Shown: piece by piece, positions 1-64,000 of the stretch
Layout: each line of letters starts with the position of its first letter
Numbering within the stretch: the first letter of the stretch is position 1
Source of the DNA: Acidiphilium iwatense
Lineage (GTDB): Bacteria > Pseudomonadota > Alphaproteobacteria > Acetobacterales > Acetobacteraceae
Assembly: GCF_021556475.1 (NCBI RefSeq)
Contig: NZ_JAKGBZ010000001.1
Span: forward strand, 1-64,000
DNA: 64,000 bases
Direction: 5' to 3'
Notes under the pieces: generated by a model
The model's input: only the letters and a program-made list of their open reading frames with translations
Database searches by the model: none
Told to the model about the DNA's origin: nothing
Made by a program: the position numbers and the translations under genes

Positions 1-147
1 TGTCTGCTGAGGTTGGGATGGCAACCCAAACTTCTCAGACAGGAGACCGTCGCGTGAAGTGCGCCATCAACGGCGCCGCAAAATCAGCCGGAAATCACTA
101 CCGCAGAGCGGTTTTGTTCAATCCCCCCGGTCAAATGACGACACACC

Positions 148-1140
148 CTAATTCTGCGCCGGCTGCGGCAGCACGAATCTCTGGCCGGGATAGATCAGGT
201 TGGGGTCGCGGATGCTCGCTTCGTTGGCGCGATAGATCAGAGAATATTCGGTGCCCTTGCCGTACACCGCGCGCGCGATCAGCCAGAGGCACTGGCCGCG
301 CTTGATCACGACATGGCCGGGTGCCAGCGACGCGACGCGATGCGGCGCGAAGGCGGTCTGCATGGTCGCGGTGACGGCACCGTTGCTGCCCGTGGTTTCC
401 AGCCGGAACGTGCCGGGCTTGGCTTGCATGTGATCGGTGCGCATCTGCCATCGCCCGTTGGCGCCGGCGATCGCGGTGCCGAGCTTGGTGTGGCCGAGGA
501 ACAGCGACACATGCGCGCCCGGCTTCGCGGTGCCGGCGATCACCGCGTTGCCGGTGGCGTCATAATCGACCGAACCGAGGCCGAGGCTGCCGGGTTTCGG
601 CCCCTGGCCGGTCAACACCTCGGACGGGGTTTTGCCGATGCCGCTCAGCACCGCGAGCGCACCCTCGTTCGGCGCGTTGGGCACCGAAACCGTCACGCTG
701 CGCGCGCTCGCCAGGGTCTGGCCATTGCCCAGCGCCTCGGAGATCGCGATCTGCTGGCCGCCCGGCGCCAGCGGCTTGGAGGTGACGAAGGCGAAGCTGC
801 CCGAGGAATCCGCCTTCACCGTGCCGATCGGTTTGCCGTTGGCGGTGATCGTCACCGTGGCGCCGGGTGCTGCGCGCCCCGCGATCACCGCATTGCCGCC
901 GGCATCGACGCGCACGGTGTCGAAAGTCGGTCCGTTCGGCGCTGCCTGCTTCTGAACCGTTGCCTGGGCGATTTTCGGCGCGGCCTTGGTCGGTTCGAAA
1001 TGGCTCTTGCCGCTGAGGAATACGAGGCCGAGCAACGCGAGCACGCCGAGCGTGGCGATCGCCGCCGGGGCGGCCCAATCGGGGATCGCCGGTCGCCGAT
1101 CGATTTTGTCGGGTCCGGCCTGCTGCGCGTTCTGAGACAT
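148..1140 (-). CDS. LysM-domain envelope protein with Ig-like repeats
   Basis: A 330-residue protein with one N-terminal membrane segment (about residues 20-40, rich in Ala/Leu), a low-complexity middle holding two Ig-like or carbohydrate-binding-like repeats (each with a V-I-A-G-x-A-x-P-G core), and a C-terminal LysM module starting at VIKRGQCLWLIA and ending at the PGQ signature. LysM binds peptidoglycan, so I infer a membrane-anchored periplasmic cell-wall-binding protein. The frame is open much further upstream, but the start at 1140 (MSQNAQQ) puts the membrane segment near the N-terminus and leaves the 1155-1317 repeat outside the gene. That repeat sits only 14 bases from the start, so it may be part of the promoter or leader. 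Confidence 0.75.
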   Translation of the reverse strand: MSQNAQQAGPDKIDRRPAIPDWAAPAAIATLGVLALLGLVFLSGKSHFEPTKAAPKIAQATVQKQAAPNGPTFDTVRVDAGGNAVIAGRAAPGATVTITANGKPIGTVKADSSGSFAFVTSKPLAPGGQQIAISEALGNGQTLASARSVTVSVPNAPNEGALAVLSGIGKTPSEVLTGQGPKPGSLGLGSVDYDATGNAVIAGTAKPGAHVSLFLGHTKLGTAIAGANGRWQMRTDHMQAKPGTFRLETTGSNGAVTATMQTAFAPHRVASLAPGHVVIKRGQCLWLIARAVYGKGTEYSLIYRANEASIRDPNLIYPGQRFVLPQPAQN

Positions 1141-1154
1141 CGGAGACTCTGTCG

Positions 1155-1317
1155 CTAGTGTGGCGGTTCTGAAGTTCCTATGCATTCGCGGCGGTGGTTT
1201 TAGGAACTCCAGAACCAAAAACCACACTAGAATCATATATTTGCTAGTGTTTTTCCGATTCGGAAGGTCGTAAAACGCCGCTTTTGGCACCGACGAACTT
1301 CCGAATCGAGACACTAG
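1155..1317. repeat. Double-hairpin dispersed element, copy 1
   Basis: Two consecutive perfect-ended hairpins. Hairpin A (1155-1230) pairs CTAGTGTGG with CCACACTAG and AGTTCCTA with TAGGAACT. Hairpin B (1244-1317) pairs CTAGTGT with ACACTAG and CGATTCGGAAG with CTTCCGAATCG. A 13-base AT-rich linker (AATCATATATTTG) separates them. A second copy at 29427-29587 keeps the same order, linker and stems. Each copy lies between two divergent genes. It has CTAG at all four hairpin ends and no visible target duplication. It could be a MITE-like element or a shared cis-regulatory structure. Confidence 0.85.
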
Positions 1318-1383
1318 CTTGCTTCGGTGGAAAGACCCTGCCACGAAGGCGCGCTGTTCGATAGTATCGGTGGGTAATTCTGG

Positions 1384-1986
1384 ATGATGAGTCACATTTC
1401 GGTCACGGTATTCTGCGGGTCTTCGGTGGGTGCCGAGCCCGACTACATGGCGGCGGCGCGCGCGCTGGGAAAGGGTCTGGCGGCGCGCGGCATGGGCCTC
1501 GTGTTCGGCGGCGGCAATGTCGGGCTGATGGGCGAACTCGCCGGTGCGGCGCTCGGCGCGGGCGCTCATGTCACCGGCATCATTCCCGAATTCCTGCGCG
1601 CCCGCGAGGTCGAGTTTCCCGGCCTCAGCGAGCTGATCGTGACGGATTCCATGCACACCCGCAAGCGGCGCATGTTCGCCCGCGCGGATGCCTTCGTGGT
1701 GCTGCCGGGCGGGCTCGGCACGCTGGACGAGCTGATTGAAATCATCACCTGGAAGCAGCTCGGCCGGCACGACAAGCCGATCATCCTGGTCGATATTCTC
1801 GGCTGGGCGCAGCCGGTCGCCGCTCTGCTCGACCACGTGATCGCGGCCGGTTTCGCCCGGCCTTCGGCGCGGGGTTTGATCGAGATGGTGAAGGATGTGC
1901 CGGTGGCACTCGCCCGGCTGGAGGCGCTGGCAGATTATTCCGAGCCGGAATCGTCCGTGGGGATTTCCGCGGTCGGCAGCCGGTAA
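1384..1986 (+). CDS. LOG family phosphoribohydrolase
   Basis: A 200-residue Rossmann-fold protein of the LOG family (TIGR00730, often mis-named lysine decarboxylase), which hydrolyses nucleoside 5'-monophosphates such as cytokinin riboside monophosphate to base and ribose 5-phosphate. The N-terminal VFCGSSVG, the nucleotide-binding FGGGNVGLMG and the diagnostic PGGLGTLDE motif are all present, with the conserved Arg-Lys region (TRKRRMF) before it. Length fits the family. Two Met codons begin the frame (1384, 1387). The last 52 bases overlap yacG on the other strand. The physiological substrate in this organism cannot be told from sequence. Confidence 0.88.
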   Translation: MMSHISVTVFCGSSVGAEPDYMAAARALGKGLAARGMGLVFGGGNVGLMGELAGAALGAGAHVTGIIPEFLRAREVEFPGLSELIVTDSMHTRKRRMFARADAFVVLPGGLGTLDELIEIITWKQLGRHDKPIILVDILGWAQPVAALLDHVIAAGFARPSARGLIEMVKDVPVALARLEALADYSEPESSVGISAVGSR

Positions 1987-2099
1987 TCCTCGCCGAACCA
2001 GCGGCCGAGATCGACTTCCCGGCACCGGCGCGAGCAGAAGGGTTTGTGCTCCCGCGTGGCCGGTTTATGGCAGATCGGGCAGAGCGGCGGCGTGGTCAC
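1935..2099 (-). CDS. yacG: DNA gyrase inhibitor YacG (zinc-binding)
   Basis: A 54-residue frame starting with GTG at 2099, overlapping the stop codon of the RNase gene by GTGA. It encodes the YacG zinc finger: CPIC near residues 7-10 and CSRRC near residues 22-26, followed by the family signature DLGRWFGEDYRLP. YacG proteins bind the GyrB C-terminus in enterobacteria and inhibit gyrase. It is the last gene of the infA-maf-rng chain, the usual place in alphaproteobacteria. Its 3' end runs antisense into the LOG gene for 52 bases. It is short enough to be missed by length cut-offs, but the four Cys and the signature make it secure. Confidence 0.9.
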   Translation of the reverse strand: MTTPPLCPICHKPATREHKPFCSRRCREVDLGRWFGEDYRLPTAEIPTDDSGSE

Positions 2100-2965
2100 C
2101 GCAGGATCTCGTGCAACGGCGTGCGGACGCGCGGGCGCAGCACTTCGGCGAAACCGAGGACGGTGAAGCCGAGCAGACGGGGTTTCAGGGGATCGCGCGC
2201 GAGGGCGGCGGCGAGATCGGGGCCGAGTGCCGCGCGGGACGACGCTTTCATGCCGGCAAAATCGATCAGGATCGCGCCGCCGAGATTGCGCAGCCGGATC
2301 TGGCGGGCGAGTTCGGGAATCACCGCGCGGTTCAGCCGTGCCTGGGATGCGGCTTTGCCGCCGCGTTCGGCGGTCGCGGCGCCGGCGTCGATGTCGATCG
2401 CGGTGAGCGCGGGGGTCGGCGTGATGGTGGCGCGCGCGCCGCCGGGAAGGGCGATTTCGAGGTCTTCGAGAGACGCGATTTCGTCTTCGATGTCGGCAAA
2501 GCAGCCGGATTTGTATTCGACCAGGGCAAATCGGGGGCGGAGCGCGGCGATCAGGGCGTAGTCATCGGCGTAGATCGGGGCGGTCGGGTGCAGTGCGCGC
2601 CAGTCGCCGAGCGGGCCAGGCCCGCGCGCGATCAGGCCGGGTCTGGCGCCGGGCGCGTCCTTCGCGAGCGCGAGGCGCGGTCCCTTGGCGCCCTGGGCTG
2701 CGCGGGTGACGCGGAAGGCGGCGATATCGCCCTCCGACAGGGTCTTGCCGCCCGCGCTGTCGGGCAGGAAGCCGGTGGTGTCGCCAAGATCGGCGAACGC
2801 GCCGCCGAGGGCCGAAGCGCGGGTGCTGACTCGCCCGGTATAAAGATCGCCCACGCCGTCCGGGCTCGCCGGGCGCCAGAGCGTGTATTCGGCGAGCGCG
2901 CCGTTCTCGATCAGGGCGAGCCTGACGGCTTCACCACGCGCGGAGGCCAGAATTACGGTCGCCAT
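2096..2965 (-). CDS. Ribonuclease E/G family protein, compact form
   Basis: A 289-residue relative of RNase E/G. After an S1-like N-terminal part (DLYTGRVSTRASALGGAF) come the two catalytic aspartate motifs of the family, ALTAIDIDAG and GGAILIDFAGM. It is much shorter than RNase E or RNase G and I see no Zn-link CPxC motif, so it is a minimal catalytic-core form of the kind found after maf in alphaproteobacteria. The ATG at 2965 overlaps the end of maf by 13 bases; longer starts would run deep into maf. It probably acts in RNA processing, but its substrate is unknown. Translational coupling with maf and yacG is likely. Confidence 0.8.
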   Translation of the reverse strand: MATVILASARGEAVRLALIENGALAEYTLWRPASPDGVGDLYTGRVSTRASALGGAFADLGDTTGFLPDSAGGKTLSEGDIAAFRVTRAAQGAKGPRLALAKDAPGARPGLIARGPGPLGDWRALHPTAPIYADDYALIAALRPRFALVEYKSGCFADIEDEIASLEDLEIALPGGARATITPTPALTAIDIDAGAATAERGGKAASQARLNRAVIPELARQIRLRNLGGAILIDFAGMKASSRAALGPDLAAALARDPLKPRLLGFTVLGFAEVLRPRVRTPLHEILR

Positions 2966-3516
2966 CCGAGGCCGCGCAGCAGATTCGCCGTTTCGTGCAG
3001 CGGCAGCCCGACCACGCCGGAATAGGAGCCGGCGAGAAAATCGACGAAGCCGGCAGCGCGGCCCTGGATCGCGTAGCCGCCGGCCTTGCCGCGCCATTCG
3101 CCGCTGGCGATGTAGGCATCGACCATCGCGGGTTCGAGCCGGGCGAAGCCGACCACCGAGGCGACGTTGCGCGCGGCGATCCGCCCATCCGGCGCGCGGA
3201 GCGCGATCGCGGAATAGACCCGATGGCGGCGCCCGGCGAGCAATTCGAGGCAGCGCCGCGCTTCGGTTTCAGTGCCGGCTTTCGGCAGGACGCGCCGACC
3301 GAGCCCGACCACGGTATCGGCGGCGAGAATGAAGGCATCGGCGCGCGGCACGGCGGCGCATTTGGCGCGGGCGAGGCGAGCGGCGAGTTCGCGCGGGGTT
3401 TCGCCGCGCAAGGGCGTCTCGTCGATTTCGGGGACGACAATCGCGTCGGGCGCGATGCCGAGCTGGCGCAGCAGATCGAGCCGACGCGGGCTCGACGAGG
3501 CGAGAACCAGAGTCAC
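2953..3516 (-). CDS. maf: Maf-like nucleotide pyrophosphatase
   Basis: A 187-residue Maf/Ham1-superfamily protein beginning VLASSSPRRLDLLRQLG, the Maf signature, with the ILAADTVV catalytic strand near residue 65 and a conserved YSGVVGLPL near the C-terminus. Maf proteins hydrolyse non-canonical or canonical nucleoside triphosphates to monophosphates (dTTP/UTP or m7GTP type). It starts with GTG at 3516, 14 bases after infA, and its end overlaps the RNase gene, so the block is co-transcribed. Length is typical. Which nucleotide it prefers cannot be told here. Confidence 0.92.
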   Translation of the reverse strand: MTLVLASSSPRRLDLLRQLGIAPDAIVVPEIDETPLRGETPRELAARLARAKCAAVPRADAFILAADTVVGLGRRVLPKAGTETEARRCLELLAGRRHRVYSAIALRAPDGRIAARNVASVVGFARLEPAMVDAYIASGEWRGKAGGYAIQGRAAGFVDFLAGSYSGVVGLPLHETANLLRGLGWRP

Positions 3517-3530
3517 TTGAAGCGGCCCGC

Positions 3531-3749
3531 TTACTTGAAGCGAAACGTGATCCGGCCCTTGGTGAGGTCGTAGGGGGTCATTTCCACGTTCACCCGGTCG
3601 CCGGCCAGGACGCGGATGCGGTTCTTGCGCATCTTGCCACTGGTATGCGCCAGAATCACGTGGTCGTTGTCCAGCTTGACGCGGAACATGGCATTGGGCA
3701 GCAGCTCGGCGACGGTGCCGCTGAATTCGATCATGTCTTCTTTCGACAT
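3531..3749 (-). CDS. infA: Translation initiation factor IF-1
   Basis: A 72-residue S1-fold protein, the exact size of IF-1, with the conserved [19 protein letters not shown] start and the [18 protein letters not shown]-terminal half. It binds the ribosomal A site during initiation. It lies 58 bases after hisD and 14 before maf. The gap in front holds GAGG about 4 bases before the ATG and a perfect 12-base palindrome GAACGATCGTTC at 3772-3783, which could mark an internal regulatory site so that infA can be expressed apart from the his genes. Confidence 0.97.
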
Positions 3750-3807
3750 CTATCCTCGTCGGTCGGTCATTGAACGATCGTTCCCATGAGCCCGAGCGGC
3801 GAATTGG

Positions 3808-5094
3808 TCAAGCTTCGAGCCGGATCGCGACCGAGCGGGCATGGGCGCCGAGCCCTTCGGCTTCGGCGAGGGTGACGGCCGAGGGGCCGATCGTGGCGAG
3901 GGATGCGGCATCGAGTTCCGCCCAGGTGGTGCGCTTAAGAAAATCATAGACCGACAGGCCGGAGGCGAAGCGCGCGGTTCCCGAGGTCGGCAGCACGTGG
4001 TTCGGCCCGGCGATGTAATCGCCGATCGCCTCGGGCGTGTGCCGGCCCAGGAAAACCGCGCCGGCATGGCGGATGCGCGCGAAATCCCGCGCCGGATCGG
4101 CGGTCATGATCTGCAGATGTTCGGGGGCGATGCGATTGGCAATGGCGGTCGCCTCGTCGAGGTTGCGCACCAGGACGATTGCGCCATGGTCGCGCCAGCT
4201 TGCCCCGGCGACGGCCGAGCGTGGCAGGGTTTTGAGCACGCGTGCGATGGTTTCGGCAACCGCGTCGGCGAAACCGGCATCGTCGGTGATCAGAATGGCC
4301 TGCGCTGCCTCGTCATGCTCGGCCTGGGCGAGAAGGTCGAGGGCGACGTGATCGGGGTTCTGCGCCGCATCGGCGATGACCAGGACTTCCGAGGGGCCGG
4401 CGATACTGTCGATGCCGACCCGGCCGAACACAAGGCGCTTGGCCTCGGCGACATAGGCATTGCCGGGGCCGACGATGCGATCGACCGGGGCGATGCGCGC
4501 CGTGCCGTAGGCGAGTGCTGCGACCGCCTGCGCGCCGCCGACGCGGTAGATCTCGGTCACGCCGGCGCGGTGGGCGGCGGCCAGAACCAGGGGGTTCGTC
4601 ACCCCGTCCGGTGTGGGCACGCACATGGCGATGCGCGAAACCCCCGCGATGCGCGCGGGGATCGCGTTCATCAGAACCGAGGACGGATAGGCCGCCTTGC
4701 CGCCCGGCACATAGATGCCAACGGCATCGAGTGGTCCCCAGCGCAGGCCGAGGCGCGCGCCGGTTTCGTCGGTGAAGGCGAGGTCGGCGGGCATCTGGGC
4801 GCGGTGGAATGTCTCGATGCGGGTCGCGGCGCGGTCGAGCGCTGCACGCTGCGCCGCCGGCACGGCGGCGACCGCCGCGCCGATTTCGGTGGCGCCGATG
4901 TGGAGCGTGGTTTCGGTGAGCGGGAAACGGTCGAAGCGCGCGGTCAGGTCGATCAGCGCCGCGTCACCCTCGGCGCGCACGCGGGCTATGATCGCGGCGA
5001 CGGCTTCGCTGACATCGATCGCCGTGGCGCGATCGGCGAGCAAGGCGGCGAGCGCGGCATCGAACCCAGGATCGGTGGTGGCGAGGCGGCGCAT
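3808..5094 (-). CDS. hisD: Histidinol dehydrogenase
   Basis: A 428-residue zinc enzyme that oxidises L-histidinol to L-histidine with two NAD, the last step of histidine synthesis. Visible landmarks are GPGNAYVAEAKR in the nucleotide-binding region, the IAGPSEVLV motif, the QAEHDE zinc/catalytic segment and GPNHVLPTSG near the C-terminus. Its ATG at 5094 overlaps the hisG stop by ATGA. The frame is open for another 600 bases upstream, but that part is only the other frame of hisG. Size and motifs are standard. Confidence 0.97.
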   Translation of the reverse strand: MRRLATTDPGFDAALAALLADRATAIDVSEAVAAIIARVRAEGDAALIDLTARFDRFPLTETTLHIGATEIGAAVAAVPAAQRAALDRAATRIETFHRAQMPADLAFTDETGARLGLRWGPLDAVGIYVPGGKAAYPSSVLMNAIPARIAGVSRIAMCVPTPDGVTNPLVLAAAHRAGVTEIYRVGGAQAVAALAYGTARIAPVDRIVGPGNAYVAEAKRLVFGRVGIDSIAGPSEVLVIADAAQNPDHVALDLLAQAEHDEAAQAILITDDAGFADAVAETIARVLKTLPRSAVAGASWRDHGAIVLVRNLDEATAIANRIAPEHLQIMTADPARDFARIRHAGAVFLGRHTPEAIGDYIAGPNHVLPTSGTARFASGLSVYDFLKRTTWAELDAASLATIGPSAVTLAEAEGLGAHARSVAIRLEA

Positions 5095-5792
5095 CAGGCG
5101 GCGGCTTCGAGGGCGGCGCGGAACCGGGCGATCCAGGCGCCGATTGCCTCGGGTCGGGTTTTCAGCGCGGTTCGGTTGACGATCAGCCGCGAGGTGACAT
5201 GGGCGATCACCTCGGTCTCGACCAGGCCGTTGGCGACGAGGGTGCTGCCGGTCTGCACCAGATCGACGATCAGGCGCGACAGACCGAGGCCGGGGGCGAG
5301 TTCCATCGCGCCGTTGAGCGTGACGATTTCCGCCTGGATGCCGCGCATCGCGAAGTGCTTGCGGGTGATGCTGGGGTATTTGCTCGCCACCCGCACCCGC
5401 GACAGGCGCGAAAAATTGGTGCGCCCGGCCGCGTCCGCCGGTTCGGCGACCGAGATGCGGCAATGGCCGATGCCGAGATCGAGCGGCGCGTAGATATCCG
5501 GGTAGTCGAACTCCATCAGCACGTCGGCGCCGCAAATGCCGATTTCGGCGGCGCCGAAGGCGACGAAGGTGGCGACGTCGAAGCTGCGCACCCGGATCAC
5601 GTCGAGCTCGGGGGTTTCCGTGTGAAAGCGCAGGCGGCGGGAGCTTTCGTCGGCATAATCCGCTTCCGGGACGATGCCGGCGCGGGCGAGCAGCGGCGCG
5701 CATTCGGCGAGAATGCGACCTTTCGGCAAAGCGAGAACCAGCGTGCGGCTCGCAACGTCGGCTGCCGGTGGAATAGGGGTCACGGCGGTCAT
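5094..5792 (-). CDS. hisG: ATP phosphoribosyltransferase, short form
   Basis: A 232-residue HisG catalysing ATP plus PRPP to phosphoribosyl-ATP, the first step of histidine synthesis. LALPKGRILAE at the N-terminus, FGAAEIGICGADVL and the PRPP-binding segment DLVQTGSTLVANGL are recognisable. The length is that of the short form, which lacks the C-terminal regulatory domain and in characterised bacteria needs HisZ as partner; no hisZ is in this window. The ATG at 5792 is preferred to one 17 codons upstream because homologues begin close to it. It is coupled to hisD by ATGA. Confidence 0.95.
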   Translation of the reverse strand: MTAVTPIPPAADVASRTLVLALPKGRILAECAPLLARAGIVPEADYADESSRRLRFHTETPELDVIRVRSFDVATFVAFGAAEIGICGADVLMEFDYPDIYAPLDLGIGHCRISVAEPADAAGRTNFSRLSRVRVASKYPSITRKHFAMRGIQAEIVTLNGAMELAPGLGLSRLIVDLVQTGSTLVANGLVETEVIAHVTSRLIVNRTALKTRPEAIGAWIARFRAALEAAA

Positions 5793-5976
5793 GGCGCGGC
5801 GTTTACCACCGCACCGCGACCCTGCCAAACCTGCATCGGGCACGACGGTGCGTCATCGAGGCGCAACCAAACCGTCCCGAAAGCTTAACACCCCGCGCGG
5901 CCGGTTCCGGCTATCCCCCGCTCGATCTTTCGCGCCGTTACCGGCGCATTACCGACGCGATACAGAGGGGACTTCG

Positions 5977-8331
5977 ATGAAAAGCGGTTTTTCCGGCCGG
6001 CGCATGGCGCGCCAGGGCTTGCGCGCGGCGTTGCTGGGTGCGGCGAGCATGATGGCCATGGCCGGAGCGGCACAGGCGCAGGCGGTAAACGCGGGAACGG
6101 TGTCGGCGAGCGGGACGATGAATGCCGCCGCCGCAGCGCTGAAAAAAACCGACCGGAGACTCACCAAAAAGCAGATTTTTGCCTCCGGCCAGAGCAAAGC
6201 GGTTCTGACCAGACAGCAGATTCAATCGGTCGGGCCGGCAGCGGGTGCCGCACAGGCATTGTCGCTGGCACCAGGCGTTGCGGTGCGTGGTTATGGCGGA
6301 TCGGCAGGAACGGCGCGCTATGAGTTTTCGCTGCGTGGCGCGAAGGTTGGCTGGTCGTCGGTGAACGGCGATGCCGAGCGCAACGGGATCACGGTTCTGT
6401 TCGATGGCATTCCGATGAACAACCTAACCGCGCATAACGGCCAGTGGGATTCCAACGAAATTCCGATTCTGCAAATGATCAGCGGCATCAACGTGATCAA
6501 CGGACCGGGCAATCCGGCGTCGCGCTGGTTCGACAGCATCGGCGGCACAGTCGATTTCGTGCCGGTGCAGCCGACCGCCAAGCCGGACTACGAGGTTGGC
6601 GGCACGTTCGGCAGCGATGCCACCTATGGCGGGCATTTCATCGCCAATTCCGGCCTGATCGATGGGTGGAGCATCCTTCTCGCGGGCGGCTATATCCGCA
6701 ACGATACGTTCCGCGTTGGCGTGCCGGGCGTCAGTTTTCACGCGCCATCCGAATCCAATGCCTATTTTGGCAAGGTGACCCGGGTGTTCGACGGCGGCGC
6801 GATCAGTTTCGGCGGTTATGTCGACAACAATCATGAAGAGCGCCCCAGTCCACTGTTCATCCCGATCGCGCCGATCGCCGGAATCACGACTGAAGGGCTG
6901 GGTGCCAATGCGCCGCTCTACAGCCAGTCGACCAGCGGCTATTACAGTCTGTTGTCGCCCGCTGTCTGGTTCAAGCGCATTCAGGTGCGCGACTACATGC
7001 TTTACGGCAAACTGGCGCTCGATCTCGCGCCAGACTTGACCTTCCACAACAATACCTGGTTCCGGCACGGGGCGCGCGTTCATTACAGGATGAATAATTA
7101 TATTCCGGGCAACGCGGCGAATACCGAGTATTATTATACCGAATCCGACACGTATGGCGATCAGGCCTACATGGACTGGAAACTGCCGGCGAACGATGTA
7201 AAGTTCGGGGGCTACGCGATCCATCAGCGCTATCAGCCGATCTATCTCGGCTATACGCCGAGCCTTGGCACCAACCAGCCGAATCCCTCTCAGATTTCAA
7301 ACTTTACGCTCTATAACACGTTTCTTGACGCATACATTCAGGACACGATCACGCCGTTCAAGGGATTGAGCATTACCCCAGGTATTGCGGGTGTGGAGTA
7401 TCAAACCAGCTTCTATAATAACGCCCTGGGCAATCCAAACAACGTTTCGGTGACGGGCAATACGCAGAAAACATTTACCAACCCGGAGCCTTCGGTGAGC
7501 GTGCGTTACCAACCGGTACCTTGGGGCGCGTTGTATGCGAGTTACGCGACATCCTATCAAAATCCAACCGATAACGGGTTCGGCGCCAACAACAGTAATG
7601 CCGGTGCCGTGGATATCGCGACGCTGAAGCCGGTCAAGAGCGTCGATTACGAAATCGGCGCCAAGCTGCTGTTTCACGATGCGGGCTTTCTGCACAACGC
7701 ATCGCTCAACATCAATTACTTTCACGACAAACTAACCAACGAGACGATCGCAACCTATGTTACGAATTTTGCGCTGACCAAATTCGCATCTGCCAACGCC
7801 ACGCTGAAGGGATTCAATATCGCGGCGACCGCCGATCCGAACTTCCATTGGCATCTGTTCGCCAATGTCAGCTTCAGCAACAACATCTACAATTCCTATC
7901 TGCCGGGCGGCGCGACCATGCCGCTCCAGGGCGTTCCGATCTCCTATAACCCGAAAGTCCTGGCCTCCATCGGTATCGACTACAAAACTTTCGTACGCGG
8001 CATTCTGGTGAATGTCGGCTTCCTCGATCAATATACCGGCTCGCAATATCTGTTCAACAATCTGACCGGTGCGCCCTCGAATGTGAAGCAGAAGAGCTTC
8101 AACATCGCCAATCTGAGTCTGGGTGCCGATATTCCGGTGCCGCAAAATGTTTCCCGCGCAGTGAAGGTGCTGAAACTGGCATTCAATATCAACAATCTGT
8201 TCGGCACCCGCTACAACCCGGTCCAGTATATTTCGAGTGGCGGGTATTTCGGCGGTAACAGTGCGGGAACGATCCTGGTTGCCCCAGGTGCACCGCGCCA
8301 GTATCTGGTATCGCTGACCGCGAAATTCTGA
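5977..8331 (+). CDS. TonB-dependent outer-membrane receptor
   Basis: A 784-residue outer-membrane receptor. The ATG at 5977 follows GAGGGG at good spacing and begins a signal peptide ending AAQAQA (about residues 1-36). The plug domain covers about residues 60-200, with GVAVRGYGG, FSLRGAK, DGIPMNN and INGPGNPASRW-type segments, followed by a long beta-barrel with many aromatic and Asn-rich strands and the terminal Phe (LVSLTAKF) typical of such barrels. It uses TonB energy to import a large substrate, often a ferric siderophore; the ligand cannot be named. The lyase/CoA-transferase genes follow 59 bases later on the same strand. Confidence 0.92.
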   Translation: MKSGFSGRRMARQGLRAALLGAASMMAMAGAAQAQAVNAGTVSASGTMNAAAAALKKTDRRLTKKQIFASGQSKAVLTRQQIQSVGPAAGAAQALSLAPGVAVRGYGGSAGTARYEFSLRGAKVGWSSVNGDAERNGITVLFDGIPMNNLTAHNGQWDSNEIPILQMISGINVINGPGNPASRWFDSIGGTVDFVPVQPTAKPDYEVGGTFGSDATYGGHFIANSGLIDGWSILLAGGYIRNDTFRVGVPGVSFHAPSESNAYFGKVTRVFDGGAISFGGYVDNNHEERPSPLFIPIAPIAGITTEGLGANAPLYSQSTSGYYSLLSPAVWFKRIQVRDYMLYGKLALDLAPDLTFHNNTWFRHGARVHYRMNNYIPGNAANTEYYYTESDTYGDQAYMDWKLPANDVKFGGYAIHQRYQPIYLGYTPSLGTNQPNPSQISNFTLYNTFLDAYIQDTITPFKGLSITPGIAGVEYQTSFYNNALGNPNNVSVTGNTQKTFTNPEPSVSVRYQPVPWGALYASYATSYQNPTDNGFGANNSNAGAVDIATLKPVKSVDYEIGAKLLFHDAGFLHNASLNINYFHDKLTNETIATYVTNFALTKFASANATLKGFNIAATADPNFHWHLFANVSFSNNIYNSYLPGGATMPLQGVPISYNPKVLASIGIDYKTFVRGILVNVGFLDQYTGSQYLFNNLTGAPSNVKQKSFNIANLSLGADIPVPQNVSRAVKVLKLAFNINNLFGTRYNPVQYISSGGYFGGNSAGTILVAPGAPRQYLVSLTAKF

Positions 8332-8390
8332 ATGTCTGGGTAACCGGCACGACCCTTGCCGCGCCGGCGCGGGCGGCGCAGATTGGCCGC

Positions 8391-9311
8391 ATGAGCGAAC
8401 ATGTAATGGTCTGCGAGGTCGGCCCGCGCGACGGGTTGCAGATGGCGAAATCGGTCATGCCCACCGAGGCGAAATGCGCCTGGATCGGCGCATTGGCGGC
8501 GTCGGGTCTGCGGGAGATCGAGGTGGGCAGTTTCGTGCCGGCGAAACTGATCCCGCAAATGGCGGATACCGATGCTGTGGTGCGGTTTTCGCGCGGAATT
8601 CCAGGGCTGACCGTGGTGGCGCTGGCGCCCAATCTGCGCGGCGCGGAAGCAGCCCTTGCGGCGGGGGCGCACCGGATCAGCATTCCGGTATCGGTCAGCG
8701 AGGGGCATTCCCGCGCCAATCTCAACCGCTCGCCGGACGAGCAGGTCGCGGTGGTGGCGAAGATCGTCGCCTGGATGCGCGAGGCGGGCGACAAGGCGGA
8801 AATCGAGGTCGCCTGCTCCACTGCCTTCGGCTGCTCGATCGACGGCGCGGTGCCGGAGCATGCGGTGGTGCGGATCGCATCGGCGCTGGCCGAGGCCGGG
8901 GTGAGCCAGATCGCGCTGGCCGATACGGTCGGCTACGCCAATCCCGCACAGATCAAGTCGGTGGTGCGCGCGGTGCGCGCCGAGATCGGGCCGGTGCTGC
9001 GCGGGCTGCATCTGCACGATACGATGGGACTCGGCATCGCCAATGCGCTGGCAGGGCTGGAAGCAGGCATCCGCGATTTCGATTCCGCGCTGGCCGGGCT
9101 CGGCGGCTGCCCGTTCGCGCCGGGGGCCTCGGGCAATATCGTCACCGAGGATCTGGTGTTCATGCTGGAGAGCATGGGGTTTGAAACCGGCATCGATCTC
9201 GCGAAACTGATCGCGGCGCGCGGCCTGCTGCATGCCGGATTGCCGGCCGAGCCGATGCACGGCCAGCTCGCGAAAGCGGGGATTCCCCGAACATTTCAGA
9301 AAGCCGCATGA
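8391..9311 (+). CDS. HMG-CoA lyase-like enzyme
   Basis: A 306-residue TIM-barrel lyase of the HMG-CoA lyase / DRE-TIM family. It shows VGPRDGLQ at the start of the barrel, ADTVGYANP, the metal-binding HLHDTMGLG and the catalytic-loop signature GGCPFAPGASGN. HMG-CoA lyase splits 3-hydroxy-3-methylglutaryl-CoA into acetyl-CoA and acetoacetate; close relatives cleave citramalyl-CoA. The stop overlaps the next start (ATGA), so it is coupled to a family III CoA-transferase, which suggests that the lyase substrate is made from a free acid by CoA transfer. There is no strong ribosome binding site before 8391. Confidence 0.85.
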   Translation: MSEHVMVCEVGPRDGLQMAKSVMPTEAKCAWIGALAASGLREIEVGSFVPAKLIPQMADTDAVVRFSRGIPGLTVVALAPNLRGAEAALAAGAHRISIPVSVSEGHSRANLNRSPDEQVAVVAKIVAWMREAGDKAEIEVACSTAFGCSIDGAVPEHAVVRIASALAEAGVSQIALADTVGYANPAQIKSVVRAVRAEIGPVLRGLHLHDTMGLGIANALAGLEAGIRDFDSALAGLGGCPFAPGASGNIVTEDLVFMLESMGFETGIDLAKLIAARGLLHAGLPAEPMHGQLAKAGIPRTFQKAA

Positions 9312-10495
9312 GCGCCGCGGCGCTGGCGGGGCTCCGCGTCGTCGAATTCGCGCATATGGTGATGGGGCCAACCGCCGGGTTGATCCTGGCCGATCTCGGC
9401 GCCGACGTGGTGAAGATCGAACCGACGCCCGACGGCGACAACACGCGACGGCTGACCGGCTCGGGCATCGGCTTTTTCACCATGGCGAGCCGCAACAAGC
9501 GCAGCGTCATGCTCGATCTGAAATCGCCCGAGGGGCTCACGGTGGCGCGCCGACTGATCGGGCGCGCGGATGTGCTGACCGAGAATTTCCGCCCCGGCGC
9601 GCTGGACAAGCTCGGGCTCGGCTATGCGGAATGCGGTGCGGCGAATCCCCGCCTGATCTATTGCTCGCTGAAGGGTTTCCTGCCCGGCCCGTATGAGCAC
9701 CGCACCGCGCTCGACGAGGTGGTGCAGATGATGGGCGGCCTCGCCTACATGACCGGCCCGGTCGGCCAGCCCTTGCGCGCCGGGGCTTCGGTGATCGACA
9801 TCATGGGCGGCACCTATGGCGCGCTCGCGGTGCTGGCGGCGCTCGCCGAGCGGGAGCGCACCGGGCTCGGCCAGCACGTGCAGTCCGGCCTGTTCGAGAG
9901 TGTCGCGATGCTGATGGCGCAGCACATGGCACAGGCGGCGATTACCGGCACCGAGCCCAAGCCGATGAGTGCGCGCGATGTCGCCTGGCCGGTCTACGAT
10001 ATTTTCGATACCGCGGATGGACGGAAGATTTTCATCGGCGTGGTGACCGATACGCAATGGCGCGTGCTGTGCGCGGAATTCGGACTCGCCGGACTCGCGA
10101 ACGACCCCGTTTTGTCCACCCAGGCGGAGCGCCGCGCGGCACGGCCGCGCACCCTGCCGGTGATCGCGAGCGCGTTCGCGCGCCTGACCGAAACCGAGCT
10201 GATCGCGCGCTGCGAACGGCTCGGCCTGCCGTTCGCGCCGATCGCGCGACCCGCCGATCTGTTCGAGGACCGGCATTTGCGGGATTCGGGAGGATTGGTT
10301 TCGGTGTCGCTGCCGGATGGGCGGCGCGTCGATCTGCCCGGATTGCCGATCAGCATGGGCGGCGAACGATTGCCGCTCCGGCGCGACGTGCCGGCGGCGG
10401 GGGCGGATAGCCGAAACGTGCTGGCGGAGCTTGGTTATGGCGAGGCTGAGATCGACGCGCTGATCGGCCTTGGTGCGGTGGGCGCAAACGGATAA
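9308..10495 (+). CDS. CaiB/BaiF family III CoA-transferase
   Basis: A 395-residue family III CoA-transferase: GLRVVEFAHMVMGP at the N-terminus, LGADVVKIEP, NKRSVMLDLKSPEG, the acidic catalytic-type segment around ALDEVVQMMGG, and a GQHVQSGLFES motif. These enzymes move CoA from succinyl-CoA or a similar donor to a carboxylic acid. Coupled by ATGA to the HMG-CoA-lyase-like gene, it most simply supplies that lyase with its CoA ester (compare succinyl-CoA:3-hydroxymethylglutarate or itaconate transferases). The exact acid is an inference. Confidence 0.87.
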   Translation: MSAAALAGLRVVEFAHMVMGPTAGLILADLGADVVKIEPTPDGDNTRRLTGSGIGFFTMASRNKRSVMLDLKSPEGLTVARRLIGRADVLTENFRPGALDKLGLGYAECGAANPRLIYCSLKGFLPGPYEHRTALDEVVQMMGGLAYMTGPVGQPLRAGASVIDIMGGTYGALAVLAALAERERTGLGQHVQSGLFESVAMLMAQHMAQAAITGTEPKPMSARDVAWPVYDIFDTADGRKIFIGVVTDTQWRVLCAEFGLAGLANDPVLSTQAERRAARPRTLPVIASAFARLTETELIARCERLGLPFAPIARPADLFEDRHLRDSGGLVSVSLPDGRRVDLPGLPISMGGERLPLRRDVPAAGADSRNVLAELGYGEAEIDALIGLGAVGANG

Positions 10496-10506
10496 GGAGC
10501 AAAAAT

Positions 10507-11373
10507 ATGGCGAAAATTGCATTCATCGGTCTCGGCGTGATGGGTTTTCCGATGGCCGGGCATCTTGCGTCGGGTGGGCACAATGTCACGGTCTATAACC
10601 GTTCTCCGGCGAAAGCCGAGGCCTGGGTCAAGAAACATGGCGGACGCAGCGCACCGACGCCGGAAGCGGCGGCGCGCGACTGTGCGTTCGTGTTCGCCTG
10701 TGTCGGCAATGACGATGATCTGCGCACGGTGACGATTGGCGACGGCGGCGCCTTCGCCGGGATGCAGCCGGGCTCGGTATTCGTCGACCACACCACCGCC
10801 TCGGCCACCGTCGCGCGCGAGCTGGACGCGGCGGCGCGGGAGCGGAAACTCGGATTTCTCGATGCGCCGGTCTCGGGCGGTCAGGCAGGTGCGGAATCTG
10901 GCAAGCTGACCGTGATGGTCGGCGGCGATGCGGGCGATTTCGAGCGCGCCAGGCCGGCGATCGGCTGTTTCGGTGCGGCGATCAGCCATATCGGCCCGTC
11001 GGGCAGCGGCCAGTTGACCAAGATGGTCAACCAGATCTGTGTCGCCGGCGTGGTGCAGGGGCTCGCCGAGGGGCTGCATTTCGCCGAGGCGGCGGGACTC
11101 GATGTCGCGGCGGTGGTCGGCGCGATTTCCAAGGGGGCCGCGCAAAGCTGGCAGATGGAGAATCGCTGGAAGGCGATGGTCGCGAAGGACTTCGATTTCG
11201 GCTTCGCGGTCGACTGGATGCGCAAGGATCTGGGCATCTGCCTCGCCCAGGCGCACGAAACCGGGGCGCGGCTGCCGGTGACCGCGCTGATCGATCAGTT
11301 CTACGCCGATGTGCAGGCGATGGGCGGCAGCCGGTGGGACACGTCGTCGCTGATCGCGCGGTTCGGGAAATGA
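10507..11373 (+). CDS. Beta-hydroxyacid dehydrogenase (HIBADH family)
   Basis: A 288-residue NAD(P)-dependent dehydrogenase. FIGLGVMGFPMA is the nucleotide-binding loop, DAPVSGGQAGAESGKL the substrate-binding signature, and KMVNQ near residue 175 carries the catalytic lysine. The family oxidises 3-hydroxyisobutyrate, tartronate semialdehyde and similar beta-hydroxyacids. An AAGGAG ribosome site lies 6 bases before the ATG, 11 bases after the CoA-transferase, so the three genes form one operon. The pathway is probably breakdown of a branched C5/C6 acid, but the order of steps is not determined by sequence. Confidence 0.87.
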   Translation: MAKIAFIGLGVMGFPMAGHLASGGHNVTVYNRSPAKAEAWVKKHGGRSAPTPEAAARDCAFVFACVGNDDDLRTVTIGDGGAFAGMQPGSVFVDHTTASATVARELDAAARERKLGFLDAPVSGGQAGAESGKLTVMVGGDAGDFERARPAIGCFGAAISHIGPSGSGQLTKMVNQICVAGVVQGLAEGLHFAEAAGLDVAAVVGAISKGAAQSWQMENRWKAMVAKDFDFGFAVDWMRKDLGICLAQAHETGARLPVTALIDQFYADVQAMGGSRWDTSSLIARFGK

Positions 11374-11376
11374 TCG

Positions 11377-11571
11377 TTAGAACAACTGGCTGTTGATCCG
11401 CAGCACCTTGCGGCAGAGCGGCGTGTTGGCCAGCGCGCCGCCGTTGTTTTCGCACCTCACCACTTCGCGCATCAGGGTGTGTGGGTGCTTGTGATAATAG
11501 GTGGCGGTGCTGTCGGCACAGCCGGCGAGCAGCGCGGTGGCGAGGATCAGCAGGATCGCGAGCGGTTTCAT
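11377..11571 (-). CDS. EexN-like small lipoprotein
   Basis: A 64-residue lipoprotein. The start at 11571 gives a short signal peptide ending in the lipobox LLAGC (Cys about residue 18). The mature part has YYHKHPHTLMREVVRC, NNGGALANTP and a second Cys, a pattern that matches the EexN family, named for entry-exclusion lipoproteins of conjugative plasmids but common in chromosomes. The two Cys after the lipid anchor could form a disulfide. It sits alone, convergent with the dehydrogenase three bases away. No conjugation genes are near, so an entry-exclusion role is not supported here. Confidence 0.7.
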   Translation of the reverse strand: MKPLAILLILATALLAGCADSTATYYHKHPHTLMREVVRCENNGGALANTPLCRKVLRINSQLF

Positions 11572-11709
11572 CGGTGCCTCAAAATTACGGCGTGCAGGTC
11601 GGATTGCCAAGACGATGGCCGTTTACATTTCGTTGCCGAACCGCCCGATACGCGCCATGATCCGCCGCGATAACGTGTTCGTGTTCAACACCGGATGGGA
11701 GACGAATTC

Positions 11710-11949
11710 ATGACATTGAGCAAGACCAGAGCCGCGATCATGGCCGGCGTTCTGCTGGCGAGCGGTGCCGCGAGCGGGGTTGCCCTGGCCTATCAGGGTC
11801 ATATGTTCCAGGCGCGCAACGCACTCTACGCCGCGCGCAGCCAGTTGCTCGCGGCAAGGCACAACAAGGGCGGCCATCGGGTCGCGGCGCTGCGGGCGGT
11901 CGATGCGGCGATCGCCCAGGTGAATATCGGCATCCGCGTCGGGCGATAA
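11710..11949 (+). CDS. Small exported helical protein, unknown function
   Basis: A 79-residue protein. GGGAG upstream favours the ATG at 11710 over the one at 11695. An N-terminal hydrophobic stretch with SGAASGVALA looks like a signal peptide, and the mature part is an Ala/Arg-rich amphipathic helix (ARNALYAARSQLLAAR) with a short repeat later (ALRAVDAAIAQ). I do not recognise a named domain. It could be a small periplasmic helical protein. It stands alone between the EexN-like gene and the IalB-like gene. Confidence 0.6.
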   Translation: MTLSKTRAAIMAGVLLASGAASGVALAYQGHMFQARNALYAARSQLLAARHNKGGHRVAALRAVDAAIAQVNIGIRVGR

Positions 11950-11997
11950 ACGCGGGACAGCTTGTCGCGGCGGGGCGGGGCGCGTATTTCTCCGGTC

Positions 11998-12543
11998 ATG
12001 AAACACGCACCCGCCCTCCTGCTTCTCGCCGCCGTCGCCCTGCCAGGCTTGGCCGTCGCGGCGCAAACCCCGGCCGCCGATGCGCCGAAACCGCTCGGCG
12101 TGTTCAAATCCTGGACCGCCGCGACCTACGGCACCGGCGCGGACAAGGCCTGCTATGCCTTCGCCACGACGAAACTGCCGAAAGGCAGCAAGGCCACGCC
12201 GGCGATGCTGACCGTGACCGAGCGCGCCGCGTTCCGCGACGAGATTTCGCTGAGCCAGGGCATCACCTATTCCAAGGGCGCCAAGGTGACGCTGGCGGTG
12301 GGCCCGACCACGCTGAAATTCTTCACCAAGGACAATATGGCCTATGCGATGAAGGGTGCGGCGACCACCAAGGCGTTCCTTGCCGGCAGTTCCGTCACCG
12401 CGACCGCGACGGCGCCCAACGCCAAGCCGGTGACCGATACGTTCGGGCTCGACGGGTTCGCCGATGCCTATAAGGCGATCCAGAAAGCCTGCCCGGCCGC
12501 TTCAGGAGCAAAAACGCCCGGCAGCACCAAGACGAAAAGCTGA
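11998..12543 (+). CDS. IalB-family exported protein
   Basis: A 181-residue exported protein with a signal peptide ([22 protein letters not shown], cleaved around residue 22). The mature domain resembles the invasion-associated locus B family: a Trp near the start (KSWTAA), a Cys in KACYAF, and the C-terminal helix [14 protein letters not shown] with a second Cys that could pair with the first. In Bartonella IalB is linked to erythrocyte invasion, but the family is widespread in free-living alphaproteobacteria, where its role is unclear. The C-terminus is Lys/Thr/Ser-rich. rlmN begins only a few bases later. Confidence 0.75.
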
Positions 12544-12547
12544 AGAA

Positions 12548-13702
12548 TTGTCCGCGACCCTCGACCTCGACGAAGCCGAACGCACGCGAATTCTCGCCAA
12601 GGCGGCAATTTTTGCGCCGCCTTCGGCGACCTTGGACGATGGGCGGCGCGATCTGGTCGGGCTGTCGCGCGCGGAACTGGCCGAGGCGGTGGCGAGCGTG
12701 GGCGAGGCGCCGTTCCGCGCCAAGCAGCTCTGGCACTGGATCTATCACCAGGGGGTGACCGATTTCGCGCTGATGGCGAATATCGCCAAGCCCTTGCGCG
12801 AGAAACTGGCCGCGCATTTCGCGATTTCCCGGCCGGATATCGCCGCCGACCGGCTCAGCGCGGACGAGACCCGCAAAATGCTGCTCCGCTTCCGCGACCA
12901 TGAGGCGGTGGAGACGGTGTATATCCCGGATGTGACCGAGGATCGCGGCGCGGTGTGCATTTCCTCGCAGGTGGGCTGCACCCTGTCGTGCCGGTTCTGC
13001 CATACCGGCACCCAGCGGCTGACCCGCAATCTCTCGCCGGGCGAAATCGTCGGCCAGTTCATGACGATGCGCGACGCCTATGGCGAATGGCCGAGCCCGA
13101 AGGGCGAGACCCCGCGCCTGCTCTCGACCATCGTTCTGATGGGCATGGGCGAGCCGCTGTATAATTACGAGAATGTCGCGGCGGCGATGAAGATCGTGAT
13201 GGATGGCGAGGGGATCGGCCTGTCGCGCCGGCGGATCACGCTGTCGACCTCCGGCGTGGTGCCGATGATGGACCGGGCCGGCACGGAACTCGGGGTCAAC
13301 CTCGCGGTGTCGCTCCATGCGGTGCGCGACGACGTGCGCGACGTGATCGTGCCGCTCAACCGCAAATACAATATCGCCGAACTGATCGCCGCCTGCCGGC
13401 GCTATCCCGCCGCCTCGAACGCGCGGCGGATCACCTTCGAATATGTCATGCTCAAGGGGATCAACGACAGCGAAGCCGACGCGCGCGAACTGGTGCGGCT
13501 GATCGCGGGGATTCCGGCCAAAGTGAACCTGATTCCGTTCAACCCCTGGCCGGGCTCGACCTATGAAACATCGAGCGGCAACGCGATCCGCCGCTTCGCC
13601 GATATCGTGATGAATGCCGGCTATTCGTCTCCAGTGCGCACCCCGCGCGGACGCGACATCCTGGCGGCCTGCGGGCAGTTGAAGTCGGTCGAAGCCGCCT
13701 GA
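12548..13702 (+). CDS. rlmN: Dual-specificity RNA methyltransferase RlmN
   Basis: A 384-residue radical SAM enzyme that methylates C2 of adenosine 2503 in 23S rRNA and A37 of some tRNAs. The cluster motif CRFCHTGTQ with the preceding CTLSC, the MGMGEPL glycine motif, the STSGVVPMM segment and the catalytic Cys near the C-terminus (ILAACGQL) are present. Start is uncertain: a TTG at 12548 clears the IalB-like gene, whereas the ATG at 12464 would overlap it by 80 bases and add an Arg/Lys-rich extension. I chose the TTG because the result matches normal RlmN length. Confidence 0.93.
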
Positions 13703-13705
13703 GCG

Positions 13706-14113
13706 TCAGACCAGCGCGGGCGTGATGTCGGTTCGGGCGAAATCATCGCCGAGAAACAGCAGCTTCGCATCGTTCGATCGCGCGCAGGCATAGGCGAAGC
13801 AATCGCCCATGTTGAGTGCGGCTTGGTGCCGGCCCTTGCCGAAGCGCGCATAAGCTTCGGTGGCGAGGGCAAATTCGCGTTCCGCAATGGGGACGAAGCC
13901 AAAACCCAGATTCTCAAGAAAAAGATCGACGCGGGCGCGGGTGATGTCGATCGGCAGGGCGTGGCTGCGGCAAAGCGCGGCGACGGTTTCCCACGCCGAC
14001 AAGGCTGAACAGAGCCGTGATGACGCGGCATCGAGACAATCGGCCAAAGCGATTGCCGCAGGCTCCTTCGCGAGAATCGCGACCAGCGCGGAAGCGTCGG
14101 TGAAAACTCTCAC
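13706..14113 (-). CDS. vapC: VapC-type PIN-domain toxin
   Basis: A 135-residue PIN-domain ribonuclease. The acidic active-site residues are visible: FTDASALVAIL (first Asp), the Glu in SAWETVAAL, and NMGDCFAYA followed by FLGDDF near the end. VapC toxins cleave tRNA or rRNA and are held inactive by the partner antitoxin. GTG at 14113 overlaps the antitoxin stop by GTGA, the usual arrangement. It lies in antisense orientation three bases after rlmN. The longer open frame upstream belongs to vapB in another frame. Confidence 0.88.
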   Translation of the reverse strand: MRVFTDASALVAILAKEPAAIALADCLDAASSRLCSALSAWETVAALCRSHALPIDITRARVDLFLENLGFGFVPIAEREFALATEAYARFGKGRHQAALNMGDCFAYACARSNDAKLLFLGDDFARTDITPALV

Positions 14114-14349
14114 GGTTCGCCGGAAAGGTCGTCGAAAAACGCCTTGTCGGCGACGAGCCCGGATTTCGGCGGCAAAGGATGTTCGGCCCAGAGCTGCCGG
14201 AGCCGCTCGCGCAGCGGGATGGCTTCGCGGTCGTGATCGAGAGCGGCGCGCACCGCCTGTTTCACCGCGTCCTGCTTGGTGCAATGGCGCTTTTGCGCGA
14301 GTTCGGCGACCAGCGCGGCGGTTTCGTCGTCCTTGATGAACAGGGGCAT
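14110..14349 (-). CDS. vapB: VapB-type antitoxin (Rv0623-like)
   Basis: A 79-residue antitoxin starting MPLFIKDDETAALVAELA, with a ribbon-helix-helix-like N-terminal part (TKQDAVKQAVRAAL) and an acidic, aromatic C-terminal toxin-binding tail. This is the pattern of the Rv0623/PSK-type VapB family. GGAGG sits 5 bases before ATG 14349, which decides the start over a further ATG at 14361. It should bind VapC and, as a complex, repress its own promoter at the inverted repeat 14366-14395. Confidence 0.87.
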   Translation of the reverse strand: MPLFIKDDETAALVAELAQKRHCTKQDAVKQAVRAALDHDREAIPLRERLRQLWAEHPLPPKSGLVADKAFFDDLSGEP

Positions 14350-14365
14350 CGCACCCTCCATGGGG

Positions 14366-14395
14366 GGATATCCAATTTCATATAGTTGGATATCC
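14366..14395. promoter_or_regulatory. VapBC operator overlapping its promoter
   Basis: A perfect 10-base inverted repeat, GGATATCCAA and TTGGATATCC, separated by 10 bases and ending 17 bases before the vapB start. On the minus strand a TTGCGC box, a 17-base spacer and TATATG give a plausible -35/-10 whose -10 falls inside the repeat. Antitoxin binding would therefore block transcription directly. Each half-site is itself a GGATATCC palindrome. Confidence 0.75.
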
Positions 14396-14498
14396 GGCCG
14401 GGCGCAAGCCGGTTGGCCGGGTTGGAAACCCATGCGGCGCCCGCCATTTCGTACAGGATAAAGTGTGGAGGCCGGCGGCATGACAAGGAAGATGATCG

Positions 14499-14975
14499 AT
14501 GCGGAATGATGCGCGGGCGGCCTGTCTCGCCGTGCTGCTCGCCGTCCCGGTGGCGCACCCGCAGACGCCCTATGGCGCGAGCGGCGCGGCGCGGCTGCCG
14601 CCGCCGCCGGTTCGACCGCCCAAGCCCAAGCCGCAGCCGCCGAAGCTGGAGCATTTGCGGAAAGTCCATGCCGAGGGGTTGCTTGGCCAGCCCGTGCTCG
14701 ACACCAAGGGAAAAGCGATCGGCACTATTGTCGATGTGCTGATCGATCAGCGGGGTGATCCGAACGCCGCGGTGATCGAGTTTGCCGGGTTCCTCGGCGT
14801 CGGCAACCGCAAGATCGCGGTCGCCTGGACCGCGCTGCATTTCAGTGTGGTCAAGCAGCGCATCGCGATCACCATCGACCTCGACGCCGCCAAACTGAAA
14901 TCCCTGCCGGAATACAAGCCGAGCGCGCCGTCGGTGCCCGTCGCCATCCAGCCCCGCGCCAAAGCGGCCCAGTGA
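14499..14975 (+). CDS. Exported PRC-barrel protein
   Basis: A 158-residue protein with a short hydrophobic N-terminal segment (CLAVLLAVPVAHP), a Pro/Lys-rich linker (PPPPVRPPKPKPQPPK) and a PRC-barrel domain (LLGQPVLDTKGKAIG to the VDVLIDQRGDP segment). PRC barrels bind proteins or RNA; the exported versions are poorly understood and often envelope-associated. GTGA overlap with the following MFS gene shows coupling. An AGGAAG sequence lies upstream of the start. No enzyme activity is suggested. Confidence 0.75.
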   Translation: MRNDARAACLAVLLAVPVAHPQTPYGASGAARLPPPPVRPPKPKPQPPKLEHLRKVHAEGLLGQPVLDTKGKAIGTIVDVLIDQRGDPNAAVIEFAGFLGVGNRKIAVAWTALHFSVVKQRIAITIDLDAAKLKSLPEYKPSAPSVPVAIQPRAKAAQ

Positions 14976-16186
14976 ACGGTGATCCGGTCTCGCCGCGCAG
15001 CCTGCGCGGCCTGGATTGGCTGAATTTCTTCGTCGCCGACGTGCAGACCGGCTTCGGCCCGTTCATCGCGATCTATCTGACCACCCAGCACTGGACCGAT
15101 CTCGCGATCGGCGGCGTGCTCTCGCTCGGCACCATCGTCGCGATGGCGAGCCAGTTGCCGGCCGGCGCACTGGTCGACTGGATGCCGAGCAAGCGGCTGG
15201 CGGCGGCGCTGGCGATCGGCGCGATCACCGGCAGCGCGCTGTTGTTCGTGCTGATGCCGTCGCATTTCGGCATCGGCCTCGCCGAAATCCTCCACGGTTT
15301 CGCAAGCTGCATGTTGAACCCTGCGATCGCGGCGGTGAGTATTTCGCTGGTCAGCGTCGCCGCCCTTGGCGAGCGGCTGGGCCGCAACGCGCGCTTCGCC
15401 TCGATCGGCAACGGCGTGGCGGCGGCGGTGATGGGCGGTTTCGGCTATTATTTCGCGCCGGGTTCGGTGTTCTGGCTCACGGCGGCGCTCGGGGTGCCGT
15501 CGCTGCTGGCCTTGTCGCGGATCGAATCCCGCCGGGTGGTGCGCGATGCGGCCGAGCGCCGGCGCCCGCATGGCGGCACCTGGGCCGAATTGCGGGCGCT
15601 GTTCCTGGACCGGCGATTGCTCGCCTTCATGGCCTGCATCGTGCTGTTCCAGATGGCGGATGCGGCGATGCTGCCGTTCGTCGGCAGCGAAATCGCCGGC
15701 AAGGCGGGTAGTGTCGCCAATCTGGTGATCGCCGCCTGCATCGTCTGGCCGCAAATGGTGGTTGCGGCGATCTCGCCCTGGGTCGGGCGTGCCGCGCAGC
15801 GCCACGGACGGCGGCGGCTTCTGCTGCTCGGCTTCGCCGCGGAACCGTTGCGCGGGTTGTTGTTCGGCCTGACCGGATCGCCGGTGCCGGTGGTGCTGAT
15901 CCAGGGGCTGGACGGCATCAGCGCCGCGGTGATCGGGGTGCTGCTGCCGCTGATCGCGGCCGACATCGCGCGGGAACGCGGCCATTTCAACCTGACCATG
16001 GGCGCGATCGGGCTTGCGGTCGGGCTGGGGGCGACGGTCAGCAGTGGCGCCGCCGGGGCGATCGCCAATGGGGTCGGGGTGCGCGCGGCGTTTTTCGCGC
16101 TGGCCGGCGCTGGGCTTCTGGCGACGGTGGCGGTGTGGTTCCTGATGCCCGAAACGGTGACGGATCAGGAGTCCACCACGACCTGA
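14972..16186 (+). CDS. MFS transporter
   Basis: A 404-residue major facilitator protein with about twelve hydrophobic segments and a central charged loop (RIESRRVVRDAAERRRPHG). It begins with GTG at 14972, overlapping the PRC-barrel gene. The start of the chain (LNFFVADVQTGFGPFIAIYL) and the basic loop RAAQRHGRRRLLLLG resemble a small group of alphaproteobacterial MFS proteins without known substrate. Its 3' end overlaps the convergent debranching-enzyme gene by 22 bases. Confidence 0.85.
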   Translation: MNGDPVSPRSLRGLDWLNFFVADVQTGFGPFIAIYLTTQHWTDLAIGGVLSLGTIVAMASQLPAGALVDWMPSKRLAAALAIGAITGSALLFVLMPSHFGIGLAEILHGFASCMLNPAIAAVSISLVSVAALGERLGRNARFASIGNGVAAAVMGGFGYYFAPGSVFWLTAALGVPSLLALSRIESRRVVRDAAERRRPHGGTWAELRALFLDRRLLAFMACIVLFQMADAAMLPFVGSEIAGKAGSVANLVIAACIVWPQMVVAAISPWVGRAAQRHGRRRLLLLGFAAEPLRGLLFGLTGSPVPVVLIQGLDGISAAVIGVLLPLIAADIARERGHFNLTMGAIGLAVGLGATVSSGAAGAIANGVGVRAAFFALAGAGLLATVAVWFLMPETVTDQESTTT

Positions 16187-18291
16187 CCGTCCGTGTTGCG
16201 CTGGAACGCGAAGCCGCGCGCGGCATTGCCGATGGTCAATCCCTCGATCCGCAAATGGGGAATACTGGCCGGAAGCGCCGGCAGGATCGCGCTGCCCGTG
16301 TCTGCCGCCGGGTCGACGCTGATCCCGGTACAGGCGTCCAGCAACGCGAACAAAGCGCCCGCCGCCCAGGCCTGCGGCGCGCAGGCGACCGGATAGGCGG
16401 TCGGCGCCCGGTCCCGCGCGCGGGGAAACCCGCAGAACAATTCGGGCAGCCGGTAGCGTTCCGCCCAGCTTGCGGTTGCGAACAGGGAATCGAACAGACG
16501 GGCGGCGGCGTCGCGGCGTCCGTAGCGGGCGAGGCCGAGGCCGATCAGCGCATTGTCGTGCGGCCAGACCGAGCCGTTATGGTAGGACATCGGGTTGAAC
16601 CGCGCCTGGCCGCGCGCGAGGGTGCGAATGCCCCAGCCCGAGAAGAAATCCTCGCCCATCAGCCGGTCCGCGACCGATGCGGCGCGTTCGGGCAGGGCGA
16701 TGCCGGCGAACAGCGCGTGTCCGGCATTGGAGGCCAGCACCCGGCAGGGCCGCTTCTCGCCATCCAGGGCGAGCACATAGAAACCGAATTCCTCGTCCCA
16801 GAACGCCGAATCGAAGGCCGCGCGGAGGGATGCCGCCTCGCCGGCAAGCGAAGCGGCGCGATCCTTCATGCCGAGCGATGCGGCGATGCGGCTCGCCGCC
16901 GATTTCGCGGCGAACACATAGGCCTGCACCTCGCACAGCGCGATCGGCCCGCGCGCGAGCGCGCCGTCGGCATGGAAAATCGAGTCCCGGCTGTCCTTCC
17001 AGCCCTGGTTGGCGAGGCCATGGGCCGATTTGCGGCCATATTCGACGAACCCGTCGCCATCGGCGTCGCCATATCGGTCGATCCAGTTCAGCGCCGCCTC
17101 GATATGCGGCCAGAGCATACGGATGAACGCGATATCGCCGGTGCGATCGGCATAGGCGCCGGCCAGCATCACGAAGAGCGGCGTAGCATCGACCGAGCCG
17201 TAATAACGCCGGAACGGCACTTCGCCGAGCCTTGCCATCTCACCGTCGCGGGCTTCGTGCAGGATCTTGCCCGGCTCGGCATCGGCGGCTGGGTCGGTTT
17301 CGGTGGCCTGATTGGCGGCGAGGTAGGCCAGAACGCCGCGCGCCAGCGCGGGCGCGAGCCACAGAACCTCCATCGCGGTGATGATCGCGTCGCGGCCGAA
17401 CGCGGTGCTGAACCAGGGTACACCGGCATAGGGAAACGGCCCGTACTCGGTTTCGGTGGTCAGCATGAGCAGATCGTCGCGTGCCCGGCGCAGGATCGCA
17501 TCGGCCAGCGGATTGCCGGTCGCGAGGGTGGCGGCATCGTCGCGCAGCCTCTGCCGCTGCGTGCGGGCTGCTTCCCGCGCGGGGGCGAAGCCCTCGATGG
17601 TCGGCGTATCCTCGTCGATCCCGGCCTGGATCGCCAGGGTGATCCTCTGTGTTTCACCCGGCGCGAGGTCGAGGACGAATTCGGCGCGCTCGCCATCCAG
17701 CCGGTCGGGCTTCGGGTCGAAATGCAGCCTGGTCCAGCGCCGCACGCCGTCGAGCCCGAGACAGGCGAGCGTGGCGCCGTGACCCGTGCAGGAAGGCGGC
17801 TGGATCGTGCCGTGCCGTGCGCGCCTGGTGCCGCGAATCTCGAACAGATCGGCGAAATCCGATCCAAAACCGATGGATACCGGCACGTGCTGCGCCAGTT
17901 GCGACCAGTTGGTGACGGTCAGAGTGTCGTGCCGCGCCGCGCGCCACAGGAAGCTTTCCCAGCGCAGCGCAATCTCGTTCGTATCGTCGCCCATGTCGGT
18001 GTTCGGCTTGGGCGCCGGACAGGCGAGATCGCAGACCAGGGCCGCGTTGTCCGCGCTGATCGCGGCACTCAGCAGGCGGGGTCGCGCGCCGGAGAGCGCG
18101 ACCGCGAGCCGCGAGAGGTGGCGGGTGTCGCGATGATACAGCCCCTCCGCTCCGGCCTCCATGTCGCCGTTCGGGCCGAATATCGCGAAACTGTCGTCCG
18201 ATTTCAGGGTGTGCGGTCGGTGTTCCGCGCGGGTGGCATCCGCCGCGACGGGAAAATGGCGCGGTTTCTTTTCTGGGATAGGCTGAGCCAT
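16165..18291 (-). CDS. Amylo-alpha-1,6-glucosidase-like glycoside hydrolase
   Basis: A 708-residue protein with an N-terminal glycogen-debranching beta-domain (FAIFGPNGDMEAGAEGLYHRDTRH region, about residues 30-280) and a C-terminal (alpha/alpha)6 barrel (about 290-690) with AGVPWFSTAFGRDAI, RYYGSVDATPLFVML, NQGWKDSRDSIFH and SYHNGSVWPHDNALI. These are the family signatures; Asp and Glu residues in the barrel are the likely acids. It probably trims alpha-1,6 linkages or processes a related glucan. AGGGAG 5 bases before ATG 18291 decides the start. No glgX, glgP or treS is nearby, so its pathway is open. Confidence 0.85.
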   Translation of the reverse strand: MAQPIPEKKPRHFPVAADATRAEHRPHTLKSDDSFAIFGPNGDMEAGAEGLYHRDTRHLSRLAVALSGARPRLLSAAISADNAALVCDLACPAPKPNTDMGDDTNEIALRWESFLWRAARHDTLTVTNWSQLAQHVPVSIGFGSDFADLFEIRGTRRARHGTIQPPSCTGHGATLACLGLDGVRRWTRLHFDPKPDRLDGERAEFVLDLAPGETQRITLAIQAGIDEDTPTIEGFAPAREAARTQRQRLRDDAATLATGNPLADAILRRARDDLLMLTTETEYGPFPYAGVPWFSTAFGRDAIITAMEVLWLAPALARGVLAYLAANQATETDPAADAEPGKILHEARDGEMARLGEVPFRRYYGSVDATPLFVMLAGAYADRTGDIAFIRMLWPHIEAALNWIDRYGDADGDGFVEYGRKSAHGLANQGWKDSRDSIFHADGALARGPIALCEVQAYVFAAKSAASRIAASLGMKDRAASLAGEAASLRAAFDSAFWDEEFGFYVLALDGEKRPCRVLASNAGHALFAGIALPERAASVADRLMGEDFFSGWGIRTLARGQARFNPMSYHNGSVWPHDNALIGLGLARYGRRDAAARLFDSLFATASWAERYRLPELFCGFPRARDRAPTAYPVACAPQAWAAGALFALLDACTGISVDPAADTGSAILPALPASIPHLRIEGLTIGNAARGFAFQRNTDGQVVVDS

Positions 18292-18370
18292 CATAACTCC
18301 CTTTGCTGGTCTTCGTCGGGTACTTGGTACGTTGCCGGGCAGATTTCTCCGGTGAAATGGGGCGCCTTGC

Positions 18371-18401
18371 TTGACCCGAGCGCACGATTTGGCGATATAG
18401 C
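18371..18401 (+). promoter_or_regulatory. Candidate sigma-70 promoter of rpmB
   Basis: TTGACC (18371-18376) followed 17 bases later by GATATA, or 19 bases later by TATAGC, about 100 bases before the rpmB start. It is the best -35/-10 pair in this divergent gap. The transcript would have a leader of roughly 90 bases. Confidence 0.5.
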
Positions 18402-18499
18402 GCACGAACACCGTGGCACGGGGGCGTGTCACGGTTGATTTTTTATTGTCCGACACCAAACCGGCCTTGGCCGGGACTTTCTGGATCGAGGTTTCCGCC

Positions 18500-18802
18500 A
18501 TGACCCGTCGCTGCGACATCACCGGCAAGAGCGTGCTCTCCGGCAACAATGTGAGCCGCGCGAACAACAAGTCGCGCCGCAGGTTCCTGCCCAATCTGCA
18601 GGACAGCTCGCTGCAGTCCGAGGCTCTGGGCCATTCGGTGCGGCTGCGGGTGACGCCGCGCGGCCTTTCCACCATCGAGCACAAAGGCGGGCTGGACGCG
18701 TTCCTGCTGGCGACGCCGAACCGCAAGCTGACCGACGAGGCGCTTCTGCTCAAGCGCCGGATCACGCGGGCGGCGGCCAAGCGCGAAGCGGCCTCCACCT
18801 GA
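18500..18802 (+). CDS. rpmB: 50S ribosomal protein L28
   Basis: A 100-residue L28 with the family start [20 protein letters not shown] and the following [14 protein letters not shown]. The Met at 18500 is the known family start; upstream in-frame sequence is leader. Alphaproteobacterial L28 is longer than the E. coli form, as here. It stands alone, with its own promoter and a hairpin terminator immediately after. Confidence 0.96.
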
Positions 18803-18827
18803 AACTGAAGCCCGGCTGCACCACGGC

Positions 18828-18850
18828 AACCCGCCTTTCGAGGCGGGTTT
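18828..18850 (+). terminator. Rho-independent terminator of rpmB
   Basis: AACCCGCCT and AGGCGGGTT pair around a TTTCG loop, then TTTACC, 26 bases after the rpmB stop. It is a classic GC stem with a short T tract. Confidence 0.85.
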
Positions 18851-18977
18851 ACCATTTGGTGATATCCTGTTGGAAAAGCTTTGATTGCGGCGCGGCACCA
18901 AACTCCGGTAGACTCCGAGTCGGAGTCGGCCATCGCGCCGTGCGCTCCAGGCTCTTGCACGCAGGAGGAGACCCTCG

Positions 18978-19481
18978 ATGACCTCCCTGACCTTGGAATC
19001 TCCCGGACATGCCGGCAATCCGCTCGATATCGTCGAACAGGTGATCGCGGCCAATGACTGGGCGTTCGACCGCCGCAGCGACAGTGAAATCGCCGCCGAA
19101 GCACCCGGCCGCTGGTGCGATTACGGGCTTTATTTTTCATGGTCGCATGAAATCTCGGTCATGCATTTCTCCTGCGCTTTCGACCTGAAGGCGCCGGAGC
19201 GGCGGCGTACCGCGCTCTACGAGCTGCTCGCCCGCGCCAACGAGAAATTATGGATCGGCCATTTCGGCATGGACCAGGACGACGGAATGCCGGTGTTCCG
19301 CCATTCCGTCCTGCTGCGCGGCGCGTCCGGCGCCTCGGCGGAAAGCGTCGAGGACATGGTGGATATCGCGGTCACCGAATGCGAGCGCTTTTTTCCGGCG
19401 TTCCAGTTCGTGCTGTGGGGCGGCAAGAGCCCAGACGAGGCACTGGCCGCCGCCATGCTGGAGTGTGTCGGCGAGGCATGA
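18978..19481 (+). CDS. YbjN-domain protein
   Basis: A 167-residue YbjN-domain protein, the alphaproteobacterial form that lies directly before proC. The domain includes NPLDIVEQVIAANDWAFDR, the central WCDYGLYFSW and HFGMDQDDGMPVFRHSVLL, and an alpha-helical C-terminus. YbjN fold proteins resemble type III secretion chaperones; in E. coli YbjN affects stress and motility. An AGGAGGAG ribosome site precedes the ATG, and the stop overlaps proC by ATGA. A 17-base near-palindrome (GACTCCGA-G-TCGGAGTC, 18911-18927) sits in front. Confidence 0.8.
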   Translation: MTSLTLESPGHAGNPLDIVEQVIAANDWAFDRRSDSEIAAEAPGRWCDYGLYFSWSHEISVMHFSCAFDLKAPERRRTALYELLARANEKLWIGHFGMDQDDGMPVFRHSVLLRGASGASAESVEDMVDIAVTECERFFPAFQFVLWGGKSPDEALAAAMLECVGEA

Positions 19482-20290
19482 CCGAGGCGTTGCCGCCGCT
19501 GCTGCTTCTGGGCGGCGGCAAGATGGGATCGGCGATGCTCGCCGGCTGGCGCGAGCGGGGGATTTCCCGCGTCGTCGTGGTCGATCCCGGCGCGCAGGCT
19601 GCATCGCTCGCCGACGGGCATGTCGTGGTAGTGGCTTCGGTGGATGCAATTCCGGCGGATTTCGCGCCCGGAGCAATCATTCTCGCGGTGAAACCCCAGG
19701 TCGCTTCCGAGGCGGTGGCGCCGCTCAGGCACCTTGCCGGCGGTGCCGCGATCGTCTCGATCATGGCGGGAAAAACCATCGCCTGGCTCGCATCCCAGTT
19801 CGGCGCCGGGGCGGCGGTGATCCGCGCGATGCCGAACACGCCCGCCGCCGTGCGCATGGGCATCACCGTGGCCTGCGCCGGGCCGAACGTCGCCCCGGAT
19901 CAGCGCGATCTCGCCGAAACGCTGCTCGCCGCGGTGGGCGCGGTCGCGTTTGTCGAGGATGAAGCTCTGCTCGATCCGGTGACCGCGGTTTCCGGCGGAG
20001 GACCCGCCTATGTGTTTCTTCTGGCCGAATTGCTGGAAGCGGCGGCGGTCGAACAAGGCATTCCGCCCGAGCTTGCGCGCGATCTCGCCCGCCGGACGGT
20101 GATCGGCTCTGGCGCGCTGCTCGCCGCGAGCCCCGAGCCCGCCGAGGCGTTGCGCCGCGCCGTCACCAGCCCGAACGGCACCACCGAACGCGCGCTCGCC
20201 GTGCTGATGGAGCGATCCGCCTGGCCGGAGGCAATGTCGAAAGCGATCGCCGCCGCCACCGAACGCTCGCGGGAGCTGGCAAGGGGCTAA
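19478..20290 (+). CDS. proC: Pyrroline-5-carboxylate reductase
   Basis: A 270-residue reductase for the last step of proline synthesis. LLGGGKMGSAMLAGW is the NAD(P) loop, VIRAMPNTPAAVRMGIT the central signature, and AVSGGGPAYVFLLAEL the substrate-binding region; the C-terminal SPNGTTERAL is also typical. It overlaps the YbjN gene by ATGA and faces the LysR gene tail to tail with a 4-base overlap. Confidence 0.95.
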   Translation: MTEALPPLLLLGGGKMGSAMLAGWRERGISRVVVVDPGAQAASLADGHVVVVASVDAIPADFAPGAIILAVKPQVASEAVAPLRHLAGGAAIVSIMAGKTIAWLASQFGAGAAVIRAMPNTPAAVRMGITVACAGPNVAPDQRDLAETLLAAVGAVAFVEDEALLDPVTAVSGGGPAYVFLLAELLEAAAVEQGIPPELARDLARRTVIGSGALLAASPEPAEALRRAVTSPNGTTERALAVLMERSAWPEAMSKAIAAATERSRELARG

Positions 20291-21228
20291 TCGAAAATCG
20301 GCGCCTGCGGCACGCCCGCGATCGCGGCGGTGGATTGCAGGAACGGGGTCTGCGCGAATTCGGTGATCAGGAAATCCAGAATCGTGCGGGTGCGCGTCGG
20401 CACGTAGCGGCGGGTCGGCAGGATCGCGTAGACCTTCACCTTCATCGGGCAGAACGCGTCCAGCAGGGTGACCAGCCGTCCGGCATTGACATCGTCGATC
20501 GTGGTCAGGCGCGGCAGCATCGCGATGCCGAGGCCCGCGCGCGCCGCCCGGCGCACCGCTTCGCTGGAATCGGCGTGGAAGCGCCCCTGCACCGTCACCG
20601 TCTCCTCGGTGCCGTTGGTCGCGAAACGCCAGTTCCGGTCGATCCCCGGCCGGGTATAGACGATGCATTCATGCTTCAGCAGATCCTGTGGCGATTCCGG
20701 CGTGCCATGAGCCGCGAGATAGGCGGCCGACGCCACCAGTACCGAGGCGGCGCTGCCGATCACCCGCGTGATCACGCTGGCTTGCGTCGCCTCGGCGACC
20801 GAGATCGCGAGGTCGAGCCCTTCCTCGACCAGGTCGAACGGTCCGTCGCGCATTTTCAGGTCGATCGACATGTCCGGGAAGCGGGCGAAAAACTCCGGCA
20901 GCCGGGCCGCGAGATACATCCCCACCGAGGTCGGCACGCCGAGCCGGACCTGGCCCATCGGGGTTTTCTGTGCCGACCCGACACTGGCTTGCGCCGCTTC
21001 CATCGCCTCGACCACCGCGCGGGCGTGATCGAGAAACACCTGCCCGTCCTCGGTCAGGGACAGGCGCCGCGTGGTGCGCTGGATCAGCCGCACGCCGAGC
21101 TGATCCTCCAGGCCGGCGATCTGCCGCGAGACGACGGGCTGCGAGGTGTTCATCTCCCGCGCGACGGCGGAGAACGAGCCGCGCTCGGCAACCCGCACGA
21201 ACGTATTGAGCAGCGTCAACTGGTCCAT
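20287..21228 (-). CDS. LysR-family transcriptional regulator
   Basis: A 313-residue LysR regulator: N-terminal winged helix (FVRVAERGSFSAVAREMN, SQPVVSRQIAGLEDQLG, TTRRLSLTEDG) and a C-terminal periplasmic-binding-like effector domain. It is transcribed divergently from the FUSC efflux set, the normal position for the regulator of such a set (as AaeR in E. coli, which senses aromatic carboxylates). The 113-base gap between them carries AT-rich sequence with a TTTCAC / GTGAAT inverted pair that could be a binding site. The inducer is unknown. Confidence 0.9.
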   Translation of the reverse strand: MDQLTLLNTFVRVAERGSFSAVAREMNTSQPVVSRQIAGLEDQLGVRLIQRTTRRLSLTEDGQVFLDHARAVVEAMEAAQASVGSAQKTPMGQVRLGVPTSVGMYLAARLPEFFARFPDMSIDLKMRDGPFDLVEEGLDLAISVAEATQASVITRVIGSAASVLVASAAYLAAHGTPESPQDLLKHECIVYTRPGIDRNWRFATNGTEETVTVQGRFHADSSEAVRRAARAGLGIAMLPRLTTIDDVNAGRLVTLLDAFCPMKVKVYAILPTRRYVPTRTRTILDFLITEFAQTPFLQSTAAIAGVPQAPIFD

Positions 21229-21341
21229 GGGGCGACCACCGTGTCAGTCGTGACCGGAAACATTCATTCTCCGCGACGCATGAGATAAATCCGAATTTCA
21301 CGATATCGGTTAAGTCCGATTGTGAATATATTTCTGTCGTC

Positions 21342-22400
21342 ATGGCCGCTATCAGTTTCGCCCGGTTGCGCCCGTCCGCTGCCGCGCTTTGCCGCGACCT
21401 GCCGCGCGACCTCATTTTTGCGTCGTGCACGGCGGCGGCGGCGCTGCTCGCGCTGTATCTCGCCATGGCGCTCAATCTCGACACGCCGCACTGGGCGGCC
21501 TGGACGGTGCTGACCGTCAGCCTGCCCTCGCCGGACCACGCGTTTTCCAAATCGCTCTACCGGATGATCGGCACGCTGGTGGGCGCGGCCATGGGCATCA
21601 TCTTCATCGCCGCCTTCGCGCAAACCCCGCTGATATTCAGCGCCGCGATGGCGCTGTGGGCGGCGCTGTGCGTTTATATCGGCACCAGGGTCCGGCAATA
21701 TCAGACCTATGCGCTGGCGCTGACCTGGCTGACCACCGGCATCGTCGCCTATGCGAGCGTGGCCGATCCCGGCAATGCTTTTACCATCGCGGTGAGCCGG
21801 ACCGCCGAGGTCACGCTCGGGGTGGTCTGCGCCGGGCTTGCCGCGGCGCTGTTCGCCGGCCATCGGGCTCAGGGGCTGGCGCATGCGGCCTCGCCGGTGC
21901 CGGGACAGGCGATGCGCAACGCTGTCCGCGCGGCGCTGGCGATCGGGCTCGCGAGTCTGTTCTGGTATGTCTCGCAATGGCAGAACGGGCCGGATTTCGT
22001 GCTGATGTCCGGCGCGGCCACGACCCTGTTCGCCGCGCATCCCAGCAAGCTGACCGCGACGCTCGGGCTGTTGCGCGGCTTTCTGCTGGGCACCGCGCTC
22101 GGGCTGTTCGCCCGCTTCATCCTGTTCGCCCAGGGCGCCGATTTTTTCACCGAGGCGCTGATCCTGCTGCCGTTCCTGATTCTTGGCGGCCTCGGCGTGA
22201 CCGATCCGCGCACCCAAGGGCCGGCGACCGGCTATAACCTGGCCTTCATGCTTGCCGCCGACCCGGCCAACCGGATCGATTTCGATCTCGGCGCCGCACT
22301 GAACACCGATCTTGCGATGATCCTCGGCGTGCTGTTCTCGATCGCCGCGTTCCTCGGCCTGGTGCCGATCCGCGAACTGCTGCGGCGGAGGCCGGCATGA
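21342..22400 (+). CDS. Compact FUSC-family efflux membrane protein
   Basis: A 352-residue membrane protein of the fusaric-acid-resistance (FUSC/AaeB) family. Two bundles of hydrophobic segments are visible, about residues 25-165 and 190-345, with the conserved WAAWTVLTVSLPSP and YRMIGTLVGAAMG. AaeB-type proteins are about 650 residues because of large cytoplasmic domains between and after the bundles; here the link is only about 25 residues. It overlaps DUF1656 by ATGA, and the HlyD gene follows, so the three make one tripartite exporter lacking only an outer-membrane channel. Confidence 0.85.
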   Translation: MAAISFARLRPSAAALCRDLPRDLIFASCTAAAALLALYLAMALNLDTPHWAAWTVLTVSLPSPDHAFSKSLYRMIGTLVGAAMGIIFIAAFAQTPLIFSAAMALWAALCVYIGTRVRQYQTYALALTWLTTGIVAYASVADPGNAFTIAVSRTAEVTLGVVCAGLAAALFAGHRAQGLAHAASPVPGQAMRNAVRAALAIGLASLFWYVSQWQNGPDFVLMSGAATTLFAAHPSKLTATLGLLRGFLLGTALGLFARFILFAQGADFFTEALILLPFLILGGLGVTDPRTQGPATGYNLAFMLAADPANRIDFDLGAALNTDLAMILGVLFSIAAFLGLVPIRELLRRRPA

Positions 22401-22615
22401 CCTTCCTTCCCCATCTCGCGGAGTTTTCGATCTTCGGTATCGGGATCGAGCCGGCGGTGCCGATGCTTCTGCTCGCGGTGGCGATCGCCGATGTGCTGCG
22501 CCGCGTGCTGACCCGGCTGGGGTTCGACCGGATGGTCTGGAACTGGCCGCTGTTCATGTTTGCCGTATTCGGCTGCATCGCCGGGGGATTGATCCTCGCG
22601 ATGCCGCTGATCTGA
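22397..22615 (+). CDS. DUF1656 small membrane protein (AaeX-like)
   Basis: A 72-residue protein with two hydrophobic segments (AVPMLLLAVAIADVL and PLFMFAVFGCIAGGLILA) and the conserved N-terminal EFSIFGIGIEP. This is the DUF1656/AaeX family that always accompanies FUSC and HlyD genes. Its function is not known; it may be an assembly or regulatory subunit. It begins within the FUSC stop codon and ends 16 bases before the adaptor gene. Confidence 0.9.
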   Translation: MTFLPHLAEFSIFGIGIEPAVPMLLLAVAIADVLRRVLTRLGFDRMVWNWPLFMFAVFGCIAGGLILAMPLI

Positions 22616-22631
22616 GTCTTTGGAGATGGCT

Positions 22632-23564
22632 ATGTTCGATTCGCCGCAGCGCGACGCCGTGCCGCAACAGGCCAAACCGCCGGCGCCGCGCCCCTATATG
22701 CCGGTGTTCTCGGTCCTGGCGACGATCCTCGTGGCGATCGGCGCGGTGTGGATCGGCGTTCTGGCCTGGACCCGCTACGACACCACGCCGTGGACGCGGG
22801 ATGCGCGGGTGCGCGCCTTCGCCGTCGCGATCGCCCCGGAGATTTCCGGGCGGATCGATCAGGTCGATGTTCGCGCCAATCAGTTCGTCCGCAAGGGCGA
22901 CGTGCTGATGCGCATCGACCCGAGCGATTTCGAAAACAGCCTCGCCGAAGCCAAGGCGGCACTTGCCGCCGATCAGGCGACGGCGCGGATGAAATTCGCC
23001 AATGCGCGGCGGCGGGCCAATCTGCCGTCGATCGCGGTTTCGGCGGAATCGCAGGAAAACACCCAGGCCGCCGCGCTCGCCGCCGCCGCCGCGGTTGCCG
23101 GCGCGAAAGCGCGGGTCGCGCAGGCGCTGCTCGATCTCAAGCGCACCGTGGTGCGCGCGCCGGTCACCGGCACGATCACCAATCTCACACTGCACGCCGG
23201 GGATTACGCCCATGCCGGGCAGAGCGCGCTCACCGTGGTCGATGCGCGGGATAGCTGGATCACCGCCTATTTCGAGGAAACCGAGCTTGCCCGGATCAAG
23301 CCGGGAGCGGCGGCGCGCATCAAGCTGATGGCCTATCCGGGCCGCATTCTGACCGGCCATGTCCAGGGGATCGGCCGGGGGATTTCGGTGGCGGACGCGC
23401 AAGCCTCGGCGGGCGGGCTGCCTGTCGTCAACCCGGTCTATTCCTGGGTGCGCCTGTCGCAGCGCATCCCGGTGCATATCGCGATCGACCACGTTCCGGC
23501 CGGGATTTTTCTCTCCGCCGGCATGACCGCGACCGTGCGGATTGTGGGAGCGCGCCGCCCATGA
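22632..23564 (+). CDS. HlyD/EmrA-type periplasmic adaptor
   Basis: A 310-residue membrane-fusion protein: one N-terminal membrane segment (PVFSVLATILVAIGAVWIGVL), a biotinyl-lipoyl-like half (RIDQVDVRANQFVRKGDVL), a short alpha-helical hairpin, a second lipoyl half (VRAPVTGTITNLTLHAG) and a beta-barrel domain ending in the ATVRIVG segment. It links the inner-membrane FUSC protein to an outer-membrane channel. GGAG favours ATG 22632 over in-frame codons just before it. A strong terminator follows 4 bases after the stop. Confidence 0.9.
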   Translation: MFDSPQRDAVPQQAKPPAPRPYMPVFSVLATILVAIGAVWIGVLAWTRYDTTPWTRDARVRAFAVAIAPEISGRIDQVDVRANQFVRKGDVLMRIDPSDFENSLAEAKAALAADQATARMKFANARRRANLPSIAVSAESQENTQAAALAAAAAVAGAKARVAQALLDLKRTVVRAPVTGTITNLTLHAGDYAHAGQSALTVVDARDSWITAYFEETELARIKPGAAARIKLMAYPGRILTGHVQGIGRGISVADAQASAGGLPVVNPVYSWVRLSQRIPVHIAIDHVPAGIFLSAGMTATVRIVGARRP

Positions 23565-23567
23565 AAA

Positions 23568-23593
23568 AACCCCGCGCCTTGCGGCGCGGGGTT
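23568..23593. terminator. Bidirectional terminator between adaptor and hsp20
   Basis: An 11-base perfect stem (AACCCCGCGCC / GGCGCGGGGTT) around TTGC. Read on the minus strand the stem is followed by six T, making it a strong terminator for the hsp20 transcript; on the plus strand it ends the efflux operon. Confidence 0.9.
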
Positions 23594-23611
23594 CGATTCA
23601 GGCCCTCGCGA

Positions 23612-24076
23612 TCAGGCCGCCTTGGCGGTGTCCTGCTCGATCGTCGGGACCGCGGCTGGGGCCGCGGCTGAAATCGCGATCCGGCGCGGCTTCAGCGCCT
23701 CGGGGATCACGCGCTTCAGCGCCACGTGCAGCAGGCCGTTCTCCAGTGTCGCACCATCGACCACCATATGGTCGGCCAGCGCGAAGCGGCGCTCGAAGGC
23801 GCGGGCGGCGATGCCGCGATACAGCGTCTCGCCCTTGGCGGTCTCGCCGGCGATCTTGCCGCTGATGACGAGCGTGTTTTCCTTCACCGTCATTTCGATG
23901 TCCTCGGCGCGGAATCCGGCGACCGCCATGGTCAGGCGGTATTCCTCGCCGCTGAGCTTCTCGATGTTGTAAGGGGGATAGGCCGATGCACTCGCATCGG
24001 GAACGGCATCGAGCAATTGCTGAAGCCGGTCGAAGCCGATCGCGGTGCGGAACAGGGGTGAAAAGTCGAGAGTCAT
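23612..24076 (-). CDS. Hsp20 small heat-shock chaperone
   Basis: A 154-residue alpha-crystallin-type chaperone: start MTLDFSPLFRTAIGFDRL typical of alphaproteobacterial IbpA/HspA, central alpha-crystallin domain (YPPYNIEKLSGEEYRLTMAV to ENGLLHVALKR), and a C-terminal I-x-I motif (RRIAI). It binds unfolding proteins and holds them for refolding. The start at 24076 is set by an AGGAGG ribosome site that is folded into an RNA thermometer directly upstream. It has its own promoter and terminator. Confidence 0.95.
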   Translation of the reverse strand: MTLDFSPLFRTAIGFDRLQQLLDAVPDASASAYPPYNIEKLSGEEYRLTMAVAGFRAEDIEMTVKENTLVISGKIAGETAKGETLYRGIAARAFERRFALADHMVVDGATLENGLLHVALKRVIPEALKPRRIAISAAAPAAVPTIEQDTAKAA

Positions 24077-24164
24077 GGTAACCTCCTCGGTCAAGCAAGG
24101 TTTCGATCCGGGCTGTCGATTGACCAGCCCGTAGATAGGCGAAGGACCCAATGGCATCCTTCGC
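24077..24164 (-). ncRNA. ROSE-type RNA thermometer in the hsp20 leader
   Basis: The leader forms three hairpins. The last one (24082-24100) pairs CCUUGCU with AGGAGG around UGACCG, with one bulged G: this is the conserved U-U-G-C-U against Shine-Dalgarno pairing that defines ROSE elements. Upstream hairpins are perfect: GGGCTG/CAGCCC at 24110-24130 and GCGAAGGA/TCCTTCGC at 24139-24164. At low temperature the ribosome site is hidden; heat opens it. ROSE elements are known before small heat-shock genes of alphaproteobacteria. Confidence 0.85.
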
Positions 24165-24168
24165 TCAT

Positions 24169-24198
24169 AAATTTCGGTGTTCGATGGAGGGATTTCAA
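24169..24198 (-). promoter_or_regulatory. Candidate heat-shock (RpoH-like) promoter of hsp20
   Basis: On the minus strand GGTTGAAA (-35 side) is followed after about 15 bases by CCGAAATTT, just before the ROSE hairpins. The TTGAAA box resembles the RpoH -35; the -10 side is weaker, and an ordinary sigma-70 reading is possible. Confidence 0.45.
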
Positions 24199-24216
24199 CC
24201 CCTCGCGACTATGAGC

Positions 24217-24684
24217 CTATTCGCGGCCGATCCGGCAGGCATAGCAGCCGCGTTTCGCGTAATGCGCATGGATGTAGCGGATGCGCGCATCGGCGAAGAG
24301 CCGCTCGATCAGGCGTTCGACATCGGCGCCATCGACCAGATCGGCATCGACGATCATGTCCCGATCGTCGAATCCGCGCAGCGATAAAACCCGTCCCCGC
24401 AACGCGTTGGGCACCTCGTCAACCCGGTCGTAGGATTGGGTCGCGCCCTCCAGCACGAACACGGCATGGCGCGAGCGATAGGGGGTTCTGGCGGGAAGGT
24501 GTTCGTAATTGACCAGGATCACGGTCTCGCCGGGCACCCCGTCGCGCAGTTCGATGCGATCGGGAAAACCCGGCGTTTCATCGACGGTATAGCGCGCGGC
24601 GTCGAACCCGGCGAGTTCGGCGTCGGGCAAGCCGAACAGATGGCTGAACGGGGAGGCGGGCAGGCCGGTGATGCGAAAGGACAT
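24217..24684 (-). CDS. DUF1203 protein
   Basis: A 155-residue soluble protein of the DUF1203 family, recognised from DRIELRDGVPGETVILVNYEH, RTPYRSRHAVFVLEGA and the Cys-containing end (HYAKRGCYACRIG). No function is established for the family. ATG 24684 has GGAG about 8 bases upstream; the frame opens two codons earlier with TTG. It shares strand with hsp20 but is separated from it by the hsp20 promoter. Confidence 0.8.
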   Translation of the reverse strand: MSFRITGLPASPFSHLFGLPDAELAGFDAARYTVDETPGFPDRIELRDGVPGETVILVNYEHLPARTPYRSRHAVFVLEGATQSYDRVDEVPNALRGRVLSLRGFDDRDMIVDADLVDGADVERLIERLFADARIRYIHAHYAKRGCYACRIGRE

Positions 24685-24785
24685 GGACAAACTCCGTCGG
24701 CATGATTGCCGCCGTCATCTGCCCGATGCTTTCGCGTGAAACACCCCGGTTCTTGCGGCCGAATTCCTGATCCGGCCGGAAAACC

Positions 24786-25013
24786 TTACTTCGTGCGCGC
24801 GCCGATGCTGGCGAAGCGCTTGTTGAATTTCGCGACCTGACCGCCGGAATCGACGATGCGATGCTGCCCGGTCCAGGCCGGGTGGGATTTCGGGTCGATG
24901 TCGAGGCGCAGCGTGTCGCCCGGTTTGCCGTAGCAGGACCGGGTCTTGAATTCGGTGCCGTCGGTCATGACCACGGTGATCTCGTGATAGTCGGGGTGGG
25001 TGTCGGGTTTCAT
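24786..25013 (-). CDS. rpmE: 50S ribosomal protein L31
   Basis: A 75-residue L31 of the alphaproteobacterial type: [17 protein letters not shown], the central SHPAWTGQ, and the KFNKRFAS end. It lacks the four-Cys zinc site of classical RpmE, having a single Cys (RSCYGKPG), so it does not depend on zinc. AGGAG lies a few bases upstream of the ATG. A hairpin (25043-25063) lies about 30 bases before the start. Confidence 0.94.
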
Positions 25014-25042
25014 CGCATAGCTCCTGGTTCGCGCCCGATGCC

Positions 25043-25063
25043 GACCGGCCGCGTCGGCCGGTC
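25043..25063. terminator. GC-rich hairpin between acetyltransferase and rpmE
   Basis: GACCGGCCG and CGGCCGGTC form a perfect 9-base stem with a 3-base loop. There is no T tract on either strand, so it may end the upstream transcript weakly or act as a leader structure for rpmE. Confidence 0.45.
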
Positions 25064-25105
25064 GCTTAGCCGCTCGGCGCGATCAAGGCAAGGCGCGGGC
25101 TGAAA

Positions 25106-25558
25106 TCAGCCGAGAATTTTGGTCATGTAGACCCGCCGCAACCCCGTCTCCTCACCCCGGTGCGTCTCGACATAGCCGATCCGGGAGTAGAGCGCGATGT
25201 TTTCCGTCATTGCCTCGTTGGTATAGAGCCGGATCGAGCGATACCCCGCATCGCGGGCGGTTCGCTCGGCGAATTCCAGCAGCTTGCGGCCGAGACCGGT
25301 TTCCTGCGCCGCTGGGGCGACGGCGACATTGTCCAGAAGCAGCGTCTCCTGCTCGGGGATGAGCACGAGAAGACCCGCGACCGCACCGTCGCGTTCGACG
25401 ACATGGACTCGTCCATCCTGGATGAGGGTTGCGTAGTTATCGCGCATCGGTCCGGGTTCGCGGCCGATGCGCGGCACATAATGGGAATAGGCGGCTTTGA
25501 CGATCGCCTCGACGGCGGGGCAATCCTCCATCGTCGCGAGGCGCGGGTCGTCGCTCAT
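25106..25558 (-). CDS. GNAT-family acetyltransferase
   Basis: A 150-residue GNAT protein. The acetyl-CoA-binding segment is VAVAPAAQETGLGRKLLEFAE (Q/R-x-x-G-x-G/A type), preceded by the LLLDNVAV strand and followed by IRLYTNEAMTENIALYSRIGY, a pattern seen in many small-molecule or protein acetyltransferases. The substrate is unknown. It overlaps the upstream cupin gene by ATGA, so the two are co-expressed. Confidence 0.85.
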   Translation of the reverse strand: MSDDPRLATMEDCPAVEAIVKAAYSHYVPRIGREPGPMRDNYATLIQDGRVHVVERDGAVAGLLVLIPEQETLLLDNVAVAPAAQETGLGRKLLEFAERTARDAGYRSIRLYTNEAMTENIALYSRIGYVETHRGEETGLRRVYMTKILG

Positions 25559-25905
25559 GCCGGCGGGCCGGCTTCGCCGCCCGCGGCACCCCAGAAGATC
25601 ACCCAGGCGGCGAAATCCTCGGAAAAATTCTCGAACCGGTGTTCGATGCCGGCTTCCACGAAAATGGCATCCTGCGGCGCGAAGCGACGGCGTTCGCCGC
25701 CTTTCACGAAATCGCCGGTGCCGCTCGCCACGATATAGAGTTCGTCCTGGGTATGCGGCTTCTGGATATCCCGGCCGCGCGGCGCATAGAGCCCGATTCG
25801 CATCGTGCCGTGGCGGAGACCGTAGAAAACCCTGGATACGTTGGGATCGTCCGGCAGTCTCGCCTCGGCGTCCCGCAGCGAAAACATCCAATCACCGTCC
25901 GGCAT
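25555..25905 (-). CDS. Single-domain cupin protein
   Basis: A 116-residue cupin. Motif 1 is approximated by YAPRGRDIQKPHTQDELYIVASGTG (His, Gln, Glu) and motif 2 by DAIFVEAGIEHRFEN with its His. These can hold a metal. Such proteins range from small dioxygenases or isomerases to binding proteins; nothing here tells which. It is coupled by ATGA to the acetyltransferase. Confidence 0.8.
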   Translation of the reverse strand: MPDGDWMFSLRDAEARLPDDPNVSRVFYGLRHGTMRIGLYAPRGRDIQKPHTQDELYIVASGTGDFVKGGERRRFAPQDAIFVEAGIEHRFENFSEDFAAWVIFWGAAGGEAGPPA

Positions 25906-25956
25906 GGCGGATCGTCTCCCAAGTTGGCTGCTTGTGTGTGCAGGAGGCGGCCAGCC

Positions 25957-26589
25957 TCACGGTGCCGCCTGCTTCATCGTCTTGCCGCGTTCCGCCGCGC
26001 GCCAGAGATACCAGGCGGCGCTGCTGCGATAGGGTGCATAGGCTTCGCCGATCACCGCGAAATTGCGCGGCTTGGGCTGTTCCGCCAGCCCATGCAGCAG
26101 CCGGTAGCCTTCGCGCACGCCGAAATCGTCCACCGGGAATACATCGGGCCGGCCGAGAGTGAAGATCAGCAGCATTTCCACCGTCCAGCGGCCGATGCCG
26201 CGCACCATGCAGAGCCGCTCGATCAGCACCGCGTCGGTCATCCGGGCGGCGGCGCGGCGGCTCGGCACCGTGCCGTCGAGGCTGCGAGCCGCGATATCGC
26301 GCAGGGCGGCGATTTTCGCACCCGAAAAGCCGCAGCCGCGCAGCGCTGTCTCCGATAGCGACAGCAGCGTGGCGGGGTCGGGGATCGGGGTCGCGGCGAG
26401 TGCCGCCAGCCGCACCAGCATCGCCCCGGCGGCGCGGGCGTGCAATTGCTGATGCGCCACCGCCGAAATCAGCGCCTCATAAGGTTCGCGCGCCCGGTTC
26501 GGCTTCAGCCCGCACGGCCCGACCTCGCGGATCAGGGTGCCGAGCACCGGATCGGAGGCGGTCAGATGGGCGCGCGCCGCGCGGCTCAT
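25957..26589 (-). CDS. DNA-3-methyladenine glycosylase II-like (AlkA family)
   Basis: A 210-residue HhH-GPD glycosylase. The helix-hairpin-helix is around MVRGIGRWTVEMLLIF, followed by the catalytic Asp in DVFPVDDFGVREGY; SAVAHQQLHARAAG is the usual upstream signature. It removes alkylated purines in base-excision repair. AlkA of E. coli is longer; this is the single-module form common in alphaproteobacteria. ATG 26589 matches homologue starts. Confidence 0.9.
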   Translation of the reverse strand: MSRAARAHLTASDPVLGTLIREVGPCGLKPNRAREPYEALISAVAHQQLHARAAGAMLVRLAALAATPIPDPATLLSLSETALRGCGFSGAKIAALRDIAARSLDGTVPSRRAAARMTDAVLIERLCMVRGIGRWTVEMLLIFTLGRPDVFPVDDFGVREGYRLLHGLAEQPKPRNFAVIGEAYAPYRSSAAWYLWRAAERGKTMKQAAP

Positions 26590-26599
26590 GGGAGCGTGC

Positions 26600-27181
26600 T
26601 CATTTCGAGGCAAACCCGGCCATGCGGGCGAGGCGCAGCCGCCATGCGGCGAGCCGGCGCGCGAGCCGGCCGCTTGCGCCGCCCCGGACGATCGCGCGCA
26701 GCCGGTTGCGGACCGGCGCGGTGCGCGCCAGCACCCAATCGCGGCCGGCGAGCGCCTTGTCGTGTGCTGTGGCAAACCACCGCACCGACATCAGGCTCGC
26801 TTCGCAGGATTGATAGATCCAGATGGCGAGCAGAATCGCGAAGCCCTTGACGAAGATCGCCACCGCCGTCGCGCCCAGCCAATTGCCCTTGACGAAGAGA
26901 AGCGTGGCCCAGAACCCGCTCAGATGGTCGATCACCTCGGGGATCAGGAACAGGAACACGACGATCAGCGGCGGCAGGCCCTGAAGGAAACGCCGCAGCC
27001 GCGCCACCGCCGGCAGCCGGGAGATCAGTTCGAGCAACGCCTTGGTGCCGCGCCAGATGATCCGGTCGAGAAACTCCAGCACCAGCGCGAGCGGCAGGAG
27101 TAGGGCATCCTCGACCGTGCGCCGCCAGCGGCGGCGGCGTGCCGCGCGGTCGAGTTCGGGCGATGCGGCGGGGTCGCTCAT
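26600..27181 (-). CDS. Membrane protein of unknown function
   Basis: A 193-residue protein with an Arg-rich N-terminus, two or three hydrophobic segments (PLALVLEFLDRII, LPPLIVVFLFLIPEVIDHL, and GATAVAIFVKGFAILLAIWIY) and a basic C-terminal tail (about residues 140-193, many Arg). I do not recognise a named domain. It lies 10 bases before the glycosylase on the same strand, so the two may be co-transcribed. Confidence 0.65.
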   Translation of the reverse strand: MSDPAASPELDRAARRRRWRRTVEDALLLPLALVLEFLDRIIWRGTKALLELISRLPAVARLRRFLQGLPPLIVVFLFLIPEVIDHLSGFWATLLFVKGNWLGATAVAIFVKGFAILLAIWIYQSCEASLMSVRWFATAHDKALAGRDWVLARTAPVRNRLRAIVRGGASGRLARRLAAWRLRLARMAGFASK

Positions 27182-27224
27182 CAGCCTATCGTATCACGCG
27201 GCACCCCGCGCGCGATAGGGACGG

Positions 27225-29270
27225 TCAGGGATGCTGATCCTTCCGGTTCGGCTGCTGCGGGTGCGGTGTGGGACGCGGTGCCGGTGGATGGAATTGCTGC
27301 ACCGGCGGGTGGAATTGTTGCGGCTGCGGGTGGAATTGCTGGGCCGGTGGGTGGAATTGCTGGGCCGGTGGGTGGAATTGCTGGGCCGGTGGGTGGAATT
27401 GCTGCACGGGCGGGTGGAATTGCTGAACCGGCGGATGGAATTGCTGCGGCCTCGGCTGCGGATGAGCCTGCTGGGCCGGCGGATGGAATTGCTGCGGATG
27501 CGGCTGCGGGTGGGTCTGCTGAGCCGGCGGGTGGAACGGTTGCGGATGAATTTGCCCATGGTTTTGCAGGGCAGGCGGGCGCGGCACTTGCGGCATGCCT
27601 GGCCGCTGGACCGGCGCGGGAGTCATCGGCCGACCGATCGCCGCCGGAGTCAGGTGTCCCGGCGCCGGATGGAAGGGCGCGACACGGATTTGCGGCCGCA
27701 TTGCCGGCCCGCGGACCGGCCCCGGATGCGCGACCGGCAGGCCACGTTCGGCGGCGAAGGGAGCCGGGCGCGGCGCCGGCGCCGGCGCGCGATGGGCGAG
27801 CGGGGTAGGCGCCGTCGGCAGCCGTCCGAAAGCGGGCATCGGATGCGGCCCGGCATGAGGGCTCGGTTGACCGTTCGGTCCATGGTTCGGTCCGGGCAGC
27901 GCGCCGTGCAGAGGCCCCGGTCCGGGATGGAATCCGGCCGGTGGCACCGGCCGCGCCGCCGCCAGAACCGTATGTGGCACCGGGCGGGCGAATCGCGCCA
28001 CCGGGTCGCCCCGGCGCATCGCCACCACCGGCATCACCGTCGCTCCACCCCGGTTGATCAGTCGCGTCGGGCCGTAATTATTGATGACGGTACGGTTGAT
28101 GATCGTCGTGTTGTTGATGTTGACGATCCGGTTGACGTTGCGGACATTGTAGTAGTTGACCTGTCTGATGTAGCGCGGTGGGCAGTGATACCACGGCAGA
28201 TAGGGTTCGTCCGGCGCCAGCGGCACCCAGCCGATCGAGCCGGCGGCGAATGCGCCCGTCGTGATGCCGACGCTCAGCGACACGCCGGAGCCGACATCGA
28301 AGAAGCTCACCAGCGCCGGGGCGTAGACCGGCTGGTAATAGGCGGGTGCCGCATAGGCGATTGGCGCGGGCGCCCAGCCCCAGCGGCCGCCATATTGCAC
28401 CCAGCGCCCGTAATGGAACGGTGCGAAACCCCATGGATCGTTATCCACCCAGGTCCAGCCCCACGGCGCCACATAGGCCCAGTGACCATCGCGATACGGC
28501 ACCCAGCCGGCGGCCACGCGCGGATACCAGATGGCGCCATATTGCGGCGTCTGCGACCAGTTGCCGTATTGGGAAAGCTGGTAGGCGCCGGTCATCTGAT
28601 CGACCACCGGCGGGACATAGGAGGGCGGCGCCGCATAGCGCACCGCCATCATCCGCATGGTGAACGGGTCGCGCTCCGCGCCGCCAAGAGCCGCCGTAAC
28701 CGGATTGGCGCCTTGCAGCGTCGCGGTTTCCCCTGGGCCGATATTCAGCGATACGTCCTGGCCCTGCAACTGGGCGGCGCCGTTGATCACGGTGACCATG
28801 GTGGGGGTGTTCTGATCGCCCGCCAGAATGTCGTAGCGCCCGTTCCGGGTGATGTTCACCGTGCCGCGCGGCGTGGTGATCACGTAACTCGCGCCGGGGG
28901 CGAGGTAGCGCAGGTCGAGGAACGCCTCGCCCTGCGGCAGCGCCGCTTCCACAGTGCGCGGGCCGATGCTTGTCACCTGCAGTTCGGTCGCGCCGTTGAG
29001 GGTGATCCGGCTCCAGTCGATCGCGATGGCGGCCTGAGCGTTCGGCTGGGTATAGAGCGCGTCGCCGCCGGTGACCGGATAATTCAGCGCCGCCTGGGTC
29101 CAGCCGCCGGTCGCGGACCCGTCGAACGACACCGAACCGTTAAGCTGCGCGATCTGGCCGACCCGGCCCGGCGGGGCGGACGCGGTCTGGGCATGCGCCG
29201 CTTGCAGGGCCGGCAGGATCAGGCCGATCGCCGTGGTGAAAGCGAGAACGAAGCGGATGTTGGGGCGCAT
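27225..29270 (-). CDS. Exported FecR/DUF6600 protein with QFHPP repeats
   Basis: A 681-residue protein with a signal peptide (cleaved near AAHAQT), a FecR-like beta domain (about residues 35-200: TPRGTVNITRNGRYDIL, VTVINGAAQLQ), a Trp/Tyr/Pro-rich DUF6600 block (about 230-320: GWVPYRDGHWAYVAPWGWTW, WGFAPFHYGRW) and a long Pro/His/Gln-rich tail that ends in about eleven copies of a QQFHPPAQ unit. I infer a periplasmic or surface protein; the His-rich tail could bind metal. The tail is encoded by tandem 21-base repeats and may vary in length. Double-hairpin element copy 2 lies upstream. Confidence 0.8.
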   Translation of the reverse strand: MRPNIRFVLAFTTAIGLILPALQAAHAQTASAPPGRVGQIAQLNGSVSFDGSATGGWTQAALNYPVTGGDALYTQPNAQAAIAIDWSRITLNGATELQVTSIGPRTVEAALPQGEAFLDLRYLAPGASYVITTPRGTVNITRNGRYDILAGDQNTPTMVTVINGAAQLQGQDVSLNIGPGETATLQGANPVTAALGGAERDPFTMRMMAVRYAAPPSYVPPVVDQMTGAYQLSQYGNWSQTPQYGAIWYPRVAAGWVPYRDGHWAYVAPWGWTWVDNDPWGFAPFHYGRWVQYGGRWGWAPAPIAYAAPAYYQPVYAPALVSFFDVGSGVSLSVGITTGAFAAGSIGWVPLAPDEPYLPWYHCPPRYIRQVNYYNVRNVNRIVNINNTTIINRTVINNYGPTRLINRGGATVMPVVAMRRGDPVARFARPVPHTVLAAARPVPPAGFHPGPGPLHGALPGPNHGPNGQPSPHAGPHPMPAFGRLPTAPTPLAHRAPAPAPRPAPFAAERGLPVAHPGPVRGPAMRPQIRVAPFHPAPGHLTPAAIGRPMTPAPVQRPGMPQVPRPPALQNHGQIHPQPFHPPAQQTHPQPHPQQFHPPAQQAHPQPRPQQFHPPVQQFHPPVQQFHPPAQQFHPPAQQFHPPAQQFHPQPQQFHPPVQQFHPPAPRPTPHPQQPNRKDQHP
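27328..27411. repeat. Tandem 21-base repeat inside the FecR-like gene
   Basis: Three identical 21-base units (GGGTGGAATTGCTGGGCCGGT, the first 20 being the core) at 27328, 27349 and 27370 and a diverged fourth at 27391; more diverged 18-24-base relatives flank them. They encode the QQFHPPAQ tail. Identity of neighbours points to recent slippage. Confidence 0.9.
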
Positions 29271-29426
29271 GGTTAGTCTCCGTATGACAGTATCGAGGAT
29301 ACAACGATCACACTACGACCCAATATCGCCCGGATCGCGGCGAGATGAAGGCGGCCCGTGTCCATCTGTTACAATTTAGACGCCTCCGCGCCTCATCCTC
29401 GCCATAAGAGGTATCCTATATATTGG

Positions 29427-29587
29427 CAGTGTGGTGGTTCTGGAGTTCCTACGTATTTGCGGTAGCAATTTTAGGAACTTCAAAACTGAAACCACACTGA
29501 AATCATATGTTTGCTAGCGTCCTTTCGATTCGGAAATTCGTAAAACACTCGCTTCAGCTACGACGAGTTTTCGAATCGGGACACTAG
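29427..29587. repeat. Double-hairpin dispersed element, copy 2
   Basis: Same architecture as 1155-1317: hairpin A (29427-29499) with CAGTGTGG/CCACACTG and AGTTCCTA/TAGGAACT, linker AATCATATGTTTG, hairpin B (29514-29587) with CTAGCGT/ACACTAG and CGATTCGGAAATTCGT against its partner, paired through two G-U wobbles. Loops have changed more than stems. It fills most of the 336-base gap between the divergent FecR-like and lipoprotein genes; the rest of the gap (29271-29426) shows no other structure I can name. It ends 19 bases before the lipoprotein start. Confidence 0.85.
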
Positions 29588-29606
29588 CGTTCAACGAGGT
29601 GCGATC

Positions 29607-29882
29607 ATGAAACCGATGTTTCGCAAGATCCTTCTCATGACGGCGGTGGGTGCCGCGGCACTCGCGCTTTCCGGCTGCGTCTATTATCCCGGCTATGGTT
29701 ACGGCTATGGCGGCTATGGCGGCTATGGCGGCTATGGTTACGGCGGCGGCTACTATGCTCCACCGGTTTCCGGCAGCGTCACGCTCGGCGGTGGCTGGTG
29801 GGGCGGTGGCGATGATTGGGGTGATGGCGGCGGCGATTGGGGTGACGGCGGCGGTTGGCGCGGCGGTGACGAGCGCCATTGA
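29607..29882 (+). CDS. Gly/Tyr/Trp-rich lipoprotein
   Basis: A 91-residue lipoprotein: signal peptide with lipobox ALSGC (Cys about residue 24), then a low-complexity mature part of GYGGYGG repeats, a short hydrophobic bridge (APPVSGSVTLGG) and GDDWGDGGGDWGDGG repeats. I know of no function; such Gly-rich exported proteins are often structural or surface coat components. GAGG lies about 8 bases before the ATG, almost touching the upstream double-hairpin element, so that element is likely transcribed in its leader. Confidence 0.75.
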   Translation: MKPMFRKILLMTAVGAAALALSGCVYYPGYGYGYGGYGGYGGYGYGGGYYAPPVSGSVTLGGGWWGGGDDWGDGGGDWGDGGGWRGGDERH

Positions 29883-30116
29883 ACCGCTCCCTTGCCAGAA
29901 GGCTGGTTCGTGCTTTATATGCACTGCAACAGAGCAGTGCTCGTAGATGCGGCGTAACCGCCGCCGGCCCTGTTCACTGGATGCTTCGTACCCATTAGCA
30001 GGTGCGGCATCCCAGGTTGGCCTCGGTCGCAATACCGGACGCTTTTGCCGGGTAGCTGTTCTACGCACGCTTCCTTCAACCTTATTGTCGCCTCCCCGGC
30101 ATGTGCCGGAGCGGCG
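29883..30116 (+). promoter_or_regulatory. Structured leader of the DEAD-box helicase gene
   Basis: A 234-base gap on the coding strand with a strong hairpin (GCACTGC/GCAGTGC, 29921-29940) and several shorter GC stems before the helicase start. No open frame with coding character is seen. Long structured leaders are known before DEAD-box helicase genes, where they support cold-induced or autogenous control; for this one it is inference. Confidence 0.4.
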
Positions 30117-31442
30117 GTGTTGAAAGCATTGTTCTTGACCCTCTTTACCGAACTCGGCCTTGCCGAGCCCGTGCTGCGCGCCGTCGTGGCCGAATCCTAC
30201 ACCACCCCCACCCCGATCCAGGCCCAGGCGATCCCCGTGGTTCTCGCGGGGGCCGATCTGATCGGCATCGCCCAGACCGGCACCGGCAAGACCGCCGCCT
30301 TCGTGCTGCCGCTGCTGCATAAGCTCGCGGAGCAGCGTCAGGCGCCGGAAGCGCGCACCTGCCGCGCGCTGATCCTCGCGCCCACCCGCGAGCTTGCCCA
30401 GCAGATCGCCGAAAGCACCCGCGCCTACGGCAAGTTCATCCGCCCCCGCGTCGCGGTGGTGATCGGCGGTGCGAAACCCGGCCCGCAGGCGCGGCAGTTG
30501 CTGGCGGGGCTCGACATCGTGGTCGCGACCCCAGGGCGCCTGCTCGATCACATCGCCACCGGCGTTTTCAGGCTGGATGCGACCGATACGATCGTTCTGG
30601 ACGAAGCCGATCAGATGCTCGATCTCGGCTTCATGCCGGCGATCCGCCGCATCATGGCGATGCTGCCCGCGCGGCGCCAGACCATGCTGTTTTCGGCGAC
30701 CATGCCGAAGCCGATCCGCGCGCTCGCCACCGAGTTCCTGCGCGACCCGCGCGAGGTCGCGGTGACGCCGGAATCCCGCCCGATCGACCGGATCGACCAG
30801 CAGGTGATGCTGCTCGACGCGAACGCGAAGCGCACCGCGGTGGTGACGTTGCTCGCCGACCGCGCGGTCGAACGCGCCATCGTGTTCACCCGCACCAAGC
30901 ACGGGGCGGACAAGCTCGTGAAGCATCTCGAGACCTCCGGCCTTACCGCCGCCGCGATCCATGGCAACAAGAGCCAGAGCCAGCGCGAGCGCGCGCTCGG
31001 CATGTTCCGCGACGGGCGCATCCGCATCCTGGTCGCGACCGACATCGCCGCGCGCGGCATCGATGTCGACGGCATTTCGCATGTCGTCAACTACGAATTG
31101 CCGAACGTGCCGGAATCCTATGTCCACCGGATCGGGCGCACCGCGCGGGCGGGCGCGAGCGGAGTGGCCGTGTCGTTCTGCGAGCCGGCCGAGCTGGCCT
31201 ATCTGCGCGATATCGAGCGGCTGATCGGCCGCCAGTTGATCCCCGGCGGGGCGGTTCCGCCGCGCGGCGTCGCGCCGCCGCATCTGAACCGTGTGAACAA
31301 TGCGCGCAATCATGCCCAGAATCACGGCAACGGCCATAACCCGGCGCATAAGCAGGAGCGGGGCCGTCAGCAGCACCGTCCGGGCGCCAGCGCATCGCAC
31401 GGCAACCGGAGCCATGGCGAGCGCGCGGCGAACCGCGCCTGA
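30117..31442 (+). CDS. DEAD-box RNA helicase (RhlE type)
   Basis: A 441-residue ATP-dependent RNA helicase with the full motif set: AQTGTGKTAAF (I), PTRELAQQI (Ia), TPGRLLDH (Ib), DEAD in VLDEADQML (II), FSATMP (III), VFTRTKHGADKL (IV), ATDIAARGIDVDG (V) and HRIGRTARAG (VI). The C-terminal 70 residues are Asn/His/Gln/Arg-rich and disordered, as in RhlE. It remodels RNA in ribosome assembly or decay. I chose GTG 30117 because GGAG lies about 7 bases before it and the helicase core starts right after; earlier in-frame codons have no support. Confidence 0.92.
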   Translation: MLKALFLTLFTELGLAEPVLRAVVAESYTTPTPIQAQAIPVVLAGADLIGIAQTGTGKTAAFVLPLLHKLAEQRQAPEARTCRALILAPTRELAQQIAESTRAYGKFIRPRVAVVIGGAKPGPQARQLLAGLDIVVATPGRLLDHIATGVFRLDATDTIVLDEADQMLDLGFMPAIRRIMAMLPARRQTMLFSATMPKPIRALATEFLRDPREVAVTPESRPIDRIDQQVMLLDANAKRTAVVTLLADRAVERAIVFTRTKHGADKLVKHLETSGLTAAAIHGNKSQSQRERALGMFRDGRIRILVATDIAARGIDVDGISHVVNYELPNVPESYVHRIGRTARAGASGVAVSFCEPAELAYLRDIERLIGRQLIPGGAVPPRGVAPPHLNRVNNARNHAQNHGNGHNPAHKQERGRQQHRPGASASHGNRSHGERAANRA

Positions 31443-31473
31443 TTGTTTGCTAACGCCGCGCGGTCTGGTTTCA

Positions 31474-31542
31474 TTGTTTGGCGAGCAAGTGAGCCGGTTC
31501 TGATTGAACGGAATGGTTCAATCGGAACCTACCTTGCTCTAA
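31474..31542. repeat. TTAGAGCAA palindrome, copy 1 (terminator-like)
   Basis: On the minus strand it starts directly at the soeC stop: TTAGAGCAAG, a long inner stem (GGTTCCGATTGAAC with GTTCAATCAGAACC, loop CATTCC), then CTTGCTCGCCAAACAA. It lies between the convergent helicase and soeC genes. The outer boxes are the same as in the palindrome at 48991-49047, while the inner stems differ. It probably serves as a terminator for both genes. Confidence 0.75.
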
Positions 31543-32481
31543 TCAGGCCGCGCGGCCGTAATAGAGCGCCGAAACATGGGTCGCTTCGGCAAAGAACAGC
31601 CAGCGCTCGATGAACAATCCTGCCCCGGCGAGAACGACCGCCAGCGGTGCGGCGATCGCCGGCAGAACGCCGAACGTCGCGATCAGGGCCAACAGCGCGG
31701 GGAGCAAAAACGCCATAATCAGCACGATCCGGCGCAGCCTCGCCGCGTGCTTGCGGGCGATCTGATAACCCATTTCGCGCAGAATGTAGTTTTCGGTGAA
31801 GTGCGGCTGATCCAGCGGCTTGACCATGCCGAAATTCGCGAGACCGGTCGCCGAGGCGAGGGTCGCGAGCGGCGATTGTGCGTCGATGAAGCGCCAATAA
31901 GCGAGTTTCGCGCCAGCACCGATCAGGGCGGCGATTACCGCCACGATCCCCGCGATCAGCACGTGTCCGAACCACATGCCGAGCAGTGCCGCGAGCAGAA
32001 CCGCCCCGGAAAACAGTGCGAAGATCAGGTAATCCGGCGCGGTATGCCGGTTGTGCCATTGGCGGATCGGCTTCAGGCTCGCATAGATCATCGCGGTGCA
32101 GAATACCGTGACCATGCCCAGGATCGCCGCGAGCAATCCCACCGCACGGGTCGCGATTGCTCCCGGTCCCATGAGCCACCACAGCGCCGCGAAGGCCATT
32201 GCCGGCGGATAGGTGAGCATCGAGGCGACACCTTCGCGCGACAGCCATGACGAACGCCATTGGCTGAACGCGCGCCACGCCCGTTCCGGCCGGCCGAGAT
32301 GCAGGGTGGACGCGAGCAGACCCGCGCTCGCGAACGCCAGTCCGATCACCACCGCAACCGGCACGAACCAGGGCGATGCCGGCAGTGCGCGCGCGGAAGC
32401 GAACACGCCAAGCCAGGCCAGCAACCCATAGCCGAAGCCGGTCAGCGTGGTGAGCAGAAGAACGGAACTTGCCGGTGTCAT
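31543..32481 (-). CDS. soeC: SoeC/DmsC-like membrane anchor subunit
   Basis: A 312-residue polytopic membrane protein of the DmsC family, about eight to nine hydrophobic segments, with STLHLGRPERAWRAFSQWRSSWLSREG near the N-terminus, the DmsC/SoeC hallmark. It anchors the molybdenum and iron-sulfur subunits and passes electrons to or from quinone. It overlaps soeB by ATGA. In the sulfite dehydrogenase SoeABC of phototrophs this is the third subunit in the same order. Confidence 0.8.
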   Translation of the reverse strand: MTPASSVLLLTTLTGFGYGLLAWLGVFASARALPASPWFVPVAVVIGLAFASAGLLASTLHLGRPERAWRAFSQWRSSWLSREGVASMLTYPPAMAFAALWWLMGPGAIATRAVGLLAAILGMVTVFCTAMIYASLKPIRQWHNRHTAPDYLIFALFSGAVLLAALLGMWFGHVLIAGIVAVIAALIGAGAKLAYWRFIDAQSPLATLASATGLANFGMVKPLDQPHFTENYILREMGYQIARKHAARLRRIVLIMAFLLPALLALIATFGVLPAIAAPLAVVLAGAGLFIERWLFFAEATHVSALYYGRAA

Positions 32482-33221
32482 CGCGACAGCACCCGGTCCA
32501 CCAGATTGAGCAAGGCAGAGCCGACGCCCTTGCCGTTGCGCATCGGCGCTTCGGTGGGCTTGGTCGGGATCTGGGCGCGGCGCGGCGGCAGATATTTGTT
32601 CACCGGCTTGTAGCCGAGTTCCGGCATCAGATCGACGCCGCCGCGCGACGCCACCAGTTTCGAGACCTTGCTCTCGGGATCGCCCAGATCGCCGAAATGC
32701 CGCGCACGGGACGGGCAGGTCGCGACACAGGCGGGCTCGCGTTCGGCTTCCGGTAACGAGGTGTTATAGATGCGGTCGATGCACAGGGTGCATTTCTTCA
32801 TCACTCCGGCATCCTCGTCGAACTCGCGCGCGCCATAGGGGCAGGCCCAGGAACATAGTTTGCAGCCGATGCAGATATCGGTGTTGACCAGAACGATGCC
32901 GTCTTCCGCCCGTTTGTAGGATGCGCCGGTGGGGCAGACGGTGACGCATTGCGGCTGCTCGCAATGCAGGCAGGAGCGCGGAAAATTCACCGTGCGGCCG
33001 CCGCAGTTGCTGTCTTCCGCTTCATAGGAATGGATGCGGTTGAACCAGACGCCGTCCGGCTCCGCGCCGTAGGGGGCATGATCGGGGAGCGGCGCGTAAT
33101 GCCCGCCGGTATTCCATTCCTTGCAATTCACCGCACAGGCATGACAGCCGACGCAGGTATCGAGATCGATAACCAGCCCAAGTTTTTTCGCACCCGGCAG
33201 CGATTGCGGCAGGCTGGTCAT
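32478..33221 (-). CDS. soeB: SoeB/DmsB-like iron-sulfur subunit
   Basis: A 247-residue ferredoxin-like subunit with four Cys clusters for [4Fe-4S] centres: CVGCHACAVNC, CLHCEQPQCVTVCP, CIGCKLCSWACPYG with MKKCTLC, and PACVATCP. It shuttles electrons between SoeA and SoeC. No signal peptide is present, matching a cytoplasm-facing enzyme. The gene overlaps both neighbours by 4 bases, so all three are translationally coupled. Confidence 0.88.
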   Translation of the reverse strand: MTSLPQSLPGAKKLGLVIDLDTCVGCHACAVNCKEWNTGGHYAPLPDHAPYGAEPDGVWFNRIHSYEAEDSNCGGRTVNFPRSCLHCEQPQCVTVCPTGASYKRAEDGIVLVNTDICIGCKLCSWACPYGAREFDEDAGVMKKCTLCIDRIYNTSLPEAEREPACVATCPSRARHFGDLGDPESKVSKLVASRGGVDLMPELGYKPVNKYLPPRRAQIPTKPTEAPMRNGKGVGSALLNLVDRVLSR

Positions 33222-36061
33222 CGCACGCCCTCCTTCGCACCAAAGCGCAGGATCGCCGGATTATTCACGGCAAATGGCGGATCGAGCGGCGCCATGCGCG
33301 GCTGGGTTTCGGCGATGGTGTCCGCCTCGCATTTTTCCAGCCGCACGGTGAGATCGAACCACGCCGCCTGTCCGGTCACCGGATCGGAATTGGATTGGCG
33401 CGCACCGCCGGCATCCGCCGGCAGATATTCCGAAATAATGTGGTTGAGCAGAAAGCCGCGCCGCGCTTCGGGGGCGTCCTTTGCGAGTGCCCAGGCGCCC
33501 GAGCGTTTGCCGATCGCGTTCCAGGTCCAGACCGTGCCGGGGTTGACGCCGTCCATCAGCCGGACCTGGCATTTCACCCGTCCGTTGCGGGATTCCACGA
33601 ACACCCAATCTTCGTCAGCGAGATCGTGCGCCGCGGCGAGATCGCGGTGCAGATACAGCCGGTTTTCCGAAAGAATCTGGCGCAGCCACGCGTTTTGCGA
33701 TCCCCAGGAATGATACATCGCCATCGGCCGCTGGGTGATCGCGTGCAGCGGGAAACGCTTTGTGTCCGTCAGCGTTTCCTCGACCGGTGGATACCAGATC
33801 GGCAGCGGGTCCATGACGCGGGCGATGCGCGCGCGCAGCCGCTCGGGCGGCAATCGGCTGCCATGGCCTTCGCCGGCGAGACAGAAACGTTGCATGATTT
33901 CGCTGTAGAGATGCAGAACGATCTGATCGTCGGACTCGACAAGCCCCATCGCCTTGGCACCCTCCAGATAGGCGCGGTTGGCGTGCTTGTAGTAGAGCTG
34001 TTCGGGCGGCAGATGGTGGCGCCAGAATCCGTGATTCTCCACATAGCGGCGAAGCTGATCCGGGTTCGGCGCACCCCGGCCGATCGCGGTGCCGTCTTCG
34101 CCGCGAAATCCCGCCAGCGGCCCGATACCGGGCTTGCGTTCGTGGCGGACCATGTAGTCGGCATAGCTCGCATAGAGCTTGTTGCCGGATTCGTCGACGA
34201 AATTCGGCAATCCAAGCCGGCCAGCAAGGTCGATCAGCACGTCCTGGAACGGCCGCACGTCGCGGTCGGGCTTGAGCACTGGCACGCGGATCGCATCGGC
34301 CGGGCCGTGCGCCGAGCCGATCGGCCGGTCCAGCAAGGAAATGCAGTCGTAGCGTTCGAGATAGGTGGTGTCGGGTAGCACGAGATCGGCATAGGCGACG
34401 GTTTCGGAGAAGAACGCATCGGCATAGATCACGAAGGGGATGCGATAATTGCCGCCGGCGTCCCGATCGGTCAGCATCCGGGTGGTTTCGCCGGGGTTCA
34501 TCGCCGAGTTCCACGCCATGTTCGACATATACATGAACAGCGTGTCGATTTTGTCCGGCCCGGCTTCATGGGCCTCGGCGATCGCCATATGCATCAGCCC
34601 GTGAATGCCGAGCGGTGCGTCCCAGGAAAATGCGCGGTCGAGCCGCAGCGCCTCGCCCGCATCGTCCACCAGAAGATCGTCGGGCCCGCGCGGAAATCCT
34701 AACGGGGCGTTGGCAAGCGATCCGTCCGCATGGCGCCGCACGCCGCCCGGCGCGGGACCGGCGGGAATCGGCTTCGGGTAGGGCGATTTGTAGCGCCAGG
34801 AGCCGGGCGTATCCACCGCGCCGATCAGCATTTGCAGCACATGGATCGCGCGGCAGGTATGAAACCCGTTGGAATGGGCGGAAATGCCGCGCATCGCGTG
34901 CATCGCGACCGGCCTTCCGATCATAGTGGCGTGACGGCGGCCGGCGCTGTCGATCCAGGGTTGATCGAGGGTGAGCGCGTGATTGAACGCGATTTCGGCG
35001 ATTTCCGCGGCGATCCGGCGGATTGTCGCGGCATCGACGCCGCAGCGTTGCGCGGCCGCTTCGGGCGCGTAGTCCGGCGCCGAATAACGCTCGGCCAGAA
35101 GTGCGAACGCCGGCCTGGCCTGTCTGCCATCGGGCAGGGAAAAGCTGCCGAGCAGCGCGGGATCGGTGCCGGTTGCCTGCGCATCGACGAACGCGCGGGT
35201 CGTCCGGTCATAGGCCAGGGGCTTGTCGAATTCATTGCGGATAAACAGTCCGTTACCTGGTTCGCCCGGCGCGTCGATCACCAGATAATGCGCGTTGGTA
35301 TAGCGGATCAGGAATTCGGTATCGATGCTGCCCGATTCGAGCAGGCAATGGATCAGCGCGAGAACGAACAAACCGTCGGTACCCGGTGTGATGCCGATGA
35401 ACTCGTCGGCGATCGCGGAATAGCCGGTGCGCACCGGATTGATCGAAACGAACTTCGCGCCGCGTTCCTTGAGCTTCGAAAGCCCCAGCTTGATCGGGTT
35501 GGAATCGTGGTCCTCGGCGACGCCGAACAGCAGAAACAGCTTGGCGTGCTCCCAGTCCGGCTCGCCGAATTCCCAGAATGCGCCGCCCAGCGAATAGATG
35601 CCGGCGGCGGCCATGTTGACCGAACAGAACCCGCCATGGGCGGCGAAGTTCATTGTGCCGAACATCTGCGCGAAATAGCCGGTGAGCGATTGCGACTGGT
35701 CGCGGCCAGTGAAGAAGGCTAGGCGGTTGGGGGCGGTCGCGCGGATTTTGGCGAGGCGCTCGGTTGCGATCGCCATCGCCTCGTCCCATTCGATTTCGAT
35801 GAATTCGCCCGCGCCGCGCGGGCCGATCCGCTTGAGCGGCTTGCGCAGCCGGGCCGGCGACAGCGCCGTCATGATCCCCGCCGAACCTTTGCCGCACAGC
35901 ACGCCGCGATTGACTGGATGGTCGCGATTGCCTTCGATGTAGCGCAGCGCACCGTTCTTCAGATGGACTTTGATGCCGCAGCGGCAGGCGCACATGTAGC
36001 AGGTGGTATAGGCCACCCGGTCGCCGACGGGTTCGGAATAGGCAATGCGGTCTTCGGGCAT
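33218..36061 (-). CDS. soeA: SoeA-like molybdopterin oxidoreductase (sulfite dehydrogenase)
   Basis: A 947-residue molybdopterin bis(guanine dinucleotide) enzyme. The N-terminus carries a [4Fe-4S] motif, CYMCACRCGIKVHL with the fourth Cys in RGVLCGKG; FFTGRDQSQSLTGYFAQMFG and FCSVNMAAAG follow in the cofactor domain. There is no twin-arginine leader, as in cytoplasmic SoeA and unlike periplasmic DMSO reductases. The N-terminal block TTCYMCACRCGI is characteristic of SoeA, which oxidises sulfite to sulfate; other substrates of the family (thiosulfate, polysulfide) are the main alternative. soeB and soeC follow with ATGA overlaps. Confidence 0.78.
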   Translation of the reverse strand: MPEDRIAYSEPVGDRVAYTTCYMCACRCGIKVHLKNGALRYIEGNRDHPVNRGVLCGKGSAGIMTALSPARLRKPLKRIGPRGAGEFIEIEWDEAMAIATERLAKIRATAPNRLAFFTGRDQSQSLTGYFAQMFGTMNFAAHGGFCSVNMAAAGIYSLGGAFWEFGEPDWEHAKLFLLFGVAEDHDSNPIKLGLSKLKERGAKFVSINPVRTGYSAIADEFIGITPGTDGLFVLALIHCLLESGSIDTEFLIRYTNAHYLVIDAPGEPGNGLFIRNEFDKPLAYDRTTRAFVDAQATGTDPALLGSFSLPDGRQARPAFALLAERYSAPDYAPEAAAQRCGVDAATIRRIAAEIAEIAFNHALTLDQPWIDSAGRRHATMIGRPVAMHAMRGISAHSNGFHTCRAIHVLQMLIGAVDTPGSWRYKSPYPKPIPAGPAPGGVRRHADGSLANAPLGFPRGPDDLLVDDAGEALRLDRAFSWDAPLGIHGLMHMAIAEAHEAGPDKIDTLFMYMSNMAWNSAMNPGETTRMLTDRDAGGNYRIPFVIYADAFFSETVAYADLVLPDTTYLERYDCISLLDRPIGSAHGPADAIRVPVLKPDRDVRPFQDVLIDLAGRLGLPNFVDESGNKLYASYADYMVRHERKPGIGPLAGFRGEDGTAIGRGAPNPDQLRRYVENHGFWRHHLPPEQLYYKHANRAYLEGAKAMGLVESDDQIVLHLYSEIMQRFCLAGEGHGSRLPPERLRARIARVMDPLPIWYPPVEETLTDTKRFPLHAITQRPMAMYHSWGSQNAWLRQILSENRLYLHRDLAAAHDLADEDWVFVESRNGRVKCQVRLMDGVNPGTVWTWNAIGKRSGAWALAKDAPEARRGFLLNHIISEYLPADAGGARQSNSDPVTGQAAWFDLTVRLEKCEADTIAETQPRMAPLDPPFAVNNPAILRFGAKEGVR

Positions 36062-36134
36062 CGTGCACCTCTGCCACGACTATGGGAGCACCAATCCGGC
36101 TCGTCCACGGGCGGGTGGCGATGGAACCGATCGG

Positions 36135-37580
36135 TTACGGCGATCGGTTGCGCCGCGCCTGTCCTGCCGCGATCACTGCCTCCGCCAGCGCATCGATATC
36201 GGCCTCATTGGTGCGATGGTTGACGATGGCGGCGCGGATCGCGCGTTTGCCGCCGATCATGGTGGTGGACGGCACGAACGCTCCGGCCTCCTGCAGATCG
36301 GCGACGATATCGGCGTTGAGCGCATCGAGGTCATCGCCGCCGTCATCGTAGCGAAAGCACACGATGTTGAGCGGTACCGGGGCGAGACGGTTCAGGGCAT
36401 TGGTCGCGTCGATCCGCGCGGCGAGGCGCTGGGCCAGCGCGCAGGTGCGATCGACGACGGCGCCGAGCCGGTCGGCCCCATAGCTTTGCATGGTCATCCA
36501 GACCTTCAGCGCCCGGAAGCCGCGCGACAGATCGGGGCCGAGATCGCAGGGCCAGGGCGCGCCGCCGGCGAGGCCGCGCGCGTCGCTGACCAGGTAATTC
36601 GCCGCCTGGGCGAAGGTATCGAGCATCAGACGTTCGTTGCGCACCAGGATGCAGCCGGAATCGTATTGCACCTGCGCCCATTTGTGAAAATCGAACGCCA
36701 CCGAATCGGCCCGCTCGATGCCGGCGAGCAAACCGCGTTTGGTGGGCGAAAGTGCGGCGAGCGCGCCGAACGCGGCATCGGCATGGAACCACAGCCCATG
36801 CCGGGCGGCGATATCGGCAAGCGTCGCGAGATCGTCGATCGCGCCGGTATCCACCGCGCCCGCGGTGCCGACCAGAAAGAACGGGGTCATGCCGGAAGCG
36901 CGATCGGCGGCGATCCGCTCCTCCAGGGCGGCGAGATCGATCCGGCAATCGGCATCGGCCGGGATGCGGCGCAGCGCCTTGGTGCCGAGTCCCGCCATGT
37001 CGAACGCGCCGGGGACGCAGCGATGCACGCCCGCCTGGGCATAGCCCACGAGCTTTGCGCCCCTTAGCCCGTCGGCGCGCACCGGAGCACCCAGAACATG
37101 CCGCCGCGCGCATAGGAGCGAAATGAAATTGGCCATCGACGAGCCGGTGACCAGCAAGCCGCCGGTCTCGCGCGGCAGGCCGAGCATTCCGGCCGACCAG
37201 GCGATGACCTGCCGCTCGACGGCAAGCCCGACATGGTCGCGCCCGCCGCAATTCTCGTTGAGCCCGCCCGCCAGCAATTCGGCGAGCATCCCGGCCGGGT
37301 TGCCGCCGCCCTGCACCCAGCCCATGAAGCGCGGATGCGCATTGCCCGAAGCGTAGGGTGCTATGGTTTCGGCGAAATCCCGATAGGCTGCCTCGGCGCC
37401 GACACCCTGGCGCGGCAATTCGGCACGAAATCCGGCGCGCACCGGATCGGGCATCTGCTGCCACACTTTACCGTCGCGGATTGCGGCGAGCCGGTCGATC
37501 ATGTCGTCGATCATGCGGTGGCCGAGCGCACGCAAATCGGTCCAGTCCTCGGGGTCGAGCGTGGTGCGGATTTCCGTCAT
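36135..37580 (-). CDS. Group II PLP-dependent decarboxylase
   Basis: A 481-residue PLP enzyme of the aromatic-amino-acid / glutamate / cysteine-sulfinate decarboxylase group. HPRFMGWVQGGGNPAGMLAE near residue 80, TGSSMANFISLLCARR, the HADAAFGALAALS cofactor Asp segment and FDFHKWAQV with the PLP lysine are visible; most relatives read N-P-H-K at that lysine. The substrate cannot be read from sequence. It precedes soeA by 73 bases on the same strand; if co-transcribed, a sulfur amino acid such as cysteine sulfinate or cysteate would be a fitting substrate, but this is speculative. Confidence 0.8.
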   Translation of the reverse strand: MTEIRTTLDPEDWTDLRALGHRMIDDMIDRLAAIRDGKVWQQMPDPVRAGFRAELPRQGVGAEAAYRDFAETIAPYASGNAHPRFMGWVQGGGNPAGMLAELLAGGLNENCGGRDHVGLAVERQVIAWSAGMLGLPRETGGLLVTGSSMANFISLLCARRHVLGAPVRADGLRGAKLVGYAQAGVHRCVPGAFDMAGLGTKALRRIPADADCRIDLAALEERIAADRASGMTPFFLVGTAGAVDTGAIDDLATLADIAARHGLWFHADAAFGALAALSPTKRGLLAGIERADSVAFDFHKWAQVQYDSGCILVRNERLMLDTFAQAANYLVSDARGLAGGAPWPCDLGPDLSRGFRALKVWMTMQSYGADRLGAVVDRTCALAQRLAARIDATNALNRLAPVPLNIVCFRYDDGGDDLDALNADIVADLQEAGAFVPSTTMIGGKRAIRAAIVNHRTNEADIDALAEAVIAAGQARRNRSP

Positions 37581-37654
37581 GGCAACGGACTTATCGGCCT
37601 ATCGGGCACGGGTAAAGGGCCGCGCCGGCCTCGCGTTCGAGGCGGCATGATCTA

Positions 37655-38320
37655 CTACTTTGAGGACACGACCCCATAGGCCATCGCCTTGAACTGACGG
37701 ATCGGCGGATGGCCGAGCACGTCGACCCGCCCTTCGCCATACATGTCGACGATCGCGCTGTGGCTCGCGAAAACCCGCAAATTTCCCTGTCCCCGGACCT
37801 CGACCTTGAGATCGCGCGCGTGCAGCGCCCCGGCATCGATCGAGACGACGCCGCGCGAGGCGATGTCGAGCCGCCGCACCGAGCCGGACAGCGTGGCCGC
37901 CGCGGCGCCGTGATTGTCGAGGGAAAACGTTTTCCCGGTGAGGCCGCTCAGTTTCGCGCGAATCCGGCCGCGCAGATCGAGGCTGGTGAGGCTGGGCGCG
38001 GTCACGGTGACGACGACCGTTTGGTGTTTCGGCATATAAAAGCCGCTGGGCCGGACGATGCCGAGCACGCCGCGCGACGCCGAGACCAGCAATGCATCGA
38101 TGACGTAGCGATTGCCGGTAAGGCTGACCGTTTCCCGTGCCGATTCGGCAAAATCGAGGTGGAACCGGCCGGACAGGCGCAGCGCCGAGAACGCGCCGGG
38201 TCGGGGATGGGTGGTGACCGTGGCGGCGCGGGCCTGTGCCGCCACGGCGAGGGCTGCGAGCGATAGGGCGATGGCGCGACGGCATCCTTTGCCGCAATGG
38301 CCGGTGCGTTTTCGGACCAT
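37655..38320 (-). CDS. Exported GIN-domain (DUF2807, toastrack) protein 1
   Basis: A 221-residue exported protein: basic N-terminus, signal peptide ending AAQARA (about residue 32), then a right-handed beta-rich GIN/toastrack domain (FHLDFAESARETVSLTGNR, VVVTVTAPSLTSLDLRG, VEVRGQGNLRVFASHSA). The repeats are less regular than in its neighbour. GIN domains form beta-helical surfaces and are associated with envelope stress proteins such as PspC. It is the last gene of the psp-linked run, 74 bases from the next GIN gene. Confidence 0.78.
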   Translation of the reverse strand: MVRKRTGHCGKGCRRAIALSLAALAVAAQARAATVTTHPRPGAFSALRLSGRFHLDFAESARETVSLTGNRYVIDALLVSASRGVLGIVRPSGFYMPKHQTVVVTVTAPSLTSLDLRGRIRAKLSGLTGKTFSLDNHGAAAATLSGSVRRLDIASRGVVSIDAGALHARDLKVEVRGQGNLRVFASHSAIVDMYGEGRVDVLGHPPIRQFKAMAYGVVSSK

Positions 38321-38394
38321 GTTCCGCTCCCGTCGATATTGAACGGTCGTTATGGCCGGTTCGGGGTTCCGCGCAACCGGAAAATCGGGCCGGA

Positions 38395-39027
38395 TCAGTC
38401 GAAGCTGACCGACCCGACGCCGCTATTGGTGATCTGGCGGATTTTCGGGTTGCCGGCGATCGCCACCGACCCGGCCCCGCTGATCGAGACATGGCAGGAC
38501 TGGCTGGCATAGGCGCGCAGCGAGCCGGCACCGCTGAGCCGGACGACCAGATCCTTTGCCATGAGCGAGCGCGCATCGACGCTGCCGGCCCCGCTGATCG
38601 ATACCGAAACGTTCGCGACGGTGCCGGCAAGGGTCATCGATCCGGCACCGGACAGGCTCAGCACGAAGGTCGCGCCGGACAGGTCGCGGGCCCAGCCGCT
38701 TACGGCGCCGTCGATGCCGATCCGGTCGAGCGCGGGGGCGGTGACGACGAGGTCGAGCCTACGGCGTCCGAACAGGCCGAGGCCGTGCCGCTCGTCGACA
38801 TGCAGCACGCCGTCCCGCACCCTGATCCGCACCCGGCGCAGCAGTGACGGCCTGGCCGTCGCCGTCACCGATTGAGCCGGCCCCTCGGTGAAGTCGAGAT
38901 GGGCCGCGCCGTCGATCGCGATGGCGTGGAACGGCGGCAGCGCGAAATGTTTGGTGCGCGCCTCGGCCGGTGCCGATGCCGCCACCAGGATGGCCGCCGC
39001 GCCGAGCGCGATGAGCGGAGCGCGCAT
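38395..39027 (-). CDS. Exported GIN-domain (DUF2807, toastrack) protein 2
   Basis: A 210-residue exported protein with a signal peptide (IALGAAAILVAASAPAEA) and a regular GIN domain with repeated SGAGS turns (FVLSLSGAGSMTLAGTV, VSVSISGAGSVDARSL, VVRLSGAGSLRAYAS, HVSISGAGSVAIAGN). The ATG at 39027 overlaps the preceding stop as TGATG, so it is coupled to the upstream membrane protein and thus to the psp operon. Presumed periplasmic; role unproven. Confidence 0.82.
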   Translation of the reverse strand: MRAPLIALGAAAILVAASAPAEARTKHFALPPFHAIAIDGAAHLDFTEGPAQSVTATARPSLLRRVRIRVRDGVLHVDERHGLGLFGRRRLDLVVTAPALDRIGIDGAVSGWARDLSGATFVLSLSGAGSMTLAGTVANVSVSISGAGSVDARSLMAKDLVVRLSGAGSLRAYASQSCHVSISGAGSVAIAGNPKIRQITNSGVGSVSFD

Positions 39028-39287
39028 CACAATACGAAAATCGCGGTGTGCGTTGCCGTGGCGGCGTGACGGCCGCCAGTCGCGGCGTCGCCGGCACCGC
39101 CGGCGAGCGCCAGGGCGAAGGAGACGACAAGCATGGCGGCCAGGGCGAAGCCGATCACCGGGCCGGCGAGCATGGCGAGCCGGGCGAGCCGCACCTCGCG
39201 CGGCGCCTCCGGTGCTGCGAGCGCACCGGGAGACCAGCTTGGCGGCGGTTCCTCAGGAGTGCGGTATTTTACCAGTTTTTCAGTCAT
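39027..39287 (-). CDS. Small membrane protein in the psp operon
   Basis: An 86-residue protein with a soluble Pro-rich N-terminus (YRTPEEPPPSWSPGALAAPE) and one membrane segment (MLAGPVIGFALAAMLVVSFALALAGG). No known domain. ATG 39287 has GAGG about 8 bases upstream; 28 bases separate it from pspC and it overlaps the GIN gene, so it belongs to the operon. It could be a functional substitute for PspD or PspG, but there is no sequence link. Confidence 0.65.
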   Translation of the reverse strand: MTEKLVKYRTPEEPPPSWSPGALAAPEAPREVRLARLAMLAGPVIGFALAAMLVVSFALALAGGAGDAATGGRHAATATHTAIFVL

Positions 39288-39315
39288 AGCCGTGTCCTCA
39301 CGAGACAATCACATG

Positions 39316-39726
39316 TTAGAGCGAATCGAAGCGCCGGCGCAACAGACGATCGGGGTCGGCGGCGCGGGCCTCCAGCTCGGCGAGCCGGAGGTCGAGAGTG
39401 GCGAAACGGGAGGCGAGACCGTCGATCGGCGGGACCGGCGGCGGGTGGTCGCCAAAATCGGGCCGGCGCGGTGGGGCGACGCGATCGCGCAGGGCCGACA
39501 ACCGTTGGGCGAAAGGCGTTCTGCCGTGGCGGATGAAGGCGGCGCAGGCGAGATAGGCCAGGACGATGACGATCGGGTGCCAGAGCAGGAGCAGCACCGC
39601 GACGGCACGGATGATCCAGACCGGCACCCCGACCATCGCGGCGAGCGAGGCGCAGACGCCGGCGGCCATGCCGCGCCGCGGCGGGGTGCTGGTGCTGAAG
39701 TCGTATTGGCTCATGGTGGTGCTCAT
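39316..39726 (-). CDS. pspC: PspC-domain protein
   Basis: A 136-residue PspC: short N-terminal part, then GMAAGVCASLAAMVGVPVWI and a long hydrophobic run (IRAVAVLLLLWHPIVIVLAYLACAAF) that define the domain, followed by a coiled-coil-like C-terminus (FATLDLRLAELEARAAD). In E. coli PspC with PspB senses membrane damage and recruits PspA. It lies 15 bases after pspB. Confidence 0.9.
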   Translation of the reverse strand: MSTTMSQYDFSTSTPPRRGMAAGVCASLAAMVGVPVWIIRAVAVLLLLWHPIVIVLAYLACAAFIRHGRTPFAQRLSALRDRVAPPRRPDFGDHPPPVPPIDGLASRFATLDLRLAELEARAADPDRLLRRRFDSL

Positions 39727-39741
39727 GATTGCGATTCCTGG

Positions 39742-39966
39742 TCAGACCTTGGTGCCGAATTGTCGTTCGGCATCGAGCAAGGCGCGTTCGAGTGTCGCGA
39801 CTCGGGATTCGAGCCGCTGCGCGGTCGCCTGCAGCCCGTCGATCGCCTGCCGGTCGGCGGTGGAGAGACCGGCGCCATGGGCGCGCAGGTAGACTTTGTA
39901 GGCCGAGAGCGCGTAGGCGCCGGCGATCGCGATGATCGGGATCATCAGGGCCAGGAAACTTGACAT
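39742..39966 (-). CDS. pspB: PspB phage shock protein
   Basis: A 74-residue protein with an N-terminal membrane segment (SFLALMIPIIAIAGAYAL) and a C-terminal helix with heptads (LQATAQRLESRVATLERALLD), the PspB plan. It works with PspC at the inner membrane. It lies 26 bases after pspA. Confidence 0.88.
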   Translation of the reverse strand: MSSFLALMIPIIAIAGAYALSAYKVYLRAHGAGLSTADRQAIDGLQATAQRLESRVATLERALLDAERQFGTKV

Positions 39967-39992
39967 GAAACCTTCTCTCCTTGCGTGCGTTG

Positions 39993-40676
39993 TTACGCTG
40001 CCTTGTCTTCCGGCTTGATCCGCGATTTCAACTCGGCGAGTTCGCGCTCGACCTTGTCGTCCGCTTCAAGGGCGGCGAATTCCTCGCTCACCGTGGGCGC
40101 TGCCGGGCGGCGGCCGAGATCATAGGCCTCGGCGCGGCCTTCCATCATGTCGAGATTGCGCTCGACCTGCTCGAACCGGGCGAAGGCGTCGGTCACCCGC
40201 TCGTCGTAGAGCGACTGTTTCACCCGCAGCCGCGTGGTCGCACTTTGCTGGCGGAGTAGGATGGATTTTTCGCGCCCCTTGGCATCGTCGAGCTTGGCCT
40301 GGAGCTTGCCGACATCCTCGTTCTGCTGGGCGATGGCACCCTGAACCGCCTCGATCTGCGCTTGCGCCGCCGCGATCGCCTGCGCTGCGCGGCTTTTGGC
40401 GAGCAGCGCGGCCTTGGCGAGATCCTCGCGGCCGCGCTGCACGGCGAATTCCGCCTTGCGGTGCCATTCGTCCTGATCGCGGGTGAGGGCAGTGATGCGG
40501 CGTTCGAGTTCGCGCCGCTCGGCGATCAGCCGCACCGCGGCGGAGCGCACCTCGACCAGCGTATCCTCCATCTCCTGGATCACCAGACGGATCAGCTTCT
40601 GGGGGTCTTCCGCGCGATCGAGCATGGCGTTGAGGTTGGAGTTCACGATGTCGGATAGGCGCGAGAAAACTCCCAT
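39993..40676 (-). CDS. pspA: PspA/IM30 membrane-protecting protein
   Basis: A 227-residue PspA: N-terminal amphipathic helix (MGVFSRLSDIVNSNLNAML), the highly conserved AEDPQKLIRLVIQEMEDTLV, and a long coiled coil to residue 200. It binds stressed membranes and, in the free state, inhibits PspF. GGAGGG stands 5 bases before the ATG. A sigma-54 promoter lies 43 bases upstream and pspF is divergent. Confidence 0.96.
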   Translation of the reverse strand: MGVFSRLSDIVNSNLNAMLDRAEDPQKLIRLVIQEMEDTLVEVRSAAVRLIAERRELERRITALTRDQDEWHRKAEFAVQRGREDLAKAALLAKSRAAQAIAAAQAQIEAVQGAIAQQNEDVGKLQAKLDDAKGREKSILLRQQSATTRLRVKQSLYDERVTDAFARFEQVERNLDMMEGRAEAYDLGRRPAAPTVSEEFAALEADDKVERELAELKSRIKPEDKAA

Positions 40677-40718
40677 GGAACCCTCCTATCGGGTGAGAAA
40701 TCGTTTCTGAAAACCATG

Positions 40719-40736
40719 TTGCATGTCCCGTGCCAA
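40719..40736 (-). promoter_or_regulatory. Sigma-54 promoter of the psp operon
   Basis: On the minus strand TTGGCAC, 6 bases, TGCAA. The invariant GG (-24) and GC (-12) are separated by exactly 10 bases, the sigma-54 rule. It reads toward pspA, and the divergent pspF encodes a sigma-54 activator, which fits the known control of psp operons. Confidence 0.9.
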
Positions 40737-40845
40737 CTGTGTCGAGCGTCACGAGTGCGGCTAACCCGTTGATTCGCAGAGGTCGGGATTGCAAGCCGGC
40801 TTGGAATATTGCTAATAATTGGCGCTAATTTATGGTATTAACACC

Positions 40846-41799
40846 ATGTCGAGTCCAATGCCGCCCAGCCCGGCGGAGACCAACCTGATCGGCGAGAGTG
40901 CGCCGTTCCGCGCGATGCTCGCCCATGTCTCCGATCTGGCGCCGATCGACCGGCCGGTTCTGGTGATCGGCGAGCGCGGCACCGGCAAGGAACTGGTGGC
41001 GAGCCGGCTGGCGCTGCTGTCGGGGCGATGGAACCAGCCGCTGCTGCAACTGAACTGTGCCGCTTTGTCGGAATCGCTGCTCGATTCCGAATTGTTCGGC
41101 CATGAGGCCGGAGCGTTTACCGGCGCGGTGCGGCGGCGCGCCTCGCGCTTCGAACTCGCCGATCGCGGCACGTTGTTTCTCGACGAAATCGCCAATGCCT
41201 CGCTCGCGGTGCAGGAAAAGCTGCTGCGGGTGATCGAATACGGCGTGTTCGAACGGGTCGGCGGCAACGAGCCGGTGCGTGTCGATGTCCGGGTGATCGC
41301 CGCGACGCACGAGGATTTGCCGGCCCTGGCCGGAAGCGGGAAATTCCGTGCCGATCTGCTGGACCGGCTGGCCTTCGACGTGATCCGAATCCCGCCGCTG
41401 CGCGAGCGGAGCGAGGATATCCTGCTCCTCGCCGAGCATTTCGCCCAGCGCATGACCGCCGAACTGGGGCGGGATTTCTTCGCCGGGTTTGCCGAACCCG
41501 CGCGGGACGCGCTGCTGGCGCATCGCTGGCCGGGCAATGTGCGCGAGCTGCGCAACGTGGTGGAGCGCAGCGTGTATCGTCAGGCGGAGTGGCAGGCGCC
41601 GCTCGAAGCGGTGCGGATCGATCCGTTCGGCGCGGCGCCGGAGGTCGAAGCCGCGCCCGGCGAACGCGAAACCCTGGCCGCCTCGCTCGCCGAGCACCGG
41701 CACAATCAGCGGCGCACAGCATCAGCGCTCGGCCTGACCTACGATCAGTTGAGGCATCGGTTGCGCAAGCACGGGCTGCTCACGAACCGCGCCGGATGA
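40846..41799 (+). CDS. pspF: PspF sigma-54-dependent activator
   Basis: A 317-residue AAA+ enhancer-binding protein without receiver domain: Walker A GERGTGKELV, the sigma-54 contact loop GAFTGA (in EAGAFTGAVRRR), Walker B GTLFLDEIANAS, the RWPGNVRELRNVVERS arginine finger/sensor II region, and a Fis-type helix-turn-helix at the C-terminus (RRTASALGLTYDQLRHRLR). It activates the psp promoter and is restrained by PspA. The start is not marked by a clear ribosome site; ATG 40858 is also possible. Its end overlaps dinB by 20 bases, tail to tail. Confidence 0.93.
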   Translation: MSSPMPPSPAETNLIGESAPFRAMLAHVSDLAPIDRPVLVIGERGTGKELVASRLALLSGRWNQPLLQLNCAALSESLLDSELFGHEAGAFTGAVRRRASRFELADRGTLFLDEIANASLAVQEKLLRVIEYGVFERVGGNEPVRVDVRVIAATHEDLPALAGSGKFRADLLDRLAFDVIRIPPLRERSEDILLLAEHFAQRMTAELGRDFFAGFAEPARDALLAHRWPGNVRELRNVVERSVYRQAEWQAPLEAVRIDPFGAAPEVEAAPGERETLAASLAEHRHNQRRTASALGLTYDQLRHRLRKHGLLTNRAG

Positions 41800-43021
41800 T
41801 GTCCGCACCGAATTTTTCGCGGAGTTTGTCGAGCGCCTGTTGGCGGGCAGCGCGGCGAGGGGTTTCCTGGTCCACCAGGTCGCCGCGATCGGCCTGATCG
41901 GCGCCGGCCAGCCGGGATGCGCCGATGCCGATCAGGCGGAATGCCGTGCCGTCGGCGGCGCGCAGCAGAACCGGTTTCGCGGCTTCGAACATGGTTTCGG
42001 GCAGTTGCGTGGGTGAAGCGAGCGGGACCGCCCGCGTGTGGGTCTGAAACCGCGCGGTCTTCAGTTTCAGCGTGAGACCCGCGGCGGCGAAATTCTCCGC
42101 GCGCAGCCTGCGGCCGAGTTTTTCGCAGAGCGGCCAGAGTTCGCGGGCGAGCCGGGCGGGATCGGCGATACCCTCGGCGAACGTGGTCTCCGCGCTGATC
42201 GACTTGGCCGAGCGCGTCGGATCGACGACCCGCGCATCCTCGCCGCGCGCGCGGGCGGCGAGCGCGGGTCCGTCCTCGCCCAGCCGGGCGCGGGCGGTGC
42301 GCGAATCGAGCGCGGCGAGCTGGCCGATCCGGGTAATTCCGATTTCGCCGAGCTTGCGCGCCAGGCCGGGACCGATGCCGGGCAGGATGCCGACCGGCTC
42401 CGGCGCCAGGATCGCGGCGGCGTCGGTCCCCAGAACGGCGAAGCCGCGCGGCTTGTCGCGTTCGGTGGCGAGTTTGCCGAGCAGGCGGTTGGGTGCGAGT
42501 CCGATCGAGATCGTCACGCCGACCTCGCGTTCCACCATGCGGGCGAAGCGGCTGAGCACCGCGGCGGGCGGTGCGCCGTGCAGCGCCTCGGTGCCCGTCA
42601 GGTCGAGCGCCGCCTCGTCGATCGAGAGCGGCTGGACCAGGGGCGTGAGCGCGTTCATCAAATCCCGGATCTGGCGCGCCGCGGCGGCGTATTTCCCAAG
42701 ATCGGGACGGATCACCGTCGCGTCCGGGCAGAGTTTCAGCGCCTTGAACATCGGCATCGCCGAGCGCACGCCGGACAGCCTGGCGATGTAGCAGCAGGCC
42801 GCGACCACACCGCGCGCCCCGCCGCCGACGATCACCGGGCGGTCGCGCAGTTCAGGCCGGTCGCGTTTTTCGACGCTCGCGAAAAACGCGTCGCAATCGA
42901 TATGGGCCACGGCGAGGCTGGCGAGTTCGGGATGGCTGACCAGCCTGGTTCCGCCGCAGCGCGGGCAGGGTGCGGTTTTCGGAAAGATCGCGTCGCAGTC
43001 GCGGCAGAGCGTGTGCACCAA
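41780..43021 (-). CDS. dinB: DNA polymerase IV with N-terminal zinc ribbon
   Basis: A 413-residue Y-family polymerase. Catalytic motifs are AHIDCDAFFASVE and PLSIDEAALDL, followed by SIGLAPNRLLGKLA and the HhH GILPGIGPGLARKL. An extra N-terminal part has two Cys pairs (CRDC, CPRCGG), a zinc ribbon found in many alphaproteobacterial DinB proteins. It copies past damaged bases. The start is TTG 43021 or GTG 43018, with GAGGG 7-10 bases upstream. I see no LexA box in the short upstream gap. Confidence 0.93.
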   Translation of the reverse strand: MVHTLCRDCDAIFPKTAPCPRCGGTRLVSHPELASLAVAHIDCDAFFASVEKRDRPELRDRPVIVGGGARGVVAACCYIARLSGVRSAMPMFKALKLCPDATVIRPDLGKYAAAARQIRDLMNALTPLVQPLSIDEAALDLTGTEALHGAPPAAVLSRFARMVEREVGVTISIGLAPNRLLGKLATERDKPRGFAVLGTDAAAILAPEPVGILPGIGPGLARKLGEIGITRIGQLAALDSRTARARLGEDGPALAARARGEDARVVDPTRSAKSISAETTFAEGIADPARLARELWPLCEKLGRRLRAENFAAAGLTLKLKTARFQTHTRAVPLASPTQLPETMFEAAKPVLLRAADGTAFRLIGIGASRLAGADQADRGDLVDQETPRRAARQQALDKLREKFGADIIRRGS

Positions 43022-43055
43022 TAAAATGCCCTCAAACGCCGGGCGGAGCCGTCGG

Positions 43056-43086
43056 CAGCGAAACGAGCTGACGCTCCGTTTCGCTG
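43056..43086. terminator. Hairpin after the sterol-desaturase-like gene
   Basis: CAGCGAAACG and CGTTTCGCTG form a perfect 10-base stem with an inner AGC/GCT pair. It lies just past the 3' end of the minus-strand operon 46928-43092 and before dinB. T tract is only visible on the plus strand. Confidence 0.6.
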
Positions 43087-43091
43087 TTCTA

Positions 43092-44021
43092 TTAGAACGA
43101 ACGCATCAACTGAACCAGGCCGGACCATTGCTGCGCCAGATAGCCGCCGGTCGCCATCGCCTCGGGGGCCGTCTCATCGCCGGTCGGCGGGAAATCGCGG
43201 GTGAAATCGGCGGTGCGGAACAACATGTCCCAGAACGGAAACACCGCGCCGTAGTTGCAGGAGCGCTGGCCGGCGGCGAGAATGCCGTGATGCGCACGAT
43301 GAAAGCGCGGCGAAACCAGCAGCCGCTCGCCGATCCGCCCGAACGAAAGCCTGATATTGGCGTGGCTGAAACTCTCGACGAAGCGGAGCATCAGCACCAG
43401 TACCGGAAATTGCAGCGGCGGAATGCCGATCAGCAGGCCGACCGCCATGAACCAGAGAAAGCCGATGAGTTCGTCGAGAATATGGTTGCGGTCGTCGGAC
43501 CAGAAGGTCATTTGCCGCTGCGCATGATGCACGGCGTGCAGCGCGTACCAGAGGCGGAATCGGTGCGACAGCCGGTGCCGCCAGTAATCGGCGAAGTCGA
43601 GGATTAGCGCGTAGAGAATGAAGGTGACGACCGGATGGCCGAACAGCGGAGGGATGATCGTCTCCAGCATCGGCGGGATATAGCCGCGATCGGCGAGAAA
43701 CCCGTCGAGCCGGACCTGGGCGGCATAGAAGACCACGAAGGTCATCACCGGCAGCACGCCGACGCGCGCGAGGAATGTGTAGAACACATCGACCAGGACG
43801 GGTTTTTTTCCCGTCCATCGCTCGATCGGGAAGCGGCGTTCCAGCGGCACGCAGACCGCGTAGGCGAGGATCATTTGCGCGACACCGTAGACCGCCACCA
43901 GGGTCCAGCCGAACGAGACGAATTCCCATTGCATCAGCCCGAGCCGGTACAAAGCCGGCAGAACCGCGACCTGTTCGATCCAGCCGGCAAGATCGTTGAA
44001 CGGGTGGACGGGGATCGGCAT
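43092..44021 (-). CDS. Sterol desaturase / fatty acid hydroxylase family protein
   Basis: A 309-residue membrane protein with four or five hydrophobic segments and the diiron histidine motifs HRLSHR, HAVHHAQ and HRAHHG, plus a further His pattern. The family hydroxylates or desaturates lipids with oxygen (for example carotenoids, sterols, ornithine lipids). In acetic-acid bacteria and relatives hopanoid or lipid hydroxylation would be a fair guess, but the substrate is unknown. It overlaps the beta-propeller gene by ATGA. Confidence 0.82.
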   Translation of the reverse strand: MPIPVHPFNDLAGWIEQVAVLPALYRLGLMQWEFVSFGWTLVAVYGVAQMILAYAVCVPLERRFPIERWTGKKPVLVDVFYTFLARVGVLPVMTFVVFYAAQVRLDGFLADRGYIPPMLETIIPPLFGHPVVTFILYALILDFADYWRHRLSHRFRLWYALHAVHHAQRQMTFWSDDRNHILDELIGFLWFMAVGLLIGIPPLQFPVLVLMLRFVESFSHANIRLSFGRIGERLLVSPRFHRAHHGILAAGQRSCNYGAVFPFWDMLFRTADFTRDFPPTGDETAPEAMATGGYLAQQWSGLVQLMRSF

Positions 44022-45022
44022 CAGGCGAGCCGCATCGCCGAAAAGGCGGGCCGGTCGGTCAACAGCGTCGAAATGAAAATTCCATGCGGTGAACGGCCGA
44101 CCGGAATACGCTCGGTATGGCCGGTCGCGGGATCATAGACGCCGACGCGCGAGGCAAAGCGCAGCGCGATCCACAGCCTGCCGTCCGGCGCGAAACATAG
44201 ATCGTCCGGGCCGCCCGGCATCGGAATGTGCTTGACCACATCGAGCGTCCTGGCGTCGAGCACGGAGAGCGACCCTGCGACGCGGTTGGTGACGTAGATA
44301 TGCTTGCGGTCCGGCGTGAGGAACAAATTATGCGCGCCGCGATCGGTGACGATGCGGCGCATCACTTTGCCGTCCTTGGGATCGACCACGACGACGTAAT
44401 CGCGCCCCATGATCGCGACCAGAACCACGCCGTCATGCCACATCACCCCGGCGGGGGTTTTGCCGACCGGCACGCGCCAGCGCTCGGTCATGGTGGCGAG
44501 GTCGAAGGAGGTCAGCGCGTCGGAACCCTGCAGCGAATTGAACACGGTGCGCGAATCCGGCGCATAGCTCAGATGACTCGGCATCGAGCCGGGGCGGAAG
44601 CGTTTCGCGAGCGTCAGCGTGTCGGCTTGGTAGACATCGACATGGTTGAGCCGCAGGCAATTGACCGTGAGATATTGCCCGTCCGGGCTGAACCAGAGCT
44701 GATACGGGTCGGGGATCAGCTTGTGGCCCAACTCCGCGCCGGTCGTGGGGTCGAGGAAGAAGATCGCATTGCCCGAGGCGTCGGCGATCAGCAGTTTCCT
44801 GTGATCGGGGCTGAGCGCCCAATGGCTCGGCTCGCGAAAGGTCGGCACCGTGCGCAGCACGCGGCGCGTGGCCATGTCGATTTCCGAAACCGTCGCGCCG
44901 CCGGAATTCATCACGATGCACAATGGCGGTGCAGCGGCGGCGCGCGCTATCGCCGGCAGCGCCAGCCCCAGCGTGGGAACGGCGAGTAACGTGCGGCGAG
45001 ACAGCGGAGCGGAATCAGTCAT
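44021..45022 (-). CDS. Exported YncE-like beta-propeller protein
   Basis: A 333-residue protein with a twin-arginine-like leader (PLSRRTLLAVPTLGLALPAIARA) and then a seven-bladed beta-propeller of YncE type: repeated blades such as HWALSPDHRKLLIADASGNAIFFLD, QLWFSPDGQYLTVN, NLFLTPDRKHIYVTNRVAG. Such proteins can bind DNA, peptidoglycan or cofactors in the periplasm; no enzyme motif is visible. It overlaps both neighbours by 4 bases or less. Confidence 0.8.
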   Translation of the reverse strand: MTDSAPLSRRTLLAVPTLGLALPAIARAAAAPPLCIVMNSGGATVSEIDMATRRVLRTVPTFREPSHWALSPDHRKLLIADASGNAIFFLDPTTGAELGHKLIPDPYQLWFSPDGQYLTVNCLRLNHVDVYQADTLTLAKRFRPGSMPSHLSYAPDSRTVFNSLQGSDALTSFDLATMTERWRVPVGKTPAGVMWHDGVVLVAIMGRDYVVVVDPKDGKVMRRIVTDRGAHNLFLTPDRKHIYVTNRVAGSLSVLDARTLDVVKHIPMPGGPDDLCFAPDGRLWIALRFASRVGVYDPATGHTERIPVGRSPHGIFISTLLTDRPAFSAMRLA

Positions 45023-46344
45023 GCGGCAGGGGGTCCTTCATCGGCGTCGGCGAAGACCGCTCGCGCCCATGTGAAGAACGCGAGACTAGTCGTTGCAATC
45101 AAGGTATTATCCGTGAAAGATTGCACCGCGAAGGCGAGAAATACAAGACGGATCACAAGGCGCTGCCCCGCCGGCAGCGCGGCTGTGCCCCGCCGGAGCC
45201 AGAGACAGAGCAGGGCGAAGAGCAGCACCGCGCCAATCACCCCGCCCTCAGCGGCGATGCGCAAATATTCGTTATGCGCCGCGTTGGTGCCGAGAAACCG
45301 GCCGAGATGCGATTGTAGCGGTACGATCACCTTGCCCGCGCCCACGCCCCAGCCCAGCAACGGCGAGCGGGCGATCGCCGCCTCGAAATCGGGCCAGATC
45401 AGGTTGCGGTTCGACAGATCCCCCGCCTCGCCCAGATGGATCAGATCGACCACCCGGATGGCATGCAGCGCGGAAAACGCCATGATCGCCGCGCCGAGCA
45501 CCACCCCGCCGGCAGCGAGCAGGGCGATGCGCCGCGATGCCGGCAGATGGGGCGAAGGCGTGGCGAGCAGGGTCGCCAGCGTGACGCAAACGGCCAGCGC
45601 CAGCGGCGCGCGGGCGCCGGTGGCGAGCAGGATGACGAAATTGACCGCGATCCAGCCCGATTCGCGCAATCGCCCGGCGCGCAGGAATTCCACCAGCCCG
45701 GCGAACACCGCGATCATCGCGAAACCGCCGAGAAAGGCGGGATTGCTGGAGGCGATCAGCCGCACCGCGCCCTGTTGCGTGCCATAGAGTGCGCGCACGC
45801 CGAGCGCGGCCAGTGCCGCGCCATAGGTCATGGTCACGCTCGGGCCGATGATGGTGCAACGGACGATGCCACGCCGCATTGCTGGGGTGAGGCGCAGGAA
45901 TCCCGGCGCGAAGGGCGCGGCGGACCCCACCAGCGAGCGGAACGACGCGATCATGGTCAGCCCGGGCCAAAATCCGTGGACCAGCCCGGCGCCGAACATC
46001 GCGGCGAAGGCATAGGACGGGTTGAACCGGTCGAATCGCGCACCGTTGCGCAGCGCCGCGAGCGCCACGATGAGCAGCCCGGCGGATTTCAAGGCCGCGA
46101 TGATCAGTTCGTGATGGCCGATCATGTCGGACAGCCACATTTCCGGCGTGGTTTCGACCAGAAGCAGCCAGGCGGCCATGGCGGCGGCCGGCCGGGCATA
46201 GGCGACGGCGGCAACAAGACCCAGTCCGGTCAGCACCAGCAGCGTCCCGGTTACCGGCGGCATTATGAATGCGGTAGCGGCGAACCCGGCGAGCCCCGCG
46301 AGGGCGAGCCACCGGACCGGATCGCGCCGCGCCGCGCGGATCAT
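45019..46344 (-). CDS. O-antigen ligase family membrane protein
   Basis: A 441-residue polytopic membrane protein with ten to twelve hydrophobic segments and the Wzy_C region: SNRNLIWPDFEAAIARSPLLGWGVGAG, then the His-containing GTNAAHNEYLRIAAEGGVIG, which is the periplasmic-loop signature of O-antigen ligases and polymerases. It may attach or polymerise a surface glycan. It overlaps the methyltransferase and beta-propeller genes by ATGA. No other glycan genes are adjacent except the flippase 12 kb away. Confidence 0.82.
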   Translation of the reverse strand: MIRAARRDPVRWLALAGLAGFAATAFIMPPVTGTLLVLTGLGLVAAVAYARPAAAMAAWLLLVETTPEMWLSDMIGHHELIIAALKSAGLLIVALAALRNGARFDRFNPSYAFAAMFGAGLVHGFWPGLTMIASFRSLVGSAAPFAPGFLRLTPAMRRGIVRCTIIGPSVTMTYGAALAALGVRALYGTQQGAVRLIASSNPAFLGGFAMIAVFAGLVEFLRAGRLRESGWIAVNFVILLATGARAPLALAVCVTLATLLATPSPHLPASRRIALLAAGGVVLGAAIMAFSALHAIRVVDLIHLGEAGDLSNRNLIWPDFEAAIARSPLLGWGVGAGKVIVPLQSHLGRFLGTNAAHNEYLRIAAEGGVIGAVLLFALLCLWLRRGTAALPAGQRLVIRLVFLAFAVQSFTDNTLIATTSLAFFTWARAVFADADEGPPAA

Positions 46345-46928
46345 GTCGCGTGGGCGAGGATGATATAGTGTTCGTCCGGCGCATCCGCGTCGCGAGTCAC
46401 GGCAAAGCCCGCATCCGCCAGCATTGCGCGCACGCAGGCGCGCGGCAGGCGCTTTGCCGGCGGGGCGCCGACCGCGCCTGGCGCCGCGGGATCGTATTCG
46501 GCGATGAACAGCGTGGCGTGTTCCGGCATGGCGGCGCGGATCGCCCGCAGCCCGGCACCGGGATCGTCCATGTGGTGCAGCGCGTCGGTCAGCATGACGC
46601 GGTCGGGCGCGGCGGGAAGCGCCGGAAGCGATTCGATCGAACCGGTGATCGTGCGGAGCCGAAGCCCGCGCCGATCGGCCTCGGCGCTGGCGTGGTGCAG
46701 GCAGAGCGCATCGGGGTCGAGGGCGATGACCCAGCCGTCCGGCCCGACGATTCGAGCATATTCGAGCGCCAGCGCGCCGGTGCCCGCGCCGATATCGAGC
46801 ACGACCATCGCGGGCGCGAGCCCGGCGGCCTCGGCCCAGATGGCGGCGAGGTGGCGCTTCTCCGCCTGCCGCGCGATCAGCCGGGCGAGGCGCGCAGCGG
46901 GCGTGGCATCTTGCATTAAGTCGGTCAT
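46341..46928 (-). CDS. Class I SAM-dependent methyltransferase
   Basis: A 195-residue methyltransferase with motif I VVLDIGAGTGALALEYA, the Asp of motif II in VIALDPDALCL, and DRVMLTDALHHMDDPGAGL as post-I/II region. This is the Methyltransf_11/25 form of small-molecule or lipid methylases. It heads a four-gene minus-strand chain with 4-base overlaps. Substrate unknown. Confidence 0.83.
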   Translation of the reverse strand: MTDLMQDATPAARLARLIARQAEKRHLAAIWAEAAGLAPAMVVLDIGAGTGALALEYARIVGPDGWVIALDPDALCLHHASAEADRRGLRLRTITGSIESLPALPAAPDRVMLTDALHHMDDPGAGLRAIRAAMPEHATLFIAEYDPAAPGAVGAPPAKRLPRACVRAMLADAGFAVTRDADAPDEHYIILAHAT

Positions 46929-46991
46929 CGGGCGAGTCTTAACCTCTGATCGTTAATATTCAATCAACAAATGGAACATTAGAGATCCACG

Positions 46992-47753
46992 ATGATCCTG
47001 CACGCGACCGCCACCGGCGACGGCCCGGACCTTCTGCTGCTTCACGGCCTATTCGGGGCGGGCAAGAATCTTGGCGCCATCGCGCGCGGGCTGGCCGCGA
47101 AGTTCCGGGTGAATTCGCTCGATCTGCGCAATCACGGATCGAGCGGTCACGCAGCGGATATGCGCTACGCGGCCATGGCGGCGGATGTGCTGGAAACCAT
47201 GGATTCGCTCGGCATCGGCAATGCCGTGGTGGCCGGCCATTCGATGGGCGGCAAGGCGGCGATGATGATGGCGCTGACCGCGCCCGCGCGGGTGGATGCG
47301 CTGGTGGCGATGGATATCGCGCCGATCGCCTACGGCCACGATTACGATGCCTATCTCGCGGCGATGCGCGCCTTGCCGCTTCGCCCCGGCCTGACCCGGC
47401 ACGAGGCCGATACCGCCCTGGCGGACGCCGCGCCCGATGCCGCGATGCGCGCCTTTCTGCTCAACAATCTGATCCTGGCGCCCGCGCCGCACTGGCGCCT
47501 CGGGCTCGACGAGATCGCCGGCGCGATGGAGGATCTGATCGACTGGCGCGACCCCGAACCGTTAACGCCTTATGATGGTCCGGCATTGTTCCTGTGCGGC
47601 GGCCATTCGCCCTACGTGCCGGCGCGCGCTCACGGCGCGATCCGCGCGCGGTTTCCGAACGCGGCGATCGAGACGCTCGATGGCGTCGGCCATTGGCTCC
47701 ATGCCGAGAAACCAGCCGAGGTGATCGCGGCGTTGAAGGGGTTTTTGCAATGA
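46992..47753 (+). CDS. Alpha/beta hydrolase (YbfF-like esterase)
   Basis: A 253-residue hydrolase. The oxyanion segment is LLLHGLFGAGKNLGAIA, the nucleophile elbow GHSMGGKAAM with catalytic Ser near residue 92, Asp in the central region, and His in GVGHWLHAEKP. It resembles YbfF/PldB-type esterases acting on short acyl or thioesters. It overlaps the next gene by ATGA, making a two-gene unit. Confidence 0.85.
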   Translation: MILHATATGDGPDLLLLHGLFGAGKNLGAIARGLAAKFRVNSLDLRNHGSSGHAADMRYAAMAADVLETMDSLGIGNAVVAGHSMGGKAAMMMALTAPARVDALVAMDIAPIAYGHDYDAYLAAMRALPLRPGLTRHEADTALADAAPDAAMRAFLLNNLILAPAPHWRLGLDEIAGAMEDLIDWRDPEPLTPYDGPALFLCGGHSPYVPARAHGAIRARFPNAAIETLDGVGHWLHAEKPAEVIAALKGFLQ

Positions 47754-48991
47754 ATCGGGACAGCAACTACCGCATCGACGGCAAGCGGCTCTGGGGCGCG
47801 CTGATGGCGATGGCGGAGATCGGTGCGACGCCGAAAGGCGGGGTGAATCGCGTTACGTTGACCGAGGTGGATCGCGCCGGCCGCGCGCGATTCGCCGAAT
47901 GGTGCGGCGCATTGGGATTGTCGGTGCGCGCCGATTCGATGGGCAACATGTTCGCCCGCCGCGAAGGCCGCGACCCGGCGCGCAAGCCGGTGCTGTTCGG
48001 TAGCCATCTCGACAGCCAGCCGACCGGCGGCAAGTTCGACGGCGCGCTCGGCGTGATCGCCGGGCTTGAAGTGATGCGCGCGCTGAATGAACTCGGCATC
48101 GTCACCGAAGCGCCGCTGGAACTGGTCAACTGGACCGACGAGGAAGGGTGCCGGTTCGGCCGCGCAATGATGGGCAGCGCGGTCTGGGCCGGGGTGCATG
48201 ACGAGCAGACCATCAAGGCGCTGCGCGACGCCGATGGCGTGTCGGTCGGCGAGGCGCTGACCGGAATCGGCGCCGCCGGCAGCGCGCCAGCGCGCGCCTT
48301 CGCGGCGGATGCCTATTTCGAACTGCATATCGAGCAGGGGCCGATCCTGGAACGCGAGGCGAAGACGATCGGCATCGTCACCGGCGCGCAGGCGCAGATC
48401 TGGTTCGACGCGGTGCTCCGCGGGCGCGAATCGCATGCCGGCACCACCCCGCCCGATGCACGGCGCGACGCGCTGGCCGGTGCGGCGGAAATCATCCTCC
48501 TGGTCGAGGCGACCATGCGCGAACGGGGCGATGCCGGGCGCGGCACGGTGGGGCGACTCACCGTGCATCCCAATTCGCCGAACGTGATCCCCGGCGAAGT
48601 GCGATTCGCGGCGGAGTTTCGCCACCCCGACGATGCGGCGATCACGACGGTCGCGTCGCGTTTTCCCGAGCAAGCCGCAGCGATCGCGCAAGCGCGCGGG
48701 CTCGATCTGTCACTGACGCCGGTGTTCCGCGTCGCCGCGACGGAGTTCGATCCGGGTTGCGTCGCCCTGGTGCGCGACGCTTGCGCGCGGCTGGGTTATC
48801 CGGCGCGCGAGATGGTCTCCGGCGCGGGACATGATGCGGTGCATGTGGCGCCCCGCGTGCCCACGGCGATGATTTTCACGCCGTGCAAGGACGGCTTGTC
48901 GCATAACGAGGCGGAGTCGATCACCGAGGCCGAAGCCGCCGCCGGCGCGCAGGTTCTGCTCGATGTCGTGCTCGCGCGCGCCAATCGTTAG
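47750..48991 (+). CDS. M20-type amidohydrolase (allantoate/N-carbamoyl amino acid)
   Basis: A 413-residue zinc amidohydrolase of the hydantoinase/carbamoylase family: metal ligands in GSHLDSQPTGGKFDGALGV (His, Asp), TDEEGCRF (Glu) and ELHIEQGPILE (His), plus SGAGHDAVHVA near the C-terminus. It hydrolyses N-carbamoyl amino acids, beta-ureidopropionate or allantoate; sequence alone does not say which. It is coupled to the upstream hydrolase. A long palindrome begins at its stop codon. Confidence 0.88.
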   Translation: MNRDSNYRIDGKRLWGALMAMAEIGATPKGGVNRVTLTEVDRAGRARFAEWCGALGLSVRADSMGNMFARREGRDPARKPVLFGSHLDSQPTGGKFDGALGVIAGLEVMRALNELGIVTEAPLELVNWTDEEGCRFGRAMMGSAVWAGVHDEQTIKALRDADGVSVGEALTGIGAAGSAPARAFAADAYFELHIEQGPILEREAKTIGIVTGAQAQIWFDAVLRGRESHAGTTPPDARRDALAGAAEIILLVEATMRERGDAGRGTVGRLTVHPNSPNVIPGEVRFAAEFRHPDDAAITTVASRFPEQAAAIAQARGLDLSLTPVFRVAATEFDPGCVALVRDACARLGYPAREMVSGAGHDAVHVAPRVPTAMIFTPCKDGLSHNEAESITEAEAAAGAQVLLDVVLARANR

Positions 48992-49047
48992 AGCAATATG
49001 GCTTTAAGTGGAATCGCGCAGCGATCCACAAAGCCATGAAATTGCTC
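48991..49047. repeat. TTAGAGCAA palindrome, copy 2 (terminator-like)
   Basis: Outer boxes GAGCAAT/ATTGCTC, then GGCTTT/AAAGCC, then GTGGA(A)TCGC/GCGATCCAC with loop GCA. It starts in the stop codon of the amidohydrolase (CGTTAGAGCAA) and ends TTGCTCGCCCAAACAAAG. The outer boxes and the trailing GCC(C)AAACAA are shared with 31474-31542 while the inner stems are unrelated. Confidence 0.75.
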
Positions 49048-49060
49048 GCCCAAACAAAGA

Positions 49061-50863
49061 CTAGTGCAGATGGTGCACCGCTCCCATGCCATAGACCGGG
49101 GTAGAAATCCCCTCCATCCGGGCCTTCAATTGCAAAGCGAGGTAGAGCGAGTAGTGACGCGACTGGTGGAGATTGCCGCCGTGGAACCATAGCCCGTCCT
49201 GGTGCGTCGGCTTCCACATGTTGCGCAACTCGCCTTCGAAGGGTCTGGGGTCTTTTTTGGTGCCCGAGCCGAAACCCCAGCATTTGCCCACCTTGTCGGC
49301 GATGTCCTGGGAAATCAGCCTGGCCGCCCAACCATTCATCGAACCGTAGCCGGTGGCGTAGACGATGAGATCGGCGGGCAATTCCGACCCGTCGCTGAAC
49401 ACGACGGAATGCTCCTTGATCTCCTTGACCGAGACGCCGGATTTGAGCCTGATCTTGCCGTCGGCGACCAGGTCGGACGCACCGACATCGATGTAATAGC
49501 CTGAGCCCCGGCGTAGATATTTCATGAACAGGCCGGAATCGTCCTCGCCGAAATCGAGCATGAACCCGGCTTTTTCCAGACGCGCGTAAAAATCCGCGTC
49601 ACGCTGCTTCATCTCGGCATAGATGGGTTTCTGAAGCTCCGCCATGATCCGGTACGGGATCGAGGCGAAGATCAGATCGGCCTTGTCGGTGGTGATGCCG
49701 TTCGCCACCGCCTGTTCGGAATAGAGCCCGCCGAGCGCCAGATCCATCAGCGTGTCGGATCGCGCGATATGGGTCGAGGACCGTTGTACCATCGTCACGT
49801 CCGCGCCGTGTTCCCACAGATCGGCACAGATATCGTGCGCGGAATTGTTGGAGCCGATGACCACGGCCTTCTTACCCTTATAGGCTTCGCCGCCGGGATG
49901 CTTGCTGGAATGATGCTGTTCTCCCTTGAATTTATCCATTCCAGGGTAATCGGGCATATTCGCGATGCCGGACATGCCGGTTGCGAGAATGAGCTGTTTC
50001 GGCCGCAATGTCAGTTGCTTGCCGTCGCGTAGAACCTCCACCGCCCATTCGCCCTTCGCCGCGTCATGGCGTGCGGATATCGCCTCGCTGCTGGTCCAGT
50101 AGTTCAGTTCCATGATCGAAACGTAGGATTCCAGCCAGTCCCCGATCTTGTCCTTCGGGGAAAATACCGGCCAATGGTCCGGGAATGGCAAATAGGGCAG
50201 ATGATCGTACCAGACCGGATCGTGCAGGCAGAGCGATTTGTAGCGCTTGCGCCAGGAATCGCCGCCGCGCTCGTTCTTTTCGAGGATGATGGTGGGCACG
50301 CCGAGGCGCCGCAGCCGCGCGCCGAGCGCGATGCCGCCCTGGCCGCCGCCGATGACGACGCAATAGGGTTGGGTTTCGGAGCCGAGTTTTGCTGCCTCCT
50401 CGCGCCGATGATCGAGCCAGGTCTTGCGGCCCGGATGCACGCCGTGCTCGGCGCCTTTCGGCCGTGCCGAACCGCGCGGTTCCTCGAACCCTTTCAACTC
50501 GGTCATGGTGGTCAGCAGCGTCCAGCATGTCCCGTCCTTGAGGCGGATATGGCCGCGCCCGCGCGCCGCCTCGGTCTCGAAGGAGAACCAGCCTTCGGTA
50601 ACGCCATCGGCCTCGGCGGCCTCGCTATCGATCAGGAAATGGCGTGGCTTGACGGCCTCGAGCACCGCGTCGAGCAGCGCCGCGATCTCGCTGCGGCCTT
50701 CGACGGTTTTGATGTTCCAGGTGAAACTGACGAGATCGCGCCAATAGCACTCATCCGCGAAAAGCGCGGTGGCGGCTTCGATATCGCGCTGCGCCAGCGC
50801 GGATTCGAAATCGGCGAGCCAGTTCGAAACGGCGGTGCCGGAATTGGAGACGATGGCGTCCAT
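49061..50863 (-). CDS. Flavin monooxygenase with N-terminal NTF2-like domain
   Basis: A 600-residue protein: residues 1-130 form an NTF2/SnoaL-like domain (FESALAQRDIEAATALFADECYWRD), then a two-dinucleotide flavoprotein with CVVIGGGQGGIALGARLRRLG (FAD) and KKAVVIGSNNSAHDICADL (NADPH) and ATGYGSMNG near the end. The identifying FxGxxxHxxxW/Y fingerprint region reads FKGEQHHSSKHPG, with His where Baeyer-Villiger enzymes have Trp and FMOs Tyr/Phe. It is followed in the operon direction by nothing further; upstream are an alpha/beta hydrolase and acs, suggesting oxygenation of a ketone or similar, then ester hydrolysis. Confidence 0.83.
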   Translation of the reverse strand: MDAIVSNSGTAVSNWLADFESALAQRDIEAATALFADECYWRDLVSFTWNIKTVEGRSEIAALLDAVLEAVKPRHFLIDSEAAEADGVTEGWFSFETEAARGRGHIRLKDGTCWTLLTTMTELKGFEEPRGSARPKGAEHGVHPGRKTWLDHRREEAAKLGSETQPYCVVIGGGQGGIALGARLRRLGVPTIILEKNERGGDSWRKRYKSLCLHDPVWYDHLPYLPFPDHWPVFSPKDKIGDWLESYVSIMELNYWTSSEAISARHDAAKGEWAVEVLRDGKQLTLRPKQLILATGMSGIANMPDYPGMDKFKGEQHHSSKHPGGEAYKGKKAVVIGSNNSAHDICADLWEHGADVTMVQRSSTHIARSDTLMDLALGGLYSEQAVANGITTDKADLIFASIPYRIMAELQKPIYAEMKQRDADFYARLEKAGFMLDFGEDDSGLFMKYLRRGSGYYIDVGASDLVADGKIRLKSGVSVKEIKEHSVVFSDGSELPADLIVYATGYGSMNGWAARLISQDIADKVGKCWGFGSGTKKDPRPFEGELRNMWKPTHQDGLWFHGGNLHQSRHYSLYLALQLKARMEGISTPVYGMGAVHHLH

Positions 50864-50891
50864 GGTTTCCTCCGCTTGATGTGCTCCGGTC

Positions 50892-51743
50892 TCAAACCTG
50901 CTGGGCGAGTGCGGTCAATTTCGCATTGAACCGTTCGGTGTATTCCTGCTGCGGTGCATGGCCGCAGGCAGCGTAGCGCGACAGTGTCGCCCCCGGCACC
51001 GATGCCGCGATATGCTCGGCCATCGAGGGCAGCACGATGCAATCCTCGTCGCCCTGGGTGATCAGGCAGGGCCGGTCGAGCTTTGCCAGGGTGTCGGTAA
51101 AATCGAGCGTGCGCATCAGCAGGAAGGCGCGCACCGCCGGCGGGGTCAGGCCGAGGGCGACCAGCGCGCGTTCGGTATCGGCCACCGGCAGGGGCTTGAA
51201 GGTGGTGGCGTGAACCACGTGGCGCACGCCCTCGATCATCACGGCGGGGTCGTCGCTCGCCGCCATCAGCGCGCCATCGATGAAACGCTCGCCGACATGA
51301 GTGGGCGGATTGGAGGAAATGACGGCGGCGCCGACGAAGTTGACCGCGCCGACATTGGTGGTGCCGTGGCGGGTGAGATAGTCCGAGATCACGAACCCGC
51401 CATAGGACCAGCCGACCAGAACCGGCCGCTTGAGCCGCAACTCGATCATCACGGCGGCTACGTCGTCGGCCCAGTGTGCGCCGGTCTGATAGGCTTCGGG
51501 TTCGAGCGACTTGTCGGAAAATCCATGGCCGCGCAGATCCATGCAGACGATGCGGAAGCGCTCGCGCAGGGCGCTGTCGAACTGGTTATGCCAGGCGAGG
51601 TAGCACGCCGACCAGCCATGGATGAACAGGATCGGCTGCGCGCCGTCCGGCCCCCATTCGCGCACGTGAAGCCCCACGCCGCCGGACCCCAGGATGCGGT
51701 GAACCTTGCCGGCCTGATGGTCGATCGTGTCGGTTGCGCTCAT
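50892..51743 (-). CDS. Alpha/beta hydrolase
   Basis: A 283-residue alpha/beta hydrolase: FIHGWSACYLAWHNQ (oxyanion), RIVCMDLRGHGFSDK, nucleophile elbow GWSYGGFVISDYL with catalytic Ser, Asp in QGDEDCIVLP and His in CGHAPQQEY. GGGAG lies about 8 bases upstream of the start. It precedes the monooxygenase by 28 bases and could hydrolyse the ester made by it. Haloalkane, epoxide and esterase activities all occur in this fold. Confidence 0.87.
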   Translation of the reverse strand: MSATDTIDHQAGKVHRILGSGGVGLHVREWGPDGAQPILFIHGWSACYLAWHNQFDSALRERFRIVCMDLRGHGFSDKSLEPEAYQTGAHWADDVAAVMIELRLKRPVLVGWSYGGFVISDYLTRHGTTNVGAVNFVGAAVISSNPPTHVGERFIDGALMAASDDPAVMIEGVRHVVHATTFKPLPVADTERALVALGLTPPAVRAFLLMRTLDFTDTLAKLDRPCLITQGDEDCIVLPSMAEHIAASVPGATLSRYAACGHAPQQEYTERFNAKLTALAQQV

Positions 51744-51868
51744 GTCGATGTCTCCCGCAAAGAAGGTCGGTGGTTTTGCATCCGGGTTTGCGCGAAGCCG
51801 GCCCCGGTCGCGCCGAACAGCGCCGCCACGGCCAGGAGAATGCGTGCGCGGCGCTGCCGGCGCGTCAC
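51740..51868 (-). CDS. Possible 42-residue signal-peptide protein
   Basis: A GTG-initiated frame between acs and the hydrolase. It begins 3 bases after the acs stop and ends with TGA overlapping the next ATG (ATGA). The product is Arg-rich then hydrophobic (RRQRRARILLAVAALFGA, then TGAGFAQ), which looks like a signal peptide, followed by about 15 residues. It has no recognised family. The 4-base overlap argues for translation, but it may simply be spacer. Confidence 0.35.
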   Translation of the reverse strand: MTRRQRRARILLAVAALFGATGAGFAQTRMQNHRPSLRETST

Positions 51869-51871
51869 GCG

Positions 51872-53806
<1,935 letters not shown>

Positions 53807-53873
53807 TCTGGTTTCCTCCTTGGCTTGTGCGCAAAGTATGGCAAGAATCGCCCCGGATCGGAAGGGTTGTCCT

Positions 53874-54338
53874 TCACCGCTTCAGCAGCACGTCCCGCGC
53901 CTCGTTGAGCCGGTCCGCCAGCCATTGCGAGCCGCCGTGGTCGGGGTTGGCGAACCACATCATATGGCGATAGGCCTCCAGCACCTCCTCGCGCGTGGTG
54001 CTCGGCGTGAGGCCGAGAACGGCCAGCGCTTCCGCCCGCGTCATCGCCTTCGGCGGCGGGACGGCACGCGGCGCGGGCGGAGGCTGGGGCTTCGCGCCGC
54101 CGCGGTCCGGCCAGAGCGCGCCGAGAAACGGCAGCACGCCGAGAGCGACGATGCCGTGCCCGGCGAGCAGGGCGGTCGCGCCGAAACTGACCGCGAGCGA
54201 GATCAGCACCCAGAGGGCCGGGTGGCGCAGCGCGCCCCGCCAGTCGCGCCTGCCATCCTTCTGCGGCCAGAACAGCACCAGGAACGCCGCTCCGGCGAGC
54301 AGCCCCGCGAGGATCAGGCGATCGGCGGCGTCCGCCAT
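53874..54338 (-). CDS. Membrane-anchored J-domain-like protein lacking HPD
   Basis: A 154-residue protein with two N-terminal membrane segments ([37 protein letters not shown]), a Pro-rich linker ([13 protein letters not shown]) and a C-terminal J-domain fragment: [27 protein letters not shown] then [24 protein letters not shown]. In Tim14-like J proteins the loop reads H-P-D; here it is N-P-D (codon AAC), so stimulation of DnaK would be expected to be weak or lost. It lies 3 bases before maeB end-to-start on the same strand. Confidence 0.78.
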
Positions 54339-54341
54339 GCG

Positions 54342-56615
54342 CTATTTCGCGAGCAGCGCCGCTTCCATCGCGGCGACGGCGCTCATGTTGATCAGGCCGC
54401 GCGCGGTGACGCTCGGCACCGCGATATGCAGCGGCTTGGCGAGCCCGAGCAGGAACGGCCCGACGGTCACGGCTTCCCCGGCCGCCTTGAGCAGGTTGAA
54501 GGAGATGTTCGCGGAATCGATATTGGGCAGCACCAGCAGATTGGCCGAGCCGGTCAGCCGGCTGTCGCAGACCGAGCGCGCGCGGATCGGCTCGAACAAA
54601 GCGTCGTCGGCGTGCATTTCGCCGTCCACCTCCAGCTCCGGGTCTTCCGCGCGGATCAGCGCCAGCGCCTGGCGCATCTTGCGCGCCGACGGCGAGTTCG
54701 AGGCGCCGAAATTGGAATGCGAGAGCAGCGCCACCTTGGGCGCGATGCCGAACCGCGCCACCATGTCGGCGGCGAGATGGGTCATTTCGGCGATTTCCTC
54801 GGCGGACGGGTCCTCGTTCACATGGGTGTCGCAGAAGAACAGATTGCCGCTTTGCAGGATCAGCGCGGTCACCGCCGAAACCCGGCTGATCCCCTTCCGG
54901 CGCTGAATGATCGGCATGGCGTAGCGGAACTGGCGCGACCAGTCGCCCAGCCCGCCGCAGATCGCGGCATCCGCCTCGCCGGCCGAGAGCAGCATCCCGG
55001 CGGCGACGGTCGGGCGGCGGGAGAGCTGACGGGTCGCTGCGTCCGGCGGCACGCCGCGCCGCCCGACGATGCGCTGGTAGTCGTCGAGCAGGCGGCGGAA
55101 CAGCCCGGTATCACGCTCGAAATCGACGATGCGGAAATCCTGCTCCGGCTTCATCCTGAGCCCGAGCGAGGCGATGCGGCGCAGGATGGTCTCGCTCCGT
55201 CCGACCAGCAGGGGTATGCCGAGCCGGTCGTCGATCACGCTTTGCGCCGCGCGCAGGGTACGCTCGTCCTCGCCTTCGGCATAGACGATGCGCTGCCGCG
55301 CCTGCCGCGCGACCTCGATGACCGGGCGGAGCAGCAATCCCGAGCGGAACACGAACCGCTCCAGCTCGTGGGCATAGACATCGAAATCGGCGATCGGCCG
55401 CCGCGCCACGCCTTCGTCCATCGCGGCTTTGGCCACCGCCGGGGCGATGTGCAGAATCAGGCGCGGGTCGAACGGTTTGGGAATGATGTAGTCCGGCCCG
55501 AACACCGGCGCCTGCCCGCCATAGGCCGCCGCCACCGTCTCCGACGCCTCGATCCTGGTGAGTCCGGCGATCGCCGTTACCGCCGCGAGCTTCATTCCCT
55601 CGGTGATCGCGGTCGCGCCCACATCCAGCGCGCCGCGAAAAATGAACGGGAAACACAGGACGTTGTTCACCTGGTTGGGAAAATCGCTGCGCCCGGTGCA
55701 GATGATCGCATCCGGCCGGTGCTCGGCGACCAGGTCGGGCATGATTTCCGGCTCGGGATTGGCCAAAGCGAGGATCAGCGGGTTCGGCGCGAATTTGCCG
55801 AGCCATTCGGCCTTCAGCACGCCCGGCGCGGACAGGCCGAGGAAAATATCGGCGCCGTCCAGCACCTCGTTCAGCGTCCGCGCCCCGGTCTCGCGGGCGA
55901 AGGCTTCAAGCGTGGGGTCGAGCTTCGGCCGTCCCTGGTAGATGACCCCTTCGATATCGGTCATCGTGACGTTCTCGCGCTTGGCCCCCAGCGCGATCAG
56001 GATGTTCACGCACGAAATCGCCGCCGCCCCCGCGCCCGAAGTGACGATCCTGACGTCGCCGATCGCTTTGTCCTGGAGACGGAGTGCATTGGTGACCGCC
56101 GCGCCGACGATGATCGCGGTGCCGTGCTGATCGTCGTGGAACACCGGAATATTCATCCGCGCCCGCAGGGTCTGCTCGATGCGGAAGCATTCCGGCGCCT
56201 TGATGTCCTCGAGATTGATCCCGCCGAACGAAGGTTCCAGCGCGGCGACGACTTCGATGAATCTGTCGGGATCGGGCTCGTTCACCTCGATGTCGAACGT
56301 GTCGATTCCGGCGAACTTCTTGAACAATACCGCCTTGCCCTCCATGACCGGCTTCGACGCCAGCGCGCCGATATTGCCGAGGCCGAGAACGGCGGTGCCG
56401 TTGGTGATCACCGCGACCAGATTGCCGCGGATCGTGTAGTCGTAGGAGGTGTCGGGATCGTCCTTGATGGCGAGGCACGCGGCGGCGACGCCGGGTGAAT
56501 AGGCGAGCGCGAGGTCGCGCGAGGTCTCCATCCGCTTGGTCGGCGTGATCGCGAGTTTGCCCGGTCGCGGGTAGCGGTGGTAGTCGAGTGCCGCCTTGCG
56601 GAGCGTGTCATCCAT
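54342..56615 (-). CDS. maeB: NADP-dependent malic enzyme with phosphotransacetylase-like domain
   Basis: A 757-residue MaeB-type enzyme. Residues about 1-430 are the malic enzyme ([53 protein letters not shown] with the NADP-binding loop); about 430-757 is a phosphotransacetylase-like domain ([35 protein letters not shown]) that is regulatory, not catalytic, in known MaeB proteins. It makes pyruvate, CO2 and NADPH from malate and is typically controlled by acetyl-CoA. The start at 56615 follows AAGGGG. Confidence 0.94.
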
Positions 56616-56803
56616 GTTTTCGTTCCCCTTCTCGCCGGCAGAATGCGCGATCGCGGCGGCGGGAACAACCGGGGCGGCATGGCAGGCGCGCGTAGACGAG
56701 CTATGCGCGGACACTCCGTGCGGCCATATATGTGCGCGAACAAGCCGCTCGGGGCACTATAAATGTCCGCCGGGCCGGTCTCGCCAAGGTTTCGGGATCA
56801 GAA

Positions 56804-56886
56804 TGCGGTCGAGAAGACTCGAACTTCCACAGGGTTTCCCCCACAAGCACCTCAAGCTTGCGCGTCTACCATTCCGCCACGACCGC
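56804..56886 (-). tRNA. tRNA-Leu(GAG)
   Basis: 83-base type II tRNA: 7-base acceptor GCGGTCG/CGACCGC, D arm, anticodon stem CAAGC/GCTTG with loop TTGAGGT (anticodon GAG, reads CUC/CUU), a short variable arm, T arm with GTTCGAGTC, discriminator A. CCA is not encoded. The anticodon and the class II variable arm fit leucine. Confidence 0.95.
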
Positions 56887-56910
56887 ATCGCAGCGGGAGC
56901 GCTATAGCCG

Positions 56911-57597
56911 ATGGATCGGCAGGCATCAATAACCGCTCCGGTCGAGTGGGCGAGGGCGTCCGGCCGCGTCGATTACGCGGCGGCTTTGGCCGAAATGCAG
57001 GCCCGCGCCGTGGCGATTCGCGCGGGCGAAGCGGCGGAACTTGTGTGGCTGGTCGAGCACGCGCCGCTCTATACCGCCGGCACCTCGGCGCGCGACTCCG
57101 ACCTGATCGGGCTTGGCGGAATTCCCAGCCATCGCACCGGGCGCGGTGGGCAATGGACCTATCACGGGCCGGGCCAGCGAGTCGCCTATGTCATGCTCGA
57201 TCTCGCGAAGCCGCACGGCGCGGTGCCGGCGCGCGATATCCGCCAATTCGTCGCCGGGCTGGAAGCCTGGATGATCGGCGCGCTCGCGCGGTTCGGGGTG
57301 CGCGCGGAGACGCGCGCGGGGCGGGTCGGACTCTGGGTCGTCGATCCCGCGACCGGCGCCGAGCAGAAAATCGCGGCGATCGGGGTGCGGGTGTCGCGCT
57401 GGGTCAGCTTCCACGGCGTGGCGCTCAACGTCGCCCCCGATCTCGGGCATTACGCCGGCATCGTGCCCTGCGGCATCAGCCAGCACGGTGTCACTTCGCT
57501 GGCCGCACTCGGCGTCGATGCCGCGATGGACGCGGTCGATGCCGCGCTGCGGGCGGAATTCGCCAGGATTTTCGGAGTCGAATTGGTGGATTTCTGA
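56911..57597 (+). CDS. lipB: Octanoyltransferase LipB
   Basis: A 228-residue lipoyl(octanoyl) transferase: [13 protein letters not shown], the signature [12 protein letters not shown], the catalytic Lys in [18 protein letters not shown] and the catalytic Cys in [12 protein letters not shown]. It transfers octanoate from acyl-carrier protein to the E2 or GcvH apoprotein lysine. It is divergent from tRNA-Leu. lipA is not in this window. Confidence 0.95.
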
Positions 57598-57600
57598 AGG

Positions 57601-59067
57601 TCACACCGTTTCCGGCACGGCGGGCACGCGGCGAAACGCCCCGATCAGGCGACGGACCAGCCCGATCACGCGCGACGGGGCGAACAGCATCAGCACGGCG
57701 AGAAACGTGAGCCCGGCGATGCCCGCGCCGAGAACCAGTTGCGCAATGAGCGGCGTGGCGGGTGCTATGTGCCGGAGCAGAACAGCGGCTGCAATTCGGG
57801 CAGCGACCAAAGCGATGAGCGGGGCGGCGAACAGGCGCAGCAGCGGCCAGGCCGAGCGGCCGATGCCGATCGACAGCGCCGGCAATAGCACCAGCGCCGC
57901 GAGAGCGCCGCGCGCGGCCAGCGTCCAGGCCAGCGGCACCAGCCCGAACGGCGCCGAAACCCAGGCGGCGAGCGCGATGGTCAGCGCGTTCAGCGCCGCG
58001 AAGCTGGAGACGAGTCCCGGCCGCTTCAGCGCGGTCAGCATCGGGTTGACGAAGGCGTAGAGCGCCGCCGCCGGCACGATCAGGCTCATCGCGGCGAATA
58101 CCGGAGCCGCCTCGGCCCAGCGGGCACCGAACATCAGCACCACGATCGGCTTCGCCGCCGCCCCGGCCATCGCCGCCGCGCCGAGCGAGACGATCGCCAG
58201 CGCGTCCATCAGCGTCTTCGCCACGGCGAAGCGGCGCTCCGGGTTCTCGCGCACCGCGACGAAGACCGGCAGAAACACCTTGCTCGCCGGAAAGATCGCC
58301 AGTTCCTGCAGCACCTCGGCAAGCCGCTGGGCGATGCGGAACTGCCCCACCGCGACCACCGGCATCCGCGCGCCGATCAGCACGACATAGCCGGTCGCCG
58401 CGATGTAATCGACGAACGCCGCCCCCATCATCGGGATGTTGAAGCGCAGCGCGGCGCGGATCACCGATAGCGGCGGCAGGACGGGCGGACGCCAGCGCGC
58501 GGCGATCGAGGCGGCGGCGGCGAAGAAGGCGATTCCCACCATGCGCTGGGCGACCAGCGCGCCTAGCCCGTGACCGGTGAACACCAGCGCCAGGGCCGCC
58601 GCACCGCCGAGCGCCGTGCTGCCGAACGACATCAGGCTGAGCGCGCGGAAGCCGAACCGTTGGGCGAGCCGGGCCGACGGCACGATCAGGAATGCGCCGG
58701 TGACGATATTGACCGCCAGGGCGCGGGTCACCCAGCCGAGCGCCTGTGCGCCATAGGCGTGCGCGAGCAACGGCGCCGCCGCGAACAAGAGGCCGGCCGC
58801 CGCCAGAGCGAGCAGGAACTGTGCCCAGAACGCCCCCGCCTCGACCGTGCGGTCGCCTGGCGAGGCGATCACCTGCTCGCCCGAGCCGCCGGTGGTGATC
58901 ATCCGGCCGATTTCCGAAATCGCCGAAGCGATCGCGACCACGCCGACATCGCGCACCGATACGTGCCGCAGCAGGATCACCAGAACCGTGAAGCCGAGGC
59001 TGCGCTCGCCCAGCACGGAGGCGAGATTCCACGCCGCCCCGCGCGCCGCGCCGCGCCCCAGGCTCAT
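57601..59067 (-). CDS. Polysaccharide flippase (Wzx-like, MOP superfamily)
   Basis: A 488-residue membrane protein with about fourteen hydrophobic segments. The N-terminus (GAARGAAWNLASVLGERSLGF) and the central QFRIAQRLAEVLQELAIFPASKVFLPVF are typical of the oligosaccharide flippase/WzxC group that carries lipid-linked glycan across the inner membrane. It lies 3 bases beyond lipB tail to tail. The nearest relevant partner is the O-antigen ligase-like gene 12 kb away; other glycan genes are not in view. Confidence 0.85.
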   Translation of the reverse strand: MSLGRGAARGAAWNLASVLGERSLGFTVLVILLRHVSVRDVGVVAIASAISEIGRMITTGGSGEQVIASPGDRTVEAGAFWAQFLLALAAAGLLFAAAPLLAHAYGAQALGWVTRALAVNIVTGAFLIVPSARLAQRFGFRALSLMSFGSTALGGAAALALVFTGHGLGALVAQRMVGIAFFAAAASIAARWRPPVLPPLSVIRAALRFNIPMMGAAFVDYIAATGYVVLIGARMPVVAVGQFRIAQRLAEVLQELAIFPASKVFLPVFVAVRENPERRFAVAKTLMDALAIVSLGAAAMAGAAAKPIVVLMFGARWAEAAPVFAAMSLIVPAAALYAFVNPMLTALKRPGLVSSFAALNALTIALAAWVSAPFGLVPLAWTLAARGALAALVLLPALSIGIGRSAWPLLRLFAAPLIALVAARIAAAVLLRHIAPATPLIAQLVLGAGIAGLTFLAVLMLFAPSRVIGLVRRLIGAFRRVPAVPETV

Positions 59068-59233
59068 TATCGGAGACCCATCGAAGTTGGCGGCATCAAT
59101 GTTCGGGACATGAAGGGAAGAATAATGAATTCTTCAGTATCGGGACAGGGCGCAGTGCGAGAAATCGCATCACTCTTTACGAACCCCCGCGCTCTCTTTA
59201 TGAACCGCGCCTGCATACGCCGTGGACCCCGGC

Positions 59234-59325
59234 GGAGGGGTGGCCGAGTGGCCGAAGGCGGCGGTTTGCTAAACCGTTAGACGGGTTAAACCGTCTCGTG
59301 GGTTCGAATCCCATCCCCTCCGCCA
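59234..59325 (+). tRNA. tRNA-Ser(GCT)
   Basis: 92 bases including an encoded CCA: acceptor GGAGGGG/CCCCTCC, D arm, anticodon stem with TTTGCTAAA loop (anticodon GCT, reads AGC/AGU), long type II variable arm (ACGGGTT/ACCCGT type), T arm GGTTCGAATCC, discriminator G. Immediately downstream starts a broken serine recombinase whose frame runs antisense into this tRNA, so the 3' end is a likely insertion point. Confidence 0.97.
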
Positions 59326-60927
59326 TTTCAGAACAGAACTGCGAACGCCGGGCATAGCCGGCTTTACGCCGGCTGCGGTGGCCAGTGTCTGAAGCAGATT
59401 GGTCTTTGAGCCGATGATGCGGACCTCTCGATCTGCCACCTCGACGCGCTGGGCGAGCGCGCGGAGATGGTCGCGGCGGTAGCCGCCGCCGTCGATCCTG
59501 ATCCGCTCGCGTGCCGTCCTGGCGAACCTCTGGACCATCTGCGGCGAGATGGATTGTTGGCTTGACGTCTCCAGCATCGCGGCGGCACGCGCAGCGTCGG
59601 CTCGCGCCTGGTCGCGGATCGTCTTGAGGCTTACGACGCGCTCCTTCAGCGCCGGGTCGTCGAGATCGGCGACGCCGGCCTCGATCGCGTCCATAGAGCC
59701 GCTTGAGCCGCAGGTCGGTCTCGGCGGCGCGCTTGTTCAATTCGGCGATATGCTCGCGGCGGCGCTCGGTGCGTTCCTGCAGGCGGTCGAGGATGGACGC
59801 CAGAAGCTCCTCGAGCCGTTCCGGCTGGAGCAAGCGATCGGCAAGGTGCTTGGCAACAAGGCTGTCCAGCTTCTCCATTGGAATCGAGCGGCCCTTGCAG
59901 CCGGTCTCGCCCTGCCGCGCTTTGATCGAGCAAGTGTAATAGCGATATCGCCCTCCCTTCCCGGTCCTGAGCGTCATGGCGCCGCCACAGGCGGCGCAGA
60001 AGCAGATGCCGGTAAGGAGGTTGGGCCGCTCACGACGCGCGCCGGCGTGACCTTCGGATTGCGGGCGCGCAGATGCGCCTGCACGGCATCGAACGTCGCC
60101 TGATCGATCAGCGGCGGCACGGCGACAGTGACGATCTCACTGGCGGGCTTCAGCGCCTTGCTCTTGCCGCGCTTGTTGAACTCGTGGCGGCCGACATAGG
60201 TGGTCCGCGTCAGGATGCGGTGAACCTGCCCGATGCCCCAGCGTCCGCCATCGCGCGTGAAGATGCGGCGTTGATTGAGATAAGCCGCGATGTTCTTGAC
60301 GCCCATCGGGCCGGATGTCCCGTCGCCCTCCAAGGCGAGGCGGTAGATCAGCCGAATCGTGTCCGCGTGTAGCGGGTCGATTTCGAGCTTCTTCTTGATC
60401 TTCGCGCCGCGCTGCTTGGCCGCGACGACGCGGTAGCCGATCGGCGGCAGTGAGCCGTTCCAGAAGCCTTGCCGGGCGTTCTCCTTCAAGGCCCGCAGCA
60501 CATGCTTCGCGTTTTCCTTGGACTGATACTCGTCGAACAGCGCCATGATCTGCCGCATCATGACGTGCATCGGATCGTCGCCGATCTCCTGGGTGATCGA
60601 GATGAGCCGCACCCCGTTCTTCGCCAGCCTGCGGACGTAGAACTCCAGCTCGAAGTGGTCGCGGAAGAAGCGCGAGAAGCTGTGGACGATGACGATATCG
60701 AACGGGGCGGGCTTGCTCGTACCCGCTTCGATCATGCGCTGGAACTCGGGGCGTCGGTCATTGGTTGCTGATGCGCCGGGCTCGACATAGGTCTCGATGA
60801 GCTGGTAGCCGCGCGATGCGCAATACGCCTCGCCTTGACGCTTCTGATCGGGAATCGAGACATCGTGCTCGGCCTGCCGCGCCGTCGAGACGCGCAGATA
60901 GAGGGCAGCGCGTAGCGGCACGGTCAT
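59269..60927 (-). pseudogene. Large serine recombinase, two frameshifts
   Basis: An intact N-terminal resolvase domain (ALYLRVSTARQAEHDVSIPDQ with the catalytic Ser; SRFFRDHFELEFYVRRL) and recombinase domain (IGYRVVAAKQR, to ARVVSGPT) end early at about 59974. The next frame continues with the zinc ribbon (CFCAACGGAMTLRTGKGG, YYTCS, TGCKG) after what looks like a missing base near 60018. A further extra base at about 59693 shifts to a third segment (DAIEAGVADLDDPALKERV) that reads into tRNA-Ser. Together they restore a 550-residue integrase-like protein. Each shift is one base, so sequencing error is an alternative. Confidence 0.82.
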
Positions 60928-60948
60928 GACGCATGTCTCCTTCTTAAC

Positions 60949-61173
60949 TCATCGGCATGGCCCGAATAGCCCGTCGAACAGGTCGGCAAACCATCGCTCG
61001 AACACCTCCACCTCGGCCTCCGTGACGGGCACATGCTCCGGCCAGTCATCGGTGACGGTCCAGGTCGAAAGGTCGTGCTTCGGCGGTCGGCCGGGAAAGG
61101 GCCAAGGATAGCCGAGCAACGCTCCAAGCTGCTCGGATACGGTTGGAACAGGTTTACGCGCGGGCCGTGGCAT
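60949..61173 (-). CDS. Small recombinase-linked protein, unknown
   Basis: A 74-residue acidic/aromatic protein (PTVSEQLGALLGYPWPFPGRPPKHD, DDWPEHVPVTEAEVEVFERWF, ADLFDGLFG; quoted in parts). It ends 22 bases before the recombinase start and is probably co-transcribed with it. I do not recognise a domain. ATG 61173 is the first Met; the frame runs further up over the toxin gene's 3' end without a good start. Confidence 0.5.
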   Translation of the reverse strand: MPRPARKPVPTVSEQLGALLGYPWPFPGRPPKHDLSTWTVTDDWPEHVPVTEAEVEVFERWFADLFDGLFGPCR

Positions 61174-61264
61174 AGCAGCAGTATCGCGCGGGCGCAGTTC
61201 AAGCAGAACAGCCCATGATTTCGCCGCGCTGCGCCGGGCTTCACCTCGGTCGCGGCGCTTCTCA

Positions 61265-61621
61265 TCATTCTCCTTTCTGGCCCGTTCTCGGCGACACCGC
61301 CAGACCGAGGAACACCATGACAGCCTGGTTGAGCCGGACCACGTCCTCGTCGTCCAGCCGGCCAATCCGCTCGCCGACCTTGGACTTCGGGACGGTGGTG
61401 ATCTTGTCCACCATCAGCCGGGAGGCGGAACGCAGCCCATTGCGCTCATTCGGCTCGACCGGAAGCCGGAACAGGGGCGCTTCCGTCGGGTCGGTGGTGA
61501 AGGCGCAGATCGTGATCGAGTCCGTCGCGTCGAAGCTGTCATCCTGCACGATGACGACGGGACGCGGCTTGCCCGCATAATCCTTGCCGCCGGAGACGGT
61601 CCAGATGTCCCCCCGCCTCAT
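61265..61621 (-). CDS. PemK/MazF-family toxin
   Basis: A 118-residue mRNA interferase-like protein: MRRGDIWTVSGGKDYAGKPRPVVI (family start), TEAPLFRLPVEPNERNGLRSAS, LMVDKITTVPKSKVGERIGRL. These are the PemK/MazF-fold signatures. It cleaves RNA at short motifs when not bound by the antitoxin. It overlaps the antitoxin gene by ATGA. Confidence 0.9.
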   Translation of the reverse strand: MRRGDIWTVSGGKDYAGKPRPVVIVQDDSFDATDSITICAFTTDPTEAPLFRLPVEPNERNGLRSASRLMVDKITTVPKSKVGERIGRLDDEDVVRLNQAVMVFLGLAVSPRTGQKGE

Positions 61622-61842
61622 TCATCGTCCCAATCGGAGACGGCGTCGATGAACGCCTGGTCCTCGGCTGCATGGGCGCTCGCCGCCACGGCTAGCGATT
61701 GCCGGTGCGCCTCAGATCGGAAGGAAGACGCGCGCACATCCGGCACCCAAATCTGGATCGGCCGCAGGCCCTGGGCGCGCAGCCGGTCGCGATGCTCCTG
61801 CACCTTCATCTTGGTGGGCTTAGCGCCTCTAACCTGCGCCAT
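61618..61842 (-). CDS. DUF3018/MazE-type antitoxin
   Basis: A 74-residue protein (KVQEHRDRLRAQGLRPIQIW, then VPDVRASSFRSEAHRQSLAVA, and an acidic C-terminus DAVSDWDDE). This is the DUF3018 antitoxin that partners PemK-type toxins. The Met at 61842 starts the conserved region; upstream in-frame sequence is not conserved. A TTACATGTAA palindrome lies about 20 bases before it. Confidence 0.85.
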   Translation of the reverse strand: MAQVRGAKPTKMKVQEHRDRLRAQGLRPIQIWVPDVRASSFRSEAHRQSLAVAASAHAAEDQAFIDAVSDWDDE

Positions 61843-61862
61843 GACTTGGTTCTCCAATATGG

Positions 61863-61872
61863 TTACATGTAA
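61863..61872. promoter_or_regulatory. Palindrome before the antitoxin gene
   Basis: TTACATGTAA, a perfect 10-base palindrome in AT-rich sequence 21 bases upstream of the antitoxin ATG. It overlaps a plausible -10, so it could be the operator bound by the toxin-antitoxin complex. Confidence 0.5.
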
Positions 61873-61998
61873 TCTATCACGCAACGCTCGGCATGGAAAG
61901 CGGATTCGATCCGGCAGCTCAGCTATCGCCGACTGAGAAATGTGCAAAAAGTTGTTATTGGGCAATATGTTGACGGCACGGCGCACGTTGCGCTTCAG

Positions 61999-62069
61999 GG
62001 CCGCACATTGTCGGTTCGGCGAAAAACAGAAGTAAAAACAATCAACCGACCGATCCGCAATGTGCGGCC
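61999..62069. repeat. 71-base inverted repeat with 12-base perfect arms
   Basis: GGCCGCACATTG at 61999-62010 and CAATGTGCGGCC at 62058-62069, with an inner TCGGTT/AACCGA pair and an AT-rich middle. TTTTAT follows on the plus strand. It is either an unusual terminator or a very short mobile-element relic with terminal inverted repeats; no target duplication is visible. Confidence 0.6.
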
Positions 62070-62090
62070 TTTTATCTGGCCCTCGCAGAT

Positions 62091-62348
62091 TCAGACTTGG
62101 AACTGACGTGTCGAAACGCGATCTCCCCAAAACTCAGCGACCGCATCTTGATATTGACGCGCTTGCCGATGGGTCGGCCAGACGATCCGAAGATAGCCTT
62201 GCTGGTGAATGCGAAGGTTGGTTTGACCGCGCTTGCCAATGATTCCAGGGCGACCGAACTCGTCAGCCAGCCTCCGGACTTGACCGATAAGACGAGCTTT
62301 ATGAAGATTCCCGAAATCATCAAAATATACGCGAACCGAAAACGCCAT
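62091..62348 (-). CDS. Unknown small basic protein
   Basis: An 85-residue basic protein (SVRVYFDDFGNLHKARL, IGQVRRLADEFG, LRIHQQGYLRIVWPTHRQARQ). GGAGAG stands about 6 bases before the ATG. It follows the 129-residue gene by 22 bases and would be its operon partner. No domain recognised; the fold may be nucleic-acid-binding, given the basic, aromatic composition. Confidence 0.55.
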   Translation of the reverse strand: MAFSVRVYFDDFGNLHKARLIGQVRRLADEFGRPGIIGKRGQTNLRIHQQGYLRIVWPTHRQARQYQDAVAEFWGDRVSTRQFQV

Positions 62349-62370
62349 GTTGGATCTCTCCGTGAGGAAG

Positions 62371-62760
62371 TTACTCGTCGCCGTCGTCGGGTTCTGGCAA
62401 AGGTTCGAACTCCGCTTCCGCGTCGTCGATTGCGCTGGAATCGCCAGCTCGCAGTCGCTTGATCAGATCGTCACACCGCTTGGTGGCTATCTTGGTCCAT
62501 GTCGCGGCGCTGTCTTTTTTCAGGAGTAGGAACTCCTCGGCGTCGAGGAAAACCAGCCAACCGTAATCGCGAGCCATCGCCTCGGTCCAATCATCGATCA
62601 GTGCATCCCGAAGTCGCTCGCGTACGGCCAGCCGCCGAAGCGAGTTTCTGGCCAATCGGAAGCGCGAGACGTCCTTGCCTCGTTCCGCGCTGTATCGCTG
62701 GATGAGGAGCGACACGAGAAGCGCGAGCTGACTGGCGGTAGGCAATACGGGTTGTGGCAT
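62371..62760 (-). CDS. Unknown protein, accessory region
   Basis: A 129-residue protein: helical, basic N-terminal half (LALLVSLLIQRYSAERGKDV, SRFRLARNSLRRLAVRERLRD) and an acidic tail (DDAEAEFEPLPEPDDGDE). AAGG lies about 5 bases before ATG 62760; an in-frame Met at 62772 lacks a ribosome site. I do not recognise it. With the downstream 85-residue gene it forms a two-gene cassette of the size typical for defence or toxin-antitoxin pairs, but there is no motif to support that. Confidence 0.55.
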   Translation of the reverse strand: MPQPVLPTASQLALLVSLLIQRYSAERGKDVSRFRLARNSLRRLAVRERLRDALIDDWTEAMARDYGWLVFLDAEEFLLLKKDSAATWTKIATKRCDDLIKRLRAGDSSAIDDAEAEFEPLPEPDDGDE

Positions 62761-62941
62761 AGCGACCTTCATCGGCTGACATCGGCAGAGTCGTTTATGG
62801 CACTATATTGGTGTCGCATCAACCAATTTGGTGCCCAGCACCAGTTTAATAGCGCCACAGCGAAAACGTAGTGATCATCGCTATCGGGCATGGCCCGCCA
62901 ACTTAGCCGCATAAATAATTGATATAAAACAAAAATCCTGG
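62761..62941. other. AT-rich intergenic stretch without genes
   Basis: Lower GC than the chromosome (runs such as ATAAATAATTGATATAAAAC). It carries no open frame or stem I can name and probably holds the promoter for the 62760-62091 pair. The wider gene-free span 62761-63147 also contains the transposase remnant described next. Confidence 0.5.
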
Positions 62942-63044
62942 CTATTGCGGTTCTACCCACACTTTATACCTAATACCTACGCCTAAGAGGCGGCGCAGCA
63001 AGATGATGGCTGAAGCGGCGTACAGGAAGGCTTCGGCGGATGAT
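62942..63044 (-). pseudogene. Remnant of an IS5-type transposase C-terminus
   Basis: A minus-strand frame with SSAEAFLYAASAIILLRRLLG resembles the end of IS5-group transposases (…SAEAFLYAAS…LRRL). Upstream of it no transposase body is present, so only a tail survives next to the IS481-type fragment. The match is short, so the family call is tentative. Confidence 0.45.
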
Positions 63045-63147
63045 TTCGAGCGTGATGTGGATGGCGTTGGCCGCCCGTTCGCCCGCGTAGGTGTTTGATC
63101 CCGGACTTTTATGGTGCGATATTTTCCCGTGGATGGAAGGAGGCCCT

Positions 63148-63570
63148 ATGGTCCAGGTTTTACATGGGCGCGCCACCACGACAGAGGCGGTCCGTCGAGC
63201 GATACAGCATAGTCAAGAGAGCCTGAGGGTTCTAGCCAAACGCTACGGGGTCAACCAAAAGACGGCCGCACAATTGGCGAAGGAGGCCGAGCTCTCTCGT
63301 TCAGCATTCTTCGAGCGGTTCAGCTGCGCGGTAGGCGTCACGCCGATGGAGTATCTGCTCGCCTGGCGCATGGCCTTGGCTAAGAACATGCTCCGGCAGA
63401 ACGAAAGCGGCGTCGCCGAAATTGCGGAACGCGTCGGCTACGGCTCCGCAAGCGCGTTCAGCGTCGCATTCACCCGCTATGTCGGACTGCCGCCGGCACG
63501 ATATGCGCGCGAGCAGACAGAACCGGCGACGCTTGCAGCCTCGACACGCCGCAGCAGCACGGAGCGATGA
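63148..63570 (+). pseudogene. IS481-type transposase N-terminus fused to AraC C-terminal HTH
   Basis: A 140-residue frame. Residues 1-40 (VQVLHGRATTTEAVRRAIQ, then HSQESLRVLAKRYGVNQKT) match the N-terminal helix-turn-helix of IS481-family transposases; from about residue 41 it becomes an AraC-family DNA-binding domain (AQLAKEAELSRSAFFERF, YLLAWRMALAKNML, EIAERVGYGSASAFSVAF, GLPPARYA). The transposase catalytic core and the AraC ligand-binding half are missing. GGAAGGAGG precedes the ATG, so the fusion may be translated. I class it as a pseudogene of both parents; a new regulator is possible. Confidence 0.8.
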
Positions 63571-64000
63571 TCATATCTCCTCGCGTCTTGGCGTCGAGCC
63601 GATCTGCGATCTGATCTTCTCCGTATCCGCCGGCGTCGCCGGGTTGTAGACCACCATGCTGAGATCCGTCCGTCCGTCGACCGAGAAGGCCGAATATTCA
63701 AAGGCGAGTGGTCCCAGCATCGGGTGGCGTATGTGCTTGACGGCTTCGTACTGGCCGCCACGCACATCGTTCTCCGCCCACATCGTCCTGAACTCGGGAC
63801 TGAGCCGGCAGAGTTCATCAACGAGAGGTCCCACCTCCGCCGCGGCTCCTGCACGCGCGGCGTCTACACGGAACGCGCCCACCACGTGGCGCGCCACGCT
63901 CTCCCAGTCGTACTGCACGGCGCGGGCGCGCGGGTCGAGGAAGATGATGCGCAGCACATTTCGCTGATGCGGCGGCAAGGAGCCATAGTCGCCCAGCATG
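63571..64000 (-). CDS. MmyB-like transcriptional regulator, truncated by window end
   Basis: At least 142 residues, reading off the window edge. The visible part is the MmyB-type ligand-binding C-terminal half of XRE regulators: VLRIIFLDPRARAVQYDWESVARHVVGAFR, LCRLSPEFRTMWAENDV, KHIRHPMLGPLAFEYSAFSVDGR. The N-terminal helix-turn-helix should lie beyond 64000. Such proteins often control an adjacent divergent oxidoreductase gene. Its stop touches the AraC-like remnant's stop. Confidence 0.82.
   Translation of the reverse strand, partial: MLGDYGSLPPHQRNVLRIIFLDPRARAVQYDWESVARHVVGAFRVDAARAGAAAEVGPLVDELCRLSPEFRTMWAENDVRGGQYEAVKHIRHPMLGPLAFEYSAFSVDGRTDLSMVVYNPATPADTEKIRSQIGSTPRREEI

Follow-up and report, generated by a model that had tools for sequence, protein, structure and literature searches.

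The window, by which we mean the whole 64,000-nucleotide (64 kb) stretch of Acidiphilium iwatense DNA analysed here, contains two copies of an element without a gene, each lying between divergent genes. Copy 1 (1155..1317) separates a LysM/Ig-domain gene on the minus strand from a LOG-type gene on the plus strand, and copy 2 (29426..29587) separates a DUF6600 gene (minus strand) from a gene encoding a small LSGC-lipobox protein (plus strand). A covariance model matched both copies on the minus strand, with 178 bits (E 2.9e-41) and 164.6 bits (E 6.6e-38), respectively, and set the start of copy 2 one position to the left of the interval 29427-29587 given in the first-pass annotation, which had located both copies correctly. 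The likeness of the two copies is not a matter of chance, since they are 78% identical (BLAST, E 3e-29). The genes that had been named on either side of copy 1 were recovered, as was the lipobox beside copy 2, but the supposed FecR-like neighbour of copy 2 is the DUF6600 gene, which gave no FecR hit in Pfam at E 0.01. The small lipobox protein had no Pfam match at the same threshold.

Each copy is composed of two consecutive hairpins, referred to as A and B, of which A is read first on the minus strand. According to sequence, fold and pair counts, hairpin B of copy 1 spans 1155..1230 (CTAG...CTAG, stem GGTTCTGAAGTTCC / GGAACTCCAGAACC) and hairpin A spans 1244..1317 (CTAG...CTAG, stem CGATTCGGAAGGTCG / CGAACTTCCGAATCG); the linker between them, AATCATATATTTG at 1231..1243, is conserved in the alignment of 25 copies (A2). 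The terminal CTAGs at the left (1155..1158) and right (1314..1317) mark the target junctions, as indicated by comparison with empty sites. In copy 2, the corresponding parts are hairpin B at 29426..29500, the linker AATCATATGTTTG at 29501..29513 and hairpin A at 29514..29587. The two hairpins with CTAGTGT-type feet and the common linker AATCATATRTTTG, all recognised in the first pass, were found in both copies, with the outer foot of hairpin B in copy 2 altered to GCAG, and the whole unit proved to be conserved in its linker as well as in its stems.

The type layout, read from A to B, consists of hairpin A (CTAGTGTCC-CGATTCGGAAGTTCG..loop..CGAACTTCCGAATCG-aaAGGACACTAG), a linker of 13-14 nt (CAAACATATGATT) and hairpin B (CTAGTGTGG-tttttGGTTCTGAAGTTCC..loop..GGAACTTCAGAACC-ACCACACTAG). 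Full-length elements measure approximately 163 bp with hairpins of about 75 nt, and shorter forms of 117-133 bp were also found. The stem of hairpin A contains GATTC (GANTC), and most copies have their unpaired bulges on the side of the linker. Because hairpins A and B are alike, the element as a whole is an imperfect large palindrome; many copies were also matched by the model on the reverse strand. The outer feet deviate from CTAG in several copies (e.g., L020, L004 and L017), and in the Roseibium copies (L238 3001-3167 and relatives) the foot is changed in a compensated manner, CTAGTCACCC / GGGTGACTAG. Stem B of copy 1 (1155-1230) additionally contains the word GAAGTTCCTA, which we take to resemble an arm of the yeast FRT site, a likeness judged to be coincidental.

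The covariance model was built from 25 copies, 22 of them from the genome of the window (G000, 4.16 Mb) and three from two other genomes. BLAST with copy 1 and the scoring of 150 of 789 model candidates in G000 yielded at least 29 full-length copies (at least 120 bits) and at least 15 more distinct places with a partial match (38 bits or more). Where such partial matches lie at the ends of contigs, some may represent two halves of a single copy that another IS has interrupted. The element is short, gene-less and multi-copy, with at least 44 distinct places in this genome, and the prospect raised in the first-pass annotation that the two window copies might stand alone can be set aside.

Outside G000 the element was distributed unevenly. 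BLAST found it in none of the 12 genus relatives, in none of 47 further genomes of the family and in 2 of 40 genomes belonging to the class but to other families. A class-wide search of Alphaproteobacteria with the model, scoring up to seven candidates per genome, matched 22 of 385 genomes (G000 included), belonging to 16 families; ten of these carriers had at least seven matches each, some of which are reverse-strand matches of one place. All 17 matching genomes in an equally capped phylum-wide sample of 398, for which the share from outside the class is not given, were again Alphaproteobacteria. The twin-hairpin layout was plain in most of the printed carrier loci, the two weakest carriers, G066 (E 2e-6) and G426 (E 9e-4), being poor examples of it. 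Carriers include Nitrobacter winogradskyi, Caulobacter ginsengisoli, Hyphomicrobium and Terasakiella, metagenome bins named Pseudorhodoplanes, Rhodoplanes, Phenylobacterium and Bradyrhizobium, and plasmid records of Roseibium/Labrenzia and Ochrobactrum. Since this distribution is patchy, it suggests horizontal spread or repeated loss of the element. A weak match (L143 1232-1334, E 1e-5) was located on a contig binned as Conexibacter, which is possibly mis-binned. Phage records searched with one element query gave no match. The 24-letter pattern is present in six viral contigs, in some of which it forms a single hairpin; a lone hairpin A within nearly identical flanks is carried by two viral contigs (L216 and L217). 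For the loci obtained by pattern scan, 80 of at least 115 loci and the six viral contigs were searched with the model, resulting in 190 matches, of which 150 were used in the alignment; pattern-derived elements shorter than about 130 bp were dropped. The set of 99 elements from other genomes used below counts at least one element twice (L069 and L162 denote a single place).

Comparison with genus relatives at three loci revealed exact empty sites at two. The site of copy 1 is empty in G011 and G012, where it reads GACTCTATCAATAACTTGCTTCG (GACTCTATCAATAACTTGC), and filled in G000, where it reads GACTCTGTCG-[CTAG...CTAG]-CTTGCTTCG with CTTGC after the element; the empty and filled forms are equal in length around a single NTAN. 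The tetranucleotide at this site is ATAA in G003, G007, G011 and G012 and ATGA in G006. The second exact site is that of copy L023 between rsmG and parA, which is empty in G008 (GTGCAGC-CTAA-GATCATCGCG, with GATC after CTAA) and filled in G000 (GTGCAGC-[CTAG...CTAG]-GGTTATTGCG, with GGTT after the element). CTAA is found at the insertion place in seven of the ten relatives with the ortholog, the other three differing in the spacer. At the third locus, cox3-SURF1, the element was missing from 11 relatives, and the 3' junction was not clean, with approximately 12 nt that differ. In the exact empty sites NTAN is present once, and in the filled sites CTAG stands at both ends. Because all ten genus relatives with a LOG ortholog lack copy 1 in the 420 nt upstream of that gene and two empty sites are exact, the element is, judging by these alignments, mobile. 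Two identical copies on contig C2 are arranged head to tail with one CTAG in common, and a CTAG is shared in the same way by several neighbouring elements, including those at L175. Nine Roseibium/Labrenzia plasmids aligned across the full locus at 97% or more; the seven of them that were read for empty sites had none, with the element in the same place and 0-4 differences per 167 nt.

The surroundings of the elements were described with gene calls from our own crude gene finder. Among the 29 full-length copies in G000, 12 lay between divergent genes, 13 between tandem genes and one between convergent genes, and three overlapped a predicted gene, so that the divergent setting seen in the first pass applied to both window copies but not as a general rule. 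The 99 copies in other genomes comprised 26 divergent, 50 tandem and 15 convergent settings and eight copies at a locus edge, and any overlap with a predicted gene was at most 27 nt long. The neighbouring genes often ended at the element itself: in this set, 30 of 82 neighbouring gene 3' ends had as their stop codon the TAG of a terminal CTAG. In a recount, 31 gene ends fell inside any of the 99 elements, 30 at the terminal TAG and one (L129) 27 nt inside. Such placement at stop codons offers a way for the element to spread through gene-dense genomes with the genes left unbroken. Insertion did not shorten cox3, which terminates at one and the same residue in G000 as in 11 relatives. At the rsmG-parA site (L023/L276, G000:C146:58948-59108) the predicted parA frame now starts within hairpin A, VTGIGGNELPNRNTR-VIAIANQKGG; the start that parA has without the insertion lies in the overlap with rsmG.

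The excess of divergent over convergent settings in G000 (12 vs. 1, p 0.003, with the two tandem C2 copies counted apart) is one of the observations in favour of a cis-acting regulatory RNA or a terminator/attenuator family with a selected function near envelope genes, and the distances of 14 and 19 nt between the window copies and a predicted start codon point in the same direction. The skew was absent in the other carriers, where every orientation occurs, and at the three loci compared the element was missing from the genus relatives looked at, both of which argue against such a role. In Rfam, the window gave two tRNAs and nothing else at the gathering score, and nine loci with copies gave sub-threshold hits only. 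In an alignment of 47 copies hand-picked for diversity (A4), 97.4% of the stem cells were paired and 37 of 49 pairs had changed on both sides, a result reached in none of 500 shuffles, and pairing fell to 42.5% or less when the partners were slid; in the 25-copy set A2, 96.0% were paired and 23 of 43 pairs had changed on both sides. This strong covariation in itself would favour a regulatory RNA.

Stems that work as RNA should tolerate G-U far more than A-C, and the two kinds of mismatch were counted for this reason. The count of G-T vs. A-C in A2 was 50:21 over all pairs (p 0.0008), in favour of RNA, but 19 of the 50 G-T cells belonged to two pairs predicted inside loop A, and the ratio was 28:17 (p 0.14) without three edge pairs. 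The larger and more diverse A4 had no G-T excess, with 36:27 over all pairs (p 0.31) and 19:22 without the three edge pairs; these exclusions, at loop or bulge edges, were chosen after the G-T/A-C table had been seen. With the edge pairs excluded, mismatches of the two kinds are about equally rare in the stems, and we read them as pointing to a palindrome that is kept mainly as DNA. The regulatory RNA, which the first pass had offered as one of two explanations, is hence left with neither an Rfam family at the gathering score nor a clear excess of wobble pairs, and we consider it very unlikely. Loop B was reversed in 2 of the 28 G000 copies compared (L054, G000:C107, and L063, G000:C101), which fits an exchange between arms. 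By eye, loop A of L059 (G000:C69:43560) appeared inverted with respect to that of L015.

The outer ends of the element were found to resemble those of IS630-type insertion sequences. The closest match was at L332 in carrier G428, where an IS630 transposase has its 3' end within CTAGTGTCCCGATTCCGAAGTTCG; this end is identical in 24 of 24 positions to the end of hairpin A at L071 in the same genome, and no hairpin partner is present downstream of it. The gene at L332 is not complete, scoring 28.5 bits in NCBIfam against a cut-off of 100; its 210-aa frame had no Pfam match, and over the part that matched it shares 64% identity with the transposase of L311. At L231/L328 in carrier G125, the end agrees in 21 of 24 positions and the transposase is 69% identical to that of L311. 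The latter is an annotated IS630 on a Roseomonas marmotae plasmid, the only locus in which both IS ends were seen, namely CTAGTGTCCTGATTCTGTAGTTCC and CTAGTATCCTGATCGCGAAATTCC, with 20/24 and 18/24, respectively. L311, L231 and a relic in G000 were assigned to IS630 by NCBIfam NF033545 above its cut-off. The consensus outer ends A and B of the element, its terminal inverted repeats, are alike in 16-18 of 24 positions. Five IS630 genes (L225, L231, L311, L314 and L332) use the TAG of a terminal CACTAG as stop codon, a feature missing in the other IS630 loci compared.

As a control, 731 CTAG-anchored 24-letter words from 60 loci were scored against the element ends. Scores of 16 or less were obtained for 611 of them, and the 120 words with 17 or more were nearly all presumably element ends: 112 had a possible hairpin partner and eight had none, by a partner test so lax that 291 of the 611 low-scoring words also passed it. 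Isolated half-sites made up 11 of 527, a count from which the lax test may have missed isolated IS ends. Measured against this control, the scores of 24, 21 and 20 at L332, L231 and L311 are far outside the main peak. The 18/24 end of L311, taken alone, is only suggestive, because a few words scoring 17-19 without a hairpin partner also exist.

The occurrence of transposase genes was less informative than the ends. A transposase of the L311 type was found in 4 of 22 carriers vs. 1 of 21 non-carriers (Fisher p 0.34), and co-occurrence therefore does not decide the matter. The one non-carrier with the transposase, G008, belongs to the same genus and has broken IS630 copies with ends of 19/24 and 20/24, higher than those in G000; a BLAST search of it for the element was negative. 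DDE_3 was detected in 7 of 15 carriers, and among 17 DDE_3 loci an end above 17/24 was seen at L231 only. In G000, we found no complete IS630 with closely matching ends. This genome has two IS630 relics, namely an N-terminally shortened frame of 310 aa and a fragment; both carry a single CTAGTG end of 16/24, so that the mover of the element copies in G000 was probably lost or not assembled.

Taken as sequence evidence, the ends strongly suggest IS630 as the mobiliser, and the unit is in all likelihood a non-autonomous IS630-type MITE of unusual double-hairpin build that is moved in trans by an IS630-family transposase. Of the explanations offered in the first pass, the MITE draws support from the number of copies, the empty sites, the ends of IS630 type and CTAG as the target; the thought that the unit might be the end of a known IS held insofar as the ends are of IS630 type, but the unit itself is a separate gene-less element. 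We envisage that the outer ends of the approximately 163-bp unit would act as IS630-type terminal inverted repeats, and that an IS630-family (DDE_3) transposase supplied in trans, which would bind and move the unit by reading the ends CTAGTGTCC..GATTC.GAAGTTCG, is the most likely mover. Insertion would occur at CTAG-like sites, with a TA core in most of the empty sites seen, and would leave CTAG at both junctions with a presumed target duplication of TA or CTAG. IS630 itself reportedly prefers CTAG and duplicates TA, as is said to have been established by Tenzen and Ohtsubo in 1991. Each hairpin in this reading is a complete facing pair of IS630-type ends (CTAG-repeat-loop-repeat-CTAG), two of which are joined by the linker of 13-14 nt, and the arms may be held complementary by hairpin-templated correction or by conversion from arm to arm.

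Two inverted hairpins with a tetranucleotide foot also give the element the look of a REPIN, and a Y1_Tnp was present in 5 of 15 carriers. Mobilisation of a REP/REPIN-type element would fall to a RAYT (Y1 HUH) transposase, the substrate of which is a single-stranded hairpin carrying a tetranucleotide foot, and REPIN/BIME elements share with our element the paired inverted hairpins and the dispersed, intergenic occurrence. They differ in being built from short REPs, described as 20-40 bp long with a GTAG or CGTC tag in the accessible part of the source (PMC3733652), compared with hairpins of about 75 nt here. REPIN/BIME elements go with a RAYT, and Y1_Tnp (PF01797) had no match in 10 of 15 carriers, G000 included. 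A DDE element is expected to show the tetranucleotide once at the empty site and at both ends of the filled site. The arrangement observed, once in the empty sites and at both ends of the filled ones, is DDE-like and, together with the match of the ends to IS630, speaks against RAYT, which we regard as very improbable.

Several known repeats are close to the IS630-type MITE proposed here. RUP of Streptococcus pneumoniae, an IS630-derived MITE, is likewise small, gene-less and multi-copy, shares its ends with IS630 and has a TA-type target, according to the portion of the 2007 review that was available (PMC2229807). By the same account RUP is 107 bp long with a 9-bp end repeat, vs. approximately 163 bp and end repeats of about 24 bp in our element, which in addition has CTAG junctions and two hairpins, each formed by a complete pair of repeats. 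Among alphaproteobacterial repeats, Bru-RS1 (103 bp) and Bru-RS2 (106 bp) of Brucella are short and palindromic, and by their description in the part of the source at hand (PMC10800456) shorter than the element. The nearest description encountered in the open literature is that of CIR, the CcrM-associated intergenic repeat of Caulobacter, Brucella and other alphaproteobacteria (Chen and Shapiro 2003, via the accessible portion of PMC2229807), with two long arms and a linker, TA termini and strictly intergenic location. Our element fits this outline, was found in Caulobacter ginsengisoli and has GANTC in the stem of hairpin A. By description, CIR is set apart by its length of approximately 110 bp and by GANTC at the terminal loop, as opposed to about 163 bp and GATTC in the stem. 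That the element is the described CIR is conceivable but somewhat doubtful; such an identity would be compatible with the MITE reading and would affect the name and novelty of the element rather than its mechanism. The literal string CTAGTGTCCCGATTC was not found in the open literature, nor did any title, abstract or passage available there describe the element. On the mobility of CIR, section 7 of the 2007 review, as far as it was accessible (PMC2229807), asks for more information.

The two-armed palindromic repeats of the CIR kind have so far been described without a mobiliser, and the combination of the IS630-end match, the empty sites and the CTAG target names one specific candidate transposase for two-armed repeats. 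A bolder and, in our estimation, improbable extension is that the double hairpin could be the working form of the element, i.e., two minimal transposons in one, which would be folded out (for example at replication forks), copied or corrected from arm to arm, and delivered by the IS630 transposase to CTAG sites including TAG stops. CIR, RIME1 and Bru-RS would then be short-armed members of the same superfamily; RIME1 of Rhizobium is, like the others, a short palindromic repeat that is shorter than our element.

Apart from the element, a second repeated end, (C/T)TAGGGTGTGTCGTCAWTT, was encountered at 148-151 of the window, where it coincides with the stop codon of the LysM gene, and at loci L016, L020, L225, L241, L242, L244 and L245. 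It lies near several contig ends, beside the IS630 relic of G000 and beside split copies of the element, and looks like the end of another IS that also uses CTAG/TTAG sites.
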